Assembly (NCBI GenBank): GCA_009777845.1
Contig: WRLD01000016.1
Coordinates: 1-64,000, forward strand
DNA length: 64,000 nt
DNA from: Defluviitaleaceae bacterium
GTDB taxonomy: Bacteria > Bacillota > Clostridia > Lachnospirales > WQUN01
Direction of reading: 5' to 3'
A program made the position numbers and the translations under genes. The first letter of the stretch is position 1, and every line of letters starts with the position of its first letter. The notes beneath the pieces are model-generated. The model had not been told where the DNA came from. It searched no databases and saw only the letters and a list, made by a program, of their open reading frames with translations. Positions 1 through 64,000 of this stretch are shown in pieces.

Positions 1-114
1 GCCAATCAAGGAGGGTTTCGCGCCGCGTGCTAGAGGCACGCAAGCGAAATCCCGACGCAGAGTGGCGGAAATTCGACCGACAAGGCGGCGTTGAGCGGCT
101 ATGAACACAGCTTC
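1..114. other. Window edge, no gene seen
   Basis: No open frame of note lies here. A short hairpin with GCGTGC and GCACGC arms sits at 25-41, downstream of the DUF4330 gene, and could be part of a terminator, but no T-run follows it. Confidence 0.4.
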
Positions 115-600
115 TTAATCAGCAAGCCTAATATCACTAATATTAAGCATAGTCTTGGCCCGACCTGCCCAAATAATAATTTCCTCGCCTACGCCGTACA
201 CATTGCCGCCAAGCACGACCGCGCCCTCCGAGAGCCGCCCCTGTACCCGCGAGGTGATGTAAATGGAAGAAAATCCCTCCATAGGCGTGGCGACCTCGTG
301 TCCGTCCACGGCTGGCATAAAGCTCACGCTGTCGCCAATCACGATGTCCTCCACCGTCCCCATAAAGGTTTCGTTTGTGTCGTTTATTACCCTCGCGCCT
401 ATTTCTACGGCTTGTACGGTAAAATCGTGCAGGGCAGGGTTGTAAAACGTAATAAGCACAGACTGCTCCGCGCCTGTTACTGGTCTGCTTCCTGTACCCA
501 CATTAAAATAAACGACTGCGATTACTGCCGCCAAAACAGTAAATACGAATAAATCCACTAGGCTTATTTTTCCAAATAAGCGGCCTTTGTTGTCAATCAT
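115..600 (-). CDS. DUF4330 family membrane-anchored protein
   Basis: A 161-residue protein with a short basic N-terminus (MIDNKGRLFGKISLVDL), one transmembrane helix at about residues 15-34 and a beta-rich extracytoplasmic domain. This start and layout match the DUF4330 family, whose function is unknown and which often sits beside polysaccharide or cell-envelope genes. Its ATG overlaps the stop of the upstream glycosyltransferase gene (597-600), so the two are translationally coupled in an operon with murJ. A role in envelope polysaccharide assembly is inferred from context only. Confidence 0.8.
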   Translation of the reverse strand: MIDNKGRLFGKISLVDLFVFTVLAAVIAVVYFNVGTGSRPVTGAEQSVLITFYNPALHDFTVQAVEIGARVINDTNETFMGTVEDIVIGDSVSFMPAVDGHEVATPMEGFSSIYITSRVQGRLSEGAVVLGGNVYGVGEEIIIWAGRAKTMLNISDIRLAD

Positions 601-1772
601 TTAAAACCTCCTTGTTTTTTGGCTCGCCTTCGGCGATTTTGTATGTGTGAATTTGTACCAAATATATCCATAATCCTATCCGCTTCCTTTCTTATATCAA
701 ACCCCGAATCGGCTAAGTCAATCTCCCTGCGGTCGCTCTTGCGGTCGCTCTTGAGTTCGCTGTCGCGTTCTCGCCCACTCCCACCGTCCATCAACCCCAA
801 AATCCCACCAACCCAAACCCCCACACAATTCTCTAAAAATCGCGCTGTTTCACAAATTGCCGCTTCGGGGGGGATATTGCTTGAAAGCAATACAGGAAGC
901 CCTGCCGCCTGCGCTTCGATTGCCGCGATAGAAAGCCCCTCATGCAGGGACGGCACAATGACGGCATCTAGGGCTTGCAAATAGTCGTGGACATTGCCTA
1001 CCGCGCCAGTAAAAATGACGTTTTCGCCCGCTCGTGCTTCTAGCTCTGCGCGTAGCTCGCCGTCGCCGATTATTACCAGGGCTACATCGTCGGGCTTAGG
1101 CATTGCTTGCATTACGTCCATGGCGAAAGCGTGATTTTTCACGGGAACAAGCCGCCCGATAATGCCAACGGCAAAGCGAGCGCCTAGCCCCATTTCGCTC
1201 CGTAGCCGCTCTCGCGTTTCGGGGTCGTATTTAAACCTTTGCATGTCTATAGCATTGTTTATAATATGAAAATTTTTTTTGTGCAAGTTTTTTACAAACT
1301 TTTCTGAAAAAAGCCATCGCCCTGCGTCCTTTGTGCAGGCAAAAAACAAGTTGGCGAACATATACAAAAACGGCCTCGCTAAAAAATGCACGCTTCGTTT
1401 AACCCGAGAACGCCCCTGATAGTCGGCAAAATGGCTCCATGCGGCGCGCGTTCTCACGCCGCAAGCCCACGCCACGGCTAATTCGATAAACGCAAGTGCG
1501 TGTTCCGTGCAAACAATCACGGTGTCGTATTCCTTGCGTGAGTAGATTTTTTTCATGGCTAGTACGTTTTTGAAAAAGCCCTGTTTTCTAGTAGGCGCGC
1601 GGAAAATTCTCGCGCCTAGCACGCTTGCTTCGTCCTCAAAATAGCCCTTTTCGCCATGCAGAACAAAGTCGAAAACAAGCCGCGAGCGGTCGATATGCCG
1701 AAAATAGTTCATTACCACCGTTTCCATACCGCCGAGGTCTAAATTGGGAATAATAACCAAAACGCGCTTCAC
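597..1772 (-). CDS. GT4-type glycosyltransferase with a low-complexity insert
   Basis: A 391-residue GT-B fold glycosyltransferase. The N-terminus has the Rossmann start (VLVIIPNLDLGGMETVV) and the C-terminal half has the nucleotide-sugar motif HEGLSIAAIEAQAAGLPVL with the two glutamates typical of GT4. The acceptor cannot be told; with murJ before and DUF4330 after, cell-wall or capsular polysaccharide synthesis is likely. The start overlaps the murJ stop by 4 bases. Odd points: residues about 320-355 form a Gly/Arg/Asp/Ser-rich insert absent from usual GT4 proteins and containing a 12-base direct repeat (AAGAGCGACCGC twice on the coding strand), and a run of seven C/G at 867-873 precedes it inside the frame. 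Confidence 0.82.
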   Translation of the reverse strand: MKRVLVIIPNLDLGGMETVVMNYFRHIDRSRLVFDFVLHGEKGYFEDEASVLGARIFRAPTRKQGFFKNVLAMKKIYSRKEYDTVIVCTEHALAFIELAVAWACGVRTRAAWSHFADYQGRSRVKRSVHFLARPFLYMFANLFFACTKDAGRWLFSEKFVKNLHKKNFHIINNAIDMQRFKYDPETRERLRSEMGLGARFAVGIIGRLVPVKNHAFAMDVMQAMPKPDDVALVIIGDGELRAELEARAGENVIFTGAVGNVHDYLQALDAVIVPSLHEGLSIAAIEAQAAGLPVLLSSNIPPEAAICETARFLENCVGVWVGGILGLMDGGSGRERDSELKSDRKSDRREIDLADSGFDIRKEADRIMDIFGTNSHIQNRRRRAKKQGGFK

Positions 1773-3271
1773 CTTAGCACCCCTCGCAGTACAGAAATTT
1801 TAAGCATAAACGCCAGCCCAAAATATACAGCCGCACCAACAATGGCAGGCAAAATTAAACTTAGCACAGGAATATGCGCCGAAAGCTCGCGGACGAGCCA
1901 CGCCGCCAAGAACATCAAGCTCGCCGCCAAGCCTATTTTTCCCATTTCAAGAACAAAATACAAGCTAACAAAGCCTGTCCTTTTGTTTAACGCAAAAATC
2001 AGACCGCCGCCGCCCACAAACGCCGCTATTCCGTACGCTACGGGCATAGCGTACGCGCCAATCGCAGGAATAAGCAGCAAGGTGGCCGCGATATTTGTTA
2101 CCATTATACAAACGCCGAAAAAAGCGGGCGTTTTGGAGTTTTTTCCCGAATAAAACGCCCTGTCCGCCACCTCCTTAAAGGACGTAGCAATCACGCCGAT
2201 TGCGTAAAAGCCCATTAAATTGCCTGCAAGCTCTATGCTATGCGCGTTTTGGGAATCACGGCGGCTAAGCAACAACGCCATTATTTCAAAGCGCATAAGA
2301 AAAAACCCAAGCGCGGCAGGCAAAACAAGAAAAAACGTAAATAAAAGTGCGTTTTTTAGGCTTTCGTTGTAGCCCTGCGTGTCCGATTTCGCCCAAAGCC
2401 CAGACAGCTTAGGCAAATAAACCATTGCAATGGCGTAAACCAACGTAAGGATAAACACCTGCACAAGCTGCTGTGCATAATCCATAATGGCGGTGGTATT
2501 GAACCGCAACGCCATGGAATGACCGAACAAAAAATGCAACTGGTACGATGCCACGGTAATGAGAACAGGAACGCAGAGCCGCGCGGCGGCGCGTATGTTT
2601 TTGTCCTTTAAATCCAGCGTAAATTTGTAGCGGTAGCCGAGCCGTTTTACCGCAGGGAGCATAATAAGCGGCTGGGTAAGCACGCCTAATGCCGTAGCAA
2701 AAATCAGTCCTGTTACGCCGAGCTTGTCGCCCAAAAAGACTAAATATAAAATGAGAATAATGCCGCCTGGCGCAGAAACAAAGGCAGGCAGACGAAATAT
2801 GCCATGGCTTTGCAACAGCCCTTGGAAAATCGCGCCAAAGCCGAAAAAAATCATCATCGGCATAAGCACACGCAACGCAAATGTCAAATATCCGCGGTCG
2901 GTAAACTGGCCGCCCTCCACCAGCCGCGAAATCCACGGCGCGGCCAAAACGCCAGCCAAGACCAAAAAGCCCAACAAAACAATACTTATGCTAATTATAT
3001 TGTCGATAAACTTTTTGGCCTCGTCGCGTTTTTCGTTAGCGAGAAGCGAGCTGTAAATCGGTATCATAACCGTGCCAAGCGCAGTGCCAAGCACCGCAAA
3101 AATGACGTTCGGCACATTTAACGCAAACGTGAACGCGTTAAGCAACGGGTTGGCAGTGCCGTAACGCCCGATATACATCGTACGCCCGATAAACGTCAAA
3201 AAACGGCCGCATAATGAAATTACGGCAGTGTCGGACGCGCTTCTGTTTTCGGAGGTTTTTTTGGGGTGCAT
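1769..3271 (-). CDS. murJ: Lipid II flippase MurJ (MviN family)
   Basis: A 500-residue polytopic membrane protein of the MOP superfamily. The N-terminal half carries the MurJ-type stretch NVIFAVLGTALGTVMIPIYS and about 13-14 hydrophobic helices follow, the usual MurJ length. MurJ moves lipid II across the cytoplasmic membrane for peptidoglycan synthesis; homologues in polysaccharide clusters may instead flip other lipid-linked sugars. It is the first gene of the murJ - glycosyltransferase - DUF4330 operon, so a dedicated flippase for a secondary polysaccharide is possible. A GAGG ribosome site lies about 11 bases before the ATG. Family assignment is firm; the exact substrate is inference. Confidence 0.85.
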   Translation of the reverse strand: MHPKKTSENRSASDTAVISLCGRFLTFIGRTMYIGRYGTANPLLNAFTFALNVPNVIFAVLGTALGTVMIPIYSSLLANEKRDEAKKFIDNIISISIVLLGFLVLAGVLAAPWISRLVEGGQFTDRGYLTFALRVLMPMMIFFGFGAIFQGLLQSHGIFRLPAFVSAPGGIILILYLVFLGDKLGVTGLIFATALGVLTQPLIMLPAVKRLGYRYKFTLDLKDKNIRAAARLCVPVLITVASYQLHFLFGHSMALRFNTTAIMDYAQQLVQVFILTLVYAIAMVYLPKLSGLWAKSDTQGYNESLKNALLFTFFLVLPAALGFFLMRFEIMALLLSRRDSQNAHSIELAGNLMGFYAIGVIATSFKEVADRAFYSGKNSKTPAFFGVCIMVTNIAATLLLIPAIGAYAMPVAYGIAAFVGGGGLIFALNKRTGFVSLYFVLEMGKIGLAASLMFLAAWLVRELSAHIPVLSLILPAIVGAAVYFGLAFMLKISVLRGVLR

Positions 3272-3292
3272 TTGTATAGCCTCGACTTTTTC

Positions 3293-3634
3293 TTAGAGTA
3301 GTGCTTCCAGTGCCATTCCTGCCGCTTTTCCGTAGGCGCGTATTAGCCCGCCCTTTCCCAACAAAACACCGCCAAAATAGCGGACAACCACAACAACCGT
3401 GTTTTCCATATTTCTACGCTGTATAGATGTCAACAACGGAAGCCCTGCCGTACCGCGCGGCTCGCCGTCGTCGCTGTATTTTACGACATTCGGCAGGGCA
3501 TACGCAAACGTAGTGTGCCGCGCCTTTTTGTGCTGGCGTGTTATTTCGGCGATATATGCCTTGACCTCGGCTTCCGCGCTTATTTTTGCGGCATAGGCGA
3601 CAAACCGCGACTTTTTAACGATTAGCTCGTGCAT
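3293..3634 (-). CDS. YigZ/IMPACT-family protein lacking its C-terminal domain
   Basis: A 113-residue protein with the family core: KKSRFVAYAA near the start, then KYSDDGEPRGTAGLPLL and VVVVVRYFGGVLLGKGGLIRAYGKAA. The YigZ family usually runs to about 200-215 residues with an N-terminal IMPACT domain and a C-terminal DUF1949 domain. Here the frame stops right after the IMPACT core and the usual first dozen or so residues are also missing. A GGGGAG ribosome site precedes the ATG. It may be a stand-alone IMPACT domain that still works or a decaying gene. It is read away from spoIIIAF and toward murJ, 21 bases apart. Confidence 0.8.
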   Translation of the reverse strand: MHELIVKKSRFVAYAAKISAEAEVKAYIAEITRQHKKARHTTFAYALPNVVKYSDDGEPRGTAGLPLLTSIQRRNMENTVVVVVRYFGGVLLGKGGLIRAYGKAAGMALEALL

Positions 3635-3746
3635 TGGGTTATTGCTCCCCTGCTTTTTAGGTTACGGCTAGGTTACATCTTAGCATTTCCCCCACAGCTT
3701 GTACATATATATTAAAACACAAAAAATCCCCCAAGGAGGCGACCTC

Positions 3747-4337
3747 ATGCCTGCATTTTTTGAGTACCTGCGGAATATAACGTATTATCTGATGTTTGCT
3801 ACTGTCATAGGCATTTTCGCGCCTATGGGCAAATACCGCAAGTTTGTTTCGCTTGTGCTTGGGTTTGTGCTATTGTTAATGATGATTCAGCCGCTGGCGG
3901 TGGTTCTGAAAACGCAGGACATTCCTGTTACGCAATGGTTTGCGAATTTTTCGCCCGCAGGCTCGTTTTCGGGCGAGGCACTGTGGGACGACCATTTACG
4001 CGGCGCGTTTGAGGCGCAGTTGGAGGCACAGCTTACGCAATTGCTAAACGCAAACGGCTTTGTCGTCCATGCTTCGAGCTTTGGGTATTCTGACGATTTC
4101 GCCAAGCTAACCTATGTAAACGTGGACGTTAGCGCGGAGGAATTTCCCAGTAACGAGAGAGTTCCATTCATAAGAATAGAGCCGCCGCAAATTCGCCCGA
4201 TTATAATCGGCACACCGCACGCAGAGCAGGCGGAAACCAACGAAGCCGCCGAAGCCGTAAAAAGTTTAATTTCACAATACTATAATTTACCAGTCACGCA
4301 TATACATGTGACTATGACGAATACAAAAGCGAGGTGA
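3747..4337 (+). CDS. spoIIIAF: Stage III sporulation protein AF
   Basis: A 196-residue protein with two N-terminal transmembrane helices (about residues 10-30 and 35-55; YLMFATVIGIFAPMGKYRKF is the family's N-terminal motif) and a soluble C-terminal domain. SpoIIIAF belongs to the SpoIIIA channel complex that links mother cell and forespore during engulfment. The ATG at 3747 is chosen because AAGGAGG lies at 3733-3739; an upstream in-frame ATG at 3699 lacks such a site. spoIIIAA-AE are not upstream: the preceding gene is the divergent yigZ-like gene. So this three-gene piece must have its own promoter or has been separated from the rest. Confidence 0.88.
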   Translation: MPAFFEYLRNITYYLMFATVIGIFAPMGKYRKFVSLVLGFVLLLMMIQPLAVVLKTQDIPVTQWFANFSPAGSFSGEALWDDHLRGAFEAQLEAQLTQLLNANGFVVHASSFGYSDDFAKLTYVNVDVSAEEFPSNERVPFIRIEPPQIRPIIIGTPHAEQAETNEAAEAVKSLISQYYNLPVTHIHVTMTNTKAR

Positions 4338-4344
4338 GCCATAC

Positions 4345-4959
4345 ATGAATGAAACTCTGCGTAAGCTATTGGCGGAAAACAAAATACTTGTTTTTATTAT
4401 GGCAGGGTGCATTGCGGCGGGGGTGTTGATTTTACTTTTGGGGCGGTTTGTGCCAAAGCAGGGCGAATACGTTACCGAGAGATTTTACACCGAAGCGGGG
4501 GCGTTGTCGCAAACAACACCGCACGCCGACCACGCCCACGGCTCCGAGCAGGAAAAATTCTTCTACGAGCAGGCAATGGAACACAGGCTGGAGGAATTTT
4601 TCGCGTTGGTGGAGGGCGCGGGCAAGGTTCGCGTTATGGTAAGCCCCTTGGGGGGACGGGAAACGGTTTTTGCGGTGGACACAAACATGAGCCAGTCGCA
4701 CACAACGGAGCAGGACAGCCAGGGCGGTACGCGCGAAACCAGAAGCCACCAGAGCCACGAGCAAACGGTAATTATTTCCAACCGCCAGGGGGCAGACACG
4801 CCGCTGGTATTACGAGAGATACAGCCTCGCATTGAGGGTATTGTAATCATCGCCGAAGGGGGTGACAGCCCGTTTGTGAGGGAAGCGCTAACTCGCGCCG
4901 CTCGCGCCGTTTTGGGGCTAGATGCGCATATGATTCAGGTTCTAACTATGCAAATATAA
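4345..4959 (+). CDS. spoIIIAG: Stage III sporulation protein AG
   Basis: A 204-residue protein with one N-terminal transmembrane helix (about residues 14-34, ILVFIMAGCIAAGVLILLLG) and an extracytoplasmic domain ending in the family signature IEGIVIIAEGGDSPFVREAL. SpoIIIAG builds the large mother-cell-side ring of the feeding-tube complex with SpoIIIAH and SpoIIQ. The middle (about residues 115-135) is a Ser/Thr/Gln/His-rich stretch, which is variable in the family. It starts 7 bases after spoIIIAF and is followed 24 bases on by spoIIIAH. Confidence 0.9.
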   Translation: MNETLRKLLAENKILVFIMAGCIAAGVLILLLGRFVPKQGEYVTERFYTEAGALSQTTPHADHAHGSEQEKFFYEQAMEHRLEEFFALVEGAGKVRVMVSPLGGRETVFAVDTNMSQSHTTEQDSQGGTRETRSHQSHEQTVIISNRQGADTPLVLREIQPRIEGIVIIAEGGDSPFVREALTRAARAVLGLDAHMIQVLTMQI

Positions 4960-4983
4960 TAAAAATATAAGGGAGAGAACACC

Positions 4984-5703
4984 ATGTTTGTATTAAAACG
5001 TAACCAAATTATCATCACCGCGCTTGTCGTGATGATAGCCGTGGCAGGCTATTTAAGCTGGAACGAATCCCGCAACGCGGATATGGCCTCGGGCTTTATT
5101 CTCACCGACCAGGGCGACATAGCGGCGATTACCGGCGAGGTAGGCACGCTTTCCACCTTGTTCCCCAACGAATACGCAGGGCTAATCGGTACGTCCTGGA
5201 ACAGCGACCACGACCCCGCCATTGCGGTATCTGCCGACGATGTGCAATGGCACACGCTAACGGGCCTAGACTTTAGCCAAATAGCGGAGCTGCCCACCAA
5301 CGAGGAAAATTTGACCGAGGCAGGCGAGGCTATTTTTGTGAACGGCAGCCGCGACTCCTCCTTTGTACAAAACAGGCTAAGCCGCGAACAAACCCGAAGC
5401 AGTGAGCGCGCCATTCTCAACGACCTAATAAACAACGCCAACGTAGAAAACGAGCAGCGCGCCAAGGCCGCCGATGCCATGCTGGAAATGCAACGGCGAA
5501 TAGAACGCGAAACCGCCGCCGAGGCGTTAATCGAGGCAAAGGGCTTTGTCGAGGCATATGTACGTATTTCCGACTCGTCCGTAGACGTAATCGTGAGCAA
5601 GGAGGCACTGACCGAGGCGGAGCTGGCGCAGATAGTGGATATTATTAAGCGTAAGACCGGTATGGACGAAACGCAGATACATGTTAGTCCTATGCGGAGG
5701 TAG
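4984..5703 (+). CDS. spoIIIAH: Stage III sporulation protein AH
   Basis: A 239-residue protein with a short basic start (MFVLKRNQ), one transmembrane helix at about residues 8-26, a linker rich in Asn/Glu/Arg and a C-terminal ring-building-motif domain (about residues 145-239, ending in TGMDETQIHVSPMRR). SpoIIIAH lies in the mother-cell membrane and binds forespore SpoIIQ. The ribosome site GGGAGAG lies 7-8 bases before the ATG. It is the last gene of the group; a hairpin at 5722-5768 follows and phoR converges from the right. Confidence 0.9.
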   Translation: MFVLKRNQIIITALVVMIAVAGYLSWNESRNADMASGFILTDQGDIAAITGEVGTLSTLFPNEYAGLIGTSWNSDHDPAIAVSADDVQWHTLTGLDFSQIAELPTNEENLTEAGEAIFVNGSRDSSFVQNRLSREQTRSSERAILNDLINNANVENEQRAKAADAMLEMQRRIERETAAEALIEAKGFVEAYVRISDSSVDVIVSKEALTEAELAQIVDIIKRKTGMDETQIHVSPMRR

Positions 5704-5721
5704 GGTAGTTTAAAAAACCGC

Positions 5722-5768
5722 AATAGGCACGGCAAAACCGCGGGAAACACGGTCTTGCCGTGCCTATT
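5722..5768. terminator. Bidirectional hairpin between spoIIIAH and phoR
   Basis: The long stem pairs AATAGGCACGGCAA with TTGCCGTGCCTATT, with ACCG/CGGT continuing inside. On the minus strand a TTTTTT run follows four bases after the stem, so it looks like the phoR terminator; on the plus strand only ATTATAG follows, so termination of the spo operon there is less certain. Confidence 0.75.
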
Positions 5769-5778
5769 ATAGCTTAAT

Positions 5779-7587
5779 CTACCCCAACCTAACCCTCACC
5801 CGACTACCCTCCCCCAACCGACTACTTATCCCCACGCTCCCGCCATGATACTCTGCGATATGCTTCACGATAGACAGCCCGAGGCCTGTCCCGCCAGTCT
5901 TTTTTGCGCGCGACTTGTCTACGCGGTAAAACCGCTCGAAAATACGCTCCAAGTGCTGCTCACCTATGCCTATGCCAGTATCGGCTACGGTTATTTCGCC
6001 TGCGGAAACCTCGACTACTACCTCGCCGTTGGGCTTGTTGTATTTTATGGCGTTGTCAATTAGGTTGTACAGTAGCTCCTCTATTAGGTTACGCGAGGCG
6101 TTTATTTTGCCGTCGCCCTTTAGGACGAGCGTTACCTGCTTTTGTGCCGCTACGGGCGCGAGCCGCTGTAAAACCTCGCCTGCCAACGCGCCTAGCTCGA
6201 TTACCGCAAATTCGAGCTGTTCGCCCCTTAGCCCCTCGTCCAAGCGCGACAGCTTCAAAATATCCTCGATTAGCCGCAAAAGCCGCGCGGCCTCCTTGCA
6301 TATTTTTTCCGCAAAAATTTTCACGTCATCGGGCTTTACCATGCCCTCGCTAATCATTTCCGACATGCCCATTATTACGGTAAGCGGCGTTTTTAGCTCG
6401 TGCGTGACGTTTGCGGAAAATTCGCGCCGCGTTTTTTCGGCGGATTTTTTTTCGGTAACGTCTATAAAAAGCACGATTGCGCCGTCTATTTTTTTGCCTG
6501 TTTTTACTGGGCTGAATGTAATTTCTAGGTCGCGCCCGCCGTATTCGTCAGAAAGATTGCACGGTATGCCCGAAAGCGCGGTTTTTACGCCCTCAAGAAA
6601 ATTTATGTCCCTCACAAAGGTGTTGATTTTAAGCCTTTCGTGACCGCCGTCCAAGAAAGGGGCGTTGCCCCCTTCCTCCGACTGTTCCATGGTGGGAATG
6701 TCGCCTCGAAGCCTTGACAGCTTACTGGCAGATAAGAAATTATTGCCGCAAAAACGCGCCGCGCTTTTGTTTGCACGCAAGACGTTCTGCTCGTTGTCGA
6801 GCAAAATAATGCCCTCGTGCATGTTTGAAATAATGGCGTTGATTGTGTCCATTCTTTCCTGTAGCTGGGAATATTGTGAAATAATTTGCTCCTCTTGCTT
6901 TTTTATTTTGCGTATAAACGGAATAAATTCCTCAAATATTTCTGTATTTTCGTCATAAAAGGTACCGCTCATAAAGTTGATTTTGTTAAGCGGCTTGGTA
7001 AACCTGCTTGTTAGGCTACCCGAAAGAATCAAGCAAACAACAAGGCTAACGCCTATAGCAAAAATCATAACGGGTACAATATTTGCGAACGTAAAAAACA
7101 TGCTGTCCATAGTCTTGGACAGCCGCAAAATATCGCCGCTGTGCAGCCGTACAGCGTGGTAAAGCGTGTACTGCGACAGCGTGTCAGAATACCGCCTGCT
7201 CCGCCCATAGCCTGTGTTTATGGCTTGCGATACCTCGGCGCGGCTTCGGTAATCGCCGCCGCCGACCTCCGCATACGTATCAAAAAGAAGCTCGCCGCTA
7301 GGCGCAATTAGTGTAAGCCGAATATTGCCCGAGGTTATTCCCGCCTGCGAAAATTCGCGCCAAAAATCGCCCTCGCTTTCAGTCTGCGGCATGGAAATAA
7401 AATCCTGCCCATGCCCTTGGAAACGATTTAATGCGTTTGCGTAAGCAAGCGTTCTGTTCTCTAGCTCCGTTTCCTCGCGGTTGCCCGAAATAAAGCTGAT
7501 TAGGAACATCAAAATAAGCGAGGATAAAACAACGCACACTACGGCCAACAAAACCATACTGTGCATTATTTTTGTTTTCATTTTCAT
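5779..7587 (-). CDS. phoR: PhoR-type membrane sensor histidine kinase
   Basis: A 602-residue kinase: transmembrane helix at about 10-33, extracytoplasmic sensor to about 165, second helix at about 167-191, HAMP-like linker, PAS domain at about 245-380, HisKA with FSANVTHELKTPL (His396) and an HATPase domain with N, G1 and G2 boxes (DNAIKYNKPNGE, DTGIGI, GTGLGLSIVKHI). It would sense phosphate status and phosphorylate the response regulator at 8056-8745. The PAS domain holds an extra segment of about 35 residues after FCGNNF; residues about 291-310 of it (RLRGDIPTMEQ) are encoded by repeat element PE-E. A 468-base repeat gap separates phoR from the regulator gene, which is unusual. GGGAGG lies 9 bases before the ATG. 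Confidence 0.9.
   Translation of the reverse strand: MKMKTKIMHSMVLLAVVCVVLSSLILMFLISFISGNREETELENRTLAYANALNRFQGHGQDFISMPQTESEGDFWREFSQAGITSGNIRLTLIAPSGELLFDTYAEVGGGDYRSRAEVSQAINTGYGRSRRYSDTLSQYTLYHAVRLHSGDILRLSKTMDSMFFTFANIVPVMIFAIGVSLVVCLILSGSLTSRFTKPLNKINFMSGTFYDENTEIFEEFIPFIRKIKKQEEQIISQYSQLQERMDTINAIISNMHEGIILLDNEQNVLRANKSAARFCGNNFLSASKLSRLRGDIPTMEQSEEGGNAPFLDGGHERLKINTFVRDINFLEGVKTALSGIPCNLSDEYGGRDLEITFSPVKTGKKIDGAIVLFIDVTEKKSAEKTRREFSANVTHELKTPLTVIMGMSEMISEGMVKPDDVKIFAEKICKEAARLLRLIEDILKLSRLDEGLRGEQLEFAVIELGALAGEVLQRLAPVAAQKQVTLVLKGDGKINASRNLIEELLYNLIDNAIKYNKPNGEVVVEVSAGEITVADTGIGIGEQHLERIFERFYRVDKSRAKKTGGTGLGLSIVKHIAEYHGGSVGISSRLGEGSRVRVRLG
6659..6715 (-). repeat. PE-E element inside phoR, in frame
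   Basis: Read on the minus strand, it has AAGGCTTCGAGGCGACATTC, then CCACCA, a degenerate first hairpin (CGACATTCC with GGAACAGTCG) and a second hairpin GGGGC-AAC-GCCCC. It is 57 bases, 19 codons, with no stop in the phoR frame. It shares RLRGDIPT in the same frame with the hemW copy. Confidence 0.85.
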
Positions 7588-7607
7588 GGGAACACGCCTC
7601 CCAACGA

Positions 7608-7637
7608 GTTGATGTTTTGCGTTAGCAAAACATCAAA
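7608..7637. repeat. PE-F palindrome in the phoR leader
   Basis: A stem GTTGATGTTTTGC / GCAAAACATCAA with loop GTTA lies about 10 bases upstream of the phoR ribosome site. The same palindrome occurs inside PE-E copies in hemW and after prfA. It could affect phoR translation or the stability of its message. Confidence 0.8.
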
Positions 7638-7669
7638 CTTAGCACTCCTATCGGTCGAATATTTAAAAC

Positions 7670-8052
7670 AGCGATAGGACACGGATTTTAATGGCATGGA
7701 ACGCAGAAATTTAAAGGCATGGAACGCGGATTTTCGCGGATTTAACGGATTTTCGCGGATTCTGTCTGCGTAAACTGCGTTCTGTGCCTTTATTTAGCCA
7801 GCTCAAAAATATATGGATTAAACGCGGATTTAACGGATTTTCGCAGATTTACGCGGATTTTATCTGGCACGTTTTTTTATCCGCGTAATCCGTGTAAATC
7901 CGCCAAATCCGTGTTTGATACCTTTTAAAAACCTACGTAATCCGCAATCCGTTAGCTTCTAATTAACCCAAGAAAAAATCCGCGAAAATCCGCCAAATCC
8001 GCGAAAATCCGCGTTCCATGCCCTTAAAATCCGCCAAATCCGCACTCCATGC
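7670..8052. repeat. PE-A long inverted repeat between phoP and phoR
   Basis: The outer arms begin with GGCATGGAACGCGGATTTTC and end with the complementary GCGTTCCATGCC. Inside are many short GCGGATTT / AAATCCGC units in both directions, with the spacer AAAATATATGGATTAAACG also found in the copies near 23.85 and 45.06 kb. No gene is seen. It separates phoP from phoR inside what is normally one operon. Confidence 0.85.
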
Positions 8053-8055
8053 CCC

Positions 8056-8745
8056 CTAGCACTCCTTCATTCTATAGCCGACACCTCTCACCGTTTCAAT
8101 TAAATCACTATTGCCGCCTAGCTTTTTACGCAACATTCTTACGTGCATGTCCACTGTACGGCTTTCACAGCCGTACTCGTGCTGCCATACCTTGTCGAGC
8201 AGATTATCCCGCGACAATACCTTTGTACGGTTTTGCAATAAGCACTTTAGTAACTCAAATTCCTTTAATGCAAGGGTGAGCGGCTCGCCGTTTATGTCCA
8301 CTGTGTGGCGCGGAACGTCCATGACTATTCCTGCATAGGTGATTACCTCGCCTACCTCTGGCTCGGGGGCTTTGCCCGAACGGCGAAGAACGGCCTTGAT
8401 TCGCGAAACCAATTCTAACACAGAAAACGGCTTGGTTACATAATCGTCTGCGCCCTGCTCCAGTCCATAAATCTTGTCGTATTCGGACGATTTTGCGGTT
8501 AGCATAATAACAGGAATTGACGCATGTGTCTTACGCAGCGTTTTTAGAATACTCAAGCCGTCCTCGCCTGGTAGCATAATGTCTAAAATAATGAGGTCGG
8601 GCTTTTCGCGCTTAAATGCGGAAAAAAACTCCGTACCCGACTCAAAGCCCATAGCCTCGTACTCGCCCGAGTTAAGCGCGTACAGAACTAGCTCCCTTAT
8701 ATGCTCGTCGTCCTCAACTAGATAGATTTTAGTCATTTTTGCCAT
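8056..8745 (-). CDS. phoP: PhoB/PhoP-type response regulator
   Basis: A 229-residue OmpR-family regulator. The receiver domain has the acidic pair E11-D12, phosphoacceptor D55 (LDIMLPGEDG), T/K switch residues (MLTAKSS, YVTKPF), and residues about 130-229 form a winged-helix domain ending in the family motif LIETVRGVGYRM. With PhoR it controls the phosphate starvation regulon, here most simply the adjacent pst genes. GAGGT lies a few bases before the ATG at 8745, and the stop of phoU is 18 bases upstream, so it is read with pst-phoU. Whether to call it phoB or phoP is a naming choice; the family is clear. Confidence 0.9.
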   Translation of the reverse strand: MAKMTKIYLVEDDEHIRELVLYALNSGEYEAMGFESGTEFFSAFKREKPDLIILDIMLPGEDGLSILKTLRKTHASIPVIMLTAKSSEYDKIYGLEQGADDYVTKPFSVLELVSRIKAVLRRSGKAPEPEVGEVITYAGIVMDVPRHTVDINGEPLTLALKEFELLKCLLQNRTKVLSRDNLLDKVWQHEYGCESRTVDMHVRMLRKKLGGNSDLIETVRGVGYRMKEC

Positions 8746-8763
8746 ATGCTGACCTCTTTTCTA

Positions 8764-9411
8764 CTACGCCTCGTGTGTACCCGTAACCGCATATTCCGCC
8801 CATTCCGCTACATTGGTAGCATGGTCGCCTATTCTCTCATAATACTTGGCAATCATCATAAAGTCCATAGCCTGGTTTGCGTTGCTTACATCTTGTTTTA
8901 TTAGCTCTATTAGCTCCTCTTTTATATGAATAAAAATCTCGTCCACCTTGTCGTCGTCTGCTATGACCTTTTTTGCCAGCTCTACATCTCGCCGTATAAA
9001 GGCATCTATCCCCTCTTTTAGCATAGTGCAAGCAACCTGCGCCATTTCGGGAATATGCACTAGCTTTTTGATGTATTCCGTTTTAGCCAAAAACGTGGTC
9101 ATTTCGGAAATATCCGTAGCGTGGTCGCCTATACGCTCTAGGTCGGTAATCATTTTCAGTATAGCCGAAATAAGCCGCAAATCGCCCGCCACTGGCTGTT
9201 GACGTAGAATTATATCAATGCAGTGCTTTTCTATTTCTTTCTCAAACGAATCTATATCGTCATCATGGTCGATTACCTTTTGTGCCAAGGCTATGTCTTT
9301 TTCTACCAACGCACGCGTAGCGTCGTTGATTGCACTTTCGACTACCCCAGCCATTTCTATTAGGGTGTCGTTGAGGTTTTGTAATTGCCTGTCATACTTT
9401 GTTCTGGACAT
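8764..9411 (-). CDS. phoU: Phosphate transport regulator PhoU
   Basis: A 215-residue all-helical protein made of two similar three-helix bundles, each with the PhoU metal-binding signature (MITDLERIGDHATDISE and IAKYYERIGDHATNVAEWA). PhoU links the Pst importer to the PhoR/PhoP pair and keeps the regulon off when phosphate is plentiful. The length is normal. AGGAGTATATT gives a good ribosome site. It lies 11 bases after the degenerate pstB copy and 18 before phoP, the usual place for phoU. Confidence 0.93.
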   Translation of the reverse strand: MSRTKYDRQLQNLNDTLIEMAGVVESAINDATRALVEKDIALAQKVIDHDDDIDSFEKEIEKHCIDIILRQQPVAGDLRLISAILKMITDLERIGDHATDISEMTTFLAKTEYIKKLVHIPEMAQVACTMLKEGIDAFIRRDVELAKKVIADDDKVDEIFIHIKEELIELIKQDVSNANQAMDFMMIAKYYERIGDHATNVAEWAEYAVTGTHEA

Positions 9412-9422
9412 AATATACTCCT

Positions 9423-10190
9423 TTACCCGAATCTGCCAGTTATGAAGTCACTCGTTCTCTGGTCTTTTGGGAATTTTAAAATTTGCAACGCTTCGTTTTC
9501 CTCCACTAGCTCGCCCATCAATATAAACGCAATTCTATCAGAAACGCGGCTCGCTTGCGCGATATTGTGCGGCGAAATAATTACAGTGAAGTCTTTTTTT
9601 AGCTTGATTAGCGATTCCTCGATTTTTGACGTGGAAATGGGGTCAAGCCCAGAACACGAGCGGTCGATTATGATTACCTCGGGCTTCAACGCCAAAACAC
9701 GCGCCACACATAGCCGTTGCTGTTGTCCGCCAGAAAGCCCAAGCGCAGGGTCGTGCAGTCTGTCCTTTACCTCGTCCCACAGCGCGGCAGTCTTTAACGC
9801 CCACTCCATTGTGTCCAAAATTTCCTGCTTCTTTTTCCCTGGTAAGAATTTTAACCCATAGGTCACGTTATCGTAAATAGATAATGGCAAGGGCGCAGGA
9901 ATTTCAAATACCTTTCCTACCTTACGCCTTAGGTCGGTGACATTTACCTTGGGGTCGTTTATGTCCTGGCCGTCTATTAGAATTTGCCCTGTGGAACGCG
10001 TCGACGGCTCTAGGTCGCTTAGGCGGTTCATTGCGCGTAGTAGGGTAGTCGCGCCAGAGTTTGCAGGCCCGAAAATAGACGTAATCTGGTTCGCTCTTAT
10101 GCTCAAATTCAAATCCTTTATTACATGCTTGTTGCCGTAATAAAAGTTGAAGTTTTTGATTTCTATTTTATTAGCAGTATTTCCACTCAT
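9423..10190 (-). CDS. Degenerate PstB-like ATP-binding protein
   Basis: A 255-residue PstB-family nucleotide-binding domain in the canonical place between pstA and phoU, translationally coupled to pstA by TAATG. Key residues are lost: the Walker A motif reads GPANSGATT with the catalytic Lys replaced by Ala47 (GCG codon at 10050-10052), the Q-loop Gln is Glu96 (VFEIPAP), and the Walker B glutamate is Arg177 (VIIIDRSCSGLDP). The signature LSGGQQQRL (152-160) and the H-switch His208 are intact. On its own it should not hydrolyse ATP. It may pair with the intact PstB at 13444-14271, whose signature motif is altered in turn. All lost residues were read from the DNA. The role as a heterodimer partner is inference. 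Confidence 0.88.
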   Translation of the reverse strand: MSGNTANKIEIKNFNFYYGNKHVIKDLNLSIRANQITSIFGPANSGATTLLRAMNRLSDLEPSTRSTGQILIDGQDINDPKVNVTDLRRKVGKVFEIPAPLPLSIYDNVTYGLKFLPGKKKQEILDTMEWALKTAALWDEVKDRLHDPALGLSGGQQQRLCVARVLALKPEVIIIDRSCSGLDPISTSKIEESLIKLKKDFTVIISPHNIAQASRVSDRIAFILMGELVEENEALQILKFPKDQRTSDFITGRFG

Positions 10191-11041
10191 TATCTCGCCC
10201 CCTTGGTTCTCTTGGATATAAACTGGTCGATAACTGCGTTTGTTCCTATGTTGATAATGAAGATTAAAATAATGAGGATTGCCGCTGTGGTGTACGCGTT
10301 TTGCATTACGCCCTCTTGTGCAAGTATATAAAAGTGTACCGCCATTGTTCTTCCCGAGGAAGAAATCGAGCTAGGTACTGCCAGTACGTTGCCGCCCATG
10401 GTTAGCATAACGGCGGCGGTTTCGGCTACACAACGCCCCACGCCTAGTATTACACCGTTTACTATTCCGCGAATGGCGGTAGGCGTAACCGCACATCTTA
10501 TTGTTTGCCACTTTGTCGCGCCTAGCGAAAAGCTCGCGTCACGATAGATTTTTGGTACGGCGAGCAGTGCTTCCTCTGATGTACGTATAATCGTAGGCAG
10601 TATCATAATGGACACCGTCAACGCCCCCGAAATAATGGAAAAGCCAAGCCCCAAAATTTCTACAAAGAGCAGTACGCCGAATATGCCGTAAACAATAGAC
10701 GGAATACCTGCAAGCGATTCCGCGCCAAACCGAATAATTCTAGTAACTATGCCGCCCTTGGTGTATTCTGCCAAATAGTACGCCGCTCCTACCCCAAACG
10801 GCACGGCAATCAGTATAGCCAGCACCGTAAGCATAAGCGTACCCACTATAGTCGGGAAAATACCGCCCTCGCGCCCCATGTTACGCGGCATTTGGCTCAA
10901 AAAGCTGAAGTTTATGTGCGGTATGCCGTTTAGTAGAATATCGCCTATTATCCAAATCAGAATACCCATAATTAGTACGGCTATGCTTAATATAAATACC
11001 TTGGCTATGCGTTCCGAGGTACGGGCCGTTAGTTTTATCAT
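10190..11041 (-). CDS. pstA: Phosphate ABC transporter permease PstA
   Basis: A 283-residue membrane protein with six hydrophobic helices and the binding-protein-dependent permease motif (EALLAVPKIYRDASFSLGAT, the EAA loop that docks on the ATPase). It forms the transmembrane channel of the phosphate importer with PstC. Length and order (pstC, pstA) are normal. Its ATG overlaps the pstC stop (ATGA) and its own stop overlaps the next ATG, so pstC-pstA-pstB-like are coupled. Confidence 0.93.
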   Translation of the reverse strand: MIKLTARTSERIAKVFILSIAVLIMGILIWIIGDILLNGIPHINFSFLSQMPRNMGREGGIFPTIVGTLMLTVLAILIAVPFGVGAAYYLAEYTKGGIVTRIIRFGAESLAGIPSIVYGIFGVLLFVEILGLGFSIISGALTVSIMILPTIIRTSEEALLAVPKIYRDASFSLGATKWQTIRCAVTPTAIRGIVNGVILGVGRCVAETAAVMLTMGGNVLAVPSSISSSGRTMAVHFYILAQEGVMQNAYTTAAILIILIFIINIGTNAVIDQFISKRTKGAR

Positions 11042-11895
11042 ACCTTTTTCACCCGCTGTCTTGTAAAATATTGTGCCAGTATGTTCAAAATCATAATAAT
11101 GACAAACAGCACAACTCCTGTAGCAAACAATGACTGCCTATGCGTGCCTACCGCGTAGCTCATTTCCAGCCCTATGTTAATGGTTAGCGTTCTCGCCGAA
11201 TCGAGCAGTGACTTTGGTATTTGTGCCGCGCTTCCCAGCACCATTATTACTGCCATTGTTTCGCCTATTGCGCGCCCCATGCCAAGGATAATGCCGGCTA
11301 TTATGCCAGACCTAGCGGCAGGCAGCTGTACCTTGCATATAGTCTGCCACCTCGTAAGCCCCATTGCCAGCGCGCCCTCCTTGTACGTCTTTGGCTGCGC
11401 GATAATCGACACCTCGGAGATACTGATAATCGTAGGCAAAATCATAATACCAAGCACAACCGAAGCCGCAAGCAGGCTAAAGCCGTTTCCGCCCAGATTG
11501 TTTCTGATAAACGGAACAATAAACACAAGCCCCCAAAAGCCGTACACAACGGACGGAATACCCGCAAGCAGCTGTATAGTAGGCCGCAGTACCTTTTTCA
11601 TTTTTTCGGGAGCAAACTCCGCCATATAGATTGCACAGCATACACCAAACGGCACACCGATAATCGCCGCGCCCACCGCTACCGACAGCGAGCCTACTAT
11701 CATAGGCAGTATACCGAAATCGCCGCGAGTAGGCGCCCATGTCGTGCCTGTGATAAAGTTTATAAAGCCGTACTCTATTATTACCGGTATGCCCTCTCGG
11801 AAGATAAACATCGCGATAGTGAACAGCGCCGCAATGGCAGACAACGCGAACCCGAAAAAGATATAGCCAGGCAGGTTTTCTTTGAATTTAAGCAT
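11038..11895 (-). CDS. pstC: Phosphate ABC transporter permease PstC
   Basis: A 285-residue permease with six helices and the EAA-type loop (EVSIIAQPKTYKEGALAMGL). It pairs with PstA. AAGGAG lies 7-8 bases before the ATG. Normally pstC follows pstS directly; here 656 bases of repeat DNA lie between pstS and pstC, so it either reads through from pstS or has its own promoter, which I could not identify. Confidence 0.93.
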   Translation of the reverse strand: MLKFKENLPGYIFFGFALSAIAALFTIAMFIFREGIPVIIEYGFINFITGTTWAPTRGDFGILPMIVGSLSVAVGAAIIGVPFGVCCAIYMAEFAPEKMKKVLRPTIQLLAGIPSVVYGFWGLVFIVPFIRNNLGGNGFSLLAASVVLGIMILPTIISISEVSIIAQPKTYKEGALAMGLTRWQTICKVQLPAARSGIIAGIILGMGRAIGETMAVIMVLGSAAQIPKSLLDSARTLTINIGLEMSYAVGTHRQSLFATGVVLFVIIMILNILAQYFTRQRVKKV

Positions 11896-11932
11896 TGGTT
11901 TAGCTCCTTACTAAAATACTAAAATTTAGTGA

Positions 11933-12060
11933 AAAAAGCATTTCACACAGAGGCACAGAGGGAACGTGCCACAGAAGAAATACCTATGAAAAATGGAATT
12001 TCCGTACTTTTGCCTAATGTGCCTCGCTCCCTCTGTGCCTCTGTGCCTCTGTGTGAAAAT
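11933..12060. repeat. PE-B inverted repeat, inside-out copy
   Basis: The left arm has TTTCACACAGAGGCACAGAG and the right arm ends in CCTCTGTGCCTCTGTGTGAA. The other PE-B copies have the arms the other way round (CTGCTGTGCC outermost), so this copy is rearranged or is the space between two half elements. Confidence 0.75.
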
Positions 12061-12102
12061 GTTTTTTTCTAAATTTTCGCACGCTTGTTGCTTATTGCTT
12101 GT

Positions 12103-12170
12103 TAAACACGGATTTAACGGATTTTCACGGATTTTGCGGATTCTTTCTTGCGTAAATCCACGTTCCATTT
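12103..12170. repeat. Partial PE-A repeat
   Basis: Consists of AACACGGATTTAACGGATTT, then CACGGATTTTGCGGATTC and a GCGTAAATCCACGTTCC end. Same unit types as the PE-A copies elsewhere; no gene. Confidence 0.7.
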
Positions 12171-12175
12171 ACCTT

Positions 12176-12344
12176 GTAGGGGACGGATTTATCCGTCCCG
12201 AGGTTACATCGCTCTGCGTTGGTCGGCGTGCGGTGTTGTCTAAGAAAACCACTTAGACAACACCTTACTGCCTGCTTAATGGACGTTGCCTTGCATTTCT
12301 CGTAGTTACGTGCATACCTCGGGACGGATAAATCCGTCCCCTAC
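12176..12344. repeat. PE-C element filled by a PE-D element
   Basis: Both ends carry the palindrome GGGACGGAT..ATCCGTCCC flanked by GTAGG / CCTAC, and the two ends are inverted relative to each other, so the element looks like a miniature inverted-repeat element. It is interrupted at 12221-12277 by a PE-D element. The copy at 27523-27633 is the same sequence without PE-D. Confidence 0.88.
12221..12277 (-). repeat. PE-D palindrome (57 bases) inserted in PE-C
   Basis: Stem GGTGTTGTCTAAG / CTTAGACAACACC, bounded by GGTCGGCGTGC and TACTGCCTGCTT. The flanks CTCTGCGTT and AATGGACGTT are contiguous in the empty PE-C copy at 27559-27577, which fixes both boundaries. No clear target duplication is seen. 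Confidence 0.9.
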
Positions 12345-12363
12345 GAGTAGCCGTCACGATACG

Positions 12364-12393
12364 AGAATGTCGGCGAAAAGGGGCTATGCCCCT
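12364..12393 (+). repeat. PE-E, 3' half only
   Basis: GAATGTCGGCGAAAAGG then the hairpin GGGGC-TAT-GCCCC (12380-12392). This is the right half of the element found whole at 12445-12500. Confidence 0.7.
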
Positions 12394-12444
12394 CCCTCCA
12401 CGGGGGAGTGTGGAGGGAGGGGGCAACTCCCTATTCATTCACTA

Positions 12445-12500
12445 AAGGCTCGGGACGACATTCCCACCAAAGGGAAGTCGGTGGAAAGGGGCTGCGCCCC
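12445..12500 (+). repeat. PE-E element, full copy
   Basis: AAGGCTCGGGACGACATTCC, CACCAAAGGGAAGTCGGTGG, then the hairpin GGGGC-TGC-GCCCC. The first hairpin is nearly perfect (CGACATTCC with GGAAGTCG). The next copy follows directly. Confidence 0.85.
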
Positions 12501-12553
12501 CTCGGGACGACATTCCCACCAAAGGAATGTCGATGGAAAGGGGCTATGCCCCT
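12501..12553 (+). repeat. PE-E element overlapping the pstS stop codon
   Basis: First hairpin CGACATTCC-CACCAAA-GGAATGTCG is a perfect 9-bp stem; the second is GGGGC-TAT-GCCCC. The last two bases belong to the pstS stop codon (TAG on the minus strand, 12552-12554). The hairpin could also end the pstS transcript. Confidence 0.85.
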
Positions 12554-13388
12554 AGTTTACGCGTACTAAGCCGCGACCTTCGAGCAACGTCTGACCGTCA
12601 TTTGAAAGCACGTAGTCCATGAATGATTTTACTGCGCCTGTTGGTGCTTCCTTTGTAAAGAGAATGAATGGTCTGTATAGCTGATACGTGCCATTGTTGA
12701 TGTTGTTGTTGTTTGGCTCTACGCCGCCTATGCTTACGCCTGTTACTCCGCCTTGTGCGAGGTTGCCGATTGAGATAAAGCCGATTCCGTTTGCATCGCC
12801 CTCTACGGTGGTTCTGATTACGCCGTTAGAGGTTTGGTTAATCGCGCCTGTCATAATGGTTTCGCTGCCCATTACAAGCTCCTCAAACGCGCTTCTTGTG
12901 CCAGAGCCTTCCTCGCGGGTTACTACGTTTATTGTTGCATCATTGCCGCCCAAGTCGCTCCAGTTTGTGATATTGCCCGCAAAAATGTCACGGATTAGCT
13001 CTACTGAAAGCTCGGTTACTGGGTTGCTTGTGTTTACGATAATGGCTATTCCGTCACGCGCTATTGTCGCGTTCCAAAACTCGCTTTTTTCTTCGTCCGT
13101 CAATGCGCGTGAAGCCATGCCTATGCTCATTGTTCCTGCGCGAACGCCCGAAACGCCCGCAGATGTGCCGCCGCCTTGTACCTCAGGCGTTGTTCCAGGG
13201 TACGAAACCGCTAAATCCTCCATATAGGGCAAAACAGACGTAGAACCTCCTACAACAACCGCTTGCTCGGGGGCATTACCGCCGCCGCCGCCATTACCGC
13301 CATCTCCGCCGCCGCTACATGCCGTAGCGAGTACCATTACGCTTGCCACTACCGCCGTACAAATTGCTCTTAACAAATTCCTCTTCAT
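12552..13388 (-). CDS. pstS: Phosphate-binding lipoprotein PstS
   Basis: A 278-residue periplasmic-type binding protein made as a lipoprotein: signal peptide with lipobox LATAC (Cys24), a Gly-rich linker, then the PBP-like core with phosphate-contact motifs (VVGGSTSVLPYME, TREEGSGTRSAFEEL). It captures phosphate for PstC/PstA. The ATG at 13388 is preferred over the longer frame from 13451 because AGAGGA lies 7 bases upstream and the signal peptide begins there; the longer frame would overlap pstB. Its stop codon is at the edge of a PE-E element. It follows pstB, an unusual order, as pstS normally comes first. Confidence 0.93.
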   Translation of the reverse strand: MKRNLLRAICTAVVASVMVLATACSGGGDGGNGGGGGNAPEQAVVVGGSTSVLPYMEDLAVSYPGTTPEVQGGGTSAGVSGVRAGTMSIGMASRALTDEEKSEFWNATIARDGIAIIVNTSNPVTELSVELIRDIFAGNITNWSDLGGNDATINVVTREEGSGTRSAFEELVMGSETIMTGAINQTSNGVIRTTVEGDANGIGFISIGNLAQGGVTGVSIGGVEPNNNNINNGTYQLYRPFILFTKEAPTGAVKSFMDYVLSNDGQTLLEGRGLVRVN

Positions 13389-13443
13389 TTTTGTTTCCTC
13401 TCTTTCTTCTTTTTTGATTCGCCTTTGGCGATTTTTTATATTC

Positions 13444-14271
13444 TCACCCATAACGCCCTGTGATATAGTCCTCGGTGCGTTTTTCCTTAGGGTTGGAAAA
13501 CATTTCTACTGTTGTGGAATATTCCACCAGCTTGCCCGATTTCATTTCGCCGCCCGCATCGTCCTCCATAGAGTCCACCATGAGGAACGCCGACATATCG
13601 GAAACACGCCGCGCTTGCTCCATGCTGTGCGTTACTATGATGATTGTGTAGGTTTTGGCCAGCTCGGTCATAAGCTCCTCTATTTTCATAGTAGACTTAG
13701 GGTCGAGCGCGCTGCACGATTCGTCCATGAGGATTACCTCGGGGTTTACAGAAATTGTACGCGCAATACACAGCCGTTGCTGCTCGCCTGCGGTAAGGCT
13801 CTGTGCGGGGGTGTCGAGCTTATCCTTTAGGTCGTTCCATAGGTCAACCTTATTCAGACAGCGTTCGACCGTTTCTTCCAGTACAGCCTTGTTTTCTACA
13901 CCGTGGCTACGCGGGCCTATGGTAAGATTTTCGCGTATAGTTTGCGGGAAAATATTGGGCTTTTGGAACACCTGCCCGATTTTTTTACGCAGGTCTACAT
14001 CGTACACATCTTTGCCGTAGATAGGGGTGCCGTCTATGTACGCCTGCCCCTCCACCCGCGCAATCGGAATTAAATCATTCATTCTGTTAAACACACGCAA
14101 TAGTGACGTTTTCCCACAGCCAGACGGACCGATAATCGCCGTTACCGTACGTTCGTAAATATCCATGGTAATATTGTCTAGGCAATGGGATTTTGCGTAA
14201 AATAAATTGATTTTGTCCGTCTTTATTTTTACTGCCTTTCCCTCAATCGGGTTTTCATTTTTTTGTACCAT
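13444..14271 (-). CDS. pstB: Phosphate ABC transporter ATPase PstB, altered signature
   Basis: A 275-residue ATP-binding subunit at the head of the pst cluster. Walker A is intact (GPSGCGKTS, Lys54), as are the Q-loop (Gln103), Walker B with catalytic glutamate (VILMDESCSALDP, Glu184) and H-switch (His215). The ABC signature, normally LSGGQ, reads LTAGE (159-163) followed by the usual QQRLCIAR. In an ABC dimer each ATP site uses Walker motifs of one subunit and the signature of the other, so this protein fits best with the LSGGQ-bearing degenerate partner at 9423-10190. An acidic insert (DSMEDDAGGEMKSG) sits in the C-terminal part. It is first in the operon and 55 bases precede the pstS ATG. 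Confidence 0.9.
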   Translation of the reverse strand: MVQKNENPIEGKAVKIKTDKINLFYAKSHCLDNITMDIYERTVTAIIGPSGCGKTSLLRVFNRMNDLIPIARVEGQAYIDGTPIYGKDVYDVDLRKKIGQVFQKPNIFPQTIRENLTIGPRSHGVENKAVLEETVERCLNKVDLWNDLKDKLDTPAQSLTAGEQQRLCIARTISVNPEVILMDESCSALDPKSTMKIEELMTELAKTYTIIIVTHSMEQARRVSDMSAFLMVDSMEDDAGGEMKSGKLVEYSTTVEMFSNPKEKRTEDYITGRYG

Positions 14272-14368
14272 AGCTCGCCCCTCTGACCTTTTGACTTTTT
14301 GAATTTTATAAATTTTTCGCTACGGTTTACATGATAAACTACGTATGTAAAATCTATAAGGCTGTTAG

Positions 14369-14385
14369 GGTAAAATGTATGTAAA
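14369..14385 (-). promoter_or_regulatory. Candidate Pho box upstream of pstB
   Basis: On the minus strand TTTACA-N5-TTTACC gives two half sites 11 bases apart, the spacing known for PhoP boxes in Bacillus (TT-ACA direct repeats). TTTTACATAC recurs 34 bases nearer the gene (14343-14352), and GTTAGGGTAA occurs twice (14364-14373 and 14399-14408). A TATCAT -10-like box follows at 14330-14335. Binding is inference. Confidence 0.45.
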
Positions 14386-14561
14386 ACTTCACAAATTCGT
14401 TAGGGTAATAAAAAATCTACACACGACAAACGCACGAACAGCAAAAGAGTGTAATGATAGACCCCTTAACCTCAAACAGCATATCCAAAAAGACTTGACC
14501 CACGTCTCAATATATGGTGCAATGATTTTAGTGCCGTTGGTGAGTATTGGAGGTGAGTTAG

Positions 14562-15329
14562 ATGAACAAGGGGAATAAACACCAATACTACAATATTTTG
14601 AATCTTATAGGTTACGGATTGTCTAAATTTGACAAATCGTTTGTTGAGGTTTTTGGATTCCCGACCAAAACTGCCTTTTACGAATATATCGTCGAACTCG
14701 GGATTGCAGAAACTGTGGGTACTGTTAAAAATCGCCAAGACCTTTTCGACGGAATGAACCTAGACCCAAACAGAAAAAGAAAAGGTTGGTGGCAAAAGGG
14801 CGATATATACAAACATAGAAAAGACTCCATTGATTCATTGTTTGGCAATCTCAACGTAAACGAATATGTTGAGATTGTTAGGCTTTCAATTTCAGATTCG
14901 ATAAACGACACATCTATTGTTCAGACAGTGCAACCGATTCTTCGCTCACGCTATAAGCAACTTTTGACAACTGGGATTGAAGCCGAAAACTATTTTATTA
15001 ACAATTTTTCAAAAGAAAGCAAATTCATTTCCGCTACTTTGGAAGATGCCCGTTTGTTTGGCGATGGTTATGATTTTCAAGTTACTACCCCAAATAACAT
15101 TTATTTAGCAGAAGTAAAAGGTATCCGTGAAACACATGGACATATTAGAATGACTAAAAATGAATATGAGAAAGCCATTGAATACACAAATCAATACGCA
15201 TTAACTATTATTAGCAATCTTGCTGATATTCCTAAAATGATGACTGTGTTTAACCCTATTAGTGAAATAAAATTTGAAAAGCAAACAATAACGTCTGAAC
15301 AGGTGTTTTATAAGTCGGCTACCCTATGA
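14562..15329 (+). CDS. DUF3883 domain protein, possible nuclease
   Basis: A 255-residue protein. Residues about 140-235 match the DUF3883 family, a PD-(D/E)xK-like fold often seen in restriction and defence proteins: GYDFQVTTPN then IYLAEVKGI (the ExK-type element) and MTKNEYEKAIEY. The N-terminal half is unassigned. GGAGGTGA at 14548-14555 sets the start. The gene is distinctly A+T rich compared with its neighbours, which suggests transfer. No methylase or helicase partner lies next to it, so it may be a remnant of a restriction locus or act alone. An overlapping short frame at 14375-14578 may be a remnant of a former upstream gene but has no support. Confidence 0.65.
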   Translation: MNKGNKHQYYNILNLIGYGLSKFDKSFVEVFGFPTKTAFYEYIVELGIAETVGTVKNRQDLFDGMNLDPNRKRKGWWQKGDIYKHRKDSIDSLFGNLNVNEYVEIVRLSISDSINDTSIVQTVQPILRSRYKQLLTTGIEAENYFINNFSKESKFISATLEDARLFGDGYDFQVTTPNNIYLAEVKGIRETHGHIRMTKNEYEKAIEYTNQYALTIISNLADIPKMMTVFNPISEIKFEKQTITSEQVFYKSATL

Positions 15330-15391
15330 TTTACGAAATATTCGCGATTTACTTTCGTTAGATAGGCAAATAATGCTTGGAGATTTAAACC

Positions 15392-16249
15392 GTGAAAACC
15401 CAAACCCTTAACTACCTAAAACTAATGCGGCCAAAGCATTATCTAAAAAATGCTCTGGTTTTCGTACCCCTAATGTACTCGTTTAGGCTCACCGAGCCAA
15501 CCCTACTCGCCTCCGTAGCCATTGTATTTGCCGCGCTATGCTTGGTAAGCTCGGGCGTGTACGCGCTAAACGATATTGCGGACTGCGAAAAGGACAAAAC
15601 GCACCCGCGCAACAAAACGCGGCCGATTGCTTCGGGGCTTATTTCCAAGCCTGCGGCGGCGTTGTTTGCGTTGCTTTTGTTTGCGGCGGGCGGCGCGTTG
15701 GCGGCACGGCACGGCGCGGCGATTTATTTTGTGGGCGGTTATGTTTTGCTTAATTTGGCATATTCATTTAAACTAAAGCATGTCGCGGTGATTGATTGCT
15801 TTTGTATCGCGGCTGGCTTTGTTTTGCGTGTGTATGCGGGCGGAGCGGTTATCGGCGAGTTTGCCGATGTTTCGGAATGGCTGTTTTTGACAATTACGGC
15901 GGTGTCGCTCTTTTTTGCCTTTGGCAAGCGGCGCGGCGAAATGCTAAATATCGGCGGCTTTGGCAGAAAAGTGCTTGCCAACTACAATATCGACTTCCTA
16001 AACGGCATTATTTTTTCCTGCGCAGGAATAAGCGTTATATTTTACGCGCTTTGGGCGATTGAAAGTGATGCGCCTATGGTATATACTGTGCCGTTGGTTA
16101 TTTTTATTATTTGTAAATATCTGCTAAATATCTACTCGGGAAGCTCCTACGGCGACCCCGTTACGGTCATTTTAGGCGACAAAATTTTAATCGGCGCGAC
16201 GATTATTTTCGGCGCGGTAAGTTTGTTTTTTCTATACGGAGGTATTTAA
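15392..16249 (+). CDS. UbiA-family prenyltransferase, decaprenyl-phosphate phosphoribosyltransferase-like
   Basis: A 285-residue polytopic protein with the UbiA signatures: the aspartate-rich NDIADCEKDKTHPRNKTRP at about 60-80 and a second loop YSFKLKHVAVIDCFCIAAGF. The NDxxDxxxDxxHP version and the close of the second motif (FVLRVYAGG) are those of the group that transfers phosphoribose to polyprenyl phosphate rather than prenylating aromatic rings. A GTG start at 15392 is preceded by TTGGAG. Its stop is directly followed by the lepA ATG. The product could feed an arabinose- or ribose-containing glycan; that is inference. Confidence 0.78.
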   Translation: MKTQTLNYLKLMRPKHYLKNALVFVPLMYSFRLTEPTLLASVAIVFAALCLVSSGVYALNDIADCEKDKTHPRNKTRPIASGLISKPAAALFALLLFAAGGALAARHGAAIYFVGGYVLLNLAYSFKLKHVAVIDCFCIAAGFVLRVYAGGAVIGEFADVSEWLFLTITAVSLFFAFGKRRGEMLNIGGFGRKVLANYNIDFLNGIIFSCAGISVIFYALWAIESDAPMVYTVPLVIFIICKYLLNIYSGSSYGDPVTVILGDKILIGATIIFGAVSLFFLYGGI

Positions 16250-18049
16250 ATGCAAAACATAAGAAATTTCTGTATCATTGCCCATATCGACCACGGAAAA
16301 TCTACGCTCGCAGACCGCCTAATCGAGCTTGCAGGCGTTTTGACAAAGCGCGAAATGCAGTCGCAGGTTTTGGACAATATGGACTTGGAACGGGAACGCG
16401 GAATTACAATAAAGGCGCAGTCCGTTAGGCTTGTTTACACGGCGGCGGACGGTCAGGAGTATATTTTAAATTTAATCGACACGCCAGGGCATGTTGATTT
16501 TACCTATGAAGTAAGCCGCTCGCTCGCGGCGTGCGAGGGCGCGCTGCTGATTGTTGACGCGGCGCAGGGAATAGAAGCGCAAACCCTAGCGAACGTGTAT
16601 CTCGCGCTGGACAACAACCTAGAGGTCGTACCCGTGGTAAACAAAATCGACCTGCCAGCCGCCAACCCCGAAAAGGTAAAGGGCGACATCGAGAACATTA
16701 TCGGCTTGGACACCATGGACGCGCCGCTTATTTCCGCCAAAAATTCGCTCAATATACAAAGCGTATTCGACCGCATAGTAAGCAGTATTCCTGCGCCTGT
16801 GGGCGACCCGTCCGCGCCGCTGAAGGCTTTGATTTTCGACTCGATTTTTGACGCGTACAAGGGCGTGATTGTGTTCATTCGCGTAATAGACGGCACAATA
16901 AAAAAAGGCACGAACGCCTATTTTATGGCTACGGACAAGCGCTTTGAAATAGTAGAAACAGGCTATTTCGGGCCGGGTAAATTTATCGCCTCGCCGCAGC
17001 TTTCCGCAGGCGAGGTAGGCTATATCACAGCCAGCATAAAAAACGTGCGCGACACAAGCATTGGCGACACTGTCACCGAGTTTGAACGCAAAACAGCCGA
17101 GCCTTTCCCAGGCTATAAGCAAATTAACCCCATGGTTTACTGCGGCGTGTTCCCTGCGGACGGCGCGAAATATACCGTTCTTCGCGATTCGCTGGAAAAG
17201 CTGCGCCTAAACGACGCTTCCCTGCAATTTGAACCAGAAACGTCTGTCGCGCTTGGCTTCGGCTTCCGTTGCGGATTCTTGGGCTTGCTTCACTTGGAAA
17301 TTATACAGGAACGCCTAGAACGCGAGTACAATCTCGATTTAATCACTACCGCGCCTAGCGTAATTTACAAGGTTTACCAAACAAACGGCGAGGTGCTGGA
17401 GCTTTCCAACCCTGCCGACATGCCCGACCCATCACGCATAAGCTACATGGAGGAGCCTGTCGTAAAAGCGGAAATAATGCTGCCCACCGAGTATATCGGC
17501 CCCGTTATGGAGCTGTGCCAGGAACGGCGCGGCGTTTATCTCGGCATGGAATACATGGACACGCATCGCGCTATTTTACGCTACGAATTGCCGCTAAACG
17601 AAATAATTTACGACTTTTTCGATACCCTAAAATCCCGAAGCAGGGGCTACGCTTCCTTTGATTATGACATTATCGGCTACCAAAAATCAGAGCTTGTGAA
17701 GCTCGACATTCTCGTACACCACGAGCCAGTGGACGCGCTTTCGTTTATCGTGTTCGCCAAAACCGCCGCCGAGCGCGGACGGCGTATGGCGGAAAAGCTA
17801 AAAAAGGAAATCCCCAAGCACCAGTTTGAAATCCCCATACAAGCGGCAATCGGCAGTAAAATAGTCGCGCGCGAAACAATAGGCGCGATGCGTAAGGACG
17901 TGCTGGCAAAATGCTACGGCGGCGACATAACACGCAAAAAGAAGCTGCTAGAGAAGCAAAAAGAGGGAAAGAAGCGTATGAGGAGTATCGGGTCGGTGGA
18001 AGTGCCGCAGCAGGCGTTTATGAATGTTTTGAAGTTGGATGAGGATTAG
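16250..18049 (+). CDS. lepA: Elongation factor 4 (LepA)
   Basis: A 599-residue translational GTPase of normal LepA length. G1 is [15 protein letters not shown]2 lies around [11 protein letters not shown]3 is DTPGHVDF, G4 is NKID and G5 is SAK; the C-terminal LepA-specific domain ends with [29 protein letters not shown]4 acts on ribosomes, where it can back-translocate or aid assembly under stress. GGAGGT lies before the ATG, which follows the ubiA-like stop without a gap. In many Bacillota lepA is followed by hemW; here four genes stand between them. Confidence 0.96.
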
Positions 18050-18062
18050 AAGGAGGATTCCC

Positions 18063-18746
18063 ATGAAAAAATATCTTGTTTTACTTTTCACACTACTAAT
18101 TGCAACAGCCTGCACCAGTAGCGGACATGACGAGGCTTTGGTCGGGCATTGGCTTTGGCGCGGCGATGGCGCGTATTGGTTGTTTTTTTACGAGGACGGC
18201 ACGGGTACGCGCGGTTATGCCATTGACCCCGAGGCCGCTACTCCGCAACAGGAAATGACTACCTTTACGTGGGAAACGCAGGGCGACCGCCTAAGCATGA
18301 ACCGCGATATTCGGGTGAACGGAGTAATCAAAAACGAGGCGTGGACATATGAAATTCACGACGGCATATTGTATATCGCGAGCAGAAACGCCGAGGGCGT
18401 GCAGTACAGCTATGCGATAAACAATTTCGACAGCGTAGACCTAGCAGGCGTATGGGCGTGGACAGAAAACCCAGCATATACGTACGTATTCCACGCAGAG
18501 GGAAAAGGCACGCGCGGTACGGACGGACAGCGCGAGGATATAACGTGGTCGGCGAACAGCTCACAGCTTAATGTTCTCCGCAGGCTTGACGATACGCCGC
18601 AGGGTGCAAGGCGCGGCGAAATGTGGGAGCTAGACCTGGACGGCGATATGCTTACTATTACGTTGCTTGATGTGAATGAGGGCGAGGGCGCGGAGGAAGT
18701 CGAGAGCGGAGAAGTGGTGAGGTATACGTATACTAGGGTGGGGTAG
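18063..18746 (+). CDS. Lipoprotein with two lipocalin-like repeats
   Basis: A 227-residue protein with signal peptide and lipobox IATAC (Cys about 16). Two similar segments follow, each with a G-x-W start (LVGHWLWRGDGAYW, LAGVWAWTENPAYTYVF) and a GTGTRG / GKGTRG motif, as in small lipocalin-like or DUF5640-type extracytoplasmic domains. The AAGGAGGA site at 18050-18056 picks the ATG at 18063 rather than the longer frame that overlaps lepA. No clear function can be assigned; it is likely exported and anchored to the membrane. Confidence 0.75.
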   Translation: MKKYLVLLFTLLIATACTSSGHDEALVGHWLWRGDGAYWLFFYEDGTGTRGYAIDPEAATPQQEMTTFTWETQGDRLSMNRDIRVNGVIKNEAWTYEIHDGILYIASRNAEGVQYSYAINNFDSVDLAGVWAWTENPAYTYVFHAEGKGTRGTDGQREDITWSANSSQLNVLRRLDDTPQGARRGEMWELDLDGDMLTITLLDVNEGEGAEEVESGEVVRYTYTRVG

Positions 18747-18777
18747 TCATGTTCTCACTGAAAGGACGTGCTAATTC

Positions 18778-19290
18778 ATGGAAAAAGTCATTTGTATTAT
18801 TGAGAAATACAGAAGCGATTTTTTGTCTAAAAATGTAATTATTACAAACAACATAATGGCAATATTGATTCATGCTTGTATATGCGTGTTCTTTATTGCA
18901 GGGTATTTTCTTTTAAGAGTATACTTAATGGCACTTTTGGCAATTCCGCTTATTATCCCTGCTTGCATTGCGTATTTTTATGCAGGACGTATATTGCTAA
19001 GAAAAACCAAGAGCCATACAACCAATATTTTATCAATACTATCTATCGGTGTTAATATCCTGCTAGCATTGCTTGTTATAATTTCAATAGATACCTTAGC
19101 AGATAGTCCGTCAATATCGTTATTGTTATCACCCACCTTAATACTTAGCTATCCTATTTTGTTTTTTGATACATCTGATTCACAGCATATATTGATTTCG
19201 TTGTTGTATCTTGGTATATCGTCATTGCCGTTTTTGTTATTGTGGGCAGGAATGACATCTAAAGGAGGAAAACCATGCCACCACAAATAA
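18778..19290 (+). CDS. Small polytopic membrane protein
   Basis: A 170-residue hydrophobic protein with about five predicted helices (roughly 25-47, 50-70, 83-105, 112-130, 136-158) and no recognised motif. It is A+T rich compared with lepA. The start has only a weak AAAGGA site. Its last codons overlap the next gene by 16 bases, and the strong AAAGGAGG for lemA lies inside it, so the two are likely co-translated. Function unknown. Confidence 0.6.
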   Translation: MEKVICIIEKYRSDFLSKNVIITNNIMAILIHACICVFFIAGYFLLRVYLMALLAIPLIIPACIAYFYAGRILLRKTKSHTTNILSILSIGVNILLALLVIISIDTLADSPSISLLLSPTLILSYPILFFDTSDSQHILISLLYLGISSLPFLLLWAGMTSKGGKPCHHK

Positions 19291-19817
19291 CCATACCCGC
19301 CGCACTCCTACTCATAGCCGCCATTTGGGCGATTGCGACATCAAACAGGTTTAAGGTTTTGCTGGTAAAAATAGGCGAGGCAGGCTCGGGGATAGATGTC
19401 GCGTTGGCGAAGCGGTACGATACGCTCACCAAGCAGCTTGACGTGGTGAAAGCGTACGCCAAGCACGAGGGCGAGCTTTTTGCCAAAATTATACAGCTAA
19501 GGTCGGGCATGAGTATACAGGAAAAAAACACCGCAAGCCGCCATATGGACGAGCTACACAACAAAATTAGCATAATTGCCGAAAATTATCCCGAGCTTAA
19601 ATCCTCGGACAACTTCCGCACGTTGCAAATAGCGATTTCTGATGCGGAGGAGCATTTACAAGCCGCAAGGCGCGTGTATAATATGAATGTTTCCGCCTTT
19701 AATAGGGCAATCGTTGTGTTTCCTGCAAGCATAATAGCGGCGTTCTCGGGGCGTTCCGCAATGGCTTTTTTTGCGGCGGAGGAGAGTAAACGCGGCGATG
19801 TGGAAATGAAATTTTAG
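19275..19817 (+). CDS. lemA: LemA family protein
   Basis: A 180-residue protein: one N-terminal transmembrane helix (about 5-22), then a helical domain with the LemA features YDTLTKQLDVVKAYAKHE and ELKSSDNFRTLQIAISDAEEHLQAARRVYN, and NVSAFNRAIVVFPASIIAAF. LemA proteins are membrane proteins of unclear function. AAAGGAGG at 19260-19267 sets the start. The next gene is a DUF3137 protein, a frequent LemA partner. Confidence 0.9.
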   Translation: MPPQITIPAALLLIAAIWAIATSNRFKVLLVKIGEAGSGIDVALAKRYDTLTKQLDVVKAYAKHEGELFAKIIQLRSGMSIQEKNTASRHMDELHNKISIIAENYPELKSSDNFRTLQIAISDAEEHLQAARRVYNMNVSAFNRAIVVFPASIIAAFSGRSAMAFFAAEESKRGDVEMKF

Positions 19818-19825
19818 GTTATATA

Positions 19826-20725
19826 ATGTCGAAAATCCAAGCCGATTTTTCCGCATACAACCGCTCGATTACAGGGCTTCGCTGGGTCGCGCGGGTGCTT
19901 ACGCTTGTCGGCGCGGCGTTGGTTGTCCTCGCGTCCGCCTTAGGCAGGGCAGAAATGCCGAACAGAGGAATGCAAATTATCCTGCTTATATCGGGCTTCG
20001 CTTCGCTAATAATCGCAAGCGTTTTGCGAGTGCTTGCTACCCGAAAAAGCCATAAGCTGGAAAAACTGCTTGCTGACAATGTGACTGCCCTCGCGTTGGC
20101 AGAGGTGTTTGATTTAGACGAATACGCGCCGAACAGTGCTATTTCCAACAATGAGATTTGCAAGGCAGGGCTAATTAAGGACTGGAGCGAACGCTACGGA
20201 AGCGACCTTGTACGCGGTCGTTACAAGGGCTGTAAATTTAGCTTTTCTGATGTTGATTTGCAAAAAAGGGTGGACGAAAAAACCAGCCGCGGAGCAATAG
20301 ACACAACGTATCATAATCGCTTTAAGGGTCAATGGATTATACTGGAAACAAACAAGGACATAGTAGGCGAGCTACGCCTACGCGAAAGGCTACGCACGGA
20401 GCTTGCAAAAAGCAACGCCGAAACAGAAAACACGCAATTTAACTCAAAATATCAAATAGAAGCAAGTGACGTGCATGGCGCGTTTATGGTCTTGACTCCG
20501 CATTTTATGGAAGCCGTAATGAGGGCGGATTTTTTGGCAAACGGCAGAACATTTATGTATTTTGGGGGTCGGCAGGTTCATATCGCTATTCACAACGAGC
20601 GTAATTTATTTGAGCCGTCGAGAAAGGAAAGGGACATCGCAGAGGTTCAATTGCGGCAACGGCGAGAGGTTAAATATATAACTGATATTTTGGATATTTT
20701 TTTAGAGAACAAGAGATTGTTTTAA
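19826..20725 (+). CDS. DUF3137 family membrane protein
   Basis: A 299-residue protein with two close transmembrane helices at about 20-40 and 48-68 and a cytoplasmic domain that includes FKGQWIILETNKDI, the fold region typical of DUF3137. Proteins of this family commonly follow LemA; the pair may form a membrane complex. It starts 8 bases after lemA with only a weak ribosome site (AGGTTAT), which suggests coupling. It overlaps hemW as TAATG. Confidence 0.82.
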   Translation: MSKIQADFSAYNRSITGLRWVARVLTLVGAALVVLASALGRAEMPNRGMQIILLISGFASLIIASVLRVLATRKSHKLEKLLADNVTALALAEVFDLDEYAPNSAISNNEICKAGLIKDWSERYGSDLVRGRYKGCKFSFSDVDLQKRVDEKTSRGAIDTTYHNRFKGQWIILETNKDIVGELRLRERLRTELAKSNAETENTQFNSKYQIEASDVHGAFMVLTPHFMEAVMRADFLANGRTFMYFGGRQVHIAIHNERNLFEPSRKERDIAEVQLRQRREVKYITDILDIFLENKRLF

Positions 20726-21882
20726 TGTCTGGAATTTATATCCATATTCCGTTTTGTGTACGCAAATGCGCGTATTGCGATTTCCTTTCGTTTGAGAACG
20801 GTGAGGATTGCTTTGTTGCGTATACGGAGGCGGTTATTAACGAGCTACGATATGTAAATTTTTCAACGGCGGAGGGGTTGTTAAGGCTTCGAGGCGATAT
20901 TCCCACCAAGCCGTTGATGTTTTGCGAAAGCAAAACATCAACTAAGTCGGGGAAAAAGGGCGAAGCCCTAATTTCTACCATTTACATAGGAGGCGGCACG
21001 CCCACGGTGTTGCCCCCTGCGTTATTGTGTCAAATTTTGTCGGCAGCACAAGAAAAACCGCTCGCCGAGGACGTGGAAATTACCGTAGAAACAAACCCCT
21101 GCACGGTAGATTTAAGCTACCTAAAACAGCTAAAAGCCGCAGGGGCGAACCGCTTGAGCATTGGCGTACAGACCACGCACGCGCATTTGCTACGCAAAAT
21201 CGGCAGAATCCACACGCCCGAGGACGCGGAAAAGTGCTTCCGCTACGCGCGGCAGGCAGGCTTTGCTAATATCAATATTGACCTTATGCTTGGGCTTCCC
21301 GACCAGACGGCCGCGGAATGGCGTGAAACGCTAGAGGCGGCAATCGCCCTTTCGCCCGAGCATATTTCCGCGTACAGCCTCACGCTGGAAAGGGACTTGG
21401 GGTGGGCGTTGCCCGACGACGAAACGGAGCGAGGCATGTACCACACCGCCCGCGAGCTTCTCGCCAAGGCAGGCTATAGGCATTATGAAATCTCTAATTT
21501 TGCCAAAAATGGCAAGGAAAGCCGCCACAATTGCGACTGCTGGACAATGAAGCCGTACATCGGCGTAGGCGCGGGCGCACATTCCTTTGACGGCGCGGCG
21601 CGTTGGCACAATACCGCCGACCTGGGCGAGTACCTACGCGGCGCGGCGCGCGCCCCAGAAAGGCTTTCGTACACGGAGCTAACCGAGCGTGACTTGCTTT
21701 CAGAAAAAATCATACTTGGGTTGCGGCTTTTGGACGGCGTTTGTGAGGGGGAGCTTGTGGCATTTGGGGCGGAAACGGAGAAGCTCGTGGGTGACGGGCT
21801 TTTGGAACGGCGTGAGGGGCGGGTTTGCCTTACGGATAGGGGTATGGATTTGGCTAATTTGGTTTTTTTGGAGTATTTGTAG
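20725..21882 (+). CDS. hemW: HemW-type radical SAM protein with a translated repeat
   Basis: A 385-residue radical SAM protein. The cluster motif is C11-x3-C15-x2-C18 (PFCVRKCAYCDF), followed by GGGTPT and the HemW-type C-terminal region (SRHNCDCWTMKPYIGVGAGAHSF). HemW is a heme chaperone related to oxygen-independent coproporphyrinogen oxidase HemN; it lacks the extra N-terminal cysteine of HemN. Residues about 53-82 (LLRLRGDIPTKP...) are an extra segment between the first helix and the conserved ISTIYIGGGTPT strand; it is encoded by a PE-E element with a nested PE-F palindrome and keeps the frame. The core motifs are intact, so the protein may still work. It is coupled to the DUF3137 gene. 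Confidence 0.9.
   Translation: MSGIYIHIPFCVRKCAYCDFLSFENGEDCFVAYTEAVINELRYVNFSTAEGLLRLRGDIPTKPLMFCESKTSTKSGKKGEALISTIYIGGGTPTVLPPALLCQILSAAQEKPLAEDVEITVETNPCTVDLSYLKQLKAAGANRLSIGVQTTHAHLLRKIGRIHTPEDAEKCFRYARQAGFANINIDLMLGLPDQTAAEWRETLEAAIALSPEHISAYSLTLERDLGWALPDDETERGMYHTARELLAKAGYRHYEISNFAKNGKESRHNCDCWTMKPYIGVGAGAHSFDGAARWHNTADLGEYLRGAARAPERLSYTELTERDLLSEKIILGLRLLDGVCEGELVAFGAETEKLVGDGLLERREGRVCLTDRGMDLANLVFLEYL
20883..20970 (+). repeat. PE-E element inside hemW with nested PE-F
   Basis: Begins AAGGCTTCGAGGCGATATTC, CCACCAAG, then the PE-F palindrome (20913-20942), then AAGTCGGGGAAAAAGGGC and a closing hairpin GGGC-GAA-GCCC. It is open in the hemW frame. The PE-F insertion point, just after CCACCAAG, is the same as in the copy after prfA. 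Confidence 0.85.
20913..20942. repeat. PE-F palindrome (30 bases) nested in PE-E
   Basis: Stem GTTGATGTTTTGC / GCAAAACATCAAC, perfect 13 bp, loop GAAA. Thirty bases is ten codons, so the insertion keeps the hemW frame. Confidence 0.85.
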
Positions 21883-21886
21883 GGGA

Positions 21887-22669
21887 CTATTTACAGCTAC
21901 AAAGCAAGTCAAAATTAACATCTACGACCTCGGCGAGCTTAGAAAGCTGCGCTTCATACAGAACATATGAGCCTAACGCCTTAATAACCTCAACGCTTAT
22001 TATCAGTGAATTATCTGTTATAAGGCTTGAAATAGCCGTGTAATAATCGCCATCGGCAAGTAACAGATTTTCCATGCTTAGAGCGGATAGTTCAATCTGA
22101 CGATTGACTAAATCAATTGTATCCTCGGTATATCGCCCCTCTTGAAGTGTAAAAATTTCCATAAAATCGCTAATAGTGTTTTCGTCAAGAGTAACAATAT
22201 CCAACAATTTAAGCCTATCGCCCGAATTGAGCGAAAAATTCGCGGAGTAGCTAAGTATAAGAGGGTACGCCTGCAATACGTGGAATGATGTCCACACAAA
22301 ATGCACGCTTAAAACACAGCATGATGCCCTTCTTATTGTGTAGTTGACATTCACGTCCATATCGTCAAATCCGTCAAACGAGCCTAGCACACGGAACGCA
22401 ATTTCCCTAAGCTGGGTATTTATTGTTTCCTGCACTTTTTCGTCCGATAAATTTTCAATTTGCGGATATGAAATAGTTATGCTTTGGTTGTCGGCTTCGC
22501 CAATATCCAGATACTGACAGTCTGTTATTTCATAGGAACGGCTATTCTTATTCGTAGAATAGGTATTTTTATCCGCAGAATGGCTATTCCCACATGACGA
22601 AAAAAACAGCAGTAATAGCACCACCGCAGTAAGTGCTACATAACTAAAGCCCCTCATTCTCACTCTCAC
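21887..22669 (-). CDS. Lipoprotein with a PdaC/DUF3298-like domain
   Basis: A 260-residue protein with signal peptide and lipobox (FFSSC, Cys about 26). A Ser/Asn/Lys-rich linker leads to a domain that starts with SITISYPQIENLSDEKVQETINTQL and later has LKLLDIVTL, which resembles the DUF4163-DUF3298 arrangement of PdaC-type extracytoplasmic domains. No catalytic domain follows, so it is probably a surface sensor or binding protein. The start overlaps the stop of the APH-like gene by 4 bases. It converges on hemW with only 4 bases between stops. Confidence 0.7.
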   Translation of the reverse strand: MRVRMRGFSYVALTAVVLLLLFFSSCGNSHSADKNTYSTNKNSRSYEITDCQYLDIGEADNQSITISYPQIENLSDEKVQETINTQLREIAFRVLGSFDGFDDMDVNVNYTIRRASCCVLSVHFVWTSFHVLQAYPLILSYSANFSLNSGDRLKLLDIVTLDENTISDFMEIFTLQEGRYTEDTIDLVNRQIELSALSMENLLLADGDYYTAISSLITDNSLIISVEVIKALGSYVLYEAQLSKLAEVVDVNFDLLCSCK

Positions 22670-23331
22670 GCAGACCCCTCTCTCGCCCCAACAATTCGCA
22701 GCATGTCCTCGTCAACCCGACCGCGCCCATAAGCGTCAATAAACCGCTCGCGGTATTTGTCGGTTTTTAGGTTAAACTCTAGCGACCAAATTCCCCAGAA
22801 TATGTCAACATGGCGGTCGCCGACACCGCTATTGTCGAGGTCGATAAAGCCGCTAAATTCCCAGTTGTTGAGTATGACGTTTGGCAAGCAATAATCGCCG
22901 TGCAGTAAGGTGTCGTTTTTTAGCGGGTGGGCGTGCTTTTCCTTTTGAATGGGGCAGTCCTTATAATCCGCGGCGTGAAGCAGGGCGAGTCGCTCGGCGT
23001 ATATGTCGCAGAGCCGCTTGGGCTGTTCGAGGTACTTCGCTGTAGTGCAGTCGTCGCCGTGAATTTTTGCGGTTAGCAGCCAGTCATTTTCGGCGGACAC
23101 ATACGAAAGAACCTCGGCGGCAAGCCCCTTGCCATGAAAATACCTTGTCATTAGTGCCTCGCGCTGCAACGCGCCCTTGCTTGCACACTTCAAGAAGTAG
23201 CCGCCGTCCTTGTCCACAAAAATTACCCTCGCCTCGGGCGAACAGCTGCTGTCGTACAGCCTCGCGCCGAAAAGCAGGGGGCGCAGCTCGGTGGGGTAGC
23301 TTGGAATGGTGTTTATGGGTGTTAGGGTCAT
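22666..23331 (-). CDS. APH(3')-like phosphotransferase, shortened
   Basis: A 221-residue protein of the aminoglycoside phosphotransferase fold. It has the catalytic loop HGDYCLPNVILNN, the metal-binding IDLDNSGVGDRHVD, and the C-terminal EFNLKTDKYRERFIDAYG of APH(3') enzymes. Typical APH(3') proteins are about 260-270 residues. Here the stretch between LLHAADYKDCPI and the catalytic loop is about 45 residues shorter than usual, where part of the substrate-binding helical subdomain lies. It may therefore act on another substrate or be impaired. It lies 15 bases after the small Cys protein gene and overlaps the next lipoprotein gene. Confidence 0.8.
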   Translation of the reverse strand: MTLTPINTIPSYPTELRPLLFGARLYDSSCSPEARVIFVDKDGGYFLKCASKGALQREALMTRYFHGKGLAAEVLSYVSAENDWLLTAKIHGDDCTTAKYLEQPKRLCDIYAERLALLHAADYKDCPIQKEKHAHPLKNDTLLHGDYCLPNVILNNWEFSGFIDLDNSGVGDRHVDIFWGIWSLEFNLKTDKYRERFIDAYGRGRVDEDMLRIVGAREGSA

Positions 23332-23346
23332 GGTTTTCGCTCCAAT

Positions 23347-23586
23347 TTAATATATCCCGCTATATCTTCGCTCGGCTTCTTTTTTGCTGATAATATCTCC
23401 TAGCGTGTTTAAGCATTTATGGCACAGGGCGAGCGTTTTTTCCTGCCCTGCTTTGTTTTCTATGCGTATTTCGTAGATATTCCTTTTTAAGGCTTCCGTT
23501 TCGTCCTTTACATTTGTGTCCTTGCATATAAAGCAGGCTTCCTCCTTGGTCGCCTTTTCTACACTAATTCGTTGCCTTGGGTTCAT
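23347..23586 (-). CDS. Small Cys-rich, probably zinc-binding protein
   Basis: A 79-residue protein with two pairs of cysteines (CFIC near residue 18 and CHKC near residue 55) that could bind one zinc ion, flanked by charged helices. AAAGGAGC lies 7 bases before the ATG. It is the first gene of a three-gene group with the APH-like kinase and the lipoprotein. I do not recognise the family; function unknown. Confidence 0.6.
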   Translation of the reverse strand: MNPRQRISVEKATKEEACFICKDTNVKDETEALKRNIYEIRIENKAGQEKTLALCHKCLNTLGDIISKKEAERRYSGIY

Positions 23587-23602
23587 GGCAAAAGCTCCTT
23601 TC

Positions 23603-23647
23603 AGTGGTTGCGGTGGTTGCAGTGGTTGCAGTGGTTGCGGTGGTTGC
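23603..23647. repeat. Five tandem 9-base units
   Basis: Units of (A/G)GTGGTTGC repeated five times just upstream of the small Cys protein gene, in the likely promoter/leader zone. Copy number could vary by slippage. A diverged sequence follows at 23675-23712 that faintly recalls PE-D (GAGGTTTTGTCTATTAGAAG). Confidence 0.8.
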
Positions 23648-23732
23648 GGTCGTGGGGCGTTCTTTATTTATACGGCATTTGTGAGGTTTTGTCTATTAGA
23701 AGAAGATAGAACGTGGATTTATATTTAAAGGC

Positions 23733-24391
23733 ATGGGACGCGGATTTATAAAGAAATGGAACGCGGATTTTCGCGGATTTGGCGGATTTTCGCGGATTCT
23801 TTCTGCGTAAACTGCGTTCTGCGGCTTTATTTAGTTATTGCAAAAATATATGGATTAAACACGGATTTAAGCGGATTTACGCAGATTTGCGCGGATTTTA
23901 TCTAGCACGTTTTTTTATCCGCGTAATCCGTGTAAATCCGTTAAATCCGTGTTTAATTGTCTTTAAAATCCACACCTATTGTCTGCTGTGCCTCGCTCCC
24001 TCTGTGCCTCTGTGCCTCTGTGTGAAAATCTTTTTAAATAAAGTATGGGGTTTTATACGCTTTACCCACGTTCATTACTTGTCAAAAAGATTTTTTCACA
24101 CAGAGGCACAGAGGCACAGAGGGAGCGAGGCACAGCAGACACTAGAACGCAAATTTAACAAATAATTAAACACGGATTTAAACGGATTTACGCAGATTCC
24201 GCGGATTCGTTCGAGCAAATCCGCGTAATCCGTGCAAATCCGCCAAATCCGTGTTTGATACCTTTAAAAAACCTACATAATCCGCATATCGCCAGTTTTT
24301 AATACACGCACGAAAAAATCCGCGTAAATCCGCCAAATCCGCGAAAATCCGCGTTCCATGCCCTTAAACTCCGCCAAATCCACATTCCATG
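23733..24391. repeat. PE-A region with a PE-B element nested in it
   Basis: The left end has GGCATGGGACGCGG and ATGGAACGCGGATTTTCGCG; the right end has CGCGAAAATCCGCGTTCCAT. The central block has the spacer AAAATATATGGATTAAACAC and the two GTTTTTTTATCC-type segments seen in other PE-A copies. A PE-B hairpin (23983-24138) is inserted in the middle. No gene is seen in these 650 bases. Confidence 0.85.
23983..24138. repeat. PE-B long hairpin element
   Basis: The arms run CTGCTGTGCCTCGCTCCCTC ... TGTGTGAAAATCTTTT and their complement, about 50 bp each, around a spacer that contains CGTTCATTACTTGTCAAAAA. It would fold into a long, nearly perfect stem. Confidence 0.85.
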
Positions 24392-24413
24392 CCTTTCCCT
24401 GTTCCCATACCCC

Positions 24414-24449
24414 ACAAAAAAAGCCCCATGCAATTCCGCAAAGGGCTTT
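24414..24449 (-). terminator. Rho-independent terminator of the chemoreceptor gene
   Basis: On the minus strand AAAGCCC and GGGCTTT form the stem and a TTTTTTT run follows directly. It lies 40 bases after the stop of the chemoreceptor gene. Confidence 0.8.
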
Positions 24450-24488
24450 CTAATCCACCAATCAACAATCCACCAACCAACACCCCCC

Positions 24489-26822
24489 CTACCCCTCAAA
24501 CAACCCAATCAAAGACTCCGACTGCCCTGCCAGCTCCTCACTTGCCGCGGCGGTTTCCTCGCTCGCGGCAGAGTTGGACTGCGTTATGCTTGCTATCTGC
24601 GATATGCCAGTTACTACCTGCCTAATGGACTCCTCTTGCTCGGCGGAGGCTACTGCGATTTCGTCTACTATGCTTGCCACGCTGTCAAAATCTTCTATTA
24701 TTGATTTAAATGCCTCGGCGGTTTTTGCCGCAAGCTCTGTGCCTTGGTCTACCTTGCTTATGGTGTCGGATATTAGGTCGTTTGTTTCCTTTGCCGATAG
24801 CTGGGAACGCGCCGCCAAATTCCTTACCTCCTCGGCGACTACCGCAAAGCCCTTGCCATGCTCGCCTGCGCGCGCGGCCTCTACTGCGGCGTTTAGTGCA
24901 AGCAAATTGGTCTGGAAGGCTATATCCTCGATTGTTTTAATGATTTTGGCGATATTGCCCGACGAGGTTTTTATGCCGTCCATGGCTAGTACCATTGACT
25001 GCATTTCGTTGTTGCCGCTTAGTGCGTTTTGCTTTGATGCCTTTGCTCGTTCGCTTGCGGTCGAGGCGTTTCCTGCGGTTACGTGGGTTTGCTCGTTTAT
25101 TAGGTCTATGCTTGCGTTCAATTCCTCTATTGCGCTTGCTTGCGTGGACGCGCCCTGTGCGAGGTCGTTACTGCTCTCGGAAATTTGCTTCGCGCCGAGC
25201 GATACTCTTTCGCTTACCGTCTTGACCTCGTTCATGGTCGTGTTTAGCTTCTTTATCATGGATTCTAGCTTTGAGATGTCCTGTACAACCTCAACAAAGC
25301 CTATTTCCTCGCCCTTTTCGTTTTTCAAAGCGGCAATGTCCACCTGGAAGGTCATATCCATATGCGAGAACGAGGTTTGCGACATTCCGCGCTTTAGGCA
25401 AGCTATGCCGCAGTTGTCGGTATTGCATATTTTCGCGCCCCAGTTACTGCAATGCTGACCTGCCACCTCGCCGCGTGTTTTGCCCAGGAAGCCCTCGGTT
25501 GCCTTGTTTATAAACGTCCATTTCATGTCCCTATCGGTAACGGAAAGAGGGAAGCTAATGGAGTCGAGGATTGATTCGTACCAAAACGCTTTTTCCGCCA
25601 CAGCTCTTACTAAGGCGTTCAAATCGTTCAATAGCACAGCCCAATCGCCGCTATATTTGCTAGAATCTGCCTTTGCGTTCAAATCGCCGCCTGCGGCGGT
25701 TACGGCAAGGCTTTCTATGTCCGCGCTTATGCTTTTTATGTTGCTCACCACGCTCGCAAAGCGTTGATTTACAATGACCTTTTTGCCGGGAAGCACTGGC
25801 AGCTCGCTGTCAAAATTGCCGTTACCTATTTCTTCCAAGGAGCTAAGCATGGCGGAAATTTCGCCCACATAGGAATCGGCAAAGCTGTTTATTTTGTCCA
25901 TAAGCTCGCTGTAAGAGCCGCGATAGCCAGCGGTGTCTATTCGGTACTCGACATCGCCGTTTGCGTTAAATTCGTATATCAAGCGCGACAAATCGTCCGT
26001 CATTTTTCTGATTACGTCAATAAGCAGGCAGACATCTTTTGTCAGCTTGCCAAGCTCATTTTCGGAAATGCCCGAGCGGTCGATATTTACGTTCAGCTCG
26101 CCCTTAATCACGCTTTTCATCACGGTATGCAGTCTTTGCAACGGCCGCGCGATTGACAGGTTAATTAAATAGGAAACGCCCACCGACACAAGAAGCATTG
26201 CCAGCGCGAGAAGCAAAATAAGCGCCCTTGACGTATTCGCACCCCTTGTTGTATTTTCCTGTTGCTCGGCGGCAAATCGCAGGGCATCAGTATACATTGT
26301 ATCGAGAATTTCGGTCGCTGTGCCGAGAATTGGGCCGCCGTCTCTAAGGTACAGCATGGCTTCGAGCTGGTTTCCGTCCATCGCCAGGGCAAAGGCAGGA
26401 TTCAAATAGTTGGTCGCGTAGTCGGTTATATAGCCCCTCGCTTCCTCTATTTGCCGTTTATTGTCCGCCAAGGTGCTTGGCTCGCGCCGTTTATCCTTAT
26501 CGTTAATTTCGATATAGGCGTTTATGTACCCGCCCGCGTTCTCAAACGCTTGGTTAAACTCGCCGCCAAACCTTTGCACAAGCTCAGTATTTCCGCTTTC
26601 CAAAATCGCCGTAACGGCAAGCCGCCGCATGTGAATAATTTCGATGTTCAAATTCTTTAATGTCAAAATGCTCTGCATAGGAAAGTCGGAAATGTAGCGA
26701 TTGTTATTGTCCACCCTGTTTATTGACAAAAACGACACAATACCCAAAATTGCAGTAAAGATGATAGCCACCCCAAAGCCAAGCATTAGCTTCCATTTTG
26801 TCGCCAAATTATTGAATTTCAT
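24489..26822 (-). CDS. Methyl-accepting chemotaxis protein with PAS domain
   Basis: A 777-residue chemoreceptor: transmembrane helix at about 12-32, a four-helix-bundle ligand domain (about 33-190) with an insert of loops, second helix at about 195-217, HAMP and HAMP-like helices, a PAS domain at about 415-520 with a cysteine cluster ([20 protein letters not shown]), and the signalling domain with the conserved hairpin tip ([39 protein letters not shown]). The Cys cluster could bind a metal or sense redox state; that is inference. GGAGGG lies 6-7 bases before the ATG. Its promoter holds a ten-base homopolymer between consensus boxes, so expression may switch on and off. No other chemotaxis genes lie near. 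Confidence 0.93.
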
Positions 26823-26873
26823 TTGGGTACCCTCCTTTATCCTTTTTAGCCTTCTACAGGCTTCATATGGTAA

Positions 26874-26902
26874 ATTATACCCCCCCCCCAGAAATTTGTC
26901 AA
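26874..26902 (-). promoter_or_regulatory. Consensus promoter with a C10/G10 tract in the spacer
   Basis: On the minus strand TTGACA (26902-26897), a 17-base spacer AATTTCT plus ten G (26889-26880), then TATAAT (26879-26874). Both boxes are perfect sigma-70/SigA consensus and 17 is the best spacing. Any gain or loss of G by slippage moves the spacing away from 17. Transcription would start about 45 bases before the chemoreceptor ATG. Confidence 0.88.
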
Positions 26903-27002
26903 ATACGCCGATTTAGGGCGGTTTTAGGTGATTATAGGTGGTTTCAAAGGATTTTTATAGTGTTTGCGATTCTGGGCGGTAAAAATTTTTTGTAGGTGTT
27001 TT

Positions 27003-27170
27003 GTAGGGGACGGATAAGCAGGCAGTAAGGTGTTGTCTAAGTGGTTTTCTTAGACAACACCGCACGCCGACCCTATCCGTCCCGAGGCTACCTCGCTCTG
27101 CGTTAATGTATGCTAACCGTCCCGAATTATAGAACGTGCGTACCTCGGGACGGATAAATCCGTCCCCTAC
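27003..27170. repeat. PE-C element filled by PE-D in its end palindrome
   Basis: The left end GTAGGGGACGGAT is split from ATCCGTCCC by a PE-D element (27016-27072); the rest (CCCGAGGCTACCTCGCTCTGCG ... CCGTCCCCTAC) matches the other PE-C copies. The PE-D position differs from that in the copy at 12176, so there were two independent insertions. Confidence 0.85.
27016..27072 (+). repeat. PE-D palindrome (57 bases), second intergenic copy
   Basis: AAGCAGGCAGTAAGGTGTTG start, stem GGTGTTGTCTAAG / CTTAGACAACACC, CGCACGCCGACC end. In the forward frame it is open for all 19 codons, reading KQAVRCCLSGFLRQHRTPT. Confidence 0.88.
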
Positions 27171-27179
27171 AATAAAATC

Positions 27180-27720
27180 GTCGTGGATTTTTGCACGAAC
27201 AAATCCGCGTAATCCGTGAAAATCCGTTAAATCCGTGTTTAATTGCCTTTAAATCCGCACTCTATTGTCTGCCGTGCCTCGCTCCCTCTGTGCCTCTGTG
27301 CCTCTGTGTGAAAATCTTTTAACCTAAAAAATGATGTTCTACATTCTATCTGCGTCCATTATTTGTCAAAAAGATTTTCACACAGAGGCACAGAGGCACA
27401 GAGGGAACGAGGCACAGTAGAAGCACGAACGAATCCGCGTAATCTGTGAAAATCCGTTAAATCCGTGTTTAATTTACGCATTTTCACCCCATCCACGACA
27501 ACCGCACGAACGCAGGTTCTTTGTAGGGGACGGATTTATCCGTCCCGAGGCTACCTCGCTCTGCGTTAATGGACGTTACCCTCCCCGAATTGACGAACGT
27601 GCATACCTCGGGACGGATAAATCCGTCCCCTACAAAAAAGCTATTAAACACGGATTACGCGGATAAAAAAACGCGCCAGATAAAATCCGCGTAAATCCGT
27701 TAAATCTGTGTTTGATTTAC
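27180..27720. repeat. Mixed PE-A, PE-B and PE-C block
   Basis: PE-A units at 27194-27240, 27428-27475 and 27643-27715 flank a PE-B hairpin (27269-27420, with arms CTGCCGTGCCTC / GAGGCACAG) and an intact 111-base PE-C (27523-27633). No gene is seen. Confidence 0.8.
27523..27633. repeat. PE-C element, empty copy
   Basis: Full PE-C of 111 bases with GTAGGGGACGGAT..ATCCGTCCC ends in inverted orientation. CTCTGCGTT at 27559-27567 runs directly into AATGGACGTT, the site where PE-D sits in the copy at 12176. It serves as the empty-site reference. Confidence 0.88.
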
Positions 27721-27766
27721 ACATTTTAGCTTCGTGCGTTTGTCGTGTTCACCCATCGGTTGGGTA

Positions 27767-27794
27767 TTGCTTTTTTCTGATTTTTGGGTATAAT
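27767..27794 (+). promoter_or_regulatory. Promoter of antisense RNA, unit 1
   Basis: TTGCTT-N16-TATAAT, with TATAAT at 27789-27794. The same pair occurs in units 2 (28198-28225) and 3 (28630-28657) with identical spacing. It directs transcription into the 3' end of the toxin-like gene on the opposite strand. Confidence 0.8.
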
Positions 27795-27797
27795 AAA

Positions 27798-27829
27798 AGC
27801 AAGCCACTTGCGGAAACAAGTGACTTGCT
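27798..27829 (-). terminator. Terminator of toxin-like mRNA, unit 1
   Basis: Stem GCAAGTCACTTG / CAAGTGGCTTGC followed on the minus strand by TTTTATT. Unit 2 (28229-28260) keeps the stem although three base pairs are changed (CACGAG / CTCGTG), and unit 3 (28661-28692) matches unit 1. Confidence 0.75.
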
Positions 27830-27920
27830 CAGTACACAGCCGTTTCGGCTGGCTCACGGATTTACGTCATTTTAAATTGAACGCAAATAGCCGTTACCTT
27901 GTCCGAGGACGGCTATTTTT
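27801..27920 (+). ncRNA. Candidate antisense antitoxin RNA, unit 1
   Basis: Starts about 7 bases after TATAAT and ends at a hairpin AAATAGCCGT / ACGGCTATTT followed by a T-run (27885-27920). About 120 nt, overlapping the 3' UTR and the last codons of the toxin-like gene, as in RatA/TxpA-type systems. The ends are predicted from promoter and terminator only. Confidence 0.6.
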
Positions 27921-28040
27921 GCGTTCTTTGCTTTGTTCTTCGCTGCAACAGGTACATTTGTAACAACGATAAGCCAGATATAACCCTGCCGGTTGTGTCG
28001 CAAGCTGTATCAACAAGGATAACCATTCATATACGCTCAT
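27894..28040 (-). CDS. Small membrane toxin-like protein, unit 1
   Basis: A 48-residue protein beginning MSVYEWLSLLIQLATQ with one hydrophobic helix (residues 6-24) and a Cys-rich, basic tail (RCYKCTCC...). The start resembles the MSxYEALxLMI start of the small holin-like/type I toxins of Bacillota. AGGGGTGAGG lies 4 bases before the ATG. Differs from units 2 and 3 only in the tail (KERKNSRPRTR). Toxicity is inferred from the family-like start and the antisense layout. Confidence 0.62.
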   Translation of the reverse strand: MSVYEWLSLLIQLATQPAGLYLAYRCYKCTCCSEEQSKERKNSRPRTR

Positions 28041-28197
28041 TAGCCTCACCCCTTTCGGAGTGACCCAGCCGTCCCGACTGCTTGCACATTATAGCACAAA
28101 AATCCTTTTTGCGAGGACTTTTTTTTAATGCTTTCTTAAAATAATATCCCTGCTGTGTTTGTCTTGGACAGAACACAATCACCCAATCGGTTAGGTA

Positions 28198-28225
28198 TTG
28201 CTTTTTTCTGATTTTTGGGTATAAT
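28198..28225 (+). promoter_or_regulatory. Promoter of antisense RNA, unit 2
   Basis: TTGCTT at 28198-28203, 16-base spacer, TATAAT at 28220-28225. Same as unit 1. Confidence 0.78.
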
Positions 28226-28231
28226 AAAAGC

Positions 28232-28352
28232 AAGCCACGAGTGTGACCTCGTGACTTGCTCGTTGAACAGCCGTTTCGACTGGCTCACGTTTTTCACGTT
28301 ATTTAATTTTTAACGCTAGTAGCCGTTACCTTTGTCGAGGAGGACGGCTACT
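28232..28352 (+). ncRNA. Candidate antisense antitoxin RNA, unit 2
   Basis: From the unit 2 promoter to a hairpin AGTAGCCGT / ACGGCTACT at 28318-28352. The T-run after it is weaker than in unit 1 (TGTTGCG), so the true 3' end may lie further on. Confidence 0.5.
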
Positions 28353-28472
28353 GTTGCGTTCGCGTTGTTCTTCGCTGTGACAGGTACATTTGTAACAACG
28401 ATAAGCCAGATATAACCCTGCTGGTTGTGTCGCAAGCTGTATCAACAAGGATAACCATTCATATACGCTCAT
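28326..28472 (-). CDS. Small membrane toxin-like protein, unit 2
   Basis: A 48-residue copy of the unit 1 protein: the first 31 residues are the same, and the tail reads HSEEQRERNSSRPPRQR. The same AGGGGTGAGG ribosome site is present. A TTATACTG -10-like box lies about 55 bases upstream on the minus strand. Its ATG is 432 bases from that of unit 1. Confidence 0.62.
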   Translation of the reverse strand: MSVYEWLSLLIQLATQPAGLYLAYRCYKCTCHSEEQRERNSSRPPRQR

Positions 28473-28629
28473 TAGCCTCACCCCTTTCGGAGTGACCCAG
28501 CCGTCCCGACTGCTTGTACAGTATAACATAAAAAGTCTTTTTGCGAGGACTTTTTTTTAATGCTTTCTTAAGATAATATCCCTGCTGTGTTTGTCGTGGA
28601 TAGAACACAATCACCGCATCGGTTGGGTA

Positions 28630-28657
28630 TTGCTTTTATCTGATTTTTGGGTATAAT
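28630..28657 (+). promoter_or_regulatory. Promoter of antisense RNA, unit 3
   Basis: TTGCTT at 28630-28635, 16-base spacer, TATAAT at 28652-28657. Same as units 1 and 2. Confidence 0.78.
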
Positions 28658-28663
28658 AAAAGC

Positions 28664-28783
28664 AAGCCACTTGCGGAAACAAGTGACTTGCTCGTTGAAC
28701 AGCCGTTTCGACTGGCTCACGTTTTTCACGTTATTTAATTTTAACGCTAGTAGCCGTTACCTTTGTCGAGGAGGACGGCTACT
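28664..28783 (+). ncRNA. Candidate antisense antitoxin RNA, unit 3
   Basis: From the unit 3 promoter to the hairpin AGTAGCCGT / ACGGCTACT at 28749-28783. It overlaps the 3' end of the unit 3 toxin-like gene. Confidence 0.5.
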
Positions 28784-28903
28784 GTTGCGTTCGCGTTGTT
28801 CTTCGCTGTGACAGGTACATTTGTAACAACGATAAGCTAGATATAACCCTGCCGGTTGTGTCGCAAGCTGTATCAACAAGGATAACCACTCGTATACGCT
28901 CAT
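28757..28903 (-). CDS. Small membrane toxin-like protein, unit 3
   Basis: A 48-residue protein with the same sequence as unit 2 at the protein level despite some base changes (GTATACGAG for VYE, CTAGCT for LA). Its ATG is 431 bases from that of unit 2. The synonymous changes suggest that the protein has been kept. A plus-strand hairpin with T-run (AAAAGTC..GGACTTTT, near 28965-28990) marks the outer end of each unit. Confidence 0.62.
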   Translation of the reverse strand: MSVYEWLSLLIQLATQPAGLYLAYRCYKCTCHSEEQRERNSSRPPRQR

Positions 28904-29014
28904 TAGCCTCACCCCTTTCGGAGTGACCCAGCCGTCCCGACTGCTTGCACATTATATAACATAAAAAGTCTTTTTGCGAGGACTTTTTATTTTTTTACAA
29001 GGACGCAAGAATTG

Positions 29015-29043
29015 TTTACAAAGCATTGAATATGTAGTATATT
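29015..29043 (+). promoter_or_regulatory. Likely promoter of the RelB/YafQ pair
   Basis: TTTACA-N17-TATATT, 20 bases before the relB-like ATG; an overlapping TATAAT at 29045-29050 is an alternative -10. The A+T-rich stretch between would be a natural operator for the antitoxin. Confidence 0.5.
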
Positions 29044-29063
29044 CTATAATAGAGGTGATTAGA

Positions 29064-29306
29064 ATGGCAAATACCACTTACAATATTCGCATTGACTCCA
29101 CTATTCGGCAGGAAGCCGACACGCTTTATAAAAGCATGGGCTTGTCGCTTTCCGCCGCTGTAAATTTATTCCTCACACAATCGGTTATCCAAAAGCGGCT
29201 TCCCATTAGTGAAATAATAGCCGAGCCTATCGGTGAACCCCCCGACGATAGAGAGTATTATTCCTTTGATTCATGGGATAAAGCAAGGGAGTGGCTAGAT
29301 GCTTAA
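29064..29306 (+). CDS. RelB/DinJ-type antitoxin
   Basis: An 80-residue protein with an N-terminal ribbon-helix-helix domain (TYNIRIDSTIRQEADTLYKS, MGLSLSAAVNLFL) as in DinJ, and an acidic C-terminal tail (DSWDKAREWLDA) that would bind the toxin. The ATG at 29064 follows AGAGGTGA; a longer frame from 28974 has no such site. It overlaps the toxin gene by 8 bases. The complex normally represses its own promoter. Confidence 0.88.
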   Translation: MANTTYNIRIDSTIRQEADTLYKSMGLSLSAAVNLFLTQSVIQKRLPISEIIAEPIGEPPDDREYYSFDSWDKAREWLDA

Positions 29307-29577
29307 ACCCGAGCTGTCCAATCGCTTCAAAAAGGATTATAACCTATTGAAACGGCGAGGCTACGACCTGTCAAAGCTCGACACGGTTATTGTTCTGCTT
29401 TTGAAGCAATCGCCGCTTGAACCTCGCCACCGCGACCACCCATTAAAAGGCAGCTGGCGCGGGTATCGAAGCTGCCACATTGCTGACGATTGGGTGTTGC
29501 TCTACAAAATTGACGGCGAAAGGCTTAGGCTCATGCTATCTCGCACAGGGACACATGTTGATGTCTATGGGCAATAG
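29299..29577 (+). CDS. YafQ-family mRNA interferase toxin
   Basis: A 92-residue RelE-fold protein of the YafQ branch: RFKKDYNLLKRRGYDLSKL, HPLKGSWRGYRSCHIADDWVLLYKI with the catalytic-type histidines, and a C-terminal LSRTGTHVDVYG. YafQ cuts mRNA on the ribosome. Start codon overlaps the antitoxin gene, so both are translated together. Confidence 0.9.
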   Translation: MLKPELSNRFKKDYNLLKRRGYDLSKLDTVIVLLLKQSPLEPRHRDHPLKGSWRGYRSCHIADDWVLLYKIDGERLRLMLSRTGTHVDVYGQ

Positions 29578-29611
29578 ACCAAGACCCTTATCCCCCTATA
29601 AAATAACTGTA

Positions 29612-29640
29612 TTGACCCCGACAAAATTTTGGCGTATTAT
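29612..29640 (+). promoter_or_regulatory. Promoter upstream of cotH
   Basis: TTGACC-N17-TATTAT, about 80 bases before the cotH ATG. It fits the vegetative sigma factor rather than a sporulation sigma. Confidence 0.6.
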
Positions 29641-29723
29641 ATATTGCATATTATTATGCTTCTAAAGGCAATCGCCTAAACAAGCCTAAGCAGGGCGAAT
29701 TGCTTTATCCTTGGAGGGATTTT

Positions 29724-31904
29724 ATGAGAATTACAATCGCGGTCGTTATTTTTGCGTTGCTAATCGGCTCTGTAGTTTTTTATGACACTATTCGAGCGCC
29801 TTTTATGGGCGACAGGCTTTCTGTCGAGTTTTCCGAAAGGCAATATTTCCACACCGAGGATTTTACCGTTCAGCTTACTCCTACCCTGCGTAACGCCAGG
29901 GTTTATTACACCCTAGACGGCTCTACGCCTACGCTCGATTCGGCGGAATACCGCAGACCGCTCGCCTTTAGCGTGCAGGACGACCTGCAAATCGTTACGA
30001 TTAAGGCGTTGGCTGTTTTTAACAATCGTGTGTTTTCCAATACCTCTACGCGTACATACTTCCTAGGAAGTGATGTACACGAACGCTTTGACACTATGAT
30101 TATTTCGCTTTCTACCGATGCCGAAAATCTATACGACCACGACACAGGCATAATGGTGGCAGGGGCAACGCGCGACGAGTTTTTGCGTGAAAACCCAGAC
30201 CACGAGCCGCAGCCCAACGACCCCGCAAACTTTAATATGCGCGGCGCGGAATGGGAACGCCCAGTTTTCATGGAAGCGATTTTGCCGACTGGCGAGCGAG
30301 TATTTTCGCAGGGCGCAGGAATGCGTATACACGGTGCGTATGCAAGGGAAGATGAGCCTAGCGCACTGCGGATTATTCCGCGTAGGGAATATAACCCGCG
30401 CTCTGGCACATTTGACTACAACTTCTTTAATGACGTATCGCGTGACGGCATTTATACACAAATAGCGCGCTATGAAACAATTGTTTTGCGTAACGGCGCG
30501 GAGGACAGAAACCACGGTATGCTTCGCAATGAGGCAGGGCTTACGCTTGCCCGACAAGCAGGGCTTACTACGGTACTTCCGCATCGTCCAGTTGTTGTGT
30601 TTTTGAACGGCGAATATTACGGCTTTGCGTGGCTTGTCGCGCGTGCGGTAGACCATTTCTTGGAAGATTTGTACGGCGCGCCTATGCGTAGCTTCGACAA
30701 TGTTTCGGGCGGCGAGTATGTATTTGAAACAGAAGAACCCTTGCAATTAGAGGCGTTGAACGAGCTGGTAGGCTTTGCGGAAAAAGACCTCACGAACGAT
30801 GCGGTTTTTGCACAGCTGGAAGCCATTTTGGATATTGACGATTTCCTGCGTTATTACGGCTTTCAGATGTATATAGGCGCGGAGGAATGGCCGTTCACGA
30901 ACCTGCGCCGTTGGCGTTACACTGGCGGAGCAGGGCTAAGGGAGCTTGCCCCCGAGCTAGACGGCCGCTGGCGGCATTTTGTGGCAGACCTTGACCTAGC
31001 TCTCGGCTTGGCAGGCGATTATACTACGCCCACATTCGAGCGAGTTTTGACGGACAGCGAGCTAGGAAGCCCCTTGCTTGCCAGCCTTTTGAAACGCCCC
31101 GACATGGCGGAACGCTTTACCATTATTATTAACGACCTCGCCGCAAACGCAGTCACCGAAAACAGTACGCGCGAGGCAATCGGCGCGCTTACCGCGGCAG
31201 CGCAAAGGGAAATTACAACCGCGATTAACGCAGGGCGTTTCCAGGACGGCGTTACGTGGCAAACAATGCAGGAAAATCACGCAGATATGGTCGAATTTGC
31301 ACAAAAACGGCCGCTTACGGTGTTTCCGTTCCTTGCGGAATACTTTGGCTTTGACAACAGCCTATTTAATGTAAGCGTAACTGGCGGTGAAGCGGTAATC
31401 GGCTCGTTGCCTGCCGCCTCGTCACGCTACTTTGAGCATTTAACCGTGCCTGTAAGCCCTGTTTTGCCGCAGTTTGGCGTATTTGAACACTGGACACTAA
31501 ACGGCAGACAAATAGACACGCCCGACATCACCGTTACCAGTCAAGATGCGGTAGACGGAACGGCACAGCTTGCGTTGACTATTAGCTACGACTATCCGCC
31601 GGTAATGATTGAAGCCGCATACGAAACGCCCGAGGGCGCGAGTGTGATTGTTTTACGCAACACAACTGACGAGCCTGTAGTCGTAGATAGCTTATATTTC
31701 AGCAATCAAGCGGATAATCTACGCAGGTACAGAATACCGCGTATTCGCATTGAAGCAAACAGCACAGAGGAATTTGCAGGCATGAACAGCCAGGATGCGG
31801 ACGATATATGGCGTACGCGTATAAACTTTAACGTGCGTAAGGGCAGAATGATTTTCTTGTCTGATATGGAGGGTAATGTTGTACAGACGATTATCCCAGA
31901 ATAA
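29724..31904 (+). CDS. cotH: CotH-family kinase with chitobiase-type domain
   Basis: A 726-residue protein: N-terminal transmembrane helix or signal anchor (about 3-22), a CHB_HEX_C-type beta domain (YYTLDGSTPTLDSAEYRRPL at about 70-95), then the CotH domain with RIHGAYAREDEPSALRIIPR, LRNGAEDRN and DLDLALG, the last in the place of the metal-binding aspartates. CotH of Bacillus is a spore coat protein kinase; many Clostridia have secreted CotH with extra domains. A C-terminal lamin-tail-like region (VIVLRNTTDEPVVVDSLYF) follows. TTGGAGGGA at 29711 sets the start. prfA follows 9 bases after its stop. Confidence 0.86.
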   Translation: MRITIAVVIFALLIGSVVFYDTIRAPFMGDRLSVEFSERQYFHTEDFTVQLTPTLRNARVYYTLDGSTPTLDSAEYRRPLAFSVQDDLQIVTIKALAVFNNRVFSNTSTRTYFLGSDVHERFDTMIISLSTDAENLYDHDTGIMVAGATRDEFLRENPDHEPQPNDPANFNMRGAEWERPVFMEAILPTGERVFSQGAGMRIHGAYAREDEPSALRIIPRREYNPRSGTFDYNFFNDVSRDGIYTQIARYETIVLRNGAEDRNHGMLRNEAGLTLARQAGLTTVLPHRPVVVFLNGEYYGFAWLVARAVDHFLEDLYGAPMRSFDNVSGGEYVFETEEPLQLEALNELVGFAEKDLTNDAVFAQLEAILDIDDFLRYYGFQMYIGAEEWPFTNLRRWRYTGGAGLRELAPELDGRWRHFVADLDLALGLAGDYTTPTFERVLTDSELGSPLLASLLKRPDMAERFTIIINDLAANAVTENSTREAIGALTAAAQREITTAINAGRFQDGVTWQTMQENHADMVEFAQKRPLTVFPFLAEYFGFDNSLFNVSVTGGEAVIGSLPAASSRYFEHLTVPVSPVLPQFGVFEHWTLNGRQIDTPDITVTSQDAVDGTAQLALTISYDYPPVMIEAAYETPEGASVIVLRNTTDEPVVVDSLYFSNQADNLRRYRIPRIRIEANSTEEFAGMNSQDADDIWRTRINFNVRKGRMIFLSDMEGNVVQTIIPE

Positions 31905-31913
31905 GGTGAATTG

Positions 31914-32978
31914 ATGTTTGACAAACTAGACGAGCTAGAAACAAAATTTACGGAATTGTCCGCGGCAATCAGCGAGCCTGATGTGATTGCGGACAATTCT
32001 CGCTGGCGCGAGCTAATGAAGGAGCATAGCGACCTTACGCCGATTATTGATTCGTACAAGGAATATAAACGGCTTCGCGACCAGGTAGACGATGCCAAGG
32101 TCTTGCTTAACGAGGAATCGGACGAGGATTTGCGGCAGCTTGCCAAGGAAGAAATAAAGGACGGCACGGAAAGGCTGGAGGCCATAAGCGGCGAGCTGAA
32201 AATTCTGCTTCTGCCCAAAGACCCCAACGACGAAAAGAACGTAATCGTGGAAATTCGCGGCGGAGCGGGCGGCGACGAGGCCGCGCTGTTTGCTAATACG
32301 CTTTTTCGTATGTACGGCCATTATGCCGAACGCCGCCGCTGGAAAACAGAGGTAATGAGTGCCAACGAAAACGGACTAAAGGGCTTCAAAGAGGTCGTGT
32401 TTATGATACAGGGCAGGGGCGCGTACTCCCGCCTTAAATATGAAAGCGGCGTACACCGCGTACAGCGCGTACCCGAAACGGAATCGAGCGGACGGATTCA
32501 TACGTCCACGGTGACTGTGGCGGTTTTGCCCGAGGCAGAGGACTTGGACGTAAACCTCAACATGGCGGACGTGCGCGTGGACATCTACCGCTCGTCCGGC
32601 AACGGCGGCCAAAGCGTAAACACAACGGACTCCGCCGTGCGCGTTACGCACGTTCCCTCAGGCATAGTCGTGGCGTGCCAGGACGAAAAATCGCAGCTAA
32701 AAAACAAGGACAAGGCACTGAAAATCCTGCGCGCGCGCCTGTACGATATGGAGCAGGAAAAGCAACACTCCGAGCTAAGCGCGGAACGCCGCAGTCAAAT
32801 AGGCAAGGGCGACCGAAGCGAAAAAATCCGCACGTACAACTTCCCGCAAAGCCGCGTAACCGACCATCGCGTTTCGCTTACGCTGCATAGGCTGGACGCG
32901 GTGTTGAATGGGGACTTGGACGAGATTTTGGATACTTGTATTACGCATGACCAGGCGAAGAAGCTGGGAGGGGCATAG
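31914..32978 (+). CDS. prfA: Peptide chain release factor 1
   Basis: A 354-residue class I release factor. It has the N-terminal helical domain, the peptidyl-hydrolase motif GGQ ([20 protein letters not shown]), and the RF1 stretch [18 protein letters not shown]-like near the C-terminus. It recognises UAA and UAG. AAGGTGA precedes the ATG at 31914. The last codons (GGG GCA TAG, GA-stop) lie inside a PE-E element that begins at 32970, so the native C-terminus and its stop codon have been replaced by repeat sequence. No prmC methylase gene follows. Confidence 0.94.
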
Positions 32979-33056
32979 CCCCCTTTCTACGATATACTCG
33001 TTGATGTTTTGCGTTAAACGCAAAACATCAACTTGGTGGGAATGTCGTCACGCGGA
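32970..33056 (-). repeat. PE-E element with nested PE-F at the prfA end
   Basis: Read on the minus strand: GTGACGACATTCCCACCAAG, the PE-F palindrome (33000-33032), a diverged linker and the closing hairpin GGGGC-TAT-GCCCC (32970-32982). The prfA stop codon TAG is the loop of that hairpin. Confidence 0.85.
33000..33032. repeat. PE-F palindrome (33 bases) nested in PE-E
   Basis: Arms GTTGATGTTTTGCGTT / AACGCAAAACATCAAC, nearly perfect 16-bp stem. It sits at the same point of PE-E as in hemW. Confidence 0.85.
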
Positions 33057-33073
33057 GTGGTTTCCGAGTGTGC

Positions 33074-33117
33074 AAAAAGCCCCCTGCAAGGTTAAAAGAC
33101 CTTGCAGGGGGCTTTTT
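33074..33117. terminator. Strong bidirectional terminator
   Basis: Stem AAAGCCCCCTGCAAGGT / ACCTTGCAGGGGGCTTT, loop TAAAAG, with T-runs on both sides. It ends prfA transcripts from the left and the protease/small gene transcripts from the right. Confidence 0.92.
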
Positions 33118-33130
33118 ATACATGTCGCCA

Positions 33131-33622
33131 CTAAGGCTCTTGCTCCATTTCCTGTAGTGCCATAATACGCCCTTTATTGTCAAAGCAATACCTGTAGGGA
33201 TATTTACGTCCTGTATCAGTCAGCTGCTCCGTTGCTTCCATTTTGTTTTTCATGCGAGATAACGTAAGCTCCCAGTTGTTTGTGACATTTGCACCTAAAA
33301 GGATATGCTCCTTTAACTCGCCCTCGAAGGGTACAGCTATAGCGACTACCTTCTCTATAATGTGTCCCCCGATATTTATTTTGTCTAAAATACAAAGGCT
33401 TGCTTCGCCCTTATATCCGCCCACACTGGTCATCATGGTGGTTTTGAGCATTGTGCCAAATTTCGGCACAAGTGCCTTGTGTATAATCGTATTGAACGAG
33501 CCTGTGTCTAGCAGCACGTCCACGGGCAAGCCAAACTTGTTTTTACGTTTCTCCCACAAGCAAACCTCAAAGGCGTAACGCCATAGCCTTACCCTATCCA
33601 ACTCAACCGAGAAGCTCGACAT
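33131..33622 (-). CDS. Retropepsin-like aspartyl protease domain protein
   Basis: A 163-residue protein without signal peptide or transmembrane helix. It has one aspartyl protease motif VDVLLDTGSFNTIIHKAL (DTG at about residue 40) and the second retropepsin landmark HILLGANVTNNWELTLSR (hydrophobic-hydrophobic-Gly). Such single-domain proteases work as dimers. It overlaps the upstream 85-residue gene by 20 bases; the pair probably forms a unit in which the small protein may be a partner or substrate. Target unknown. Confidence 0.72.
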   Translation of the reverse strand: MSSFSVELDRVRLWRYAFEVCLWEKRKNKFGLPVDVLLDTGSFNTIIHKALVPKFGTMLKTTMMTSVGGYKGEASLCILDKINIGGHIIEKVVAIAVPFEGELKEHILLGANVTNNWELTLSRMKNKMEATEQLTDTGRKYPYRYCFDNKGRIMALQEMEQEP

Positions 33623-33860
33623 TCATACTGCCCCCTCGCTCCCTACAGCCGTATTTTATTTTTGCCTTGCCGCCATATTCTTCCGTTCCGATGTCGTCAA
33701 GCGCGGAGCGTAGCTCGTCACGTCCCTCTGCCGAGGCTACAAGATAGCCCTCGTGTGCATTTATTCGGTCAGTGGTGACGAGTACCCATTGCCCAGTAAA
33801 TTCTTGGTCGATTTCCTCTTCGGTTATAAACCGCACGCCATTGTATCTGACTATATCCAT
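33603..33860 (-). CDS. Small conserved-looking partner of the protease
   Basis: An 85-residue soluble protein (ITEEEIDQEFTGQWVLVTTD ... GYLVASAEGRDELRSALDDI). No domain is recognised. GAGGT precedes the ATG, and its end overlaps the start of the protease gene by 20 bases, which implies coupled expression. The region after QWVLVT looks like the small proteins often placed before retropepsin-like genes in Bacillota. Confidence 0.55.
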   Translation of the reverse strand: MDIVRYNGVRFITEEEIDQEFTGQWVLVTTDRINAHEGYLVASAEGRDELRSALDDIGTEEYGGKAKIKYGCRERGGSMNVELLG

Positions 33861-33875
33861 AGTAACCTCCTCTCG

Positions 33876-34994
33876 CTATATCTCAACAACCCCAAAAAAC
33901 GCCTCCTTAGCCCCTCCATCACCATCAAACAACAACGGCGAACCCCATTTCCGCCAGCTCTGCCCATCATTCTTGCCCCAAAATGTAACACGCTCGATAT
34001 ACTCCGCATACTCCAAATACAGCCTAAACAAGCCCTCATACATTTCCGCTTGCTTACGTGCTTGCTCGGGAGCAAGTGTCACCCTAGCGGACACGGCACT
34101 ATCTGCCTGCCCACCGCCAATCGCCGCGGCACTAGCGGCACTATCCTCCACCCCAAAGGTTATATCCATCTCCGAAATAGCGATAACCACACCCAGTCCA
34201 CTAAATTTTTCCAACGCCGCCCGTACATTTCCTATATCCGTATACATATCGCTGTGGTGGCTCTGCATACCGATTCCCTCAATCAGAAGCCTGTCGTCGT
34301 AGTCGGGGTGGGCGCGCCACTGGTTGTTTATGTCGGCTACCATGTCCGCTATGGCAAGCCGCTTGTGCAGATATTCCTCGTTGTACTCGTTGTAGTATAG
34401 CGTGGCGTGGGGGTCGTATTTGCGTGCGAAATAGAACGCATCAAACACAAAGTCCGCGCCGTTGCCGCCGTTTTCGTATGCCAAAAACCAATGCCCCACC
34501 GCACGCGGGTTGTCCGTCTGGCGGCGAAGATAGTCGCGCCAGCTGCCGCTGTAGGGCTCGTCAGTTTCGGTGTCTACGAACGCCTCGTTTACTACGTCCC
34601 ACGCGTGGATTTTTCCGCTGTAACGCCCTGCGTACGCCTTGATGAAGTTTTGCATGTTCTCGCGCGCTTCGCCGTACGTGAGCGGCGTGCCGTCCTGGTT
34701 TCGTGTAAACCAAGACGGCGTTTGCCCATGCCACACAAGGGTGTGACCGATTACGTCTATTGCGTTTTTATTCGCCCATTCGACTATTTTATCCGCTTTT
34801 TCAAAGCAAAACACGCCGCGCTCGGGGTTAATGCTCTCGGGCTTCATGTCGTTTTCTGCGGTGACCGCGTTGTAATGGTGCGTGTACATTCGCAGTAGCT
34901 CCGCATCGTCAAAATCCCTAGCGGAAATGATGTTTCCTATTCTAAAGGCTTTCTCAAAATGCCGCCAAAGCGACGGTAGCGTTAAATCCCACAT
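33876..34994 (-). CDS. GH10 endo-beta-1,4-xylanase, intracellular
   Basis: A 372-residue family 10 glycoside hydrolase. Acid/base Glu137 in WDVVNEAF and nucleophile Glu275 in IAISEMDITF are both present, with the NDMKPESINPERG and GHTLVWHGQTP substrate-binding motifs. There is no signal peptide, so it acts inside the cell, probably on xylo-oligosaccharides brought in by the adjoining ABC importer. It is coupled to the solute-binding protein gene by TAATG. A short insert (EDSAASAAAIGGGQADSAVSA, about 282-302) after the nucleophile is Ala/Gly/Ser-rich and not usual for GH10. Confidence 0.93.
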   Translation of the reverse strand: MWDLTLPSLWRHFEKAFRIGNIISARDFDDAELLRMYTHHYNAVTAENDMKPESINPERGVFCFEKADKIVEWANKNAIDVIGHTLVWHGQTPSWFTRNQDGTPLTYGEARENMQNFIKAYAGRYSGKIHAWDVVNEAFVDTETDEPYSGSWRDYLRRQTDNPRAVGHWFLAYENGGNGADFVFDAFYFARKYDPHATLYYNEYNEEYLHKRLAIADMVADINNQWRAHPDYDDRLLIEGIGMQSHHSDMYTDIGNVRAALEKFSGLGVVIAISEMDITFGVEDSAASAAAIGGGQADSAVSARVTLAPEQARKQAEMYEGLFRLYLEYAEYIERVTFWGKNDGQSWRKWGSPLLFDGDGGAKEAFFGVVEI

Positions 34995-36442
34995 TATCGC
35001 ATATCACTGTTTAGGTCGTCTAAGAACGCGTCCCAAACAAGCTGTCCTTCTTCGATAATAACCGAAGCGTCGTTTCCGTCCACCCATACCTTAAACGCAA
35101 AAAGCGTGTCGAGCGTATCGCCTAGGCCAGACATCATCATATGCGCAGGCATGGTTTGCAGGTCGGGGTTGCGTGTGTATTTTACCATTGTGTCCTCTAC
35201 GGAACGCTCGTCACGGTGGTTTGAGAACGCCTCGTCCATCCAGTCGTCTGGGTCGTCGTCCTCTAGCGGCCGAATCCATTTCGACATGGCGAACATAATA
35301 TCGTCTACCTCTTGCTCACTATAAAACTGCGGAATAACGTGAACATTGTAGCTTACCCACGCATTGTGCGTATCGGAGCGCGGCCCGCGAGGGAACGCCA
35401 CAAAGCCCCAATCATCACGCAGGGTAATATTGCCAGCCACATAGTTGCCAGCCACGCGCATTGCGCCCTGCCCGTCATTAAACATCTGTATAAACGAATC
35501 CCACTCGCCGCCAATATCGTCCTCGTGCATGGCTAGGCGTTCCGAGCGAAGCCGCACAAGCCAGTCGATTGTTTCGCGGAAAGCGTCAGTATTTGTGTTA
35601 TTTGTGAACATTCCAGTTTCTGGGTCAACGGTAGCAAAGGACGCGCCGTTGGAAGCCAGCGCATGTTCAAGGAAGTCCTTATGGAACGTAGTCAACGCCC
35701 AGGTGTCGATAATATCGTCGCCGTCCAAATCGCGCGAAAGCTGGCGCGCAAGGTCGGTAAAGGTTTCCCATGTCCAGTTGCCCTCCGCCTGCAAGGTAAA
35801 GGGATAGTCCCTCGGCAGACCCGCGTCCTCCAGTAGCCGCTTATTGAAATAAACGCCGCCCGCCATTTCCACGCCATGCGCAAAGCCGTGCGGCACGCCG
35901 TCACGCTTGGTTAGGTCGATTAGGCTATGATTCCACTCAATGCCGTAATCATTCTCAAAAAGATGCTCGGGAATAGGCGCGAAAAGCCGTTGTCTATGGT
36001 TTGTCGCAAACCACGTAGGCTCAATGACCCACACTTGAAAATCCCTGTTTTGCGCGAGAATTTGCTGTTGTACCTCGTCGCGGACATCGTGCCAGCTACC
36101 GTACCGTACCTCGCGAATCTTAAAATTGTACCTTTCCTCCATGGCTCGCCTGTCCTCCCAGCGAGCGCGTTCCGCCGCGCTTCGCGGCTCGACTGTGTCT
36201 GTGCTTACATCTGACCACCATGTGGCGATGTTGATTACCATGCCGCCAAGGTCGCGGTCGCCGTCCTGCCTTGTGCCTGTTGCTTGACCTTGCTGTGGGC
36301 TTGCGGTGCCTCCGTTGGCGGCTCGGTCTTGCAGTTCTTGCCGTGTTTCCGTGGTGCTGTCGCCGCCTCCTGCACATGCTCCTAGAGCGAGAAGTGCGGC
36401 GAGTAGTGCTAGTGTGACTAGTAGTAAAATTAGTTTTTTCAT
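34994..36442 (-). CDS. Sugar ABC transporter solute-binding lipoprotein
   Basis: A 482-residue family 1 extracellular solute-binding protein. It has a signal peptide with lipobox LGAC (Cys23), an acidic/Ser-Thr linker, and the binding fold with VINIATWWSDVS and WTWETFTDLARQLSRDLDGD. It would bind xylo-oligosaccharides given the neighbouring xylanase. The ATG at 36442 follows GGAG and begins the signal peptide; the longer frame from 36499 is not supported. The two permease genes lie 1.5 kb upstream, separated by a toxin-antitoxin pair and a HEAT-repeat gene, an unusual split of the transporter. Confidence 0.9.
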   Translation of the reverse strand: MKKLILLLVTLALLAALLALGACAGGGDSTTETRQELQDRAANGGTASPQQGQATGTRQDGDRDLGGMVINIATWWSDVSTDTVEPRSAAERARWEDRRAMEERYNFKIREVRYGSWHDVRDEVQQQILAQNRDFQVWVIEPTWFATNHRQRLFAPIPEHLFENDYGIEWNHSLIDLTKRDGVPHGFAHGVEMAGGVYFNKRLLEDAGLPRDYPFTLQAEGNWTWETFTDLARQLSRDLDGDDIIDTWALTTFHKDFLEHALASNGASFATVDPETGMFTNNTNTDAFRETIDWLVRLRSERLAMHEDDIGGEWDSFIQMFNDGQGAMRVAGNYVAGNITLRDDWGFVAFPRGPRSDTHNAWVSYNVHVIPQFYSEQEVDDIMFAMSKWIRPLEDDDPDDWMDEAFSNHRDERSVEDTMVKYTRNPDLQTMPAHMMMSGLGDTLDTLFAFKVWVDGNDASVIIEEGQLVWDAFLDDLNSDMR

Positions 36443-36505
36443 TGCTTTGCTCCTTTCTTTTATTTTTTTTGTTTCTTGTGTTTTGGTTGAAAATAGCACA
36501 GCCGC

Positions 36506-36922
36506 TTATTTGAAAAATTTATCCAAAAACGCATCTGGAGTTATCGGTGTAACTGGTGAATTGGCAAAATCCCTTTCGTTGCGGGTGACGATATAGTCTG
36601 CATTAAGCCGTTTCGCACATTGTGCGAGCAACGCATCTTCAAAATCAGCCATTGGCAAATCAAAGGAACTCACCACGTCCCTTGCCGTTACATCTGCAAG
36701 CGTAACAGCCGTTAGCAGCTTTTGAACCAACGCTTTTAGCTGAACACGGTCTTTTATGTGCCTGCCCAAAATGTAATAAATATCGGTAACAGTGCTTGCG
36801 GTTATATATCCAACGAGCCTGCCACATTCGGACAGCTTGAGAACCCTTCCGCTGTTTACCGCGAAAGGCAAACGATTTTGATAAACATCAATTATGACAT
36901 TGGTGTCAATTGCTATTTTCAT
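36506..36922 (-). CDS. PIN-domain toxin (VapC-like)
   Basis: A 138-residue PIN-fold ribonuclease: IAIDTNVIIDVYQNRLPF with the first aspartate, MADFEDALLAQCAK with the middle acidic residues and YIVTRNERDF with the last. The ATG at 36922 follows GGAGGG and overlaps the antitoxin gene end by 17 bases. PIN toxins of this type cut RNA and are held by the partner antitoxin. It lies inside the sugar transport locus. Confidence 0.88.
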   Translation of the reverse strand: MKIAIDTNVIIDVYQNRLPFAVNSGRVLKLSECGRLVGYITASTVTDIYYILGRHIKDRVQLKALVQKLLTAVTLADVTARDVVSSFDLPMADFEDALLAQCAKRLNADYIVTRNERDFANSPVTPITPDAFLDKFFK

Positions 36923-37136
36923 GGAGTACCCTCCGCTCTGCCCTCGCTTGCGTAACGGTAAAGCCATCATCGGGGATAACACCCATTATTTCATCAATAA
37001 CACTCGCTTGCGACCTTGGCGGAACAAGTATTGCAATATCCATTCCGTTTTTTGTTATGTGAATATTTTCTCTCTCAACGAGGGTTAGATATTTGCCTAG
37101 GTTGATTTTAAAGTCTGTCGCAGTTACTTGAATCAT
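36906..37136 (-). CDS. Phd/YefM-type antitoxin
   Basis: A 76-residue protein with the Phd/YefM N-terminal DNA-binding fold (MIQVTATDFKINLGKYLTLV, then ITKNGMDIAILVPP) and a C-terminal charged tail for toxin binding. Paired with a PIN toxin rather than Doc or YoeB, a known mixed combination. It would repress its own promoter. Confidence 0.85.
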   Translation of the reverse strand: MIQVTATDFKINLGKYLTLVERENIHITKNGMDIAILVPPRSQASVIDEIMGVIPDDGFTVTQARAERRVLHENSN

Positions 37137-37167
37137 ATATAAGCACGCCCTTTACGTGGGATTTTGT

Positions 37168-37848
37168 CTAACCGTGTAACAAAAGAAACTCGTCAATTGC
37201 CGATAAAACCGCATAGACTGATTCCACTTTTTTCCTTAAAACAACCGCCCCCACAATCAGTGCCTTGTTATGCTCGCCGATAAGGGGCGATAGGCTGTTG
37301 ATGACGGCACATCTGTTTTGGTATATTCTGGTATCTAAATATGCGAGCAGCTTCTTTAGATGCTTTTCGTCATTATTCAAGCGATACAGTGCTTCCGCCA
37401 AATTTATTTGAGTAAAAATAACGGTTTCTTTATGAATGAGCGGTGTCAAAAATTCGCTTATATCCTTCTGTATACCAAGCCTTTGGGCTATATCACCCAA
37501 GGAAACTATCGCATACCCCCTTACCATGCCAGTTTTGTCTGTTTTTGCATGTTTTTTTAGCAAATCGACTACTTCCATTGAATTGCTACAGGAAAGCGAA
37601 TCAGCGGCTTCCGTCCTTACCAAGTAATCGCTGTCATTTATCAGTATGCGTAGCAGGCGTTCGCCTTGCTCCATGTCTGCAAAATCTATTAAAATTTTCG
37701 CGGCAACAGAGCGAATATAGCTATCCTCGTCGTTAGCGTAGCTTTCTAAAATACTTAATGATTCCGTGGTAGATATAGTATCCGCTTCTATCCGTTCCAG
37801 TATCTCAAGTTTTGCCTGTTTATTAGATACAGACATGTTATCACACAT
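37168..37848 (-). CDS. HEAT-repeat protein
   Basis: A 226-residue all-helical protein with about five HEAT/PBS-lyase-type repeats, for example SYIRSVAAKILIDFADMEQG, DYLVRTEAADSLSC and GMVRGYAIVSLGDIAQRLGI. Such proteins are scaffolds for protein binding. There is no signal peptide. TAGGTGAT precedes the ATG. It stands alone between the toxin pair and the permeases; partner unknown. Confidence 0.78.
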   Translation of the reverse strand: MCDNMSVSNKQAKLEILERIEADTISTTESLSILESYANDEDSYIRSVAAKILIDFADMEQGERLLRILINDSDYLVRTEAADSLSCSNSMEVVDLLKKHAKTDKTGMVRGYAIVSLGDIAQRLGIQKDISEFLTPLIHKETVIFTQINLAEALYRLNNDEKHLKKLLAYLDTRIYQNRCAVINSLSPLIGEHNKALIVGAVVLRKKVESVYAVLSAIDEFLLLHG

Positions 37849-37886
37849 TTACATCACCTATTTGCTTTATTCCACACCACACCCTA

Positions 37887-37941
37887 AAGGCTCGTGACGA
37901 CATTCCCACCACAGTACAGCGGTGAAAAGAGACTATGTCTC
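37887..37941 (+). repeat. PE-E element overlapping a permease stop codon
   Basis: AAGGCTCGTGACGACATTCC, CACCA, a degenerate first stem, and a closing hairpin GAGAC-TAT-GTCTC (37929-37941). The closing stem differs from GGGGC / GCCCC at two pairs, both compensated. The permease stop (TGA, 37942-37940 on the minus strand) lies at its edge. Confidence 0.82.
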
Positions 37942-38938
37942 ACATCTTTATCCCACTCTGCCCAATACTCTCCACAAAAAACCTCTGCGCGACCAAATAA
38001 ATACCAATAATAGGCGCAATGCCAATAAGCACGCCAGTGGAAATCATAGCCTCCACCAGGGCTATATCAGGCCTAAAGCCCTGCGTGCCAGTAGCCATCG
38101 AGGTCTGGCGTACATAGTCTACCGAAAAGGTTTCGCCCAGCGCGGACATCTGCACTGCCATAACGCCCTGCTCACGCAAGAACATTGTCGTATAAAAGCC
38201 GTCCGTCCATTGCCACACAAAGGCAAAAAGGAAGCACGAAACAAGCATAGGCACGGCATCGGGCAGCATAATTTGCACAAAGGTACGCAGCTTGCCGCAG
38301 CCGTCCACCCACGCCGATTCCTCTAGCTCCTTGGGCATATTTCTAAAATACTGGCGTAGCATGAAGATGTACAGGCCGTTTCGTAAGCCCATAGCCGTGG
38401 CGGAAAGCAACGCGTAGCCCTCCACCCTGTTCGTCAGCATAATCGTGTTGGGCAAAAGCCCGAAAAGGTCGAAGAAATGGAAATTTAAGAACATCGGCGC
38501 GCGAATAACCTGCGGCGGCACAAGCACAGTAAGAATTACGCACGCAAACCAAAACCGTTTCAACGGGAACTCAAACCGCGCAAAGCCGTACGCCACAAGC
38601 GTACAAGCCACAATTTGCAGCACCGAAACGAGCGTAGTAATCCAAGCAGTGTTAAACAACGAGCCCCAATAATTCATAAGCCGCGCCGCCAAACGATACG
38701 TGTCTAGCGTGGGGTTTCGCGGAATAGCGATAACAGTCGGGTCAAACAAATCGCTGCGCGACATTATGCTGTTGGAAAATTGATGCAATAGCGGCTGTAG
38801 AATAAGAAAGCACAGCCCAAACAAAAGCACTGTGGTAAAAATTCCCGTAGCCGCGCGCGAAACATCACGCTTTAGCAAATAATTGTTGTCCGTGGCGCGA
38901 TTACGCGCTAGATATTTTGCAAGCCTGCCCTTAGTCAT
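37940..38938 (-). CDS. Sugar ABC transporter permease (MalG-type)
   Basis: A 332-residue permease with six helices. The CUT1-type EAA loop is near LEESAWVDGCGKLRTFVQIMLP. It pairs with the preceding MalF-type permease to form the channel for the oligosaccharide importer. The ATG at 38938 gives an 8-base overlap with the upstream gene; a longer frame from 38974 is less likely. Its stop codon is at the edge of a PE-E element. No ATPase gene lies here; CUT1 importers often share an MsmK-type ATPase encoded elsewhere. Confidence 0.88.
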   Translation of the reverse strand: MTKGRLAKYLARNRATDNNYLLKRDVSRAATGIFTTVLLFGLCFLILQPLLHQFSNSIMSRSDLFDPTVIAIPRNPTLDTYRLAARLMNYWGSLFNTAWITTLVSVLQIVACTLVAYGFARFEFPLKRFWFACVILTVLVPPQVIRAPMFLNFHFFDLFGLLPNTIMLTNRVEGYALLSATAMGLRNGLYIFMLRQYFRNMPKELEESAWVDGCGKLRTFVQIMLPDAVPMLVSCFLFAFVWQWTDGFYTTMFLREQGVMAVQMSALGETFSVDYVRQTSMATGTQGFRPDIALVEAMISTGVLIGIAPIIGIYLVAQRFFVESIGQSGIKM

Positions 38939-39908
38939 AATAATACACCAGCCTTGAAATAATAAAAGCCACAATGCCCAAAATAACCGCCACCGCCGAA
39001 AAATAAATGAGCGCCATCGCCGAGCCTAGCGCGTATCGGCTATGCAGGGTCATTTGGGTATACACCATATCCATGACATTGCTGTCTGTACGCACCATGA
39101 AGTCGATAATGGAATAAACTACCACCACCAGTATCATAGGCGAAATCATTGGGAACGTAATTTTCCAGAAATTCTCCCACGCGGTCGCGCCCTCTATGCT
39201 CGCGGCCTCGTAAATGCTAGGGTTGATTGTCTGCAAGCCTGCTAGGAAAATAAGGATTTGTATTCCGCTCGCCATAGCGATTTTGTATATTTGGTTGATT
39301 ATTTCTAAAATGTACTCGAAAAATTCGTCCATTCCCGCGCCGCCCACGAAGTTTTCAAGCATACGCTCGATTACGCCAGTTACGCCTGCGCGCATTGCGT
39401 TTTGGTCTTGTATTTGCTGGGAAACGGCATCGAGAAGCGAGTTGTTTGTTTCTATGCCCACAAGCACGCCGCTGGCGAGAATTACAGGCAAAAAGAACAC
39501 CGCTCGCACAAATCCGCGCCCTGCAAACTGCCGATTGAGCAAAATAGCCACAAACAGGCTAAACACCAAAATGGCAGGCACAAGCAACGCCATAGAGCCT
39601 ATTTCCTCCACCATAGCGCGAGTAAACACCGCGTCCGTAAGCAATACGCGCCGTATATTCGCCAGTCCGCTCCACGCCCAGCCGAACCTGCTTTCCTCGG
39701 GTACAAGCCACACCTCCGAAAAAGCCATTCGCACAGCCTGATACAGCGGATACGCCAAAAACATAATAAACCCGACTACAAACGGCAAAATAAACAGATA
39801 GCCGGAAATGGCGTTTTTTGTTGCCATGGTCGGCGTGCGGTTTTGTCTAAGAAAATCACTTAGACAAAACCTTACTGCCTGCTTTGATAGTCCTTTTTGC
39901 TTGTTCAT
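38931..39908 (-). CDS. Sugar ABC transporter permease (MalF-type) with a translated PE-D N-terminus
   Basis: A 325-residue permease with six helices and the EAA loop YEAASIEGATAWENFWKITFP. The only good ribosome site (AGGGGG, 7 bases upstream) serves the ATG at 39908, so the first 27 residues are translated: MNKQKGLS then 19 residues exactly encoded by PE-D (KQAVRFCLSDFLRQNRTPT), then MATKNAISGYLFILP, where the usual permease begins. The internal Met at residue 28 is preceded by CGCACGCCGACC, which gives no ribosome site. The extra stretch is on the cytoplasmic side and may be tolerated. Confidence 0.88.
   Translation of the reverse strand: MNKQKGLSKQAVRFCLSDFLRQNRTPTMATKNAISGYLFILPFVVGFIMFLAYPLYQAVRMAFSEVWLVPEESRFGWAWSGLANIRRVLLTDAVFTRAMVEEIGSMALLVPAILVFSLFVAILLNRQFAGRGFVRAVFFLPVILASGVLVGIETNNSLLDAVSQQIQDQNAMRAGVTGVIERMLENFVGGAGMDEFFEYILEIINQIYKIAMASGIQILIFLAGLQTINPSIYEAASIEGATAWENFWKITFPMISPMILVVVVYSIIDFMVRTDSNVMDMVYTQMTLHSRYALGSAMALIYFSAVAVILGIVAFIISRLVYYYD
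39828..39884 (-). repeat. PE-D palindrome translated in the permease
   Basis: 57 bases, codon-aligned residues 9-27 of the permease. Stem GGTTTTGTCTAAG / CTTAGACAAAACC: relative to the intergenic copies one G-C pair has become T-A on both sides of the stem. Confidence 0.92.
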
Positions 39909-39940
39909 TTATCTGCCCCCTACTCTTTTAGATTTATGGA

Positions 39941-40660
39941 ACGTGAATTTTAAAGATTTATGGAACGCGGATTTACGCGGATTTAACGGATTTTCGCGGA
40001 TTCTTTCTCGCGTTCATTCAAAACTAAGAAAATGAGAATTGCGTAGGTTTTTATTTACGCGGATTTTAAAGGCAATGGAACGCGGATTTTCGCGGATTAC
40101 GCGGATTTTGTCCGCGTAAATTTACTAAACGGCGATATATTTTACCACGAGCCAATCCGCAAAATCCGCGTAAATCCGTGTGAAGCCCTTGAAGCCTTTA
40201 AATACCCTAAATCCACATCTTATCGCCTGCCGTGCCTCTCGCCCTCTGTGCCTCTGTGCCTCTGTGTGAAAATCTTTTTGACAAATAATGAACGTAGGTA
40301 AAGCGTATAAATTCCATTCTTTAGTTAAAAGATTTTCACACAGAGGCACAGAGGCACAGAGGCACAGAGGGAGCGTAGCATAGCAGGCAATGAACGCGGA
40401 TTTGGCGGATTTTAAAGGCAATGGAACGCGGATTTACGCGGATTACGCGGATTTTGTCCGCGTAAATTTACTAAACGGCGATATATTTTACCACGAGCCA
40501 ATCCGCAAAATCCGCGTAAATCCGTTAAATCCGTGTTCAACTACCTTTAATTCACACGGATAAAATTTGCGTTCCAACGCCGTTTATTGTCGCAGGAAAG
40601 AATCCGCGAAAATCCGCGTTCCATGCCCTTAAAATCCGCGTTCCATGCCCTTAAATTATC
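39941..40660. repeat. PE-A blocks around a PE-B hairpin
   Basis: PE-A units (ATGGAACGCGGATTTACGCG, GGATTTTGTCCGCGTAAATT and complements) occupy 39941-40226 and 40387-40660, and a PE-B hairpin lies at 40227-40386. The segment GTCCGCGTAAATTTACTAAACGGCGATATATTTTACCACGAGCC-type appears twice, at about 40110-40155 and 40456-40500, so part of the block is duplicated. No gene is seen in this 750-base gap. Confidence 0.82.
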
Positions 40661-40661
40661 A

Positions 40662-43250
40662 TTATCTCCTAACCACATAATCCCTAGCCCCAACCGTAAT
40701 TCCACTATCCGTAACAAAATCCACCAGCCCAGTATTCACAAACACCCGCGTGCCGTCCTCGTACACCGTGACCGAAACGCCGTCACGGCTCAATATCTCA
40801 TGGCCGACAATAAGCTGATTGTACAAATGCCCCAAATCCCTCTCGTGCCGTGCGTAAAGCTCGTTAGCTACCTCTGCCCACCGCCCGAACTCGTTGGCAA
40901 AATACCTGCGATAGCGTGTGACGAGCAGGTCGGCGGTCGGCACATTCATAAAGCTAAAGAACAACGCCGAGCCAGACTCTACGCTACGCAGATAGTTGTA
41001 GGAATAATCCTCCGAGAGGTTGAGCGGCACGCCTGCAAAGGGTACTAGGCCGTGCAACGCAATCTGATAAAACGGCACGGTCACGTCCGTAATCGCAAAG
41101 CCTTGGTCGGAAACAGGCATACCAGTAATAATGTCCGCATACGGCGCGGCGTAGGAAAAGCCATAATTCAGCCAAATGCCTGTGCCGTTTTCTCTAAGGC
41201 GGGCAAGCAAATCAGCGCGCATATTTAGCGATGCCTCGCGTGTTACGTGCTTATCCTCGTTGAAATCGCCTGCGAGTACGCTCGCCATGCTACGGAACGC
41301 GATATTGCTTACGCCTATTTTTTCGGCTTGTGCCGCGAAATTTTCGGCCAGCTTTATGGTAAATTCTGGTCGTGCTAAAACAGTCGGGTCTGCCCAGACA
41401 TGTGACGTGCCTAGCCGCCCAAAATAAATGTCGCTGTAGCCTGCGTGTGCCACGCGCTCCCTATTCGCCTGCCTCGCCGCGTCACGCATAGGCCTAAAGC
41501 CGTCAAAGCCCTTGTCGCCCCTCATTCTCACGAAATCGCCCTCAAGATAGAACTCGTAGCCAAGTCTTTCCGCACTGGCTAGCAAGCCGCCGAAGCCGCT
41601 TCTTCCGCCTAGCTGTGGAATCAATTCTAGGCTTGTAGGCACAAGATGGTCGATGGACTTATTGTGCGCGCCGCGCATTTTTACGTGCAAATTACGCCAC
41701 CCGAAATCGTGCAGGGCTTGCAAAATGTCGGCGGCTTGCTCGTATGTGGTAAGCGGAAACGGACGGTCTACAGGAAAGCCCAAAATATGCTGCGGCGACA
41801 ATGCGCCGCCTAGAATTTCCACCATAGCATCTACTGGGCGAGCCGCACGCTCCTGCAAATTCGGATACCGCGCCTGCAAAAAGTCGCGGAAGGCGTGAGC
41901 CATTCCTACATAGCCGTCACCTGTGGGTATGGCGTAGCGTATAACAATGTCCTCCTGCGGCAGCTGCCATTCGTGCATGTACATGGAGTCGTTGGAACGC
42001 CCCTTTACGTCCAGCGGCGCGCCGTGAAGCAGTCGGAAAATGGAATGTACGCGGCTGTATTCCGCCCTCATTCCTGCGTTTTCGGCGGTAACGGAGGCAT
42101 ACGCCGCGCCCTCGTCTATAATGGCGGCAAAGGTCGCGCCGTTCCTATAAATTCCAAAAACAGGGTACGCCGAGCGGTTGTCATGCAAAACGGAATCCAA
42201 GACAATTGCCTCGTCATGGCCGTACATTCGGCTAAAATACAGCGATTGCGTGTTTCGCTGCGAGTCAAAATACATGACCGAGCCAGAGCCGTCAGGCACG
42301 AACAAATAGCCCTCGTCCTCTACGCGGGCCGCCCCAAAATACGGCATAACCGTAAGCCGCGTAGGCATAAACTGCGGCACATAGGCAATTTCCGACATGG
42401 GAATGGTTAAAATCATATTATTCTCGTCAAGCTCAAAGCGCATAATTATATTAAACGCGGCCTGCTGTAGCTCCGTAACCAAGCCAAAATATGCTTGGTC
42501 GTCCAGCCAATCCTCGTAGGTATAGCCCGCCGCCGTCAAGCCCTCGTAGACTCGTTCCATTCTAAATTCGGGAATGTCGTCATTTAGCACATAGATTGTG
42601 CTTCCGTCCTCTAGCATGGGAAATTTTGCCAATGCACCCTCGCGCGTCAAGCTCGGCGGCAGGGAAGCAAGCGAAACAGGCGTATATTCGCCGATTACGC
42701 GCCGTCCTGGGGTACGCTCCAGCCTTTCTATGAAGCCATCGAGCCTATCCTTGTAAATTGCATCTGGCACATAAAACGTCTTGGGAAAATCGCCCACAGT
42801 AAAACGAAGCTCTAGCGTATTGTCAATTACTTCAAATTCGTACAAGCCGTCCCTCACGGAATATCTGTACGAATCGTAGGTAGTTTCCGCGCCTGTTTCA
42901 CGCTCAAACGCTAGGAGGAACAGGCTCTGCGCGTTAAAGCGTTCCACCGCGGAGGTTTTCTGGTCGTTCGCGATGCCCTCTGGCGTAGAACGCCATTCAT
43001 GGCTCGTGCTTAGGTCGGTCAGTACAAGCTCCGCCGTTTCCGTTAGAAATTCCAAGCGAAGCCGCTCGTTTTGTATTTGCACAACGGGCGGCGCGTTTTC
43101 GGGCTTTTCGTAGCGTGTGAGCTGGCCGCCGTCGCGTACTCGGGCGGTGCAGGAGGCTAGGAGTAGTAGGGCTAGTAGGGTTAGAAAGGTGGGTAGGATT
43201 GGTCGGATTGGTCGGGTTGGTCGGGCTTTTTTATTGAGAATATTTTGCAT
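40662..43250 (-). CDS. DUF5696 lipoprotein of a sugar uptake locus
   Basis: An 862-residue lipoprotein (lipobox LLASC, Cys about 34). The body matches the DUF5696 family, large extracytoplasmic proteins commonly encoded beside CUT1 sugar importers in Bacillota: EWRSTPEGIANDQK near 90, then a putative beta/alpha-barrel region with FGWRNLHVKMRGAHN, YLEGDFVRMRGDKGFDGFRP and DIYFGRLGTSHVW. It may be a glycan-binding protein or a glycoside hydrolase; no catalytic pair can be named. The N-terminus is rich in Arg-Pro (RPTRPIRPILPTF) because of a GGTCGGATT-type tandem repeat in the DNA. Confidence 0.78.
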   Translation of the reverse strand: MQNILNKKARPTRPIRPILPTFLTLLALLLLASCTARVRDGGQLTRYEKPENAPPVVQIQNERLRLEFLTETAELVLTDLSTSHEWRSTPEGIANDQKTSAVERFNAQSLFLLAFERETGAETTYDSYRYSVRDGLYEFEVIDNTLELRFTVGDFPKTFYVPDAIYKDRLDGFIERLERTPGRRVIGEYTPVSLASLPPSLTREGALAKFPMLEDGSTIYVLNDDIPEFRMERVYEGLTAAGYTYEDWLDDQAYFGLVTELQQAAFNIIMRFELDENNMILTIPMSEIAYVPQFMPTRLTVMPYFGAARVEDEGYLFVPDGSGSVMYFDSQRNTQSLYFSRMYGHDEAIVLDSVLHDNRSAYPVFGIYRNGATFAAIIDEGAAYASVTAENAGMRAEYSRVHSIFRLLHGAPLDVKGRSNDSMYMHEWQLPQEDIVIRYAIPTGDGYVGMAHAFRDFLQARYPNLQERAARPVDAMVEILGGALSPQHILGFPVDRPFPLTTYEQAADILQALHDFGWRNLHVKMRGAHNKSIDHLVPTSLELIPQLGGRSGFGGLLASAERLGYEFYLEGDFVRMRGDKGFDGFRPMRDAARQANRERVAHAGYSDIYFGRLGTSHVWADPTVLARPEFTIKLAENFAAQAEKIGVSNIAFRSMASVLAGDFNEDKHVTREASLNMRADLLARLRENGTGIWLNYGFSYAAPYADIITGMPVSDQGFAITDVTVPFYQIALHGLVPFAGVPLNLSEDYSYNYLRSVESGSALFFSFMNVPTADLLVTRYRRYFANEFGRWAEVANELYARHERDLGHLYNQLIVGHEILSRDGVSVTVYEDGTRVFVNTGLVDFVTDSGITVGARDYVVRR

Positions 43251-43351
43251 GGGTGGAATCCCCCTTTTTGGGTTGGGTGGGTTTTGGGTTGGGTTGTTGG
43301 GTTGTTGGGTGGTTTGTTGTTTTGTTGGGTGAAAAAAATTTATGTAATGAT

Positions 43352-43380
43352 AGTGTAAGATATTGTTCGGTTTAAATCAA
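43352..43380 (-). promoter_or_regulatory. Promoter of the DUF5696 gene
   Basis: On the minus strand TTGATT-N17-TACACT, about 100 bases before the ATG. Between promoter and gene the plus strand holds seven GGG runs (43271-43310), a G-quadruplex-type sequence on the template strand. Confidence 0.6.
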
Positions 43381-43402
43381 GCGTGTATGTTATTAAATTG
43401 TA

Positions 43403-43431
43403 TTGTAGCCTACGGTTCTTTTGTATATAAT
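43403..43431 (+). promoter_or_regulatory. Promoter of the small gene group at 43.5 kb
   Basis: TTGTAG-N17-TATAAT, 19 bases before the first small ATG at 43450. Divergent from the DUF5696 promoter, 22 bases away. Confidence 0.65.
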
Positions 43432-43449
43432 ACAAATGAGGTGATTTAC

Positions 43450-43500
43450 ATGGCTAGGTCGGCAGTGTTGAATCAACAAGCGAGGAAACCGAGCTTATGA
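43450..43500 (+). pseudogene. Fragment of an antitoxin start
   Basis: A 16-residue frame MARSAVLNQQARKPSL. Its leader and first codons (GAGGTGATTTACATGGCTAG, GTCGGCAGT) match almost base for base the start of the antitoxin gene at 44410 (GAGGTGATTTAAATGTCTAG, GTCGGCAGT). After LN the match ends. It is a truncated copy that now acts as a leader: its TGA overlaps the next ATG (ATGA). Confidence 0.75.
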
Positions 43501-43730
43501 ATACGCTAAGCTCACTTGTTGAATTTTTACAAAGGCTAGAGGAGCGGAAGATATATTTCAAGCTAAACAAAATACGAGATAGCATATTAGTAGAAATTGC
43601 TGTTCCCGGGCAGAGGTGGGAGGTTGAATTTATGGCAGATGGAACTATTGAAGTAGAAAAATTTATTAGCACGGGAACGATATTTGACCATAATGAAATA
43701 GAAGTGCTTTTTAGGGATTTTTCTGATTGA
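43497..43730 (+). CDS. Small conserved-type protein, possible immunity-like
   Basis: A 77-residue acidic protein: LVEFLQRLEERKIYFKLNKI, then VEIAVPGQRWEVEFMADGTI and VEKFISTGTIFDH. The PGQRWEVEF...DGTIEVEKF pattern resembles small single-domain proteins that are widespread in bacteria as part of toxin/immunity repertoires, but I cannot name the family. It is translated by coupling from the antitoxin-like leader peptide (ATGA overlap). Confidence 0.7.
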   Translation: MNTLSSLVEFLQRLEERKIYFKLNKIRDSILVEIAVPGQRWEVEFMADGTIEVEKFISTGTIFDHNEIEVLFRDFSD

Positions 43731-43768
43731 CCTCACATATTAGTTGTTTTCAGAGGGAGGAAACAAGC

Positions 43769-44332
43769 ATGAATACACTTTTGCTATTATTGGTGGTCGC
43801 TATGATTAGTAGCCTTGGGGCGAAAAATATTTATGATGTCGATTCAACATCTACGGCTTCTGATTTTTCTGTTTCTGAAGCAACAGAGCTTTATAATCTT
43901 GAAAACTGCACCTTAGATATGGAAGTGACTTATAATGGAAATCCAGTTTCTTCGCTTTTGGGACGCGCAAAGAGTGAAGTGGTTGTGCTATTAAGTATTC
44001 CCGATGAATACTTAATAGTCGAAAGTGTGCCTAATAATAGTATCGCCAGTCACATTTATTATGACGGCATAGATTTATATTTCCGCTCGGGGTACTTTGC
44101 TACTTCCGACATCTACAACGTAAACGAACTCAAAATAAACGATATTTCTATGAATGTAGACCGTGCAGAAATTATTCGTATACTTGGTAGCCCTATTGAA
44201 GAAGGTTTTGGTGAAGGGTGTTTTGATGGCGATGCTTACTTGATGTATACTCTGCCAAGCTGTGAAATAACCTTTCATTTTTCTAATGTATACGCTCCAG
44301 CAGACCGTGTTCGTATTAGTCAAATACTGTGA
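43769..44332 (+). CDS. Secreted protein of unknown function
   Basis: A 187-residue protein with an N-terminal hydrophobic signal (MNTLLLLLVVAMISSLGA) and an extracellular region with ELKINDISMNVDRAEIIRIL, a motif like those of small secreted proteins that fold around a hydrophobic helix (SmpA/OmlA-like or DUF4309-like). GAGGGAGG at 43753-43760 fixes the ATG at 43769. It is more A+T rich than the surroundings, like the genes on either side, so the 43.4-44.9 kb group may have been acquired together. Confidence 0.6.
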   Translation: MNTLLLLLVVAMISSLGAKNIYDVDSTSTASDFSVSEATELYNLENCTLDMEVTYNGNPVSSLLGRAKSEVVVLLSIPDEYLIVESVPNNSIASHIYYDGIDLYFRSGYFATSDIYNVNELKINDISMNVDRAEIIRILGSPIEEGFGEGCFDGDAYLMYTLPSCEITFHFSNVYAPADRVRISQIL

Positions 44333-44409
44333 ACAATGCGACCCGCTTCGAGTACGATATGACGTATTGAAAATTCCCAGTATGCTATTTTTATTTTGAG
44401 GTGATTTAA

Positions 44410-44631
44410 ATGTCTAGGTCGGCAGTATTGAATTTCAGAAGTGAGCCAAGGGTAGCAACAACCGCAGCTTGGGACAACGAACCCGATTTTCAAGAGCTAA
44501 TTAGGGTAAAATTGGAAGAATCCGAAGCCGTAGCTAACGACCCAACCGCCAAACGCTACACACACGAAGAAATTTTTGCACCGCTTAGGGAAAGGTATGG
44601 CTATGAAGCAGGCAGTAAGGTATTGTCGTAG
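44410..44631 (+). CDS. Antitoxin (RelB/DinJ-like), C-terminus from PE-D
   Basis: A 73-residue protein (MSRSAVLNFRSEP ... AKRYTHEEIFAPLRERYGYE) with the acidic middle and YTHEE..PLRERYG end found in RelB-type antitoxins that pair with ParE/RelE toxins. GAGGTGA lies before the ATG. Its last seven residues (AGSKVLS) and the stop codon TAG are encoded by the PE-D element at 44606-44650, so the natural end has been replaced. It overlaps the toxin gene. Confidence 0.75.
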   Translation: MSRSAVLNFRSEPRVATTAAWDNEPDFQELIRVKLEESEAVANDPTAKRYTHEEIFAPLRERYGYEAGSKVLS

Positions 44632-44941
44632 ACAATACCGCACGCCGACCAAGTATAGGCTTGAGTATATTTCAACCTTTCATGCCGATATTGTTGCTGT
44701 CAGTCAGTTTTTGGACGAATATCCAACGAAAGCCGCTAGGCTTTTTGCTAAAATAGACAGGCTCGTTAAAGCCCTCGCAGAAATGCCCGAGCTGTACCCT
44801 ATTTATGCCGATATGCCGTCCTACCGTTTTATTACGGTGGAGGATTACTTAGTATTTTATAATGTGAACAAACAAGAGCGAGTTGTAGAGCTTCGCCGTT
44901 TGCTGTATGGGCGTATGGATATACCGTCCGTTTTGAATTAA
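44597..44941 (+). CDS. RelE/ParE-type toxin with a PE-D-encoded N-terminus
   Basis: A 114-residue protein. The toxin core is KYRLEYISTFHADIVAVSQF, LAEMPELYPIYADMPSYRFI and VEDYLVFYNVNKQERVVELR RLLYGR, a ParE/RelE fold. No Met lies near the natural start KYRLEYI; translation must begin upstream at ATG 44597 (or 44603), which has AGGGAAAGG before it, and read through PE-D, giving KQAVRYCRRQYRTPT as residues 4-18. The same repeat frame is used in the sugar permease. The toxin may still be active with the extra N-terminus. Confidence 0.82.
   Translation: MAMKQAVRYCRRQYRTPTKYRLEYISTFHADIVAVSQFLDEYPTKAARLFAKIDRLVKALAEMPELYPIYADMPSYRFITVEDYLVFYNVNKQERVVELRRLLYGRMDIPSVLN
44606..44650 (+). repeat. 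PE-D palindrome (45 bases) at a toxin-antitoxin junction
   Basis: Short form with 15 codons: AAGCAGGCAGTAAGGTATTG, stem GGTATTGTC / GACAATACC, loop GTA, CGCACGCCGACC end. It is codon-aligned in the toxin frame. The stem has an A-T pair where other copies have G-C or T-A. Confidence 0.92.
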
Positions 44942-44964
44942 GAACGGAAGCGATTGCAAGAAAG

Positions 44965-45300
44965 GGCATGGAACGCGGATTCTCGCGGATTTAACGGATT
45001 TTCGCGGATTCTGTCCGTGTAAACTTCGTTCTAAGTCTTTATTTAATCATTATAAAAATATATGGATTAAACACGGATTTAACGGATTTACGCAGATTTA
45101 CGCGGATTTTGTCCACGTAAATCACTAAACGGCAATATATTTCCCCACGAGCCAATCCGCGAAAATCCGCGAAAATCCGCCAAATCCGCGTTCCGCTACC
45201 TTTAATTCACATGGATAAAATTTGCATTCCAACGCTGTCTATTATCCCAAGAAAAAATCCGCGAAAATCCGCGTTCCATGCCTTTAACTCCACCAACTCC
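44965..45300. repeat. PE-A long inverted repeat
   Basis: GGCATGGAACGCGGATTCTC on the left and GCGAAAATCCGCGTTCCATG on the right, with internal ATATATGGATTAAACACGG and GCGGATTTTGTCCACGTAAA blocks as in other copies. No gene is seen in the 400 bases between the toxin and the activase gene. Confidence 0.82.
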
Positions 45301-45344
45301 ACAAAAATCCACCTTCCACCCCATTAACCTCCACAGCCCCCCAC

Positions 45345-48300
45345 TCAAACCTGCTCCAACGGCACTACCTCCACACTCTCCACCCCACCCCTCTCCATAT
45401 TCCTCCGTGCCGCCGAAAGCATCAGCTTTATCCGATTCAACTGATTTACCTCGCTAGCCCCAGGGTCATAATCCACGGCGACGATATTCGCCTCGGGGTA
45501 TTTATTATGCAACGCCTTGATTATGCCCTTGCCTGTCACATGGTTTGGCAAGCAGGCAAACGGCTGTGTACATACTATATTGCTTACGCCTGTGTGTATT
45601 AGCTCCAGCATTTCGGCGGTGAGAAACCAGCCCTCGCCCGTGATGTTGCAAACGGACACGATGGGCTTCGCAAGCTCTGCCATTTTGTCAATGGCAATAG
45701 GTGCGGTAAAGCGCGCGCTTTTCGCCAGCGCCCTACGCATGTGCGTACGGTACGCCTCCACAAACCAAATGGCCGCCGTGCCGCCTATACGCGCCTTTAT
45801 TTTGCTGCCTAGGTAGCGGTGCAAGACCTTGGCGTTGTAGCCATTGTACAGCACAAAATCCGTTAGGTCGGGGACGACCGCCTCCGCGCCCTCGCTTTCC
45901 AGCAGGGCGACAATGTCGTTATTTGCGGTGGGGTGGTATTTTACCAGAATTTCGCCCACCACGCCTACTCGCGGACGTTCTATTTCTAATAGGGGCATAT
46001 TGTCGAAATCATGCACTATGTCGTAGATGTTTCGCCTAAACTCGTTTTTGTTACCGCGCTGTACTGCTTGCTTGCAAATGCTGTTCCAATGCTCGTACAG
46101 GGCGTTTGCCGTGCCGCTTATTGCCTCGTAGGGGCGCGTGCGGTACAATACGCGCGAAAGCAAATCGCCGTAAATCAGCGATTGCATTGCCTTGTTTACC
46201 AAGCGCATGGTGAATTTAAGGCCCGGGTTTTTTTCCAAGCCCATCGCGCTTACCGACACCACGGGAACATGCCCCAGCCCTGCCTTTTCAAGTGCCTTGC
46301 GGATAAAGCCGATATAATTTGAGGCGCGACAGCCGCCGCCAGTTTGCGACATAAACACAGACACCCTGTCGAGGTCATATTCGCCCGAAAGCAACGCATT
46401 CAGCACCTGCCCCACCACAATTAGCGCAGGATAGCACGCATCATTGTTTACATATTTTAAGCCAGTGTCGATACACGCCTTGTCAATGGCGGGCATAACC
46501 ACGCTATTGTAGCCCTCCGATTTCATGGCCTCCTGCAACAGCGCGAAATGGAACGGCGACATCTGCGGACAAATAATGGTATGGTTCTTTCGCATATCCT
46601 GCGTAAAAACAGCGCGCGGCTTACGCGGCTTGGGCTTTAGGCGTACTACGTCCCTTTCGCGCCGTACCGCCAGAGCCGCAAACAGGCTACGTATGCGAAT
46701 CCGCGCCGAGCCGAGGTTGCTTACCTCGTCTATTTTTAACAGCGTAAAAATCTTGCCTGCCGCTTCGAGAATATACTGCACCTCGTCCGTGGTGACAGCA
46801 TCTAGGCCGCAACCAAAGGAATTAAGCTGTAGCATTTCTATGTCCTTGCGTTCCCGTACCCAGTACGCCGCCGCGTATAGCCGCGAATGGTACGACCACT
46901 GGTCGCGTACGCCCAAGGGGCGTTCCACCTTGCCTAGGTGGGCTACTGCGTCCTCGCTTAGTACAGGTATGCCGTAGGAAGCGATTAGCTCGGGTATGCC
47001 GTGGTTTATTTCGGGGTCTATGTGGTAAGGGCGGCCTGCAAGCACGATTGCGATTAAATTATTACGCTCGATATAATTTATTGCCTCGTCGCCCATTTTT
47101 TGTACGTCCTCGCGGTATTTCTTTTGCTCGGCAAGCGCAAGCGACAACGCCCTTTTTATTTCCCTTGCAGGAATTTGCGGAAGCTCCTCGATTAGCCGCT
47201 TTTGCAGAGATTTTTCGTTGACTAGGTTCAAAAACGGATTTTGATAGCAAATATCCGCTATTTCCTCCACGTTGTTTTTTATATTTTCGGGATAGGACGT
47301 AACAATCGGGCAGTTGAAACGCTGCTCCGCGCCGCTTACGCAATTATGCTCAAACGCGATACATGGGTAAAAAATGTATTTTATTCCCTTTTTTATTAAC
47401 GCCATAATATGACCGTGGACGAGCTTTGCAGGATAGCATTGCGATTCGCTGGGAATGGATTCGATGCCAAGCTCGTACAGCTCTCGCGTGGAGCGCGGCG
47501 AAAGCTCTACGCGGTAGCCAAGCTCTGTAAAAAACGTATGCCACAGCGGATAATTCTCGTACATATTCATTACGCGCGGCAGTCCTACCACGCCGCGCGG
47601 CGCGCTTGCCTCGGGCAGTGAGGCGTAGTTGAACACGCGCTCGTACTTGGCGGCAAAAAGATTGGGCAAATCGGGGCTTTGCGGAGCTTGTCCAAGCCCG
47701 CGTTCACAGCGATTGCCGGAAATAAAGGACGACACCGTGAATTTGTTAATGGTTAGCAAGCAGTTGTTTTCACAGGATTTACAGCGCGCGGTGGACGTTT
47801 TTACGTCAAAGGCGGCCAACGCGTCCTTGGAAATAAGGCTCGTGTTCACACGCGGACGGCTACGCTCGCGCGCAAGCAACGCCGCGCCGAACGCGCCCAT
47901 AAGCCCTGCTATGTCGGGGCGGACGGCCTCGCGTTCGCTTATTAGCTCGAACGCGCGCAGTACAGCCTCGTTGTAAAATGTGCCGCCCTGCACAACTATT
48001 TTTTTGCCTAGCTGTGTGGGGTCGGTTATTTTTATTACCTTTTGCAGCGCGTTTTTTATGACAGAATAGGCAAGCCCTGCGGAAATATCGGCTACCGCCG
48101 CGCCCTCCTTTTGTGCCTGCTTTACGCGCGAGTTCATAAAAACCGTACAGCGCGAGCCGAGGTCTACTGGCTCCTTCGCAAAAAGCGACTCCTCCGAAAA
48201 CCGCTCAATCGGCAAATTAAGCGAGCGCGCAAAGGTTTCTAAAAACGAGCCGCAGCCTGCCGAGCAGGCCTCGTTTAGCAGTACCGTGTCGATTATGCCG

Positions 48301-49667
48301 TTTTTTATGCGAATACATTTCATATCCTGTCCGCCGATGTCCAAAATAAAGTCCACCGCAGGCTCAAAAAACGCGGCGGCACGGTAATGTGCCACGGTTT
48401 CTACCTCGCCCATATCCACGCCGAGCGCGGCCTTTAGCAAGCCCTCGCCGTAGCCTGTTACGCACGAATATTTTATTTTGGCGGCGGCGGGCAGCTTTTC
48501 GTATATTTCAAGCAACGCCCTGCGCGCCGAAGCCAGTGGGTTGCCCTCGTTGTTTTCGTAAAAGGTGTGAAGCACCTCGCCGTCCTTGCCGATTAGTACC
48601 GCCTTGGTGGTGGTCGAGCCAGCATCTAGGCCGAAGAAGCAGTCGCCGACGTAGGAGTGTAGGGGGGCTTTGGGGACTATGTGTTTGTTGTGGCGGGATT
48701 TGAAATTATGATAGTCAACAGAGGAAAATTCGCTTTGCGAATTTTCCTCTGTTGACTGGTTTACTTGCTTGGTAAATAATGGCGATAACCGCGAAATCTC
48801 AAACGGCAATTCCTGTTTTTCCAATAAATTGTCAATTAGCGAAACAATATCCATGTACGCGCCCTCATTCTCGGCACGAATAGCCGCGCCAAGCGCCGCA
48901 AAAAGGTGCGCGTGCGGCGAGGTGATTATTTGCTCGGGCGTTAGCCGCAAGACCTGCGCGAAGCGTTGCCGCAGCTCGGACAAAAAGTGCAGCGGGCCGC
49001 CAAGAAAGGCGATATTTCCGCGAATGGGCTTTCCGCACGCCAGACCGCTTATTATTTGGTTCACAATCGCCTGAAACACGGAAACAGCAAGGTCGGGGCG
49101 CGGCGTGCCCTCGTTTACAAGCGGCTGGAGGTCGCTTTTGGCGAAAACGCCGCACCGCGCCGCTATGGGATAAATTACCGTGTGCGCCTTTGCAAGCTCG
49201 TTAAGCCCCTGCGCGTCCGTGTCGAGCAGTGTCGCCATTTGGTCGATAAACGAGCCTGTCCCGCCTGCACAAATGCCGTTCATACGTTGCTCGATTGTGT
49301 TCGAGAAATAGATAATTTTCGCGTCCTCGCCGCCTATTTCTATGGCCACGTTTGTTTGCGGCGCGTATTTTTCAATCGAATCGGAAACGGCAATAACCTC
49401 CTGCACAAACGGCACGCCGACCCATTCCGCAAGCGAAAGACCACCCGAGCCAGTAATCATGGCGTTGAAGCTGAAGCTGCCGAGCTGTTCGCGCGCCTCG
49501 TTGGCTAGGGAGAGCAGGGTTTCTCGTATGTTGGAGTGATGTCGGCGGTAGCTTTGGAAGATTGGGGCAGGTGGGGTAGCGTGGGCTTGGGGGGTGGCTT
49601 GGGCTTGGGTGACTACTAGCTTTATGGTGGTTGAGCCTATGTCTATTCCTAGGGAGTATGTAGACAA
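45345..49667 (-). CDS. Large acyl-CoA dehydratase activase-related protein
   Basis: A 1440-residue protein with two BadF/BcrA-type ATPase domains in tandem ([11 protein letters not shown] near the start with CAGGTGSF and [21 protein letters not shown] near 345 with CSAGCGSF and GSRCTVF), then a Cys-rich segment ([11 protein letters not shown]) and a long DUF2229 plus HgdB-like C-terminal region. Activases of this group use ATP and a 4Fe-4S cluster to pass an electron to 2-hydroxyacyl-CoA dehydratases; the role of this fused form is not known. The start is TTG at 49667 with AAGGAAG upstream; ATG 49700 is almost at the predicted transcription start. A perfect 20-bp palindrome lies in the linker between the two ATPase domains. 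Confidence 0.85.
48714..48756. repeat. Perfect palindrome inside the activase gene
   Basis: Arms GTCAACAGAGGAAAATTCGC / GCGAATTTTCCTCTGTTGAC, 20 bp without mismatch, loop TTT. It encodes [14 protein letters not shown] in the linker between the two ATPase domains. No other copy was seen in the window. Confidence 0.88.
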
Positions 49668-49705
49668 AAAAACACTTCCTTTTAAATAATGTAGAGCCAT
49701 GTCTG

Positions 49706-49734
49706 ATTATAGCTGTTTCTTGTGTATGAGTAAA
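49706..49734 (-). promoter_or_regulatory. Promoter of the activase gene
   Basis: On the minus strand TTTACT-N17-TATAAT. Transcription would begin near 49699, so the TTG start at 49667 has a leader of about 30 bases and the ATG at 49700 is unlikely to be used. Confidence 0.65.
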
Positions 49735-49747
49735 GAGCTATGGGAAT

Positions 49748-49900
49748 AGACGGCGATAGGACACGGATTTAACGGATTTTCACGGATTTGGCGGATTCGT
49801 TCGTGGGAAAATTCACGAAAATCCACGAGAATCCGCTACGTCCGAAAGAATCCGCGTAAATCTGCGTAAATCCGCTAAATCCGCGTTTGATTCACACATT
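49748..49900. repeat. Short PE-A block
   Basis: ACACGGATTTAACGGATTTT, CACGGATTTGGCGGATTC on the left and TCCGCGTAAATCTGCG, AAATCCGCTAAATCCGCG on the right. No gene. Confidence 0.75.
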
Positions 49901-49941
49901 TTGGCTTTGTGCGTTTGTCGCGGTGTGGTGGAATTTAGCCA

Positions 49942-51468
49942 TTACCCCACCTCATCATAAGTCTTATAAAAAATATCCCCCCGAATAATATAAACATCAT
50001 TCACATCATCGCACCTAATCGCCAAGAAATCCCCCTTTTTGCCAAACATATACCCATCGGGATTCCAGTCGTTAAAGACCTTGGTATTACACTCCAGCTC
50101 TGCCGCATAAATGGGATTATTTCCCGTAGGCACGCAGGATTTCATGTATGGGAACAGCTCCTTGACCTCGCCTGTAAGCTCGTTTTTTGCGTTTGGGGTA
50201 TAGGAATAGTCGCTTATGTCAAAGGTCACAGCCTCGTCACAAAGCCTGTTCGACGAATGGAATTTTTCCGCGCGCGTTGCGTAAACCTCGCCCTCTATGC
50301 CTATTCGCAGATATATGTCGGGCGAGGCGATTATGCGAGAATCGCCCTCTAGTGTACGCAGCATGATTGGCGTACCCTTGTCGAAAATGTCGGTGGACAC
50401 GATATAGCCTATGGGCAACGCCTTTTTCATGTACTGCTTCATGGCGGTTACGTCTAGGTCGTGCCGTTCCGCGTAAATATTGTTGAAGCTCATAAAATAT
50501 TCTGACGATTTTGCCACAATATGCTCTACCACGCTTACGCCGAGCGCGTCCGTTTTTGACTTTTCTATATAGCCGCCAGCCTTGTCCTTGTGGCCGCCGC
50601 CCGAGCCTACGCCGTCCGTGAGATATTTTACATAATCGGAGGCCATTACCTCACGCACACAGCTACGCACCGACAGCTTTACGCCGCTGCCCCTGTCGCT
50701 GTACACGATACACACGTCCACGGAGTCCACCTTGATTCCAGTATCGCTTATAAAGCCCAAAATATTGGGGTCGCACATGGCGGCCTCGAATACCACGTAG
50801 CGTTTGTTTTGCTCCTTTATGTTGTTTAACAACGCCGCCGCGGAAATTTCCAGCTCCTCAAGCGAATAATTGCAATTCCGCAACGCTCTGATTTTCTGCT
50901 GGTCGTAATAATCCTCCAGGAAGTCGCGCGCGTCCCTGTCGTATGGGTGGTTTAGCTCCGAAAAGTCGTTGGTATCGGTCAACAGCCCATAATACAACGC
51001 CATGGCGACAGCCTTATTTGCCTTAAAATCGTAGCCCTCGTCCTTTAGCATACCCCATACAAGGGTAGAACAGCTGCCAAGACTGGAATGAATTACCGTC
51101 AAGTCGGCGTTGACTCTTTCGTCCTTTTTTACCTCAATGTGGTGGTCGATAATCGCCACCGTGTCCGCCTCTATACGCGAAACATTGCCCTCGCCGTACT
51201 GGCAATCCACACAAATAAGCAGGTCTGCCTTGCCTAGCTCTGCGGTATTTTTTACATATTCGGCAGGAATCGCCATAAATTCCACCATGAGCAAAATGTT
51301 CTTTTTCGTGATTTCCTCAAAGCCCGAATACACTATTCTGGCGTTTTTGCCGTTTTCCTTTAAATAGGAATACACCCCAAAGCCCGACGCAAGCGAATCG
51401 GGGTCGGGGGTGTTGTGGCACTGGATTATTATATTGTCGTAGGATAATAGGCTGGATAGCTTGAACAT
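49942..51468 (-). CDS. DHH/DHHA1-family phosphoesterase
   Basis: A 508-residue protein of the NrnA/GdpP-like superfamily. It has the first metal motif HNTPDPDSLAS (the usual DAD is DPD), ICVDC, the DHH motif AIIDHHIEV and a DHHA1 domain with GSGGGHKDKAGG. These enzymes cleave short oligonucleotides (nanoRNA), pAp or cyclic dinucleotides. The C-terminal 150 residues are an extra domain of unknown role. AGGAGC lies before the ATG. It starts 28 bases after the TIR gene on the same strand, so the two may be one operon. Confidence 0.85.
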   Translation of the reverse strand: MFKLSSLLSYDNIIIQCHNTPDPDSLASGFGVYSYLKENGKNARIVYSGFEEITKKNILLMVEFMAIPAEYVKNTAELGKADLLICVDCQYGEGNVSRIEADTVAIIDHHIEVKKDERVNADLTVIHSSLGSCSTLVWGMLKDEGYDFKANKAVAMALYYGLLTDTNDFSELNHPYDRDARDFLEDYYDQQKIRALRNCNYSLEELEISAAALLNNIKEQNKRYVVFEAAMCDPNILGFISDTGIKVDSVDVCIVYSDRGSGVKLSVRSCVREVMASDYVKYLTDGVGSGGGHKDKAGGYIEKSKTDALGVSVVEHIVAKSSEYFMSFNNIYAERHDLDVTAMKQYMKKALPIGYIVSTDIFDKGTPIMLRTLEGDSRIIASPDIYLRIGIEGEVYATRAEKFHSSNRLCDEAVTFDISDYSYTPNAKNELTGEVKELFPYMKSCVPTGNNPIYAAELECNTKVFNDWNPDGYMFGKKGDFLAIRCDDVNDVYIIRGDIFYKTYDEVG

Positions 51469-51496
51469 TTTTTCACTGCTCCTATCTCATTTCATC

Positions 51497-54319
51497 TCAT
51501 CTGAAACCGAACTCTCTCCCCCACCGTAAGCCGTCTACCCCAAGCCGTGCCTGTGCTTCGCTTACCAATCGCCCTGTACTATAAAGCTCCCTAACATACA
51601 AAGCCCCTGCACCATCGTCAAAAATAAGCAAATCGCCATACTCACTCATAAAGCCAGATAACGCTAAATGCGTTTCTAGCCCTTCGCCTGCGAGCCACAG
51701 CGAGTACCGCTCGCCGTTCATGCTAATATAGCCTGCCACGATATAGCCGCCGACCATTTCCGTTTCGGTCATGTACGCGTTTTCGTCAAACGTGCGTACG
51801 AGCCTGCCGTCTATGGTGTACGCCCTAGCATCGCCGTGCATAGGCGACACAAAGACATAACCGCCAGTGAAATAAACCTCCGCGCGGCCGCTAACTGCTA
51901 CCTCAAACCGCGGAGCAACAGGCACGGCATTGCCAGTCGCGGTAAAAATCGTGCATGTATTGCCGTCCGACACGGCAAATGCCCTTACGCCGTCTACCTC
52001 GCCTGCACCTATTACCTCGCCGTCCGCGACATACGCGCCCGCGTACATAACCTGCCCGTCCGCTTCCGTAATCACATTCGCGTGCGGATTGTCAAAGTCG
52101 AACAAAACCGTGCTTCCGTGGTTCTCTATTTCGTCAAGCAGCGCGCCGTCCGTTCCCGAATAAAGCAGTATAACGTCCTCGTAGATAACGGCGATATTGC
52201 CAGTGTTCTTGTCGTAGCGAGTGTCCAAAACCTCTAGCGGTCTAGGGAACGCTACCTCAATAGCCGCGCCCGAGCTGAGCCTTGTGTCATAAAGCCTAAG
52301 CCCCATAAACGAATAAAACGCAATAACTCCAGTGTCCCTGTTTGCCCTTACCTCCGAATACCGCTCGTTTACGTTATACAGGAACAAGGCAGGCTCGGCA
52401 CTTTCCCTTTTTAGAATACGCACAGTACGCGAATCGCGGCTTGCCGTCAATGCGTAGGTCGTGCCGAGGTCTACGAAGTGACTAACGCTGTTGGACGTGT
52501 ACGTCCTATGCGACGGCACTTCCGCCGACAGGTCATAGCCCTTGTAAAAGCTGTAGCCGCCGTTGCTTTCGCTTACTAGGAAAAAATCGCCGCTTTGCGC
52601 GAGTGCTTCTATGCGGTTGCCAGTGGACAAAACGACCTCTGCCTCGCCAGTGTAAGCATCAACGCGCGCTACCATATTATGGTTCGTGATATACAGGCCG
52701 TCACTGCCTATTGTTGGTATTATTAGGGAATCTGCCACGTATTCCCCCACACGCCCAAGCATGGCGTTACGTATGTGAAGCTCGTAGCCCATTAGCTCGG
52801 CTGTAACCATCGAAAAGAAAAGCTGGTTTTCGTAAAAGCCGCCCGAGAAATAGGTCGCGCTCGAAGCAGGGTAAACGACCTCCTCCTGCTTGGTTTCTGT
52901 GTTAAACGCAATCAACGAGCCGTCCGCAAAGCTCACGGCTAGTGTGCTTCCGTTATGGTTTAACGCGAATAGTCTGTCGTTCGGGTTAAGCAAATTTTCG
53001 GCTGGCTCGCGCATGGCTCTGCCGCCGAAGTCAATTTCTGCCAAAATCTCGCCGTCCGCGGAGGAATACACCACTGCGCCTGTGCCGTCACGCAATACGG
53101 CGGCAACTCGTGACTTGTTGCCCGAAACGGCTATAGTCGTAACCTGTCTGTCGTGCCAAAGGTAGCCGCCCTTCGCTATGTCGTAGGCGGTTATTCCGCC
53201 CACGCTAGAGAATACAATCGTGTCGCTGTCCAAGAATTGCACGTCCGCGAGAATGGATTGCACGGCAGGCATTGTCTGCAAAATCGCGCCGCTTTCTGTA
53301 TCAACCACAGCGATACTAAAAGGATATACTACCGCCATATATCGACCATTTTCGGACAAAATCGCCTTAGTCGGCGGCGCAGGGAATGTAACGGCCTTAT
53401 GCGCCTTAAAGGTGTCCGCCACATCGTATATTCCCAAGGCGTTTGCCAACGCGCGCTCCGCCGTCCGCACAAAGGGGCGTTCTGGGCGTTCTAGGTTCTT
53501 GGGCAACGCTTCCAGTGCGAGCAGAATCGCCGTGTCGCGGTCGCCGTCCGCCAACGCGGTCGCCGAATATTCCGAAATAACATAGGATTCATTCTCTAGC
53601 TTCAACTGCATTTGCTTATCAATTTGCAGATACTGGTACGTGGAAAACGCGCCAAAGGCTATAGCAAGCGTAAGCACGGTGCTTACACACGCTACCGTCC
53701 GCTGAATAAGCCTGCGTCTGTGCCTGCGGCGTAGACTGTCATACGGACAGCCGAGAATAGGCGCGAGCAGTCGCAGCTTTTCCTCTGTGCGTAGCAGCTT
53801 TAGGCTCTTGTCCCAGTCCTTGTCGCGGGTTTTGGACACAGGTCTGCCGTCTAGGTTTGCGCGTATATCGGCGGCAAGCGGTTCTACGAAAATAATCTCG
53901 TCGCCGACCTTACGCTCGCGTAGGCCTGGCGGAAACGACTCGTCAGGCTCGCCGTCAATAAGCAGGGTAATAATTTTGTCCTTGCCGTGAAGCTCGCCAA
54001 ACCGCTCCACCTCGCGCATTACCCATTGCGACTTGCAGGTACGGCGCGAGCAGATAAGAAGCAGGAAATCGGAGTTTTCCAGCGCGTAGTTTATGCTATC
54101 GGAAAGGTTGGACGAGGTGGGAAGCTCCTCGCGGTCGCGGAACACTCTCGCGAGCTTTTTCTTGCCTACTCGCTTTGCTACCGCGCTTGGTACTCTGTAG
54201 GTTTCCAGCATTTTGTGCAGCTTTTCCGCCACAAAGCCGTCTAAACCGCCGTGGCGGTAGCTTATGAATACGTCATAATGCAGCTTTTCTATTTCATGCG
54301 GAGTTTGGATTTTTTCCAT
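51497..54319 (-). CDS. TIR domain - transmembrane - beta-propeller protein
   Basis: A 940-residue protein. Residues about 14-190 form a TIR domain (YDVFISYRHGG, FRDREELPTSSNLSDSI, LLICSRRTCKSQWVMREVE with Glu103 in the place of the NADase glutamate). One transmembrane helix lies at about 208-230 after a basic stretch (RRRHRRRL). Residues about 300-940 form a WD40/PQQ-like propeller on the outer side, with blades such as RYMAVVYPFSIAVVDTESG. The TIR end is cytoplasmic. A membrane receptor that turns outside binding into a cytoplasmic TIR signal is likely. GGGAGC precedes the ATG. Confidence 0.85.
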   Translation of the reverse strand: MEKIQTPHEIEKLHYDVFISYRHGGLDGFVAEKLHKMLETYRVPSAVAKRVGKKKLARVFRDREELPTSSNLSDSINYALENSDFLLLICSRRTCKSQWVMREVERFGELHGKDKIITLLIDGEPDESFPPGLRERKVGDEIIFVEPLAADIRANLDGRPVSKTRDKDWDKSLKLLRTEEKLRLLAPILGCPYDSLRRRHRRRLIQRTVACVSTVLTLAIAFGAFSTYQYLQIDKQMQLKLENESYVISEYSATALADGDRDTAILLALEALPKNLERPERPFVRTAERALANALGIYDVADTFKAHKAVTFPAPPTKAILSENGRYMAVVYPFSIAVVDTESGAILQTMPAVQSILADVQFLDSDTIVFSSVGGITAYDIAKGGYLWHDRQVTTIAVSGNKSRVAAVLRDGTGAVVYSSADGEILAEIDFGGRAMREPAENLLNPNDRLFALNHNGSTLAVSFADGSLIAFNTETKQEEVVYPASSATYFSGGFYENQLFFSMVTAELMGYELHIRNAMLGRVGEYVADSLIIPTIGSDGLYITNHNMVARVDAYTGEAEVVLSTGNRIEALAQSGDFFLVSESNGGYSFYKGYDLSAEVPSHRTYTSNSVSHFVDLGTTYALTASRDSRTVRILKRESAEPALFLYNVNERYSEVRANRDTGVIAFYSFMGLRLYDTRLSSGAAIEVAFPRPLEVLDTRYDKNTGNIAVIYEDVILLYSGTDGALLDEIENHGSTVLFDFDNPHANVITEADGQVMYAGAYVADGEVIGAGEVDGVRAFAVSDGNTCTIFTATGNAVPVAPRFEVAVSGRAEVYFTGGYVFVSPMHGDARAYTIDGRLVRTFDENAYMTETEMVGGYIVAGYISMNGERYSLWLAGEGLETHLALSGFMSEYGDLLIFDDGAGALYVRELYSTGRLVSEAQARLGVDGLRWGREFGFR

Positions 54320-54391
54320 TTGTTACAGCTCCCTTTTTGGTTGAGGATTTTTTATGGAATGTTGAGAATTTTCGGGGTTGTGGTTTGGAGG

Positions 54392-54610
54392 AATGGAACG
54401 CGGATTTTCGCGGATTTAGCGGATTTTCGCGGATTCTATCTGGCGTGTTTATTAGAACCCGTGCGATTAAACTTCCACGTAGCTTGTGTTTTGTTAGTTT
54501 TTCATTAAAGCGAGAAAAAATCCGCGAAAATCCGTTAAATCCGCGAAAATCCGCGTTCCATGCCCTTTCCGTTAAAACCGTGTAATCCGTCAAATCCGTG
54601 TTCTATAGCC
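54392..54610. repeat. PE-A inverted repeat
   Basis: GGAATGGAACGCGGATTTTC on the left and CGCGAAAATCCGCGTTCCAT on the right, followed by AATCCGTCAAATCCGTG. A short copy of about 175 bases with a different spacer. No gene is seen between the TIR gene and the LRR gene. Confidence 0.82.
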
Positions 54611-54633
54611 TTAATATAGCTTGGTTGGAATGT

Positions 54634-57600
54634 CTATCGCCGTTTCTTCACTACAAATACAACCGCCCCTACTAGCAATACTGCCACACATAAGATAATG
54701 GGCAGAATGATTGTCTTGTTGGCTTGTGGTTCTATTACTGAGGACATGCCTTGATTTTCGGAGGTGGTTTCGTTGTTGTTTACGTTGTTGCTTGCAAGGG
54801 CGATGTCGTTTTCTGTGGTGTCCGCAGGGCTTGCCGCTTGGTCGTTATCCTCGCTTGCTTCCGCTTCGCCTTGCTCCGTATCATACGCACTCGCCCTCAC
54901 CAAATCAAAAGCAAGCGTAACCGCTTCATTCAAAAATACCGCGTTAATCAAATGCTCGCCGTCTAGCAGACCGTGCAGGTATCGCGGCATTATGCTTATT
55001 ACCGTACTACCCGACACCGCTGTATAATCCACATCACGCGCCAACAGCTCGCCGTTTATATACAATTCTACAAATTCCGCATACGGCATGTCGATAATGA
55101 TTTCAAACGCCGTTTGGCTTTCGCTCTCGCTTCCGTCTAGCACGAAGTAATATTTGCCGTCCTGCGCTACTACCATTCCGCTTAGGCCGCTGTTTATTAT
55201 TTCGGCTACGGTTATTTCCTCGCCGCTAGTGCTGACTATGCTTGTGGTCGTTATACGCTCGTCTGCGGCTAGGGTCACGGCTTGGGTGTGGTATTCTGTT
55301 GTGTTTTGTGTGTTTCCTGTGAATGTCGGAGCTGTTGTGTTGTTTTCGGGGGAGGTTTCGGCGTGGGTTATGGCGGAGGGGGCTTGCCCTGTGGCTTCTG
55401 TGGCGGTGCTTTGTGTGTTTTGAGAATTATTTACGCTGTTATTTGGCGTGGTGTTTTGGCTACCATTAGAGCCGTCACCACCGCCACCGCTGTAACTACC
55501 GTCACCGCCACCGCCATTTCCGCCGCCGCCGCCACTGCTACCGCCACCACCGTCACCATTACCGCCAGTATTATCACCGTCACCGCCGTTGGAATTATCG
55601 CCGTCACCATTACCGCCGTCACCATTACCGCCGTTAGCGTTATCACCGTTGGCGTTGTCACCGTTACCGCCGTTGGGATTATCGCCGTTGGGGTTATCAC
55701 CGTTACCGCCAGTATTATCGCCGTTGGTGTTATCGCCGTCACCGTCACCATTACCGCCGTTATTATCGCCGTTGGTGTTGTCACCGTCACCGTTGGTGTT
55801 GTCACCGTCACCGCCGTTGGCGTTTTCGCCATTACCGCCAGTATTATCACCGTCACCGTTGGCATTATCGCCGTTATTATCGCCGTTGGTATTATCGCCG
55901 TTGGTATTATCGCCAGTATTATCACTGCCAGTATTATCACCGTCACCGCCGTCACCGCCACCATCAGGGTCAATAACCACATCTCCCCCCGCTTCCCTCA
56001 CAGTAAACGCCTGCGAAATAGCCGTAGTCCGCACGTCCCACGCGTTTCCCTCTAGGTCGGCAACCGAAGTAACACCGCTGTCACTATCCGCACGGCGGAA
56101 GGTCGCCGTAGCCGTATGCGTACCCTCGCCAAGCCCTATTAGGGTTTGCTCGCGTATGGTGACTATGGTACTGCCCTCCTCGGCATCGTAGCCCTCGCCC
56201 TCGTTTTGGCGTTCGCCATTGATATAAAAGCCCTCAAAGTGCCACGTTTCGTCGTCCTCATTAAAGGGCGCGTCCATGTTCATTTCATTAGAGCCGCCAA
56301 TCGAAATAACCTCGCCGTTCTCGTCATACTCGAACTCGATTTCGCCGTTTTCGTTGCCTAGCCTGCCGTTTTCGTTGAACTCAAACTCGCCCGTAAGCAC
56401 CTCGCCGTCGGGGTGGGCTTCCAGCTCCAGTGTAAAGCTCACAGACACGCTGTACCGCTCCTTGTATTTGTGCGGCTCGTTGTCGTCGTCGGTGTTTATA
56501 GGGTACGCCGTTATCCTAAAGGGCGTGCCGTTGTATTTTTCTATTTCCTCGGCATCGGAAAAAACGCCGTAAAGCGTGCCGGGGGTAATTTCCTCCTGCT
56601 CCAGCGGTCTGTAGTATGGTATTTCCTCGCCCTTACTGTCATACTCGGGCGTATAAATCGAGTGGTCGATACCCTGCGACACAAAGCTAAGCCATTCGGG
56701 CAGAGGTGTTTTTCCGTCCTCACCAAATTCTATTTCAAAGTACATGTTCCTGTTAAGCGGCACTGCCGTGTTAAAGGTAAATTCAAACGGTACATACTGG
56801 TAAATAGGGGGCGGCTGCTCGCTTAACGCAATCGGGCTTGCCCTATAAAACCATAGGAACGCAGCGCCGTTGTTGTTACTGGCAAATTCCTTTGCCCATT
56901 CAATAATATACGAGCCATACTCGCCGAAAATATAAATATGCTTACCAGCGCCTCGATAAATAAAAGAATCCGAAGGTCGACCCTTTATTTCTGTTACGCT
57001 AGGCGGTACAAAAATGTCCGCTAAATTAGTAGCCCAGCTAAACGGACTTTCGCCAATGGTCGTAAAGCCCTCCCACTCTGGCAATATAATCCTTGTCAAG
57101 GTAGGTGTCAGCATAAGCCCACGAAATGTACCTTCCTCAAGCTCTGTAAGTTTGGTATTAGACAAATCAATTATTGTTGGGGAGTTGTATGAAAATGCGC
57201 CGCCGCCCAGCTCGGCAAGGCTGTCTGGAAATTGATACACGCCCTCGACAGGATAATGCTTAGCGTTCGGATAGGTTACGGTTGTAAGCTGACCCCCGCC
57301 CCCATAAAAACAATAAAACGCAGACATACCGATGGACGTAATAGTTTCGGGCAGGATTAAGGTTTTAATGGTGTTACGCCCTGCGAACGCACTATGCTCG
57401 ATAGTCGTTACGCTTGTATTTGACAGGTCTAGGGGGTCAAGCTGTCCTACGATAAAGGGCTGCCCCCAGTTGTTGGGATTGTCCAGCCTAAAGGCATTTT
57501 CGCCTATATACTCCAGTGTGTCGGGCAGAGTGAGCGTTTCTAGGGAATAGGTATTGCCAAACGCGTCCCGACCTATTGTCGTGACCTGAGTATCGTGTAA

Positions 57601-58482
57601 AAAAATATCCTTTGCTCTGTTATGCCCCCAAAACGCGTAGTTGCCGATTTCTCTAAGCTCTGTACACATTGATAGGTCTATTGTTTCCAAGCCGCGCCTT
57701 GGAACTGGATTCCCGCTCCCAAAGCCATTGTCGGAGAAAAAGAAGGCTTGAAGCCCAATAGTTTCCAACGCACTAGGGAACTGCACGGTTTCAAGGTTGT
57801 TGCAACCAGAAAACGCACCACTTCTAATGCTAGTTAGGTTGTCGGGCAGTATTAGATGCTTTACTGCGCTTGCTGGAGGCGCGTTGCCCCAATTCGAGCG
57901 TGCCGGCATTGACGCAGGCCATTCAACAGGCTCGTCAAAATCATTGCCGAGCGTTAATGTCCCAGTAAGTTGCTCCGTATCCGTTATTTCAAAGGTATAC
58001 CACCAGCCCGCAGGTGCATTGTTAATTGGTCGCTTGGGAAGCGGCTCGGCAGTGTCGTCAGAGAAAGCGGTGAGGGTTTCGTCGGCGGTAATGTCTGCGG
58101 AAGTGGTAATGTCCGCGGAGGTGGTAACGCTCTCGTCCGCAGAAGCTCCCACAGAAGCGGTAACGCCCTTGTCTGCGGTAACGCTCTCGTCCGCAGAGGC
58201 GGTAACGCCCACGGAAGTACCCACGGAAGCAGTAACGCCCTTGTCAGCGGTAATGTCCGCAGAAGCGGTAACGCCCTTGTCTGCGGTAACGTCCGCAGAA
58301 GTACCCACGGAAGCAGTAACGCCCTTGTCCACGGTAACGTCCGCAGAAGCGGTAACGCCCTTGTCTGCGGTAACGCTCTCGTCCGCAGAAGCGTGGAAAT
58401 TGTACGTAGCCACACCGCCCAAGCCAAGGCAAAGGCATATTATTACGGCTACTACTCTTTGTGCGATTTTGGTTTTTTTCAT
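54634..58482 (-). CDS. BspA-type LRR surface protein, copy 1
   Basis: A 1282-residue surface protein. Signal peptide (1-32); tandem repeats of TADKGVTASADV / SVGTS type (33-140); about ten Treponema-type LRR_5 repeats (about 190-545, such as LILPDNLTSIRSGAFSGCNN and LETLTLPDTLEYIGENAFR); Ig-like conserved regions (about 560-830); a Gly/Asp/Asn-rich low-complexity stretch (about 865-1010); a conserved region with YAEFVELYINGELLARDVDY; and a C-terminal helix with a KKRR stop, no LPxTG motif. BspA-type proteins bind host or matrix components. The tail is shared with copy 2, 4936 bases away. Confidence 0.86.
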   Translation of the reverse strand: MKKTKIAQRVVAVIICLCLGLGGVATYNFHASADESVTADKGVTASADVTVDKGVTASVGTSADVTADKGVTASADITADKGVTASVGTSVGVTASADESVTADKGVTASVGASADESVTTSADITTSADITADETLTAFSDDTAEPLPKRPINNAPAGWWYTFEITDTEQLTGTLTLGNDFDEPVEWPASMPARSNWGNAPPASAVKHLILPDNLTSIRSGAFSGCNNLETVQFPSALETIGLQAFFFSDNGFGSGNPVPRRGLETIDLSMCTELREIGNYAFWGHNRAKDIFLHDTQVTTIGRDAFGNTYSLETLTLPDTLEYIGENAFRLDNPNNWGQPFIVGQLDPLDLSNTSVTTIEHSAFAGRNTIKTLILPETITSIGMSAFYCFYGGGGQLTTVTYPNAKHYPVEGVYQFPDSLAELGGGAFSYNSPTIIDLSNTKLTELEEGTFRGLMLTPTLTRIILPEWEGFTTIGESPFSWATNLADIFVPPSVTEIKGRPSDSFIYRGAGKHIYIFGEYGSYIIEWAKEFASNNNGAAFLWFYRASPIALSEQPPPIYQYVPFEFTFNTAVPLNRNMYFEIEFGEDGKTPLPEWLSFVSQGIDHSIYTPEYDSKGEEIPYYRPLEQEEITPGTLYGVFSDAEEIEKYNGTPFRITAYPINTDDDNEPHKYKERYSVSVSFTLELEAHPDGEVLTGEFEFNENGRLGNENGEIEFEYDENGEVISIGGSNEMNMDAPFNEDDETWHFEGFYINGERQNEGEGYDAEEGSTIVTIREQTLIGLGEGTHTATATFRRADSDSGVTSVADLEGNAWDVRTTAISQAFTVREAGGDVVIDPDGGGDGGDGDNTGSDNTGDNTNGDNTNGDNNGDNANGDGDNTGGNGENANGGDGDNTNGDGDNTNGDNNGGNGDGDGDNTNGDNTGGNGDNPNGDNPNGGNGDNANGDNANGGNGDGGNGDGDNSNGGDGDNTGGNGDGGGGSSGGGGGNGGGGDGSYSGGGGDGSNGSQNTTPNNSVNNSQNTQSTATEATGQAPSAITHAETSPENNTTAPTFTGNTQNTTEYHTQAVTLAADERITTTSIVSTSGEEITVAEIINSGLSGMVVAQDGKYYFVLDGSESESQTAFEIIIDMPYAEFVELYINGELLARDVDYTAVSGSTVISIMPRYLHGLLDGEHLINAVFLNEAVTLAFDLVRASAYDTEQGEAEASEDNDQAASPADTTENDIALASNNVNNNETTSENQGMSSVIEPQANKTIILPIILCVAVLLVGAVVFVVKKRR

Positions 58483-59569
58483 GTTGTTTTGTCCCCTTTA
58501 TGGTTTTTGGTTTTTTGGTTTCTTGTGAATTACCTATAATAATAAAGTGTTCGATAGCCTTAATATACCACGGCTAGATTGTAAGGGCTAGTAGGGGACG
58601 GATTTATCCGTCCCGAGGTTTGCACGTTCTTTTGTATGGGACGGCTTCCTCGCCCTGCGTATTTTGGGAACACGTCTTGCACGATTAGCCGTCACACCTC
58701 GGGACGGATAAATCCGTCCCCTACAGGTAGCCGTCATATCTCGGGAACATGTCTTGCACGATTAGCCGTCACACCTCGGGACGGATAAATCCGTCCCCTA
58801 CAACAGGTACGTATTCCTGCTGTGCCTCGTTCCCTCTGTGCCTCTGTGTGAAAATCTTTTAAATTAAGAAATAACGGCTATACGCTTTACCTACGTTCAT
58901 TATTTGTCAAAAAGATTTTTTCACACAGTAGTTCGCACAGAGGCACAAAGCAGAGGGAGCGAGGCACGGCAATTTTACCCATAATAATAAAGTATTGGAA
59001 CACGGATTTAACGGATTTACGCGGATTACGCGGATATAGCGAGGTTACGCGGACAAAATCCGCGCATATCCGTGTTCGATAGCCTTAATATACCACGGCT
59101 AGATTGTAAGGGCTAGTAGGGGACGGATTTATCCGTCCCGAGGTTTGCACGTTCTTTTGTAGGGGACGGCTTCCTCGCCCTGCGTATTTCGGGAACACGT
59201 TCTGCACGATTAGCCGTCATACCTCGGGAGGGATAAATCCCTCCCCTACAGGTGCGTATTTCTGCTGTGCCTCTCGCCCTCTGTGCCTCTGTGCCTCTGT
59301 GTGAAAAAATCTTTTTGACAAATAATGAACGTAGGTAAAATGTAGAACGCCATTTTTTAGGTTAAAAGATTTTCACACAGAGGCACAGAGGCACAGAGGG
59401 AGCGAGGCACGGCAATTTTACCTGTAATAATGAAGTGTTGGAACACGGATTTAACGGATTTACACGGATTACGCGGATTTAGCGAGGTTACGCGGACAAA
59501 ATCCGCGCATATCCGTGTAAATCCGTTAAATCCGTGTTCTATAGCCTTAATATAGCTTGGTTGGAATGT
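58483..59569. repeat. Repeat-filled gap between the LRR genes
   Basis: PE-C at 58591-58724, a partial PE-C at 58725-58801, PE-B at 58817-58971, PE-A at 58993-59090, PE-C at 59116-59249, PE-B at 59262-59414 and PE-A at 59435-59560. The stretch TTCGATAGCCTTAATATACC to CGTTCTTTTGTA occurs at 58550-58635 and again at 59077-59160, so the gap holds an internal duplication of about 525 bases. No gene is seen. Confidence 0.85.
59116..59249. repeat. PE-C element with a changed but paired end
   Basis: The left end has the usual GGGACGGAT..ATCCGTCCC; the right end palindrome reads GGGAGGGAT..ATCCCTCCC, so one C-G pair has become G-C with both arms changed. Confidence 0.85.
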
Positions 59570-62500
59570 TTATCGCCGTTTCTTCACTAATAATACAACC
59601 ACTACAACTACTAGCAACACTACCACGCCTAAGATAATGGGTAGAATGATTGTTTTGTTGGCTTGCGTTTCGATTACTGAGGACATGCCTTGATTTTCGG
59701 GGGTGGTTTCGTTGTTGCTTGTGGTTTCGTTTGCGGTGTTGCTTGCGTTTTCGGCGTTTTCTGCGGAGCTTGGCACTTGGTCGGGAGCTTCGTTTGCTTC
59801 CGCTTCGCCTTCCCCCACGTCGTACGAGTTCGTCCGCACTAAATTAAAGGTAAGCGTAACCGCTTCATTCAAAAATACCGCGTTAATCAAATGCTCGCCG
59901 TCTGGCAGGGCTTGCAGGTAGTGCGGCATTATGCTTATTACCGTACTGCCCGACACTGCCGTATAGTCCACATCACGCGCTAATAGCTCGCCGTTTATAT
60001 ACAATTCTACAAATTCCGCGTACGGAATGTCAATGATGATTTCAAGTGGTTCTATTGCGGTGGTTATTTTGGTGCTTACGGTTTCTGTGATGTTTCCGTC
60101 CGTGTCTGTTGTTGTGGTCGTGGTTGTCATGGTTATTATAGGGGTCATATCCATTATATACTCGTCTGTTGAGAATGGGGTAGCCTCGTTTTGGGTGGGG
60201 GAAGTGTCGGTTGTTGTGGCTTGTGTGGGCTGTGTGTGCGTGGTGTCTGTCGTGGTGTCGGGGGCTTCTGTGGTGGGGCTTTGGGTAGAATTGGTTACGG
60301 AGCTAGTGGGAGTGCTGTTTTGACTGTCGTTAGAGCCACTGCCAGTACCGTCACCACCAGTAGAGCCTGTGCCGTTAGAGCCAGTACCGTCACCGCCAGT
60401 AGAGCCTGTGACGTTAGAGCCACTGTCATTAGAACCAGTGCCACTGCCATTAGAGCCAGTACCGTCACCGCCAGTAGAGCCTGTGCCAGTAGAGCCTGTG
60501 CCTGTACCAGTAGAGCCTGTGCCTGTACCAGTAGAGCCAGTGCCTGTAGAGCCTGTACCGTTAGAGCCACCACCAGTACCGCCACCACCGTTATCACCGC
60601 CGTTGGAGCTTCCACCACCACCGCCAGTGCCACTTCCACCGCCACCACCGCCATTATCACCGCCGTTGGAGCTACCGCCAGTGCCGCCGTTGTCACCACC
60701 GCCAGTACCGTCACCGCCGTTTCCGCTTCCACCACCGCCAGTATTATCCCCACCGTTTCCGCTTCCACCACCACCGCCTTCTTCCCCCACAGCAGTAATA
60801 GTAAACGTCTGCGAAATAGCCGTAGTCCGTACGTCCCACGCATTTCCCTCTAAATCAGCCACAGAATTAACACCGCTGTCACTGTCCGCACGGCGGAATG
60901 TCGCTGTCGCGGTGTGCGTACCCTCGCCAAGCCCTGCCAGTGTTTGCTCGCGTATGGTGACTATGGTACTGCCCTCCTCGGCTTCGTAGTCCTCGCCCTC
61001 GTTTTGGCGTTCGCCATTGATATAAAAGCCCTCAAAGCTCCATGTATTATCGTCCTCATTAAAGGGCGCGTCCATGTTCATTGTGCCAGAGCCAGAGCCA
61101 AAAATCGGGTTGCCGTTTTCGTCATAGCCTACTATTATTTCGCCGTTTTCTCCGCCTAGCTTGCCGCCCTCGTTGAAGCCGAACGGGCCTGTAGTCACAT
61201 CGCCGTCAGGGTGCGCTTCCAATTCCAAGGTAAAGCTAACAGACACGCTGTACCGCTCCTTGTAGCGGTGCGGGTCGTTGTCGTCCTCGGTGTTGATGGG
61301 GTATGCGGTTATTTTAAACGGCGTGCCGTTGTATTTTGCTATTTCCTCGGAATCGGTGAAAACGCCGTAAAGCGTGCCTGGGGTAATTTCCTCGTCCTCC
61401 AGCGGCCTGTATATTATTATTTCGTCGCCGTTGCTGTCGTATTCTGGCGTATATCGCGAGTGGTCAAGCCCCTGCGACACAAAGCTAAGCCAGTCGGGCA
61501 GGGCGGTGCTTCCGTCCGCGCCAAGCTCTATTTCAAAGTACATGTTTCGGTTAAGCGGCACGCCAGTGTTAAAGGTAAATTCAAATGGTACATATTGGTA
61601 AATGGCAGGCGGCTGTTCGCTTAACGCAATCGGGCTTGCCCGATAAAACCACAGGAACGCGACACCGCCCATCTTCTCGGCAAGCTCCTCCGCCCATGTT
61701 ATAGCGGCAGAGCCATATTCGCCAAAGACATAGGCGTACCGCCCATCGCCGCGAAAAACGGCAAAATTGCCTATTTTCGTCACGTTCGGCGGTATAAAAA
61801 TGTCGGGCAGCTCGCGCGCAAAATTAAACGCCTCAGGCATAATCTCCGTAAATCGGCTATGCTCGGGCAGGCTTACGCGTTTTAAGTAAAAGGAAGCGGT
61901 AAACGCGTTTGAAAGCTGTGTAAGGCTAGTGTTGGCTAGGTTTAGCTCCTCGACCCCAGATGCTCGCAGAAACGCATTTGTGCCTATTTTCTCTAGGCTG
62001 TCGGGAAATTCATACAAGCCTACTCTGCCGTTGCCAGGTGCGTCGGGGTAGGTTATGGTTTTTATGGAATGTGCCGCGCGATTGAGATAATTGTTGCGGT
62101 GTACCTCAAATGCGTGCGGTTCGATTGATTTTAAGCCTACGGGCAGTATTATTTTTTCTATGGTATTGTTGCTAAATACAGAATCGCCTATGGTCGTAAG
62201 CTGTGTCATGGATAGGTCTAGCACTGGCATTGTTTTTTGTATAGTCCCAAGCCCCGTGTCGGGGAACATTTGCGCGTTTGTAGAGGAAAACGCCTGATAG
62301 CCTATGGTTTCGAGCGTGGCAGGGAAAATAAGCTCTTCCACGCCAAAGCAGTTAAAGAACGCTTCTATGCGAATTTGCGTGAGCCGTCCGTTGTCAAGAT
62401 TTACCTTTTTTAGGCGGGTATGCCCCTCAAATGTGTTGCCTTGTATGACAGTAAGCTGTGTTTGGGAAAAATCCAGCTCGGTTACGCCCTTTCCTGCGGC

Positions 62501-63370
62501 GGGAAACTCGCTTGCGGCAGAGTCGGAAATCCTAAACGCAAGCTGCCCTATGGTTTGCAGCGTGGCAGGAAAGGTAATTGTTTCCACACTAGAGCAATAT
62601 AAAAACGCAAACTGCCCTATAGACCTAACGCTTGTATTCTCTAGGTCAATGGCTCGCAGCTGTCTAAAAGCTCTAAACTCGTTGTCCGCTATGGTCGTAA
62701 GGCTTGTCGGGAAAGAAATTTCCTCCGCGTTTCTGAAAGAGGATACCACGCCGTTGGCATTTGTAAGCCCCTCGGGCAGCTCGATTTTTGTGATTAGCAG
62801 TGCTTCCTCAGAGGAGAATGGCAGGGGATTGCCCCATGTGTTTGAGGGGAATGTGGTGGACGTGCCTGGGTTGGTTGTGTTGTTGGCAGGGAAGCGTAAT
62901 ACGCCCGTGGTGAAGTCTACCTCCCAGCTCCAGGGGGTGTTTTGGATTGGGGCGGTTAGGGGGGTGGTGCTTGAGCCTGTTACTGTTGTGGTGTTGGGTG
63001 GGGTGTTGGTTGTGTTGTGGGTTGTGGTGGGTGTGTTGTTGGTTGTGTTGGTTGTTGTGTTGTGTGGGTTTGTGTCGTATGGCGTGGTTATTGTGTTGTG
63101 TGGGGTGGTTGTGTTGTTGGTTGTTGTGTCGGGTGTCGGGGATATGTTGGTTTTGTCGGGTGTATTGTTGGGTGTTTTGGTTTTGTCGGTGTCGGGTGGG
63201 CTTGTGTCGGGAGCGGTGGTTATGTTGGTTTTGTCGGTGTCGGGTGGTGGGGCGGTATCGTCCGTAAAGACGTATAGGTTGCTTGCTAAGGCACTACTGA
63301 ATATAATACTAAGGCACGTTAAGACCGCCACTATTCTGCGGCGTATGTTGGTTTTTTTCATGTTTTTCAT
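59570..63370 (-). CDS. BspA-type LRR surface protein, copy 2
   Basis: A 1266-residue paralogue of copy 1 with the same layout: signal peptide (1-30), Thr/Pro/Asn-rich stretch (about 35-140), LRR_5 repeats (about 195-560), conserved Ig-like regions that match copy 1 closely (FLWFYRASPIALSEQPP and GEGTHTATATFRRADSDSG are shared), a Gly/Ser/Thr-rich low-complexity stretch (about 865-1010, (TGSTGTG)n instead of GDN repeats) and the same C-terminal helix ending KKRR. GGAGGT lies 6 bases before the ATG. The unlike N-terminal and low-complexity parts show fast change of tandem repeats after duplication. Confidence 0.86.
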   Translation of the reverse strand: MKNMKKTNIRRRIVAVLTCLSIIFSSALASNLYVFTDDTAPPPDTDKTNITTAPDTSPPDTDKTKTPNNTPDKTNISPTPDTTTNNTTTPHNTITTPYDTNPHNTTTNTTNNTPTTTHNTTNTPPNTTTVTGSSTTPLTAPIQNTPWSWEVDFTTGVLRFPANNTTNPGTSTTFPSNTWGNPLPFSSEEALLITKIELPEGLTNANGVVSSFRNAEEISFPTSLTTIADNEFRAFRQLRAIDLENTSVRSIGQFAFLYCSSVETITFPATLQTIGQLAFRISDSAASEFPAAGKGVTELDFSQTQLTVIQGNTFEGHTRLKKVNLDNGRLTQIRIEAFFNCFGVEELIFPATLETIGYQAFSSTNAQMFPDTGLGTIQKTMPVLDLSMTQLTTIGDSVFSNNTIEKIILPVGLKSIEPHAFEVHRNNYLNRAAHSIKTITYPDAPGNGRVGLYEFPDSLEKIGTNAFLRASGVEELNLANTSLTQLSNAFTASFYLKRVSLPEHSRFTEIMPEAFNFARELPDIFIPPNVTKIGNFAVFRGDGRYAYVFGEYGSAAITWAEELAEKMGGVAFLWFYRASPIALSEQPPAIYQYVPFEFTFNTGVPLNRNMYFEIELGADGSTALPDWLSFVSQGLDHSRYTPEYDSNGDEIIIYRPLEDEEITPGTLYGVFTDSEEIAKYNGTPFKITAYPINTEDDNDPHRYKERYSVSVSFTLELEAHPDGDVTTGPFGFNEGGKLGGENGEIIVGYDENGNPIFGSGSGTMNMDAPFNEDDNTWSFEGFYINGERQNEGEDYEAEEGSTIVTIREQTLAGLGEGTHTATATFRRADSDSGVNSVADLEGNAWDVRTTAISQTFTITAVGEEGGGGGSGNGGDNTGGGGSGNGGDGTGGGDNGGTGGSSNGGDNGGGGGGSGTGGGGGSSNGGDNGGGGTGGGSNGTGSTGTGSTGTGTGSTGTGTGSTGTGSTGGDGTGSNGSGTGSNDSGSNVTGSTGGDGTGSNGTGSTGGDGTGSGSNDSQNSTPTSSVTNSTQSPTTEAPDTTTDTTHTQPTQATTTDTSPTQNEATPFSTDEYIMDMTPIITMTTTTTTTDTDGNITETVSTKITTAIEPLEIIIDIPYAEFVELYINGELLARDVDYTAVSGSTVISIMPHYLQALPDGEHLINAVFLNEAVTLTFNLVRTNSYDVGEGEAEANEAPDQVPSSAENAENASNTANETTSNNETTPENQGMSSVIETQANKTIILPIILGVVVLLVVVVVVLLVKKRR

Positions 63371-63429
63371 TGTAAGACCTCCAAAAATTTTTATATATGC
63401 AGGATTAACTGGTTCATAGCGGGTTCCTT

Positions 63430-63451
63430 GTAGGGGACGAGTTTACTCGTC
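63430..63451. repeat. PE-C left end only, variant palindrome
   Basis: GTAGGGGACGAGTTTACTCG then TCCC: the palindrome is GGGACGAGT / ACTCGTCCC instead of GGGACGGAT / ATCCGTCCC, again with both arms changed. The right end is absent. Confidence 0.75.
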
Positions 63452-63594
63452 CCGAGGCTACCTCGCTCTGTGTTGATTGCATAGCACGTTATATTATATT
63501 ACAGCTTTACGCAAATTGTAATAGGTGGATAAAAAAATTTTGCTAAAAGTATGGGATTATGGGATATTATGTAAATAAGGTGGTTGAACGGAGG

Positions 63595-63735
63595 TAAAAC
63601 GCGGATTTAACGGATTTACGCAGATTTTCGCGGATAGAACGTGCGTATCGCAGAGATAATCCGTTGAATCCGTGCAAATTCGCCAACTCCATGCAATCCG
63701 TGTAATCCGTGCAAATCCGTTAAATCCGTGTTCTA
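63595..63735. repeat. PE-A block
   Basis: AACGCGGATTTAACGGATTT on the left and AATCCGTTAAATCCGTGTTC on the right. No gene between 63371 and 63740. Confidence 0.72.
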
Positions 63736-63740
63736 TAGCT

Positions 63741-63953
63741 TTAATATACCTGTTCTTGTCTGTATAGCACTTCTCTTTCTTTTTCCAACGCCGTCCTTTT
63801 TTCTTGATTTATTTCTCTTATAGCTTCGCAGATTTCTTTATCCGTCATTGGAGCCGCTCCGCTTGCTATAGCACACTGAACGTCCTTTTGTATAGCCGTT
63901 AATGTTTCAAACGCAGAAGCCTTAGCCTGTGGTCTGTTTTTCATCGTTACCAT
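63741..63953 (-). CDS. Small hypothetical protein
   Basis: A 70-residue soluble, mostly helical and strongly charged protein (PMTDKEICEAIREINQEKRT and LEKEREVLYRQEQ). AAAGGAGTGC lies 7 bases before the ATG, and TATAAT (63991-63986 on the minus strand) could be its -10 box; the -35 would be outside the window. It resembles the short antitoxins in size and charge, but no toxin gene follows, only repeats. Function unknown. Confidence 0.5.
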   Translation of the reverse strand: MVTMKNRPQAKASAFETLTAIQKDVQCAIASGAAPMTDKEICEAIREINQEKRTALEKEREVLYRQEQVY

Positions 63954-64000
63954 ATTTAAGCACTCCTTTTGGTTATTATATCCTAATTATAGCAAAAAAA

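Follow-up and report, generated by a model that had tools for sequence, protein, structure and literature searches.

A poly-G promoter spacer as a probable phase-variable switch of a chemoreceptor gene in a Defluviitaleaceae bacterium

INTRODUCTION

Does a homopolymeric G tract between the −35 and −10 hexamers of a chemoreceptor promoter make the expression of the gene phase variable? Promoters of the sigma-70 type work optimally with approximately 17 bp between TTGACA and TATAAT, and phase variation by slippage in the promoter spacer has been described mainly in a few pathogens. We addressed this question for a Defluviitaleaceae bacterium with a stretch of 64,000 nt of its contig C16 (here called the window), its whole 2.98-Mb genome, and public genomes of other bacteria. 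The initial annotation of the window had described perfect TTGACA and TATAAT hexamers on the minus strand around a 17-base spacer with ten G, which proved exact and scored 12/12 in a promoter scan, and had placed a chemoreceptor gene behind them, which is borne out by matches to the 4HB_MCP_1, HAMP, PAS, and MCPsignal domains.

RESULTS AND DISCUSSION

A ten-G spacer in the perfect promoter of a chemoreceptor gene

The features of the locus are as follows (window positions, with the basis of each in brackets).

24489..26822, minus strand: chemoreceptor gene, 777 aa, with 4HB_MCP_1, HAMP, PAS, and MCPsignal (open reading frame and domain matches)
26868..26873, minus strand: TTACCA (of the form TTWCCA), adjoining the −10 hexamer on its 3′ side (sequence)
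26874..26879, minus strand: −10 hexamer TATAAT (sequence and promoter scan)
26880..26889, minus strand: G10 homopolymer, the final ten bases of the 17-nt spacer (sequence)
26890..26896, minus strand: the part of the spacer without G, AATTTCT (sequence)
26897..26902, minus strand: −35 hexamer TTGACA (sequence and promoter scan)

The minus strand from 26902 thus reads TTGACA-AATTTCT-GGGGGGGGGG-TATAAT-TTACCA, followed by 45 nt that include AAAGGAGGG, which precedes the ATG of the 777-aa open reading frame, 51 nt downstream of TATAAT. Judging by the distance from the −10 hexamer, transcription is predicted to start at the last base of TTACCA or next to it, at approximately 26868 to 26866, and the predicted fold of the mRNA leader is unremarkable. 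A scan of the region from 24 to 29 kb yielded six promoter-like sites, with the chemoreceptor promoter scoring 12/12 at a spacer of 17 and the other five scoring 9 to 10. It is also the only perfect promoter with a 16- to 18-nt spacer in the 64-kb window; 60 Markov-1 sequences averaged 0.0 such promoters per 64 kb. Its tract, far above the background length of the window, is the sole G-run longer than 7 (the second longest is 7), compared with 0.1 runs of G10 or longer expected per 64 kb in Markov-1 sequences.

The open reading frame at 24489-26822 is, by its domain matches, a canonical chemoreceptor, and the gene appears to be monocistronic. A CheA-type kinase domain and further chemoreceptors are encoded in the same genome. 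We found no close ortholog of the chemoreceptor; its best relatives, at approximately 50 to 55% over part of the protein, are too distant, which makes a tract-length comparison with them impossible. Upstream of the gene is a 2-kb intergenic stretch rich in repeats. Tandem copies of a unit of approximately 432 nt lie upstream at 27754-28991, with strong terminator-like hairpins (GAGCAAGTCAC..GTGGCTTGCTTTTATTATACC).

We consider it quite probable that this gene undergoes transcriptional phase variation of the porA/tp0126 type, with the G10 tract acting as a slippable spacer in the sole strong predicted promoter of the chemoreceptor. Replication slippage would add or remove a G in the spacer; spacing off the optimum would lower chemoreceptor transcription and a return to the optimum would restore it, and a clonal population would come to hold both receptor-rich and receptor-poor cells. 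By analogy, the promoter as assembled, with its spacer of 17, is probably ON or near maximal. That the G10 tract would slip is taken from known cases; ten G is a moderate tract, and the slip rate depends on the mismatch repair of the organism. From the sequence of one genome we infer the instability of the tract in this organism, its effect on transcription, the behavioral consequence, and tract-length differences between cells of the source population.

Three sister promoters and a coding poly-G family in the same genome

A search of the whole genome for the pattern TTGAC-N-G6+-TATAAT returned exactly four sites, including the chemoreceptor promoter.

C16:26874-26902: poly-G promoter, G10, spacer 17, before the chemoreceptor gene
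C17:46074-46099: poly-G promoter, G7, spacer 14, before a gene for a 215-aa protein, then an M48 peptidase cluster
C23:29052-29081: poly-G promoter, G9, spacer 18, before a DUF4230 lipoprotein pair
C39:23852-23883: poly-G promoter, G11, spacer 20, before a pair encoding 66-aa and 129-aa proteins

The genes behind these promoters are unrelated to one another, and a reversed-pattern control gave zero matches in each genome searched, including this one. Common to all four promoters is TATAATTTWCCA, and the 46 further places in the genome that fit TTGAC-N-TATAAT all lack it. No further upstream similarity among the four is evident by eye. The remaining GGGGGTATAAT sites of the genome have no TTGACA in register, and the two on C8 look like coding repeats. 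The relatives of the DUF4230 protein were too distant for comparing tract lengths. Besides the chemoreceptor gene, no fewer than three transcription units of the genome, whose assembled spacers measure 14, 18, and 20, are probably controlled by a slippable spacer; by analogy, the promoters on C17 (spacer 14) and C39 (spacer 20) are predicted to be down as assembled.

The motif TTWCCA adjoins the 3′ end of TATAAT at C16:26868-26873 and at the equivalent positions on C17, C23, and C39. Such a shared motif may be a regulator site or a start-site preference, or may stem from common descent of the promoter.

Five RCC1-repeat paralogs (L077, L082, L086, L219, and L231, on contigs C5, C8, C8, C17, and C31, respectively) carry a run of G9 to G12 shortly after the ATG, their layout being ATG, a short basic leader, AAAAAAAT, the G-run of 9 to 12, a signal-peptide-like segment, and the RCC1 repeats. 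The reading frame is set by the number of G, with four of the five out of frame as assembled, running into a stop after approximately 18 to 20 codons, and one open. Their sequences suggest that they are likely a translational phase-variable family, and it is therefore plausible that slippage in poly-G tracts serves this organism as a general device.

Other G-runs of the genome include those of a dispersed repeat, present in many copies, that starts with a run of G8 to G12 (G8-CATAGCCCCTTTTCTCCGACTGT..GGTGGGAATGTCGCCTC) and occupies many intergenic sites, e.g., L078, L092, L097, L222, L225, and L241. Runs of at least eight G also occur within approximately 150 nt of the ends of contigs C6, C16, C31, C35, C41, C43, and C52. 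G-runs are commoner at contig ends than their overall density suggests, examples being a stretch of 99 G close to the C6 terminus and G21 close to that of C16; long or length-mixed runs may break the assembly, or these runs may be sequencing artifacts.

Poly-G promoters in other genomes

A scan of public genomes, one per species, with the pattern TTGAC-N-G7+-TATAAT retrieved at least 118 stretches from Clostridia, Bacilli, Anaeroplasmataceae, Saccharibacteria, Streptobacillus, spirochetes, and others, G9 being the commonest tract among the matches listed. The richest genomes were a 1.0-Mb Bacilli metagenome-assembled genome from rabbit gut, with 20, and Streptobacillus notomytis, with 19 (reversed control, zero), and cultured strains carrying the arrangement include S. 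notomytis and Blautia luti. Such promoters are found in 8 of the 391 genomes within the class, the genome studied here having the most, and the other genomes of the same family that were searched contained no TTGAC-N-poly-G-TATAAT promoter. Identical 5′ flanks with differing numbers of G occur within genomes, such as TTGACAATGACACTCC with 9, 9, 9, 10, 10, and 11.

The sequence TATAATTTNCCA was considered as a family-wide promoter class and rejected: in the family's other 37 genomes it matched three times, each time without a G-run and in front of an unrelated gene.

Among the matches listed, a hydrophobic N-terminal segment was present in 95 of the 118 downstream genes versus 88 of the 287 remaining genes in those loci, suggesting that the genes with poly-G promoters mostly encode exported or membrane proteins. 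This enrichment would match the usual kind of phase-variable cargo.

The spacers of these promoters are mostly off 17, mainly longer. Among the matches listed, the spacer was 17 in 5 of 112 poly-G promoters with TTGACA versus 19 of 44 ordinary TTGACA-TATAAT pairs of the same loci (Fisher test, 2e-8), and another set, which overlaps the first in part, gave 9 of 86 poly-G promoters with a spacer of 17, versus 24 of the 46 ordinary promoters in the genome of the window; in both sets the sites, drawn from draft assemblies, are phylogenetically non-independent, and the search pattern stops at 20 to 21 nt. Genomes with multiple such promoters had 8, 7, 9, 21, and 30 spacers of 15, 16, 17, 18, and 19 nt, respectively. 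A clean dip at 17, present in the sample from one scan, was absent between 16 and 17 in these multi-promoter genomes and was not retained. Spacers mostly off 17 are as expected if a variable tract was sampled in different states; the optimum of a G-rich spacer may also be other than 17, given that 18 and 19 were the commonest lengths in the scan sample among the matches listed.

The proposal that the chemoreceptor promoter is phase variable, also made in the initial annotation, thus gains support from the three sisters with differing tracts, the RCC1 coding family, and the flank-matched G9 to G11 runs elsewhere, from which we infer the switching of the G10 tract itself.

Alternative explanations

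Speaking against slippage alone, the four sites of this genome have TTWCCA in common besides the G-run, and a common regulator is possible. The species could then have a class of regulated promoters with the G-run as a fixed part, in which TTWCCA and the G-rich spacer are both read by a regulator or a special form of the polymerase, the length differences being incidental. The occurrence of TATAATTTWCCA in all four promoters and in 0 of the 46 other matches, despite the unrelated genes, favors such a class. However, tracts of 7, 9, 10, and 11 and spacers from 14 to 20 are more than fixed recognition should tolerate, and TTWCCA is missing from the poly-G promoters of other genomes; we regard this explanation as unlikely.

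Control at the RNA level, with a start further upstream and the G-repeat lying in the leader as the target of a small RNA, has a precedent in Helicobacter pylori TlpB, likewise a chemoreceptor, which is governed by a length-variable leader G-repeat via RepG (PMC8295292), and the intergenic stretch upstream is 2 kb long. The tract, however, sits within a perfect promoter and upstream of TATAAT, which puts it outside the predicted transcript, the nearest other promoter-like site on the same strand scores 9/12 and is approximately 0.85 kb upstream, and the arrangement recurs at unrelated genes, making a leader target very improbable. The slimmest chance of all we give to coincidence or an assembly artifact, in which the G-run or its length would come from sequencing and the promoter would be ordinary: the odd poly-G runs near the ends of C6 and C16 could be cited for it, but the exact arrangement occurs at four internal sites with a reversed control of zero, and it is found in many independent assemblies, including those of the cultured S. 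notomytis and B. luti.

Significance

Slippage in a promoter spacer is a mechanism already known from tp0126 and porA. What the present case adds is that the promoter is one of a genome-wide set and of a broader group of poly-G promoters in gut bacteria that has apparently not been catalogued; in the open papers searched, poly-G spacer promoters were reported for neither gut Bacillota nor Streptobacillus. We see an even chance that uncultured gut Bacillota, Saccharibacteria, and Streptobacillus have a widespread, apparently uncatalogued promoter phasome that comprises up to approximately 20 genes in a genome, most of them coding for exported or membrane proteins, each behind TTGACA-N-G(~9)-TATAAT with spacers mostly off 17, and that in the species studied here it includes a chemoreceptor, which would make navigation itself bet-hedged. 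With four promoters of this kind in a single Clostridia-like genome and numerous ones in gut Bacilli, Clostridia, and Saccharibacteria, commensals would commonly vary from cell to cell in their exported proteins and, in the present case, in chemotaxis. Metagenome reads that already exist could reveal the variation directly, and the recognizable motif would make cataloguing easy.

Comparison with known systems

In coding poly-G contingency genes, e.g., lgtG of Neisseria meningitidis, a G-run after the start codon sets the frame, as in the RCC1 paralogs, which belong to a different gene family and are companions of the promoter finding. The H. pylori tlpB gene resembles the present case in being a chemoreceptor gene with a G-run, on whose length its level depends; it differs in that the variable repeat is part of the mRNA leader and exerts its effect via the small RNA RepG (PMC8295292), whereas here the G-run is in the promoter spacer. 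As to the precedents named in the initial annotation, opc and the fim genes are loose ones, opc being described as a poly-C overlapping the −35, and porA fits, with its poly-G between the hexamers. The same placement is found in Treponema pallidum tp0126, best transcribed at a spacing of 17 (PMC7864442); that gene belongs to a spirochete and encodes an OmpW-like outer membrane protein, and its length variation and transcription were measured, whereas ours is a case from sequence. In N. meningitidis porA, expression is graded by tract length, being high with 11G, 2-fold lower with 10G, and 13-fold lower with 9G (PMC3639595). There, the product is an outer membrane porin under immune selection, whereas here it is a chemoreceptor, and both hexamers are perfect.
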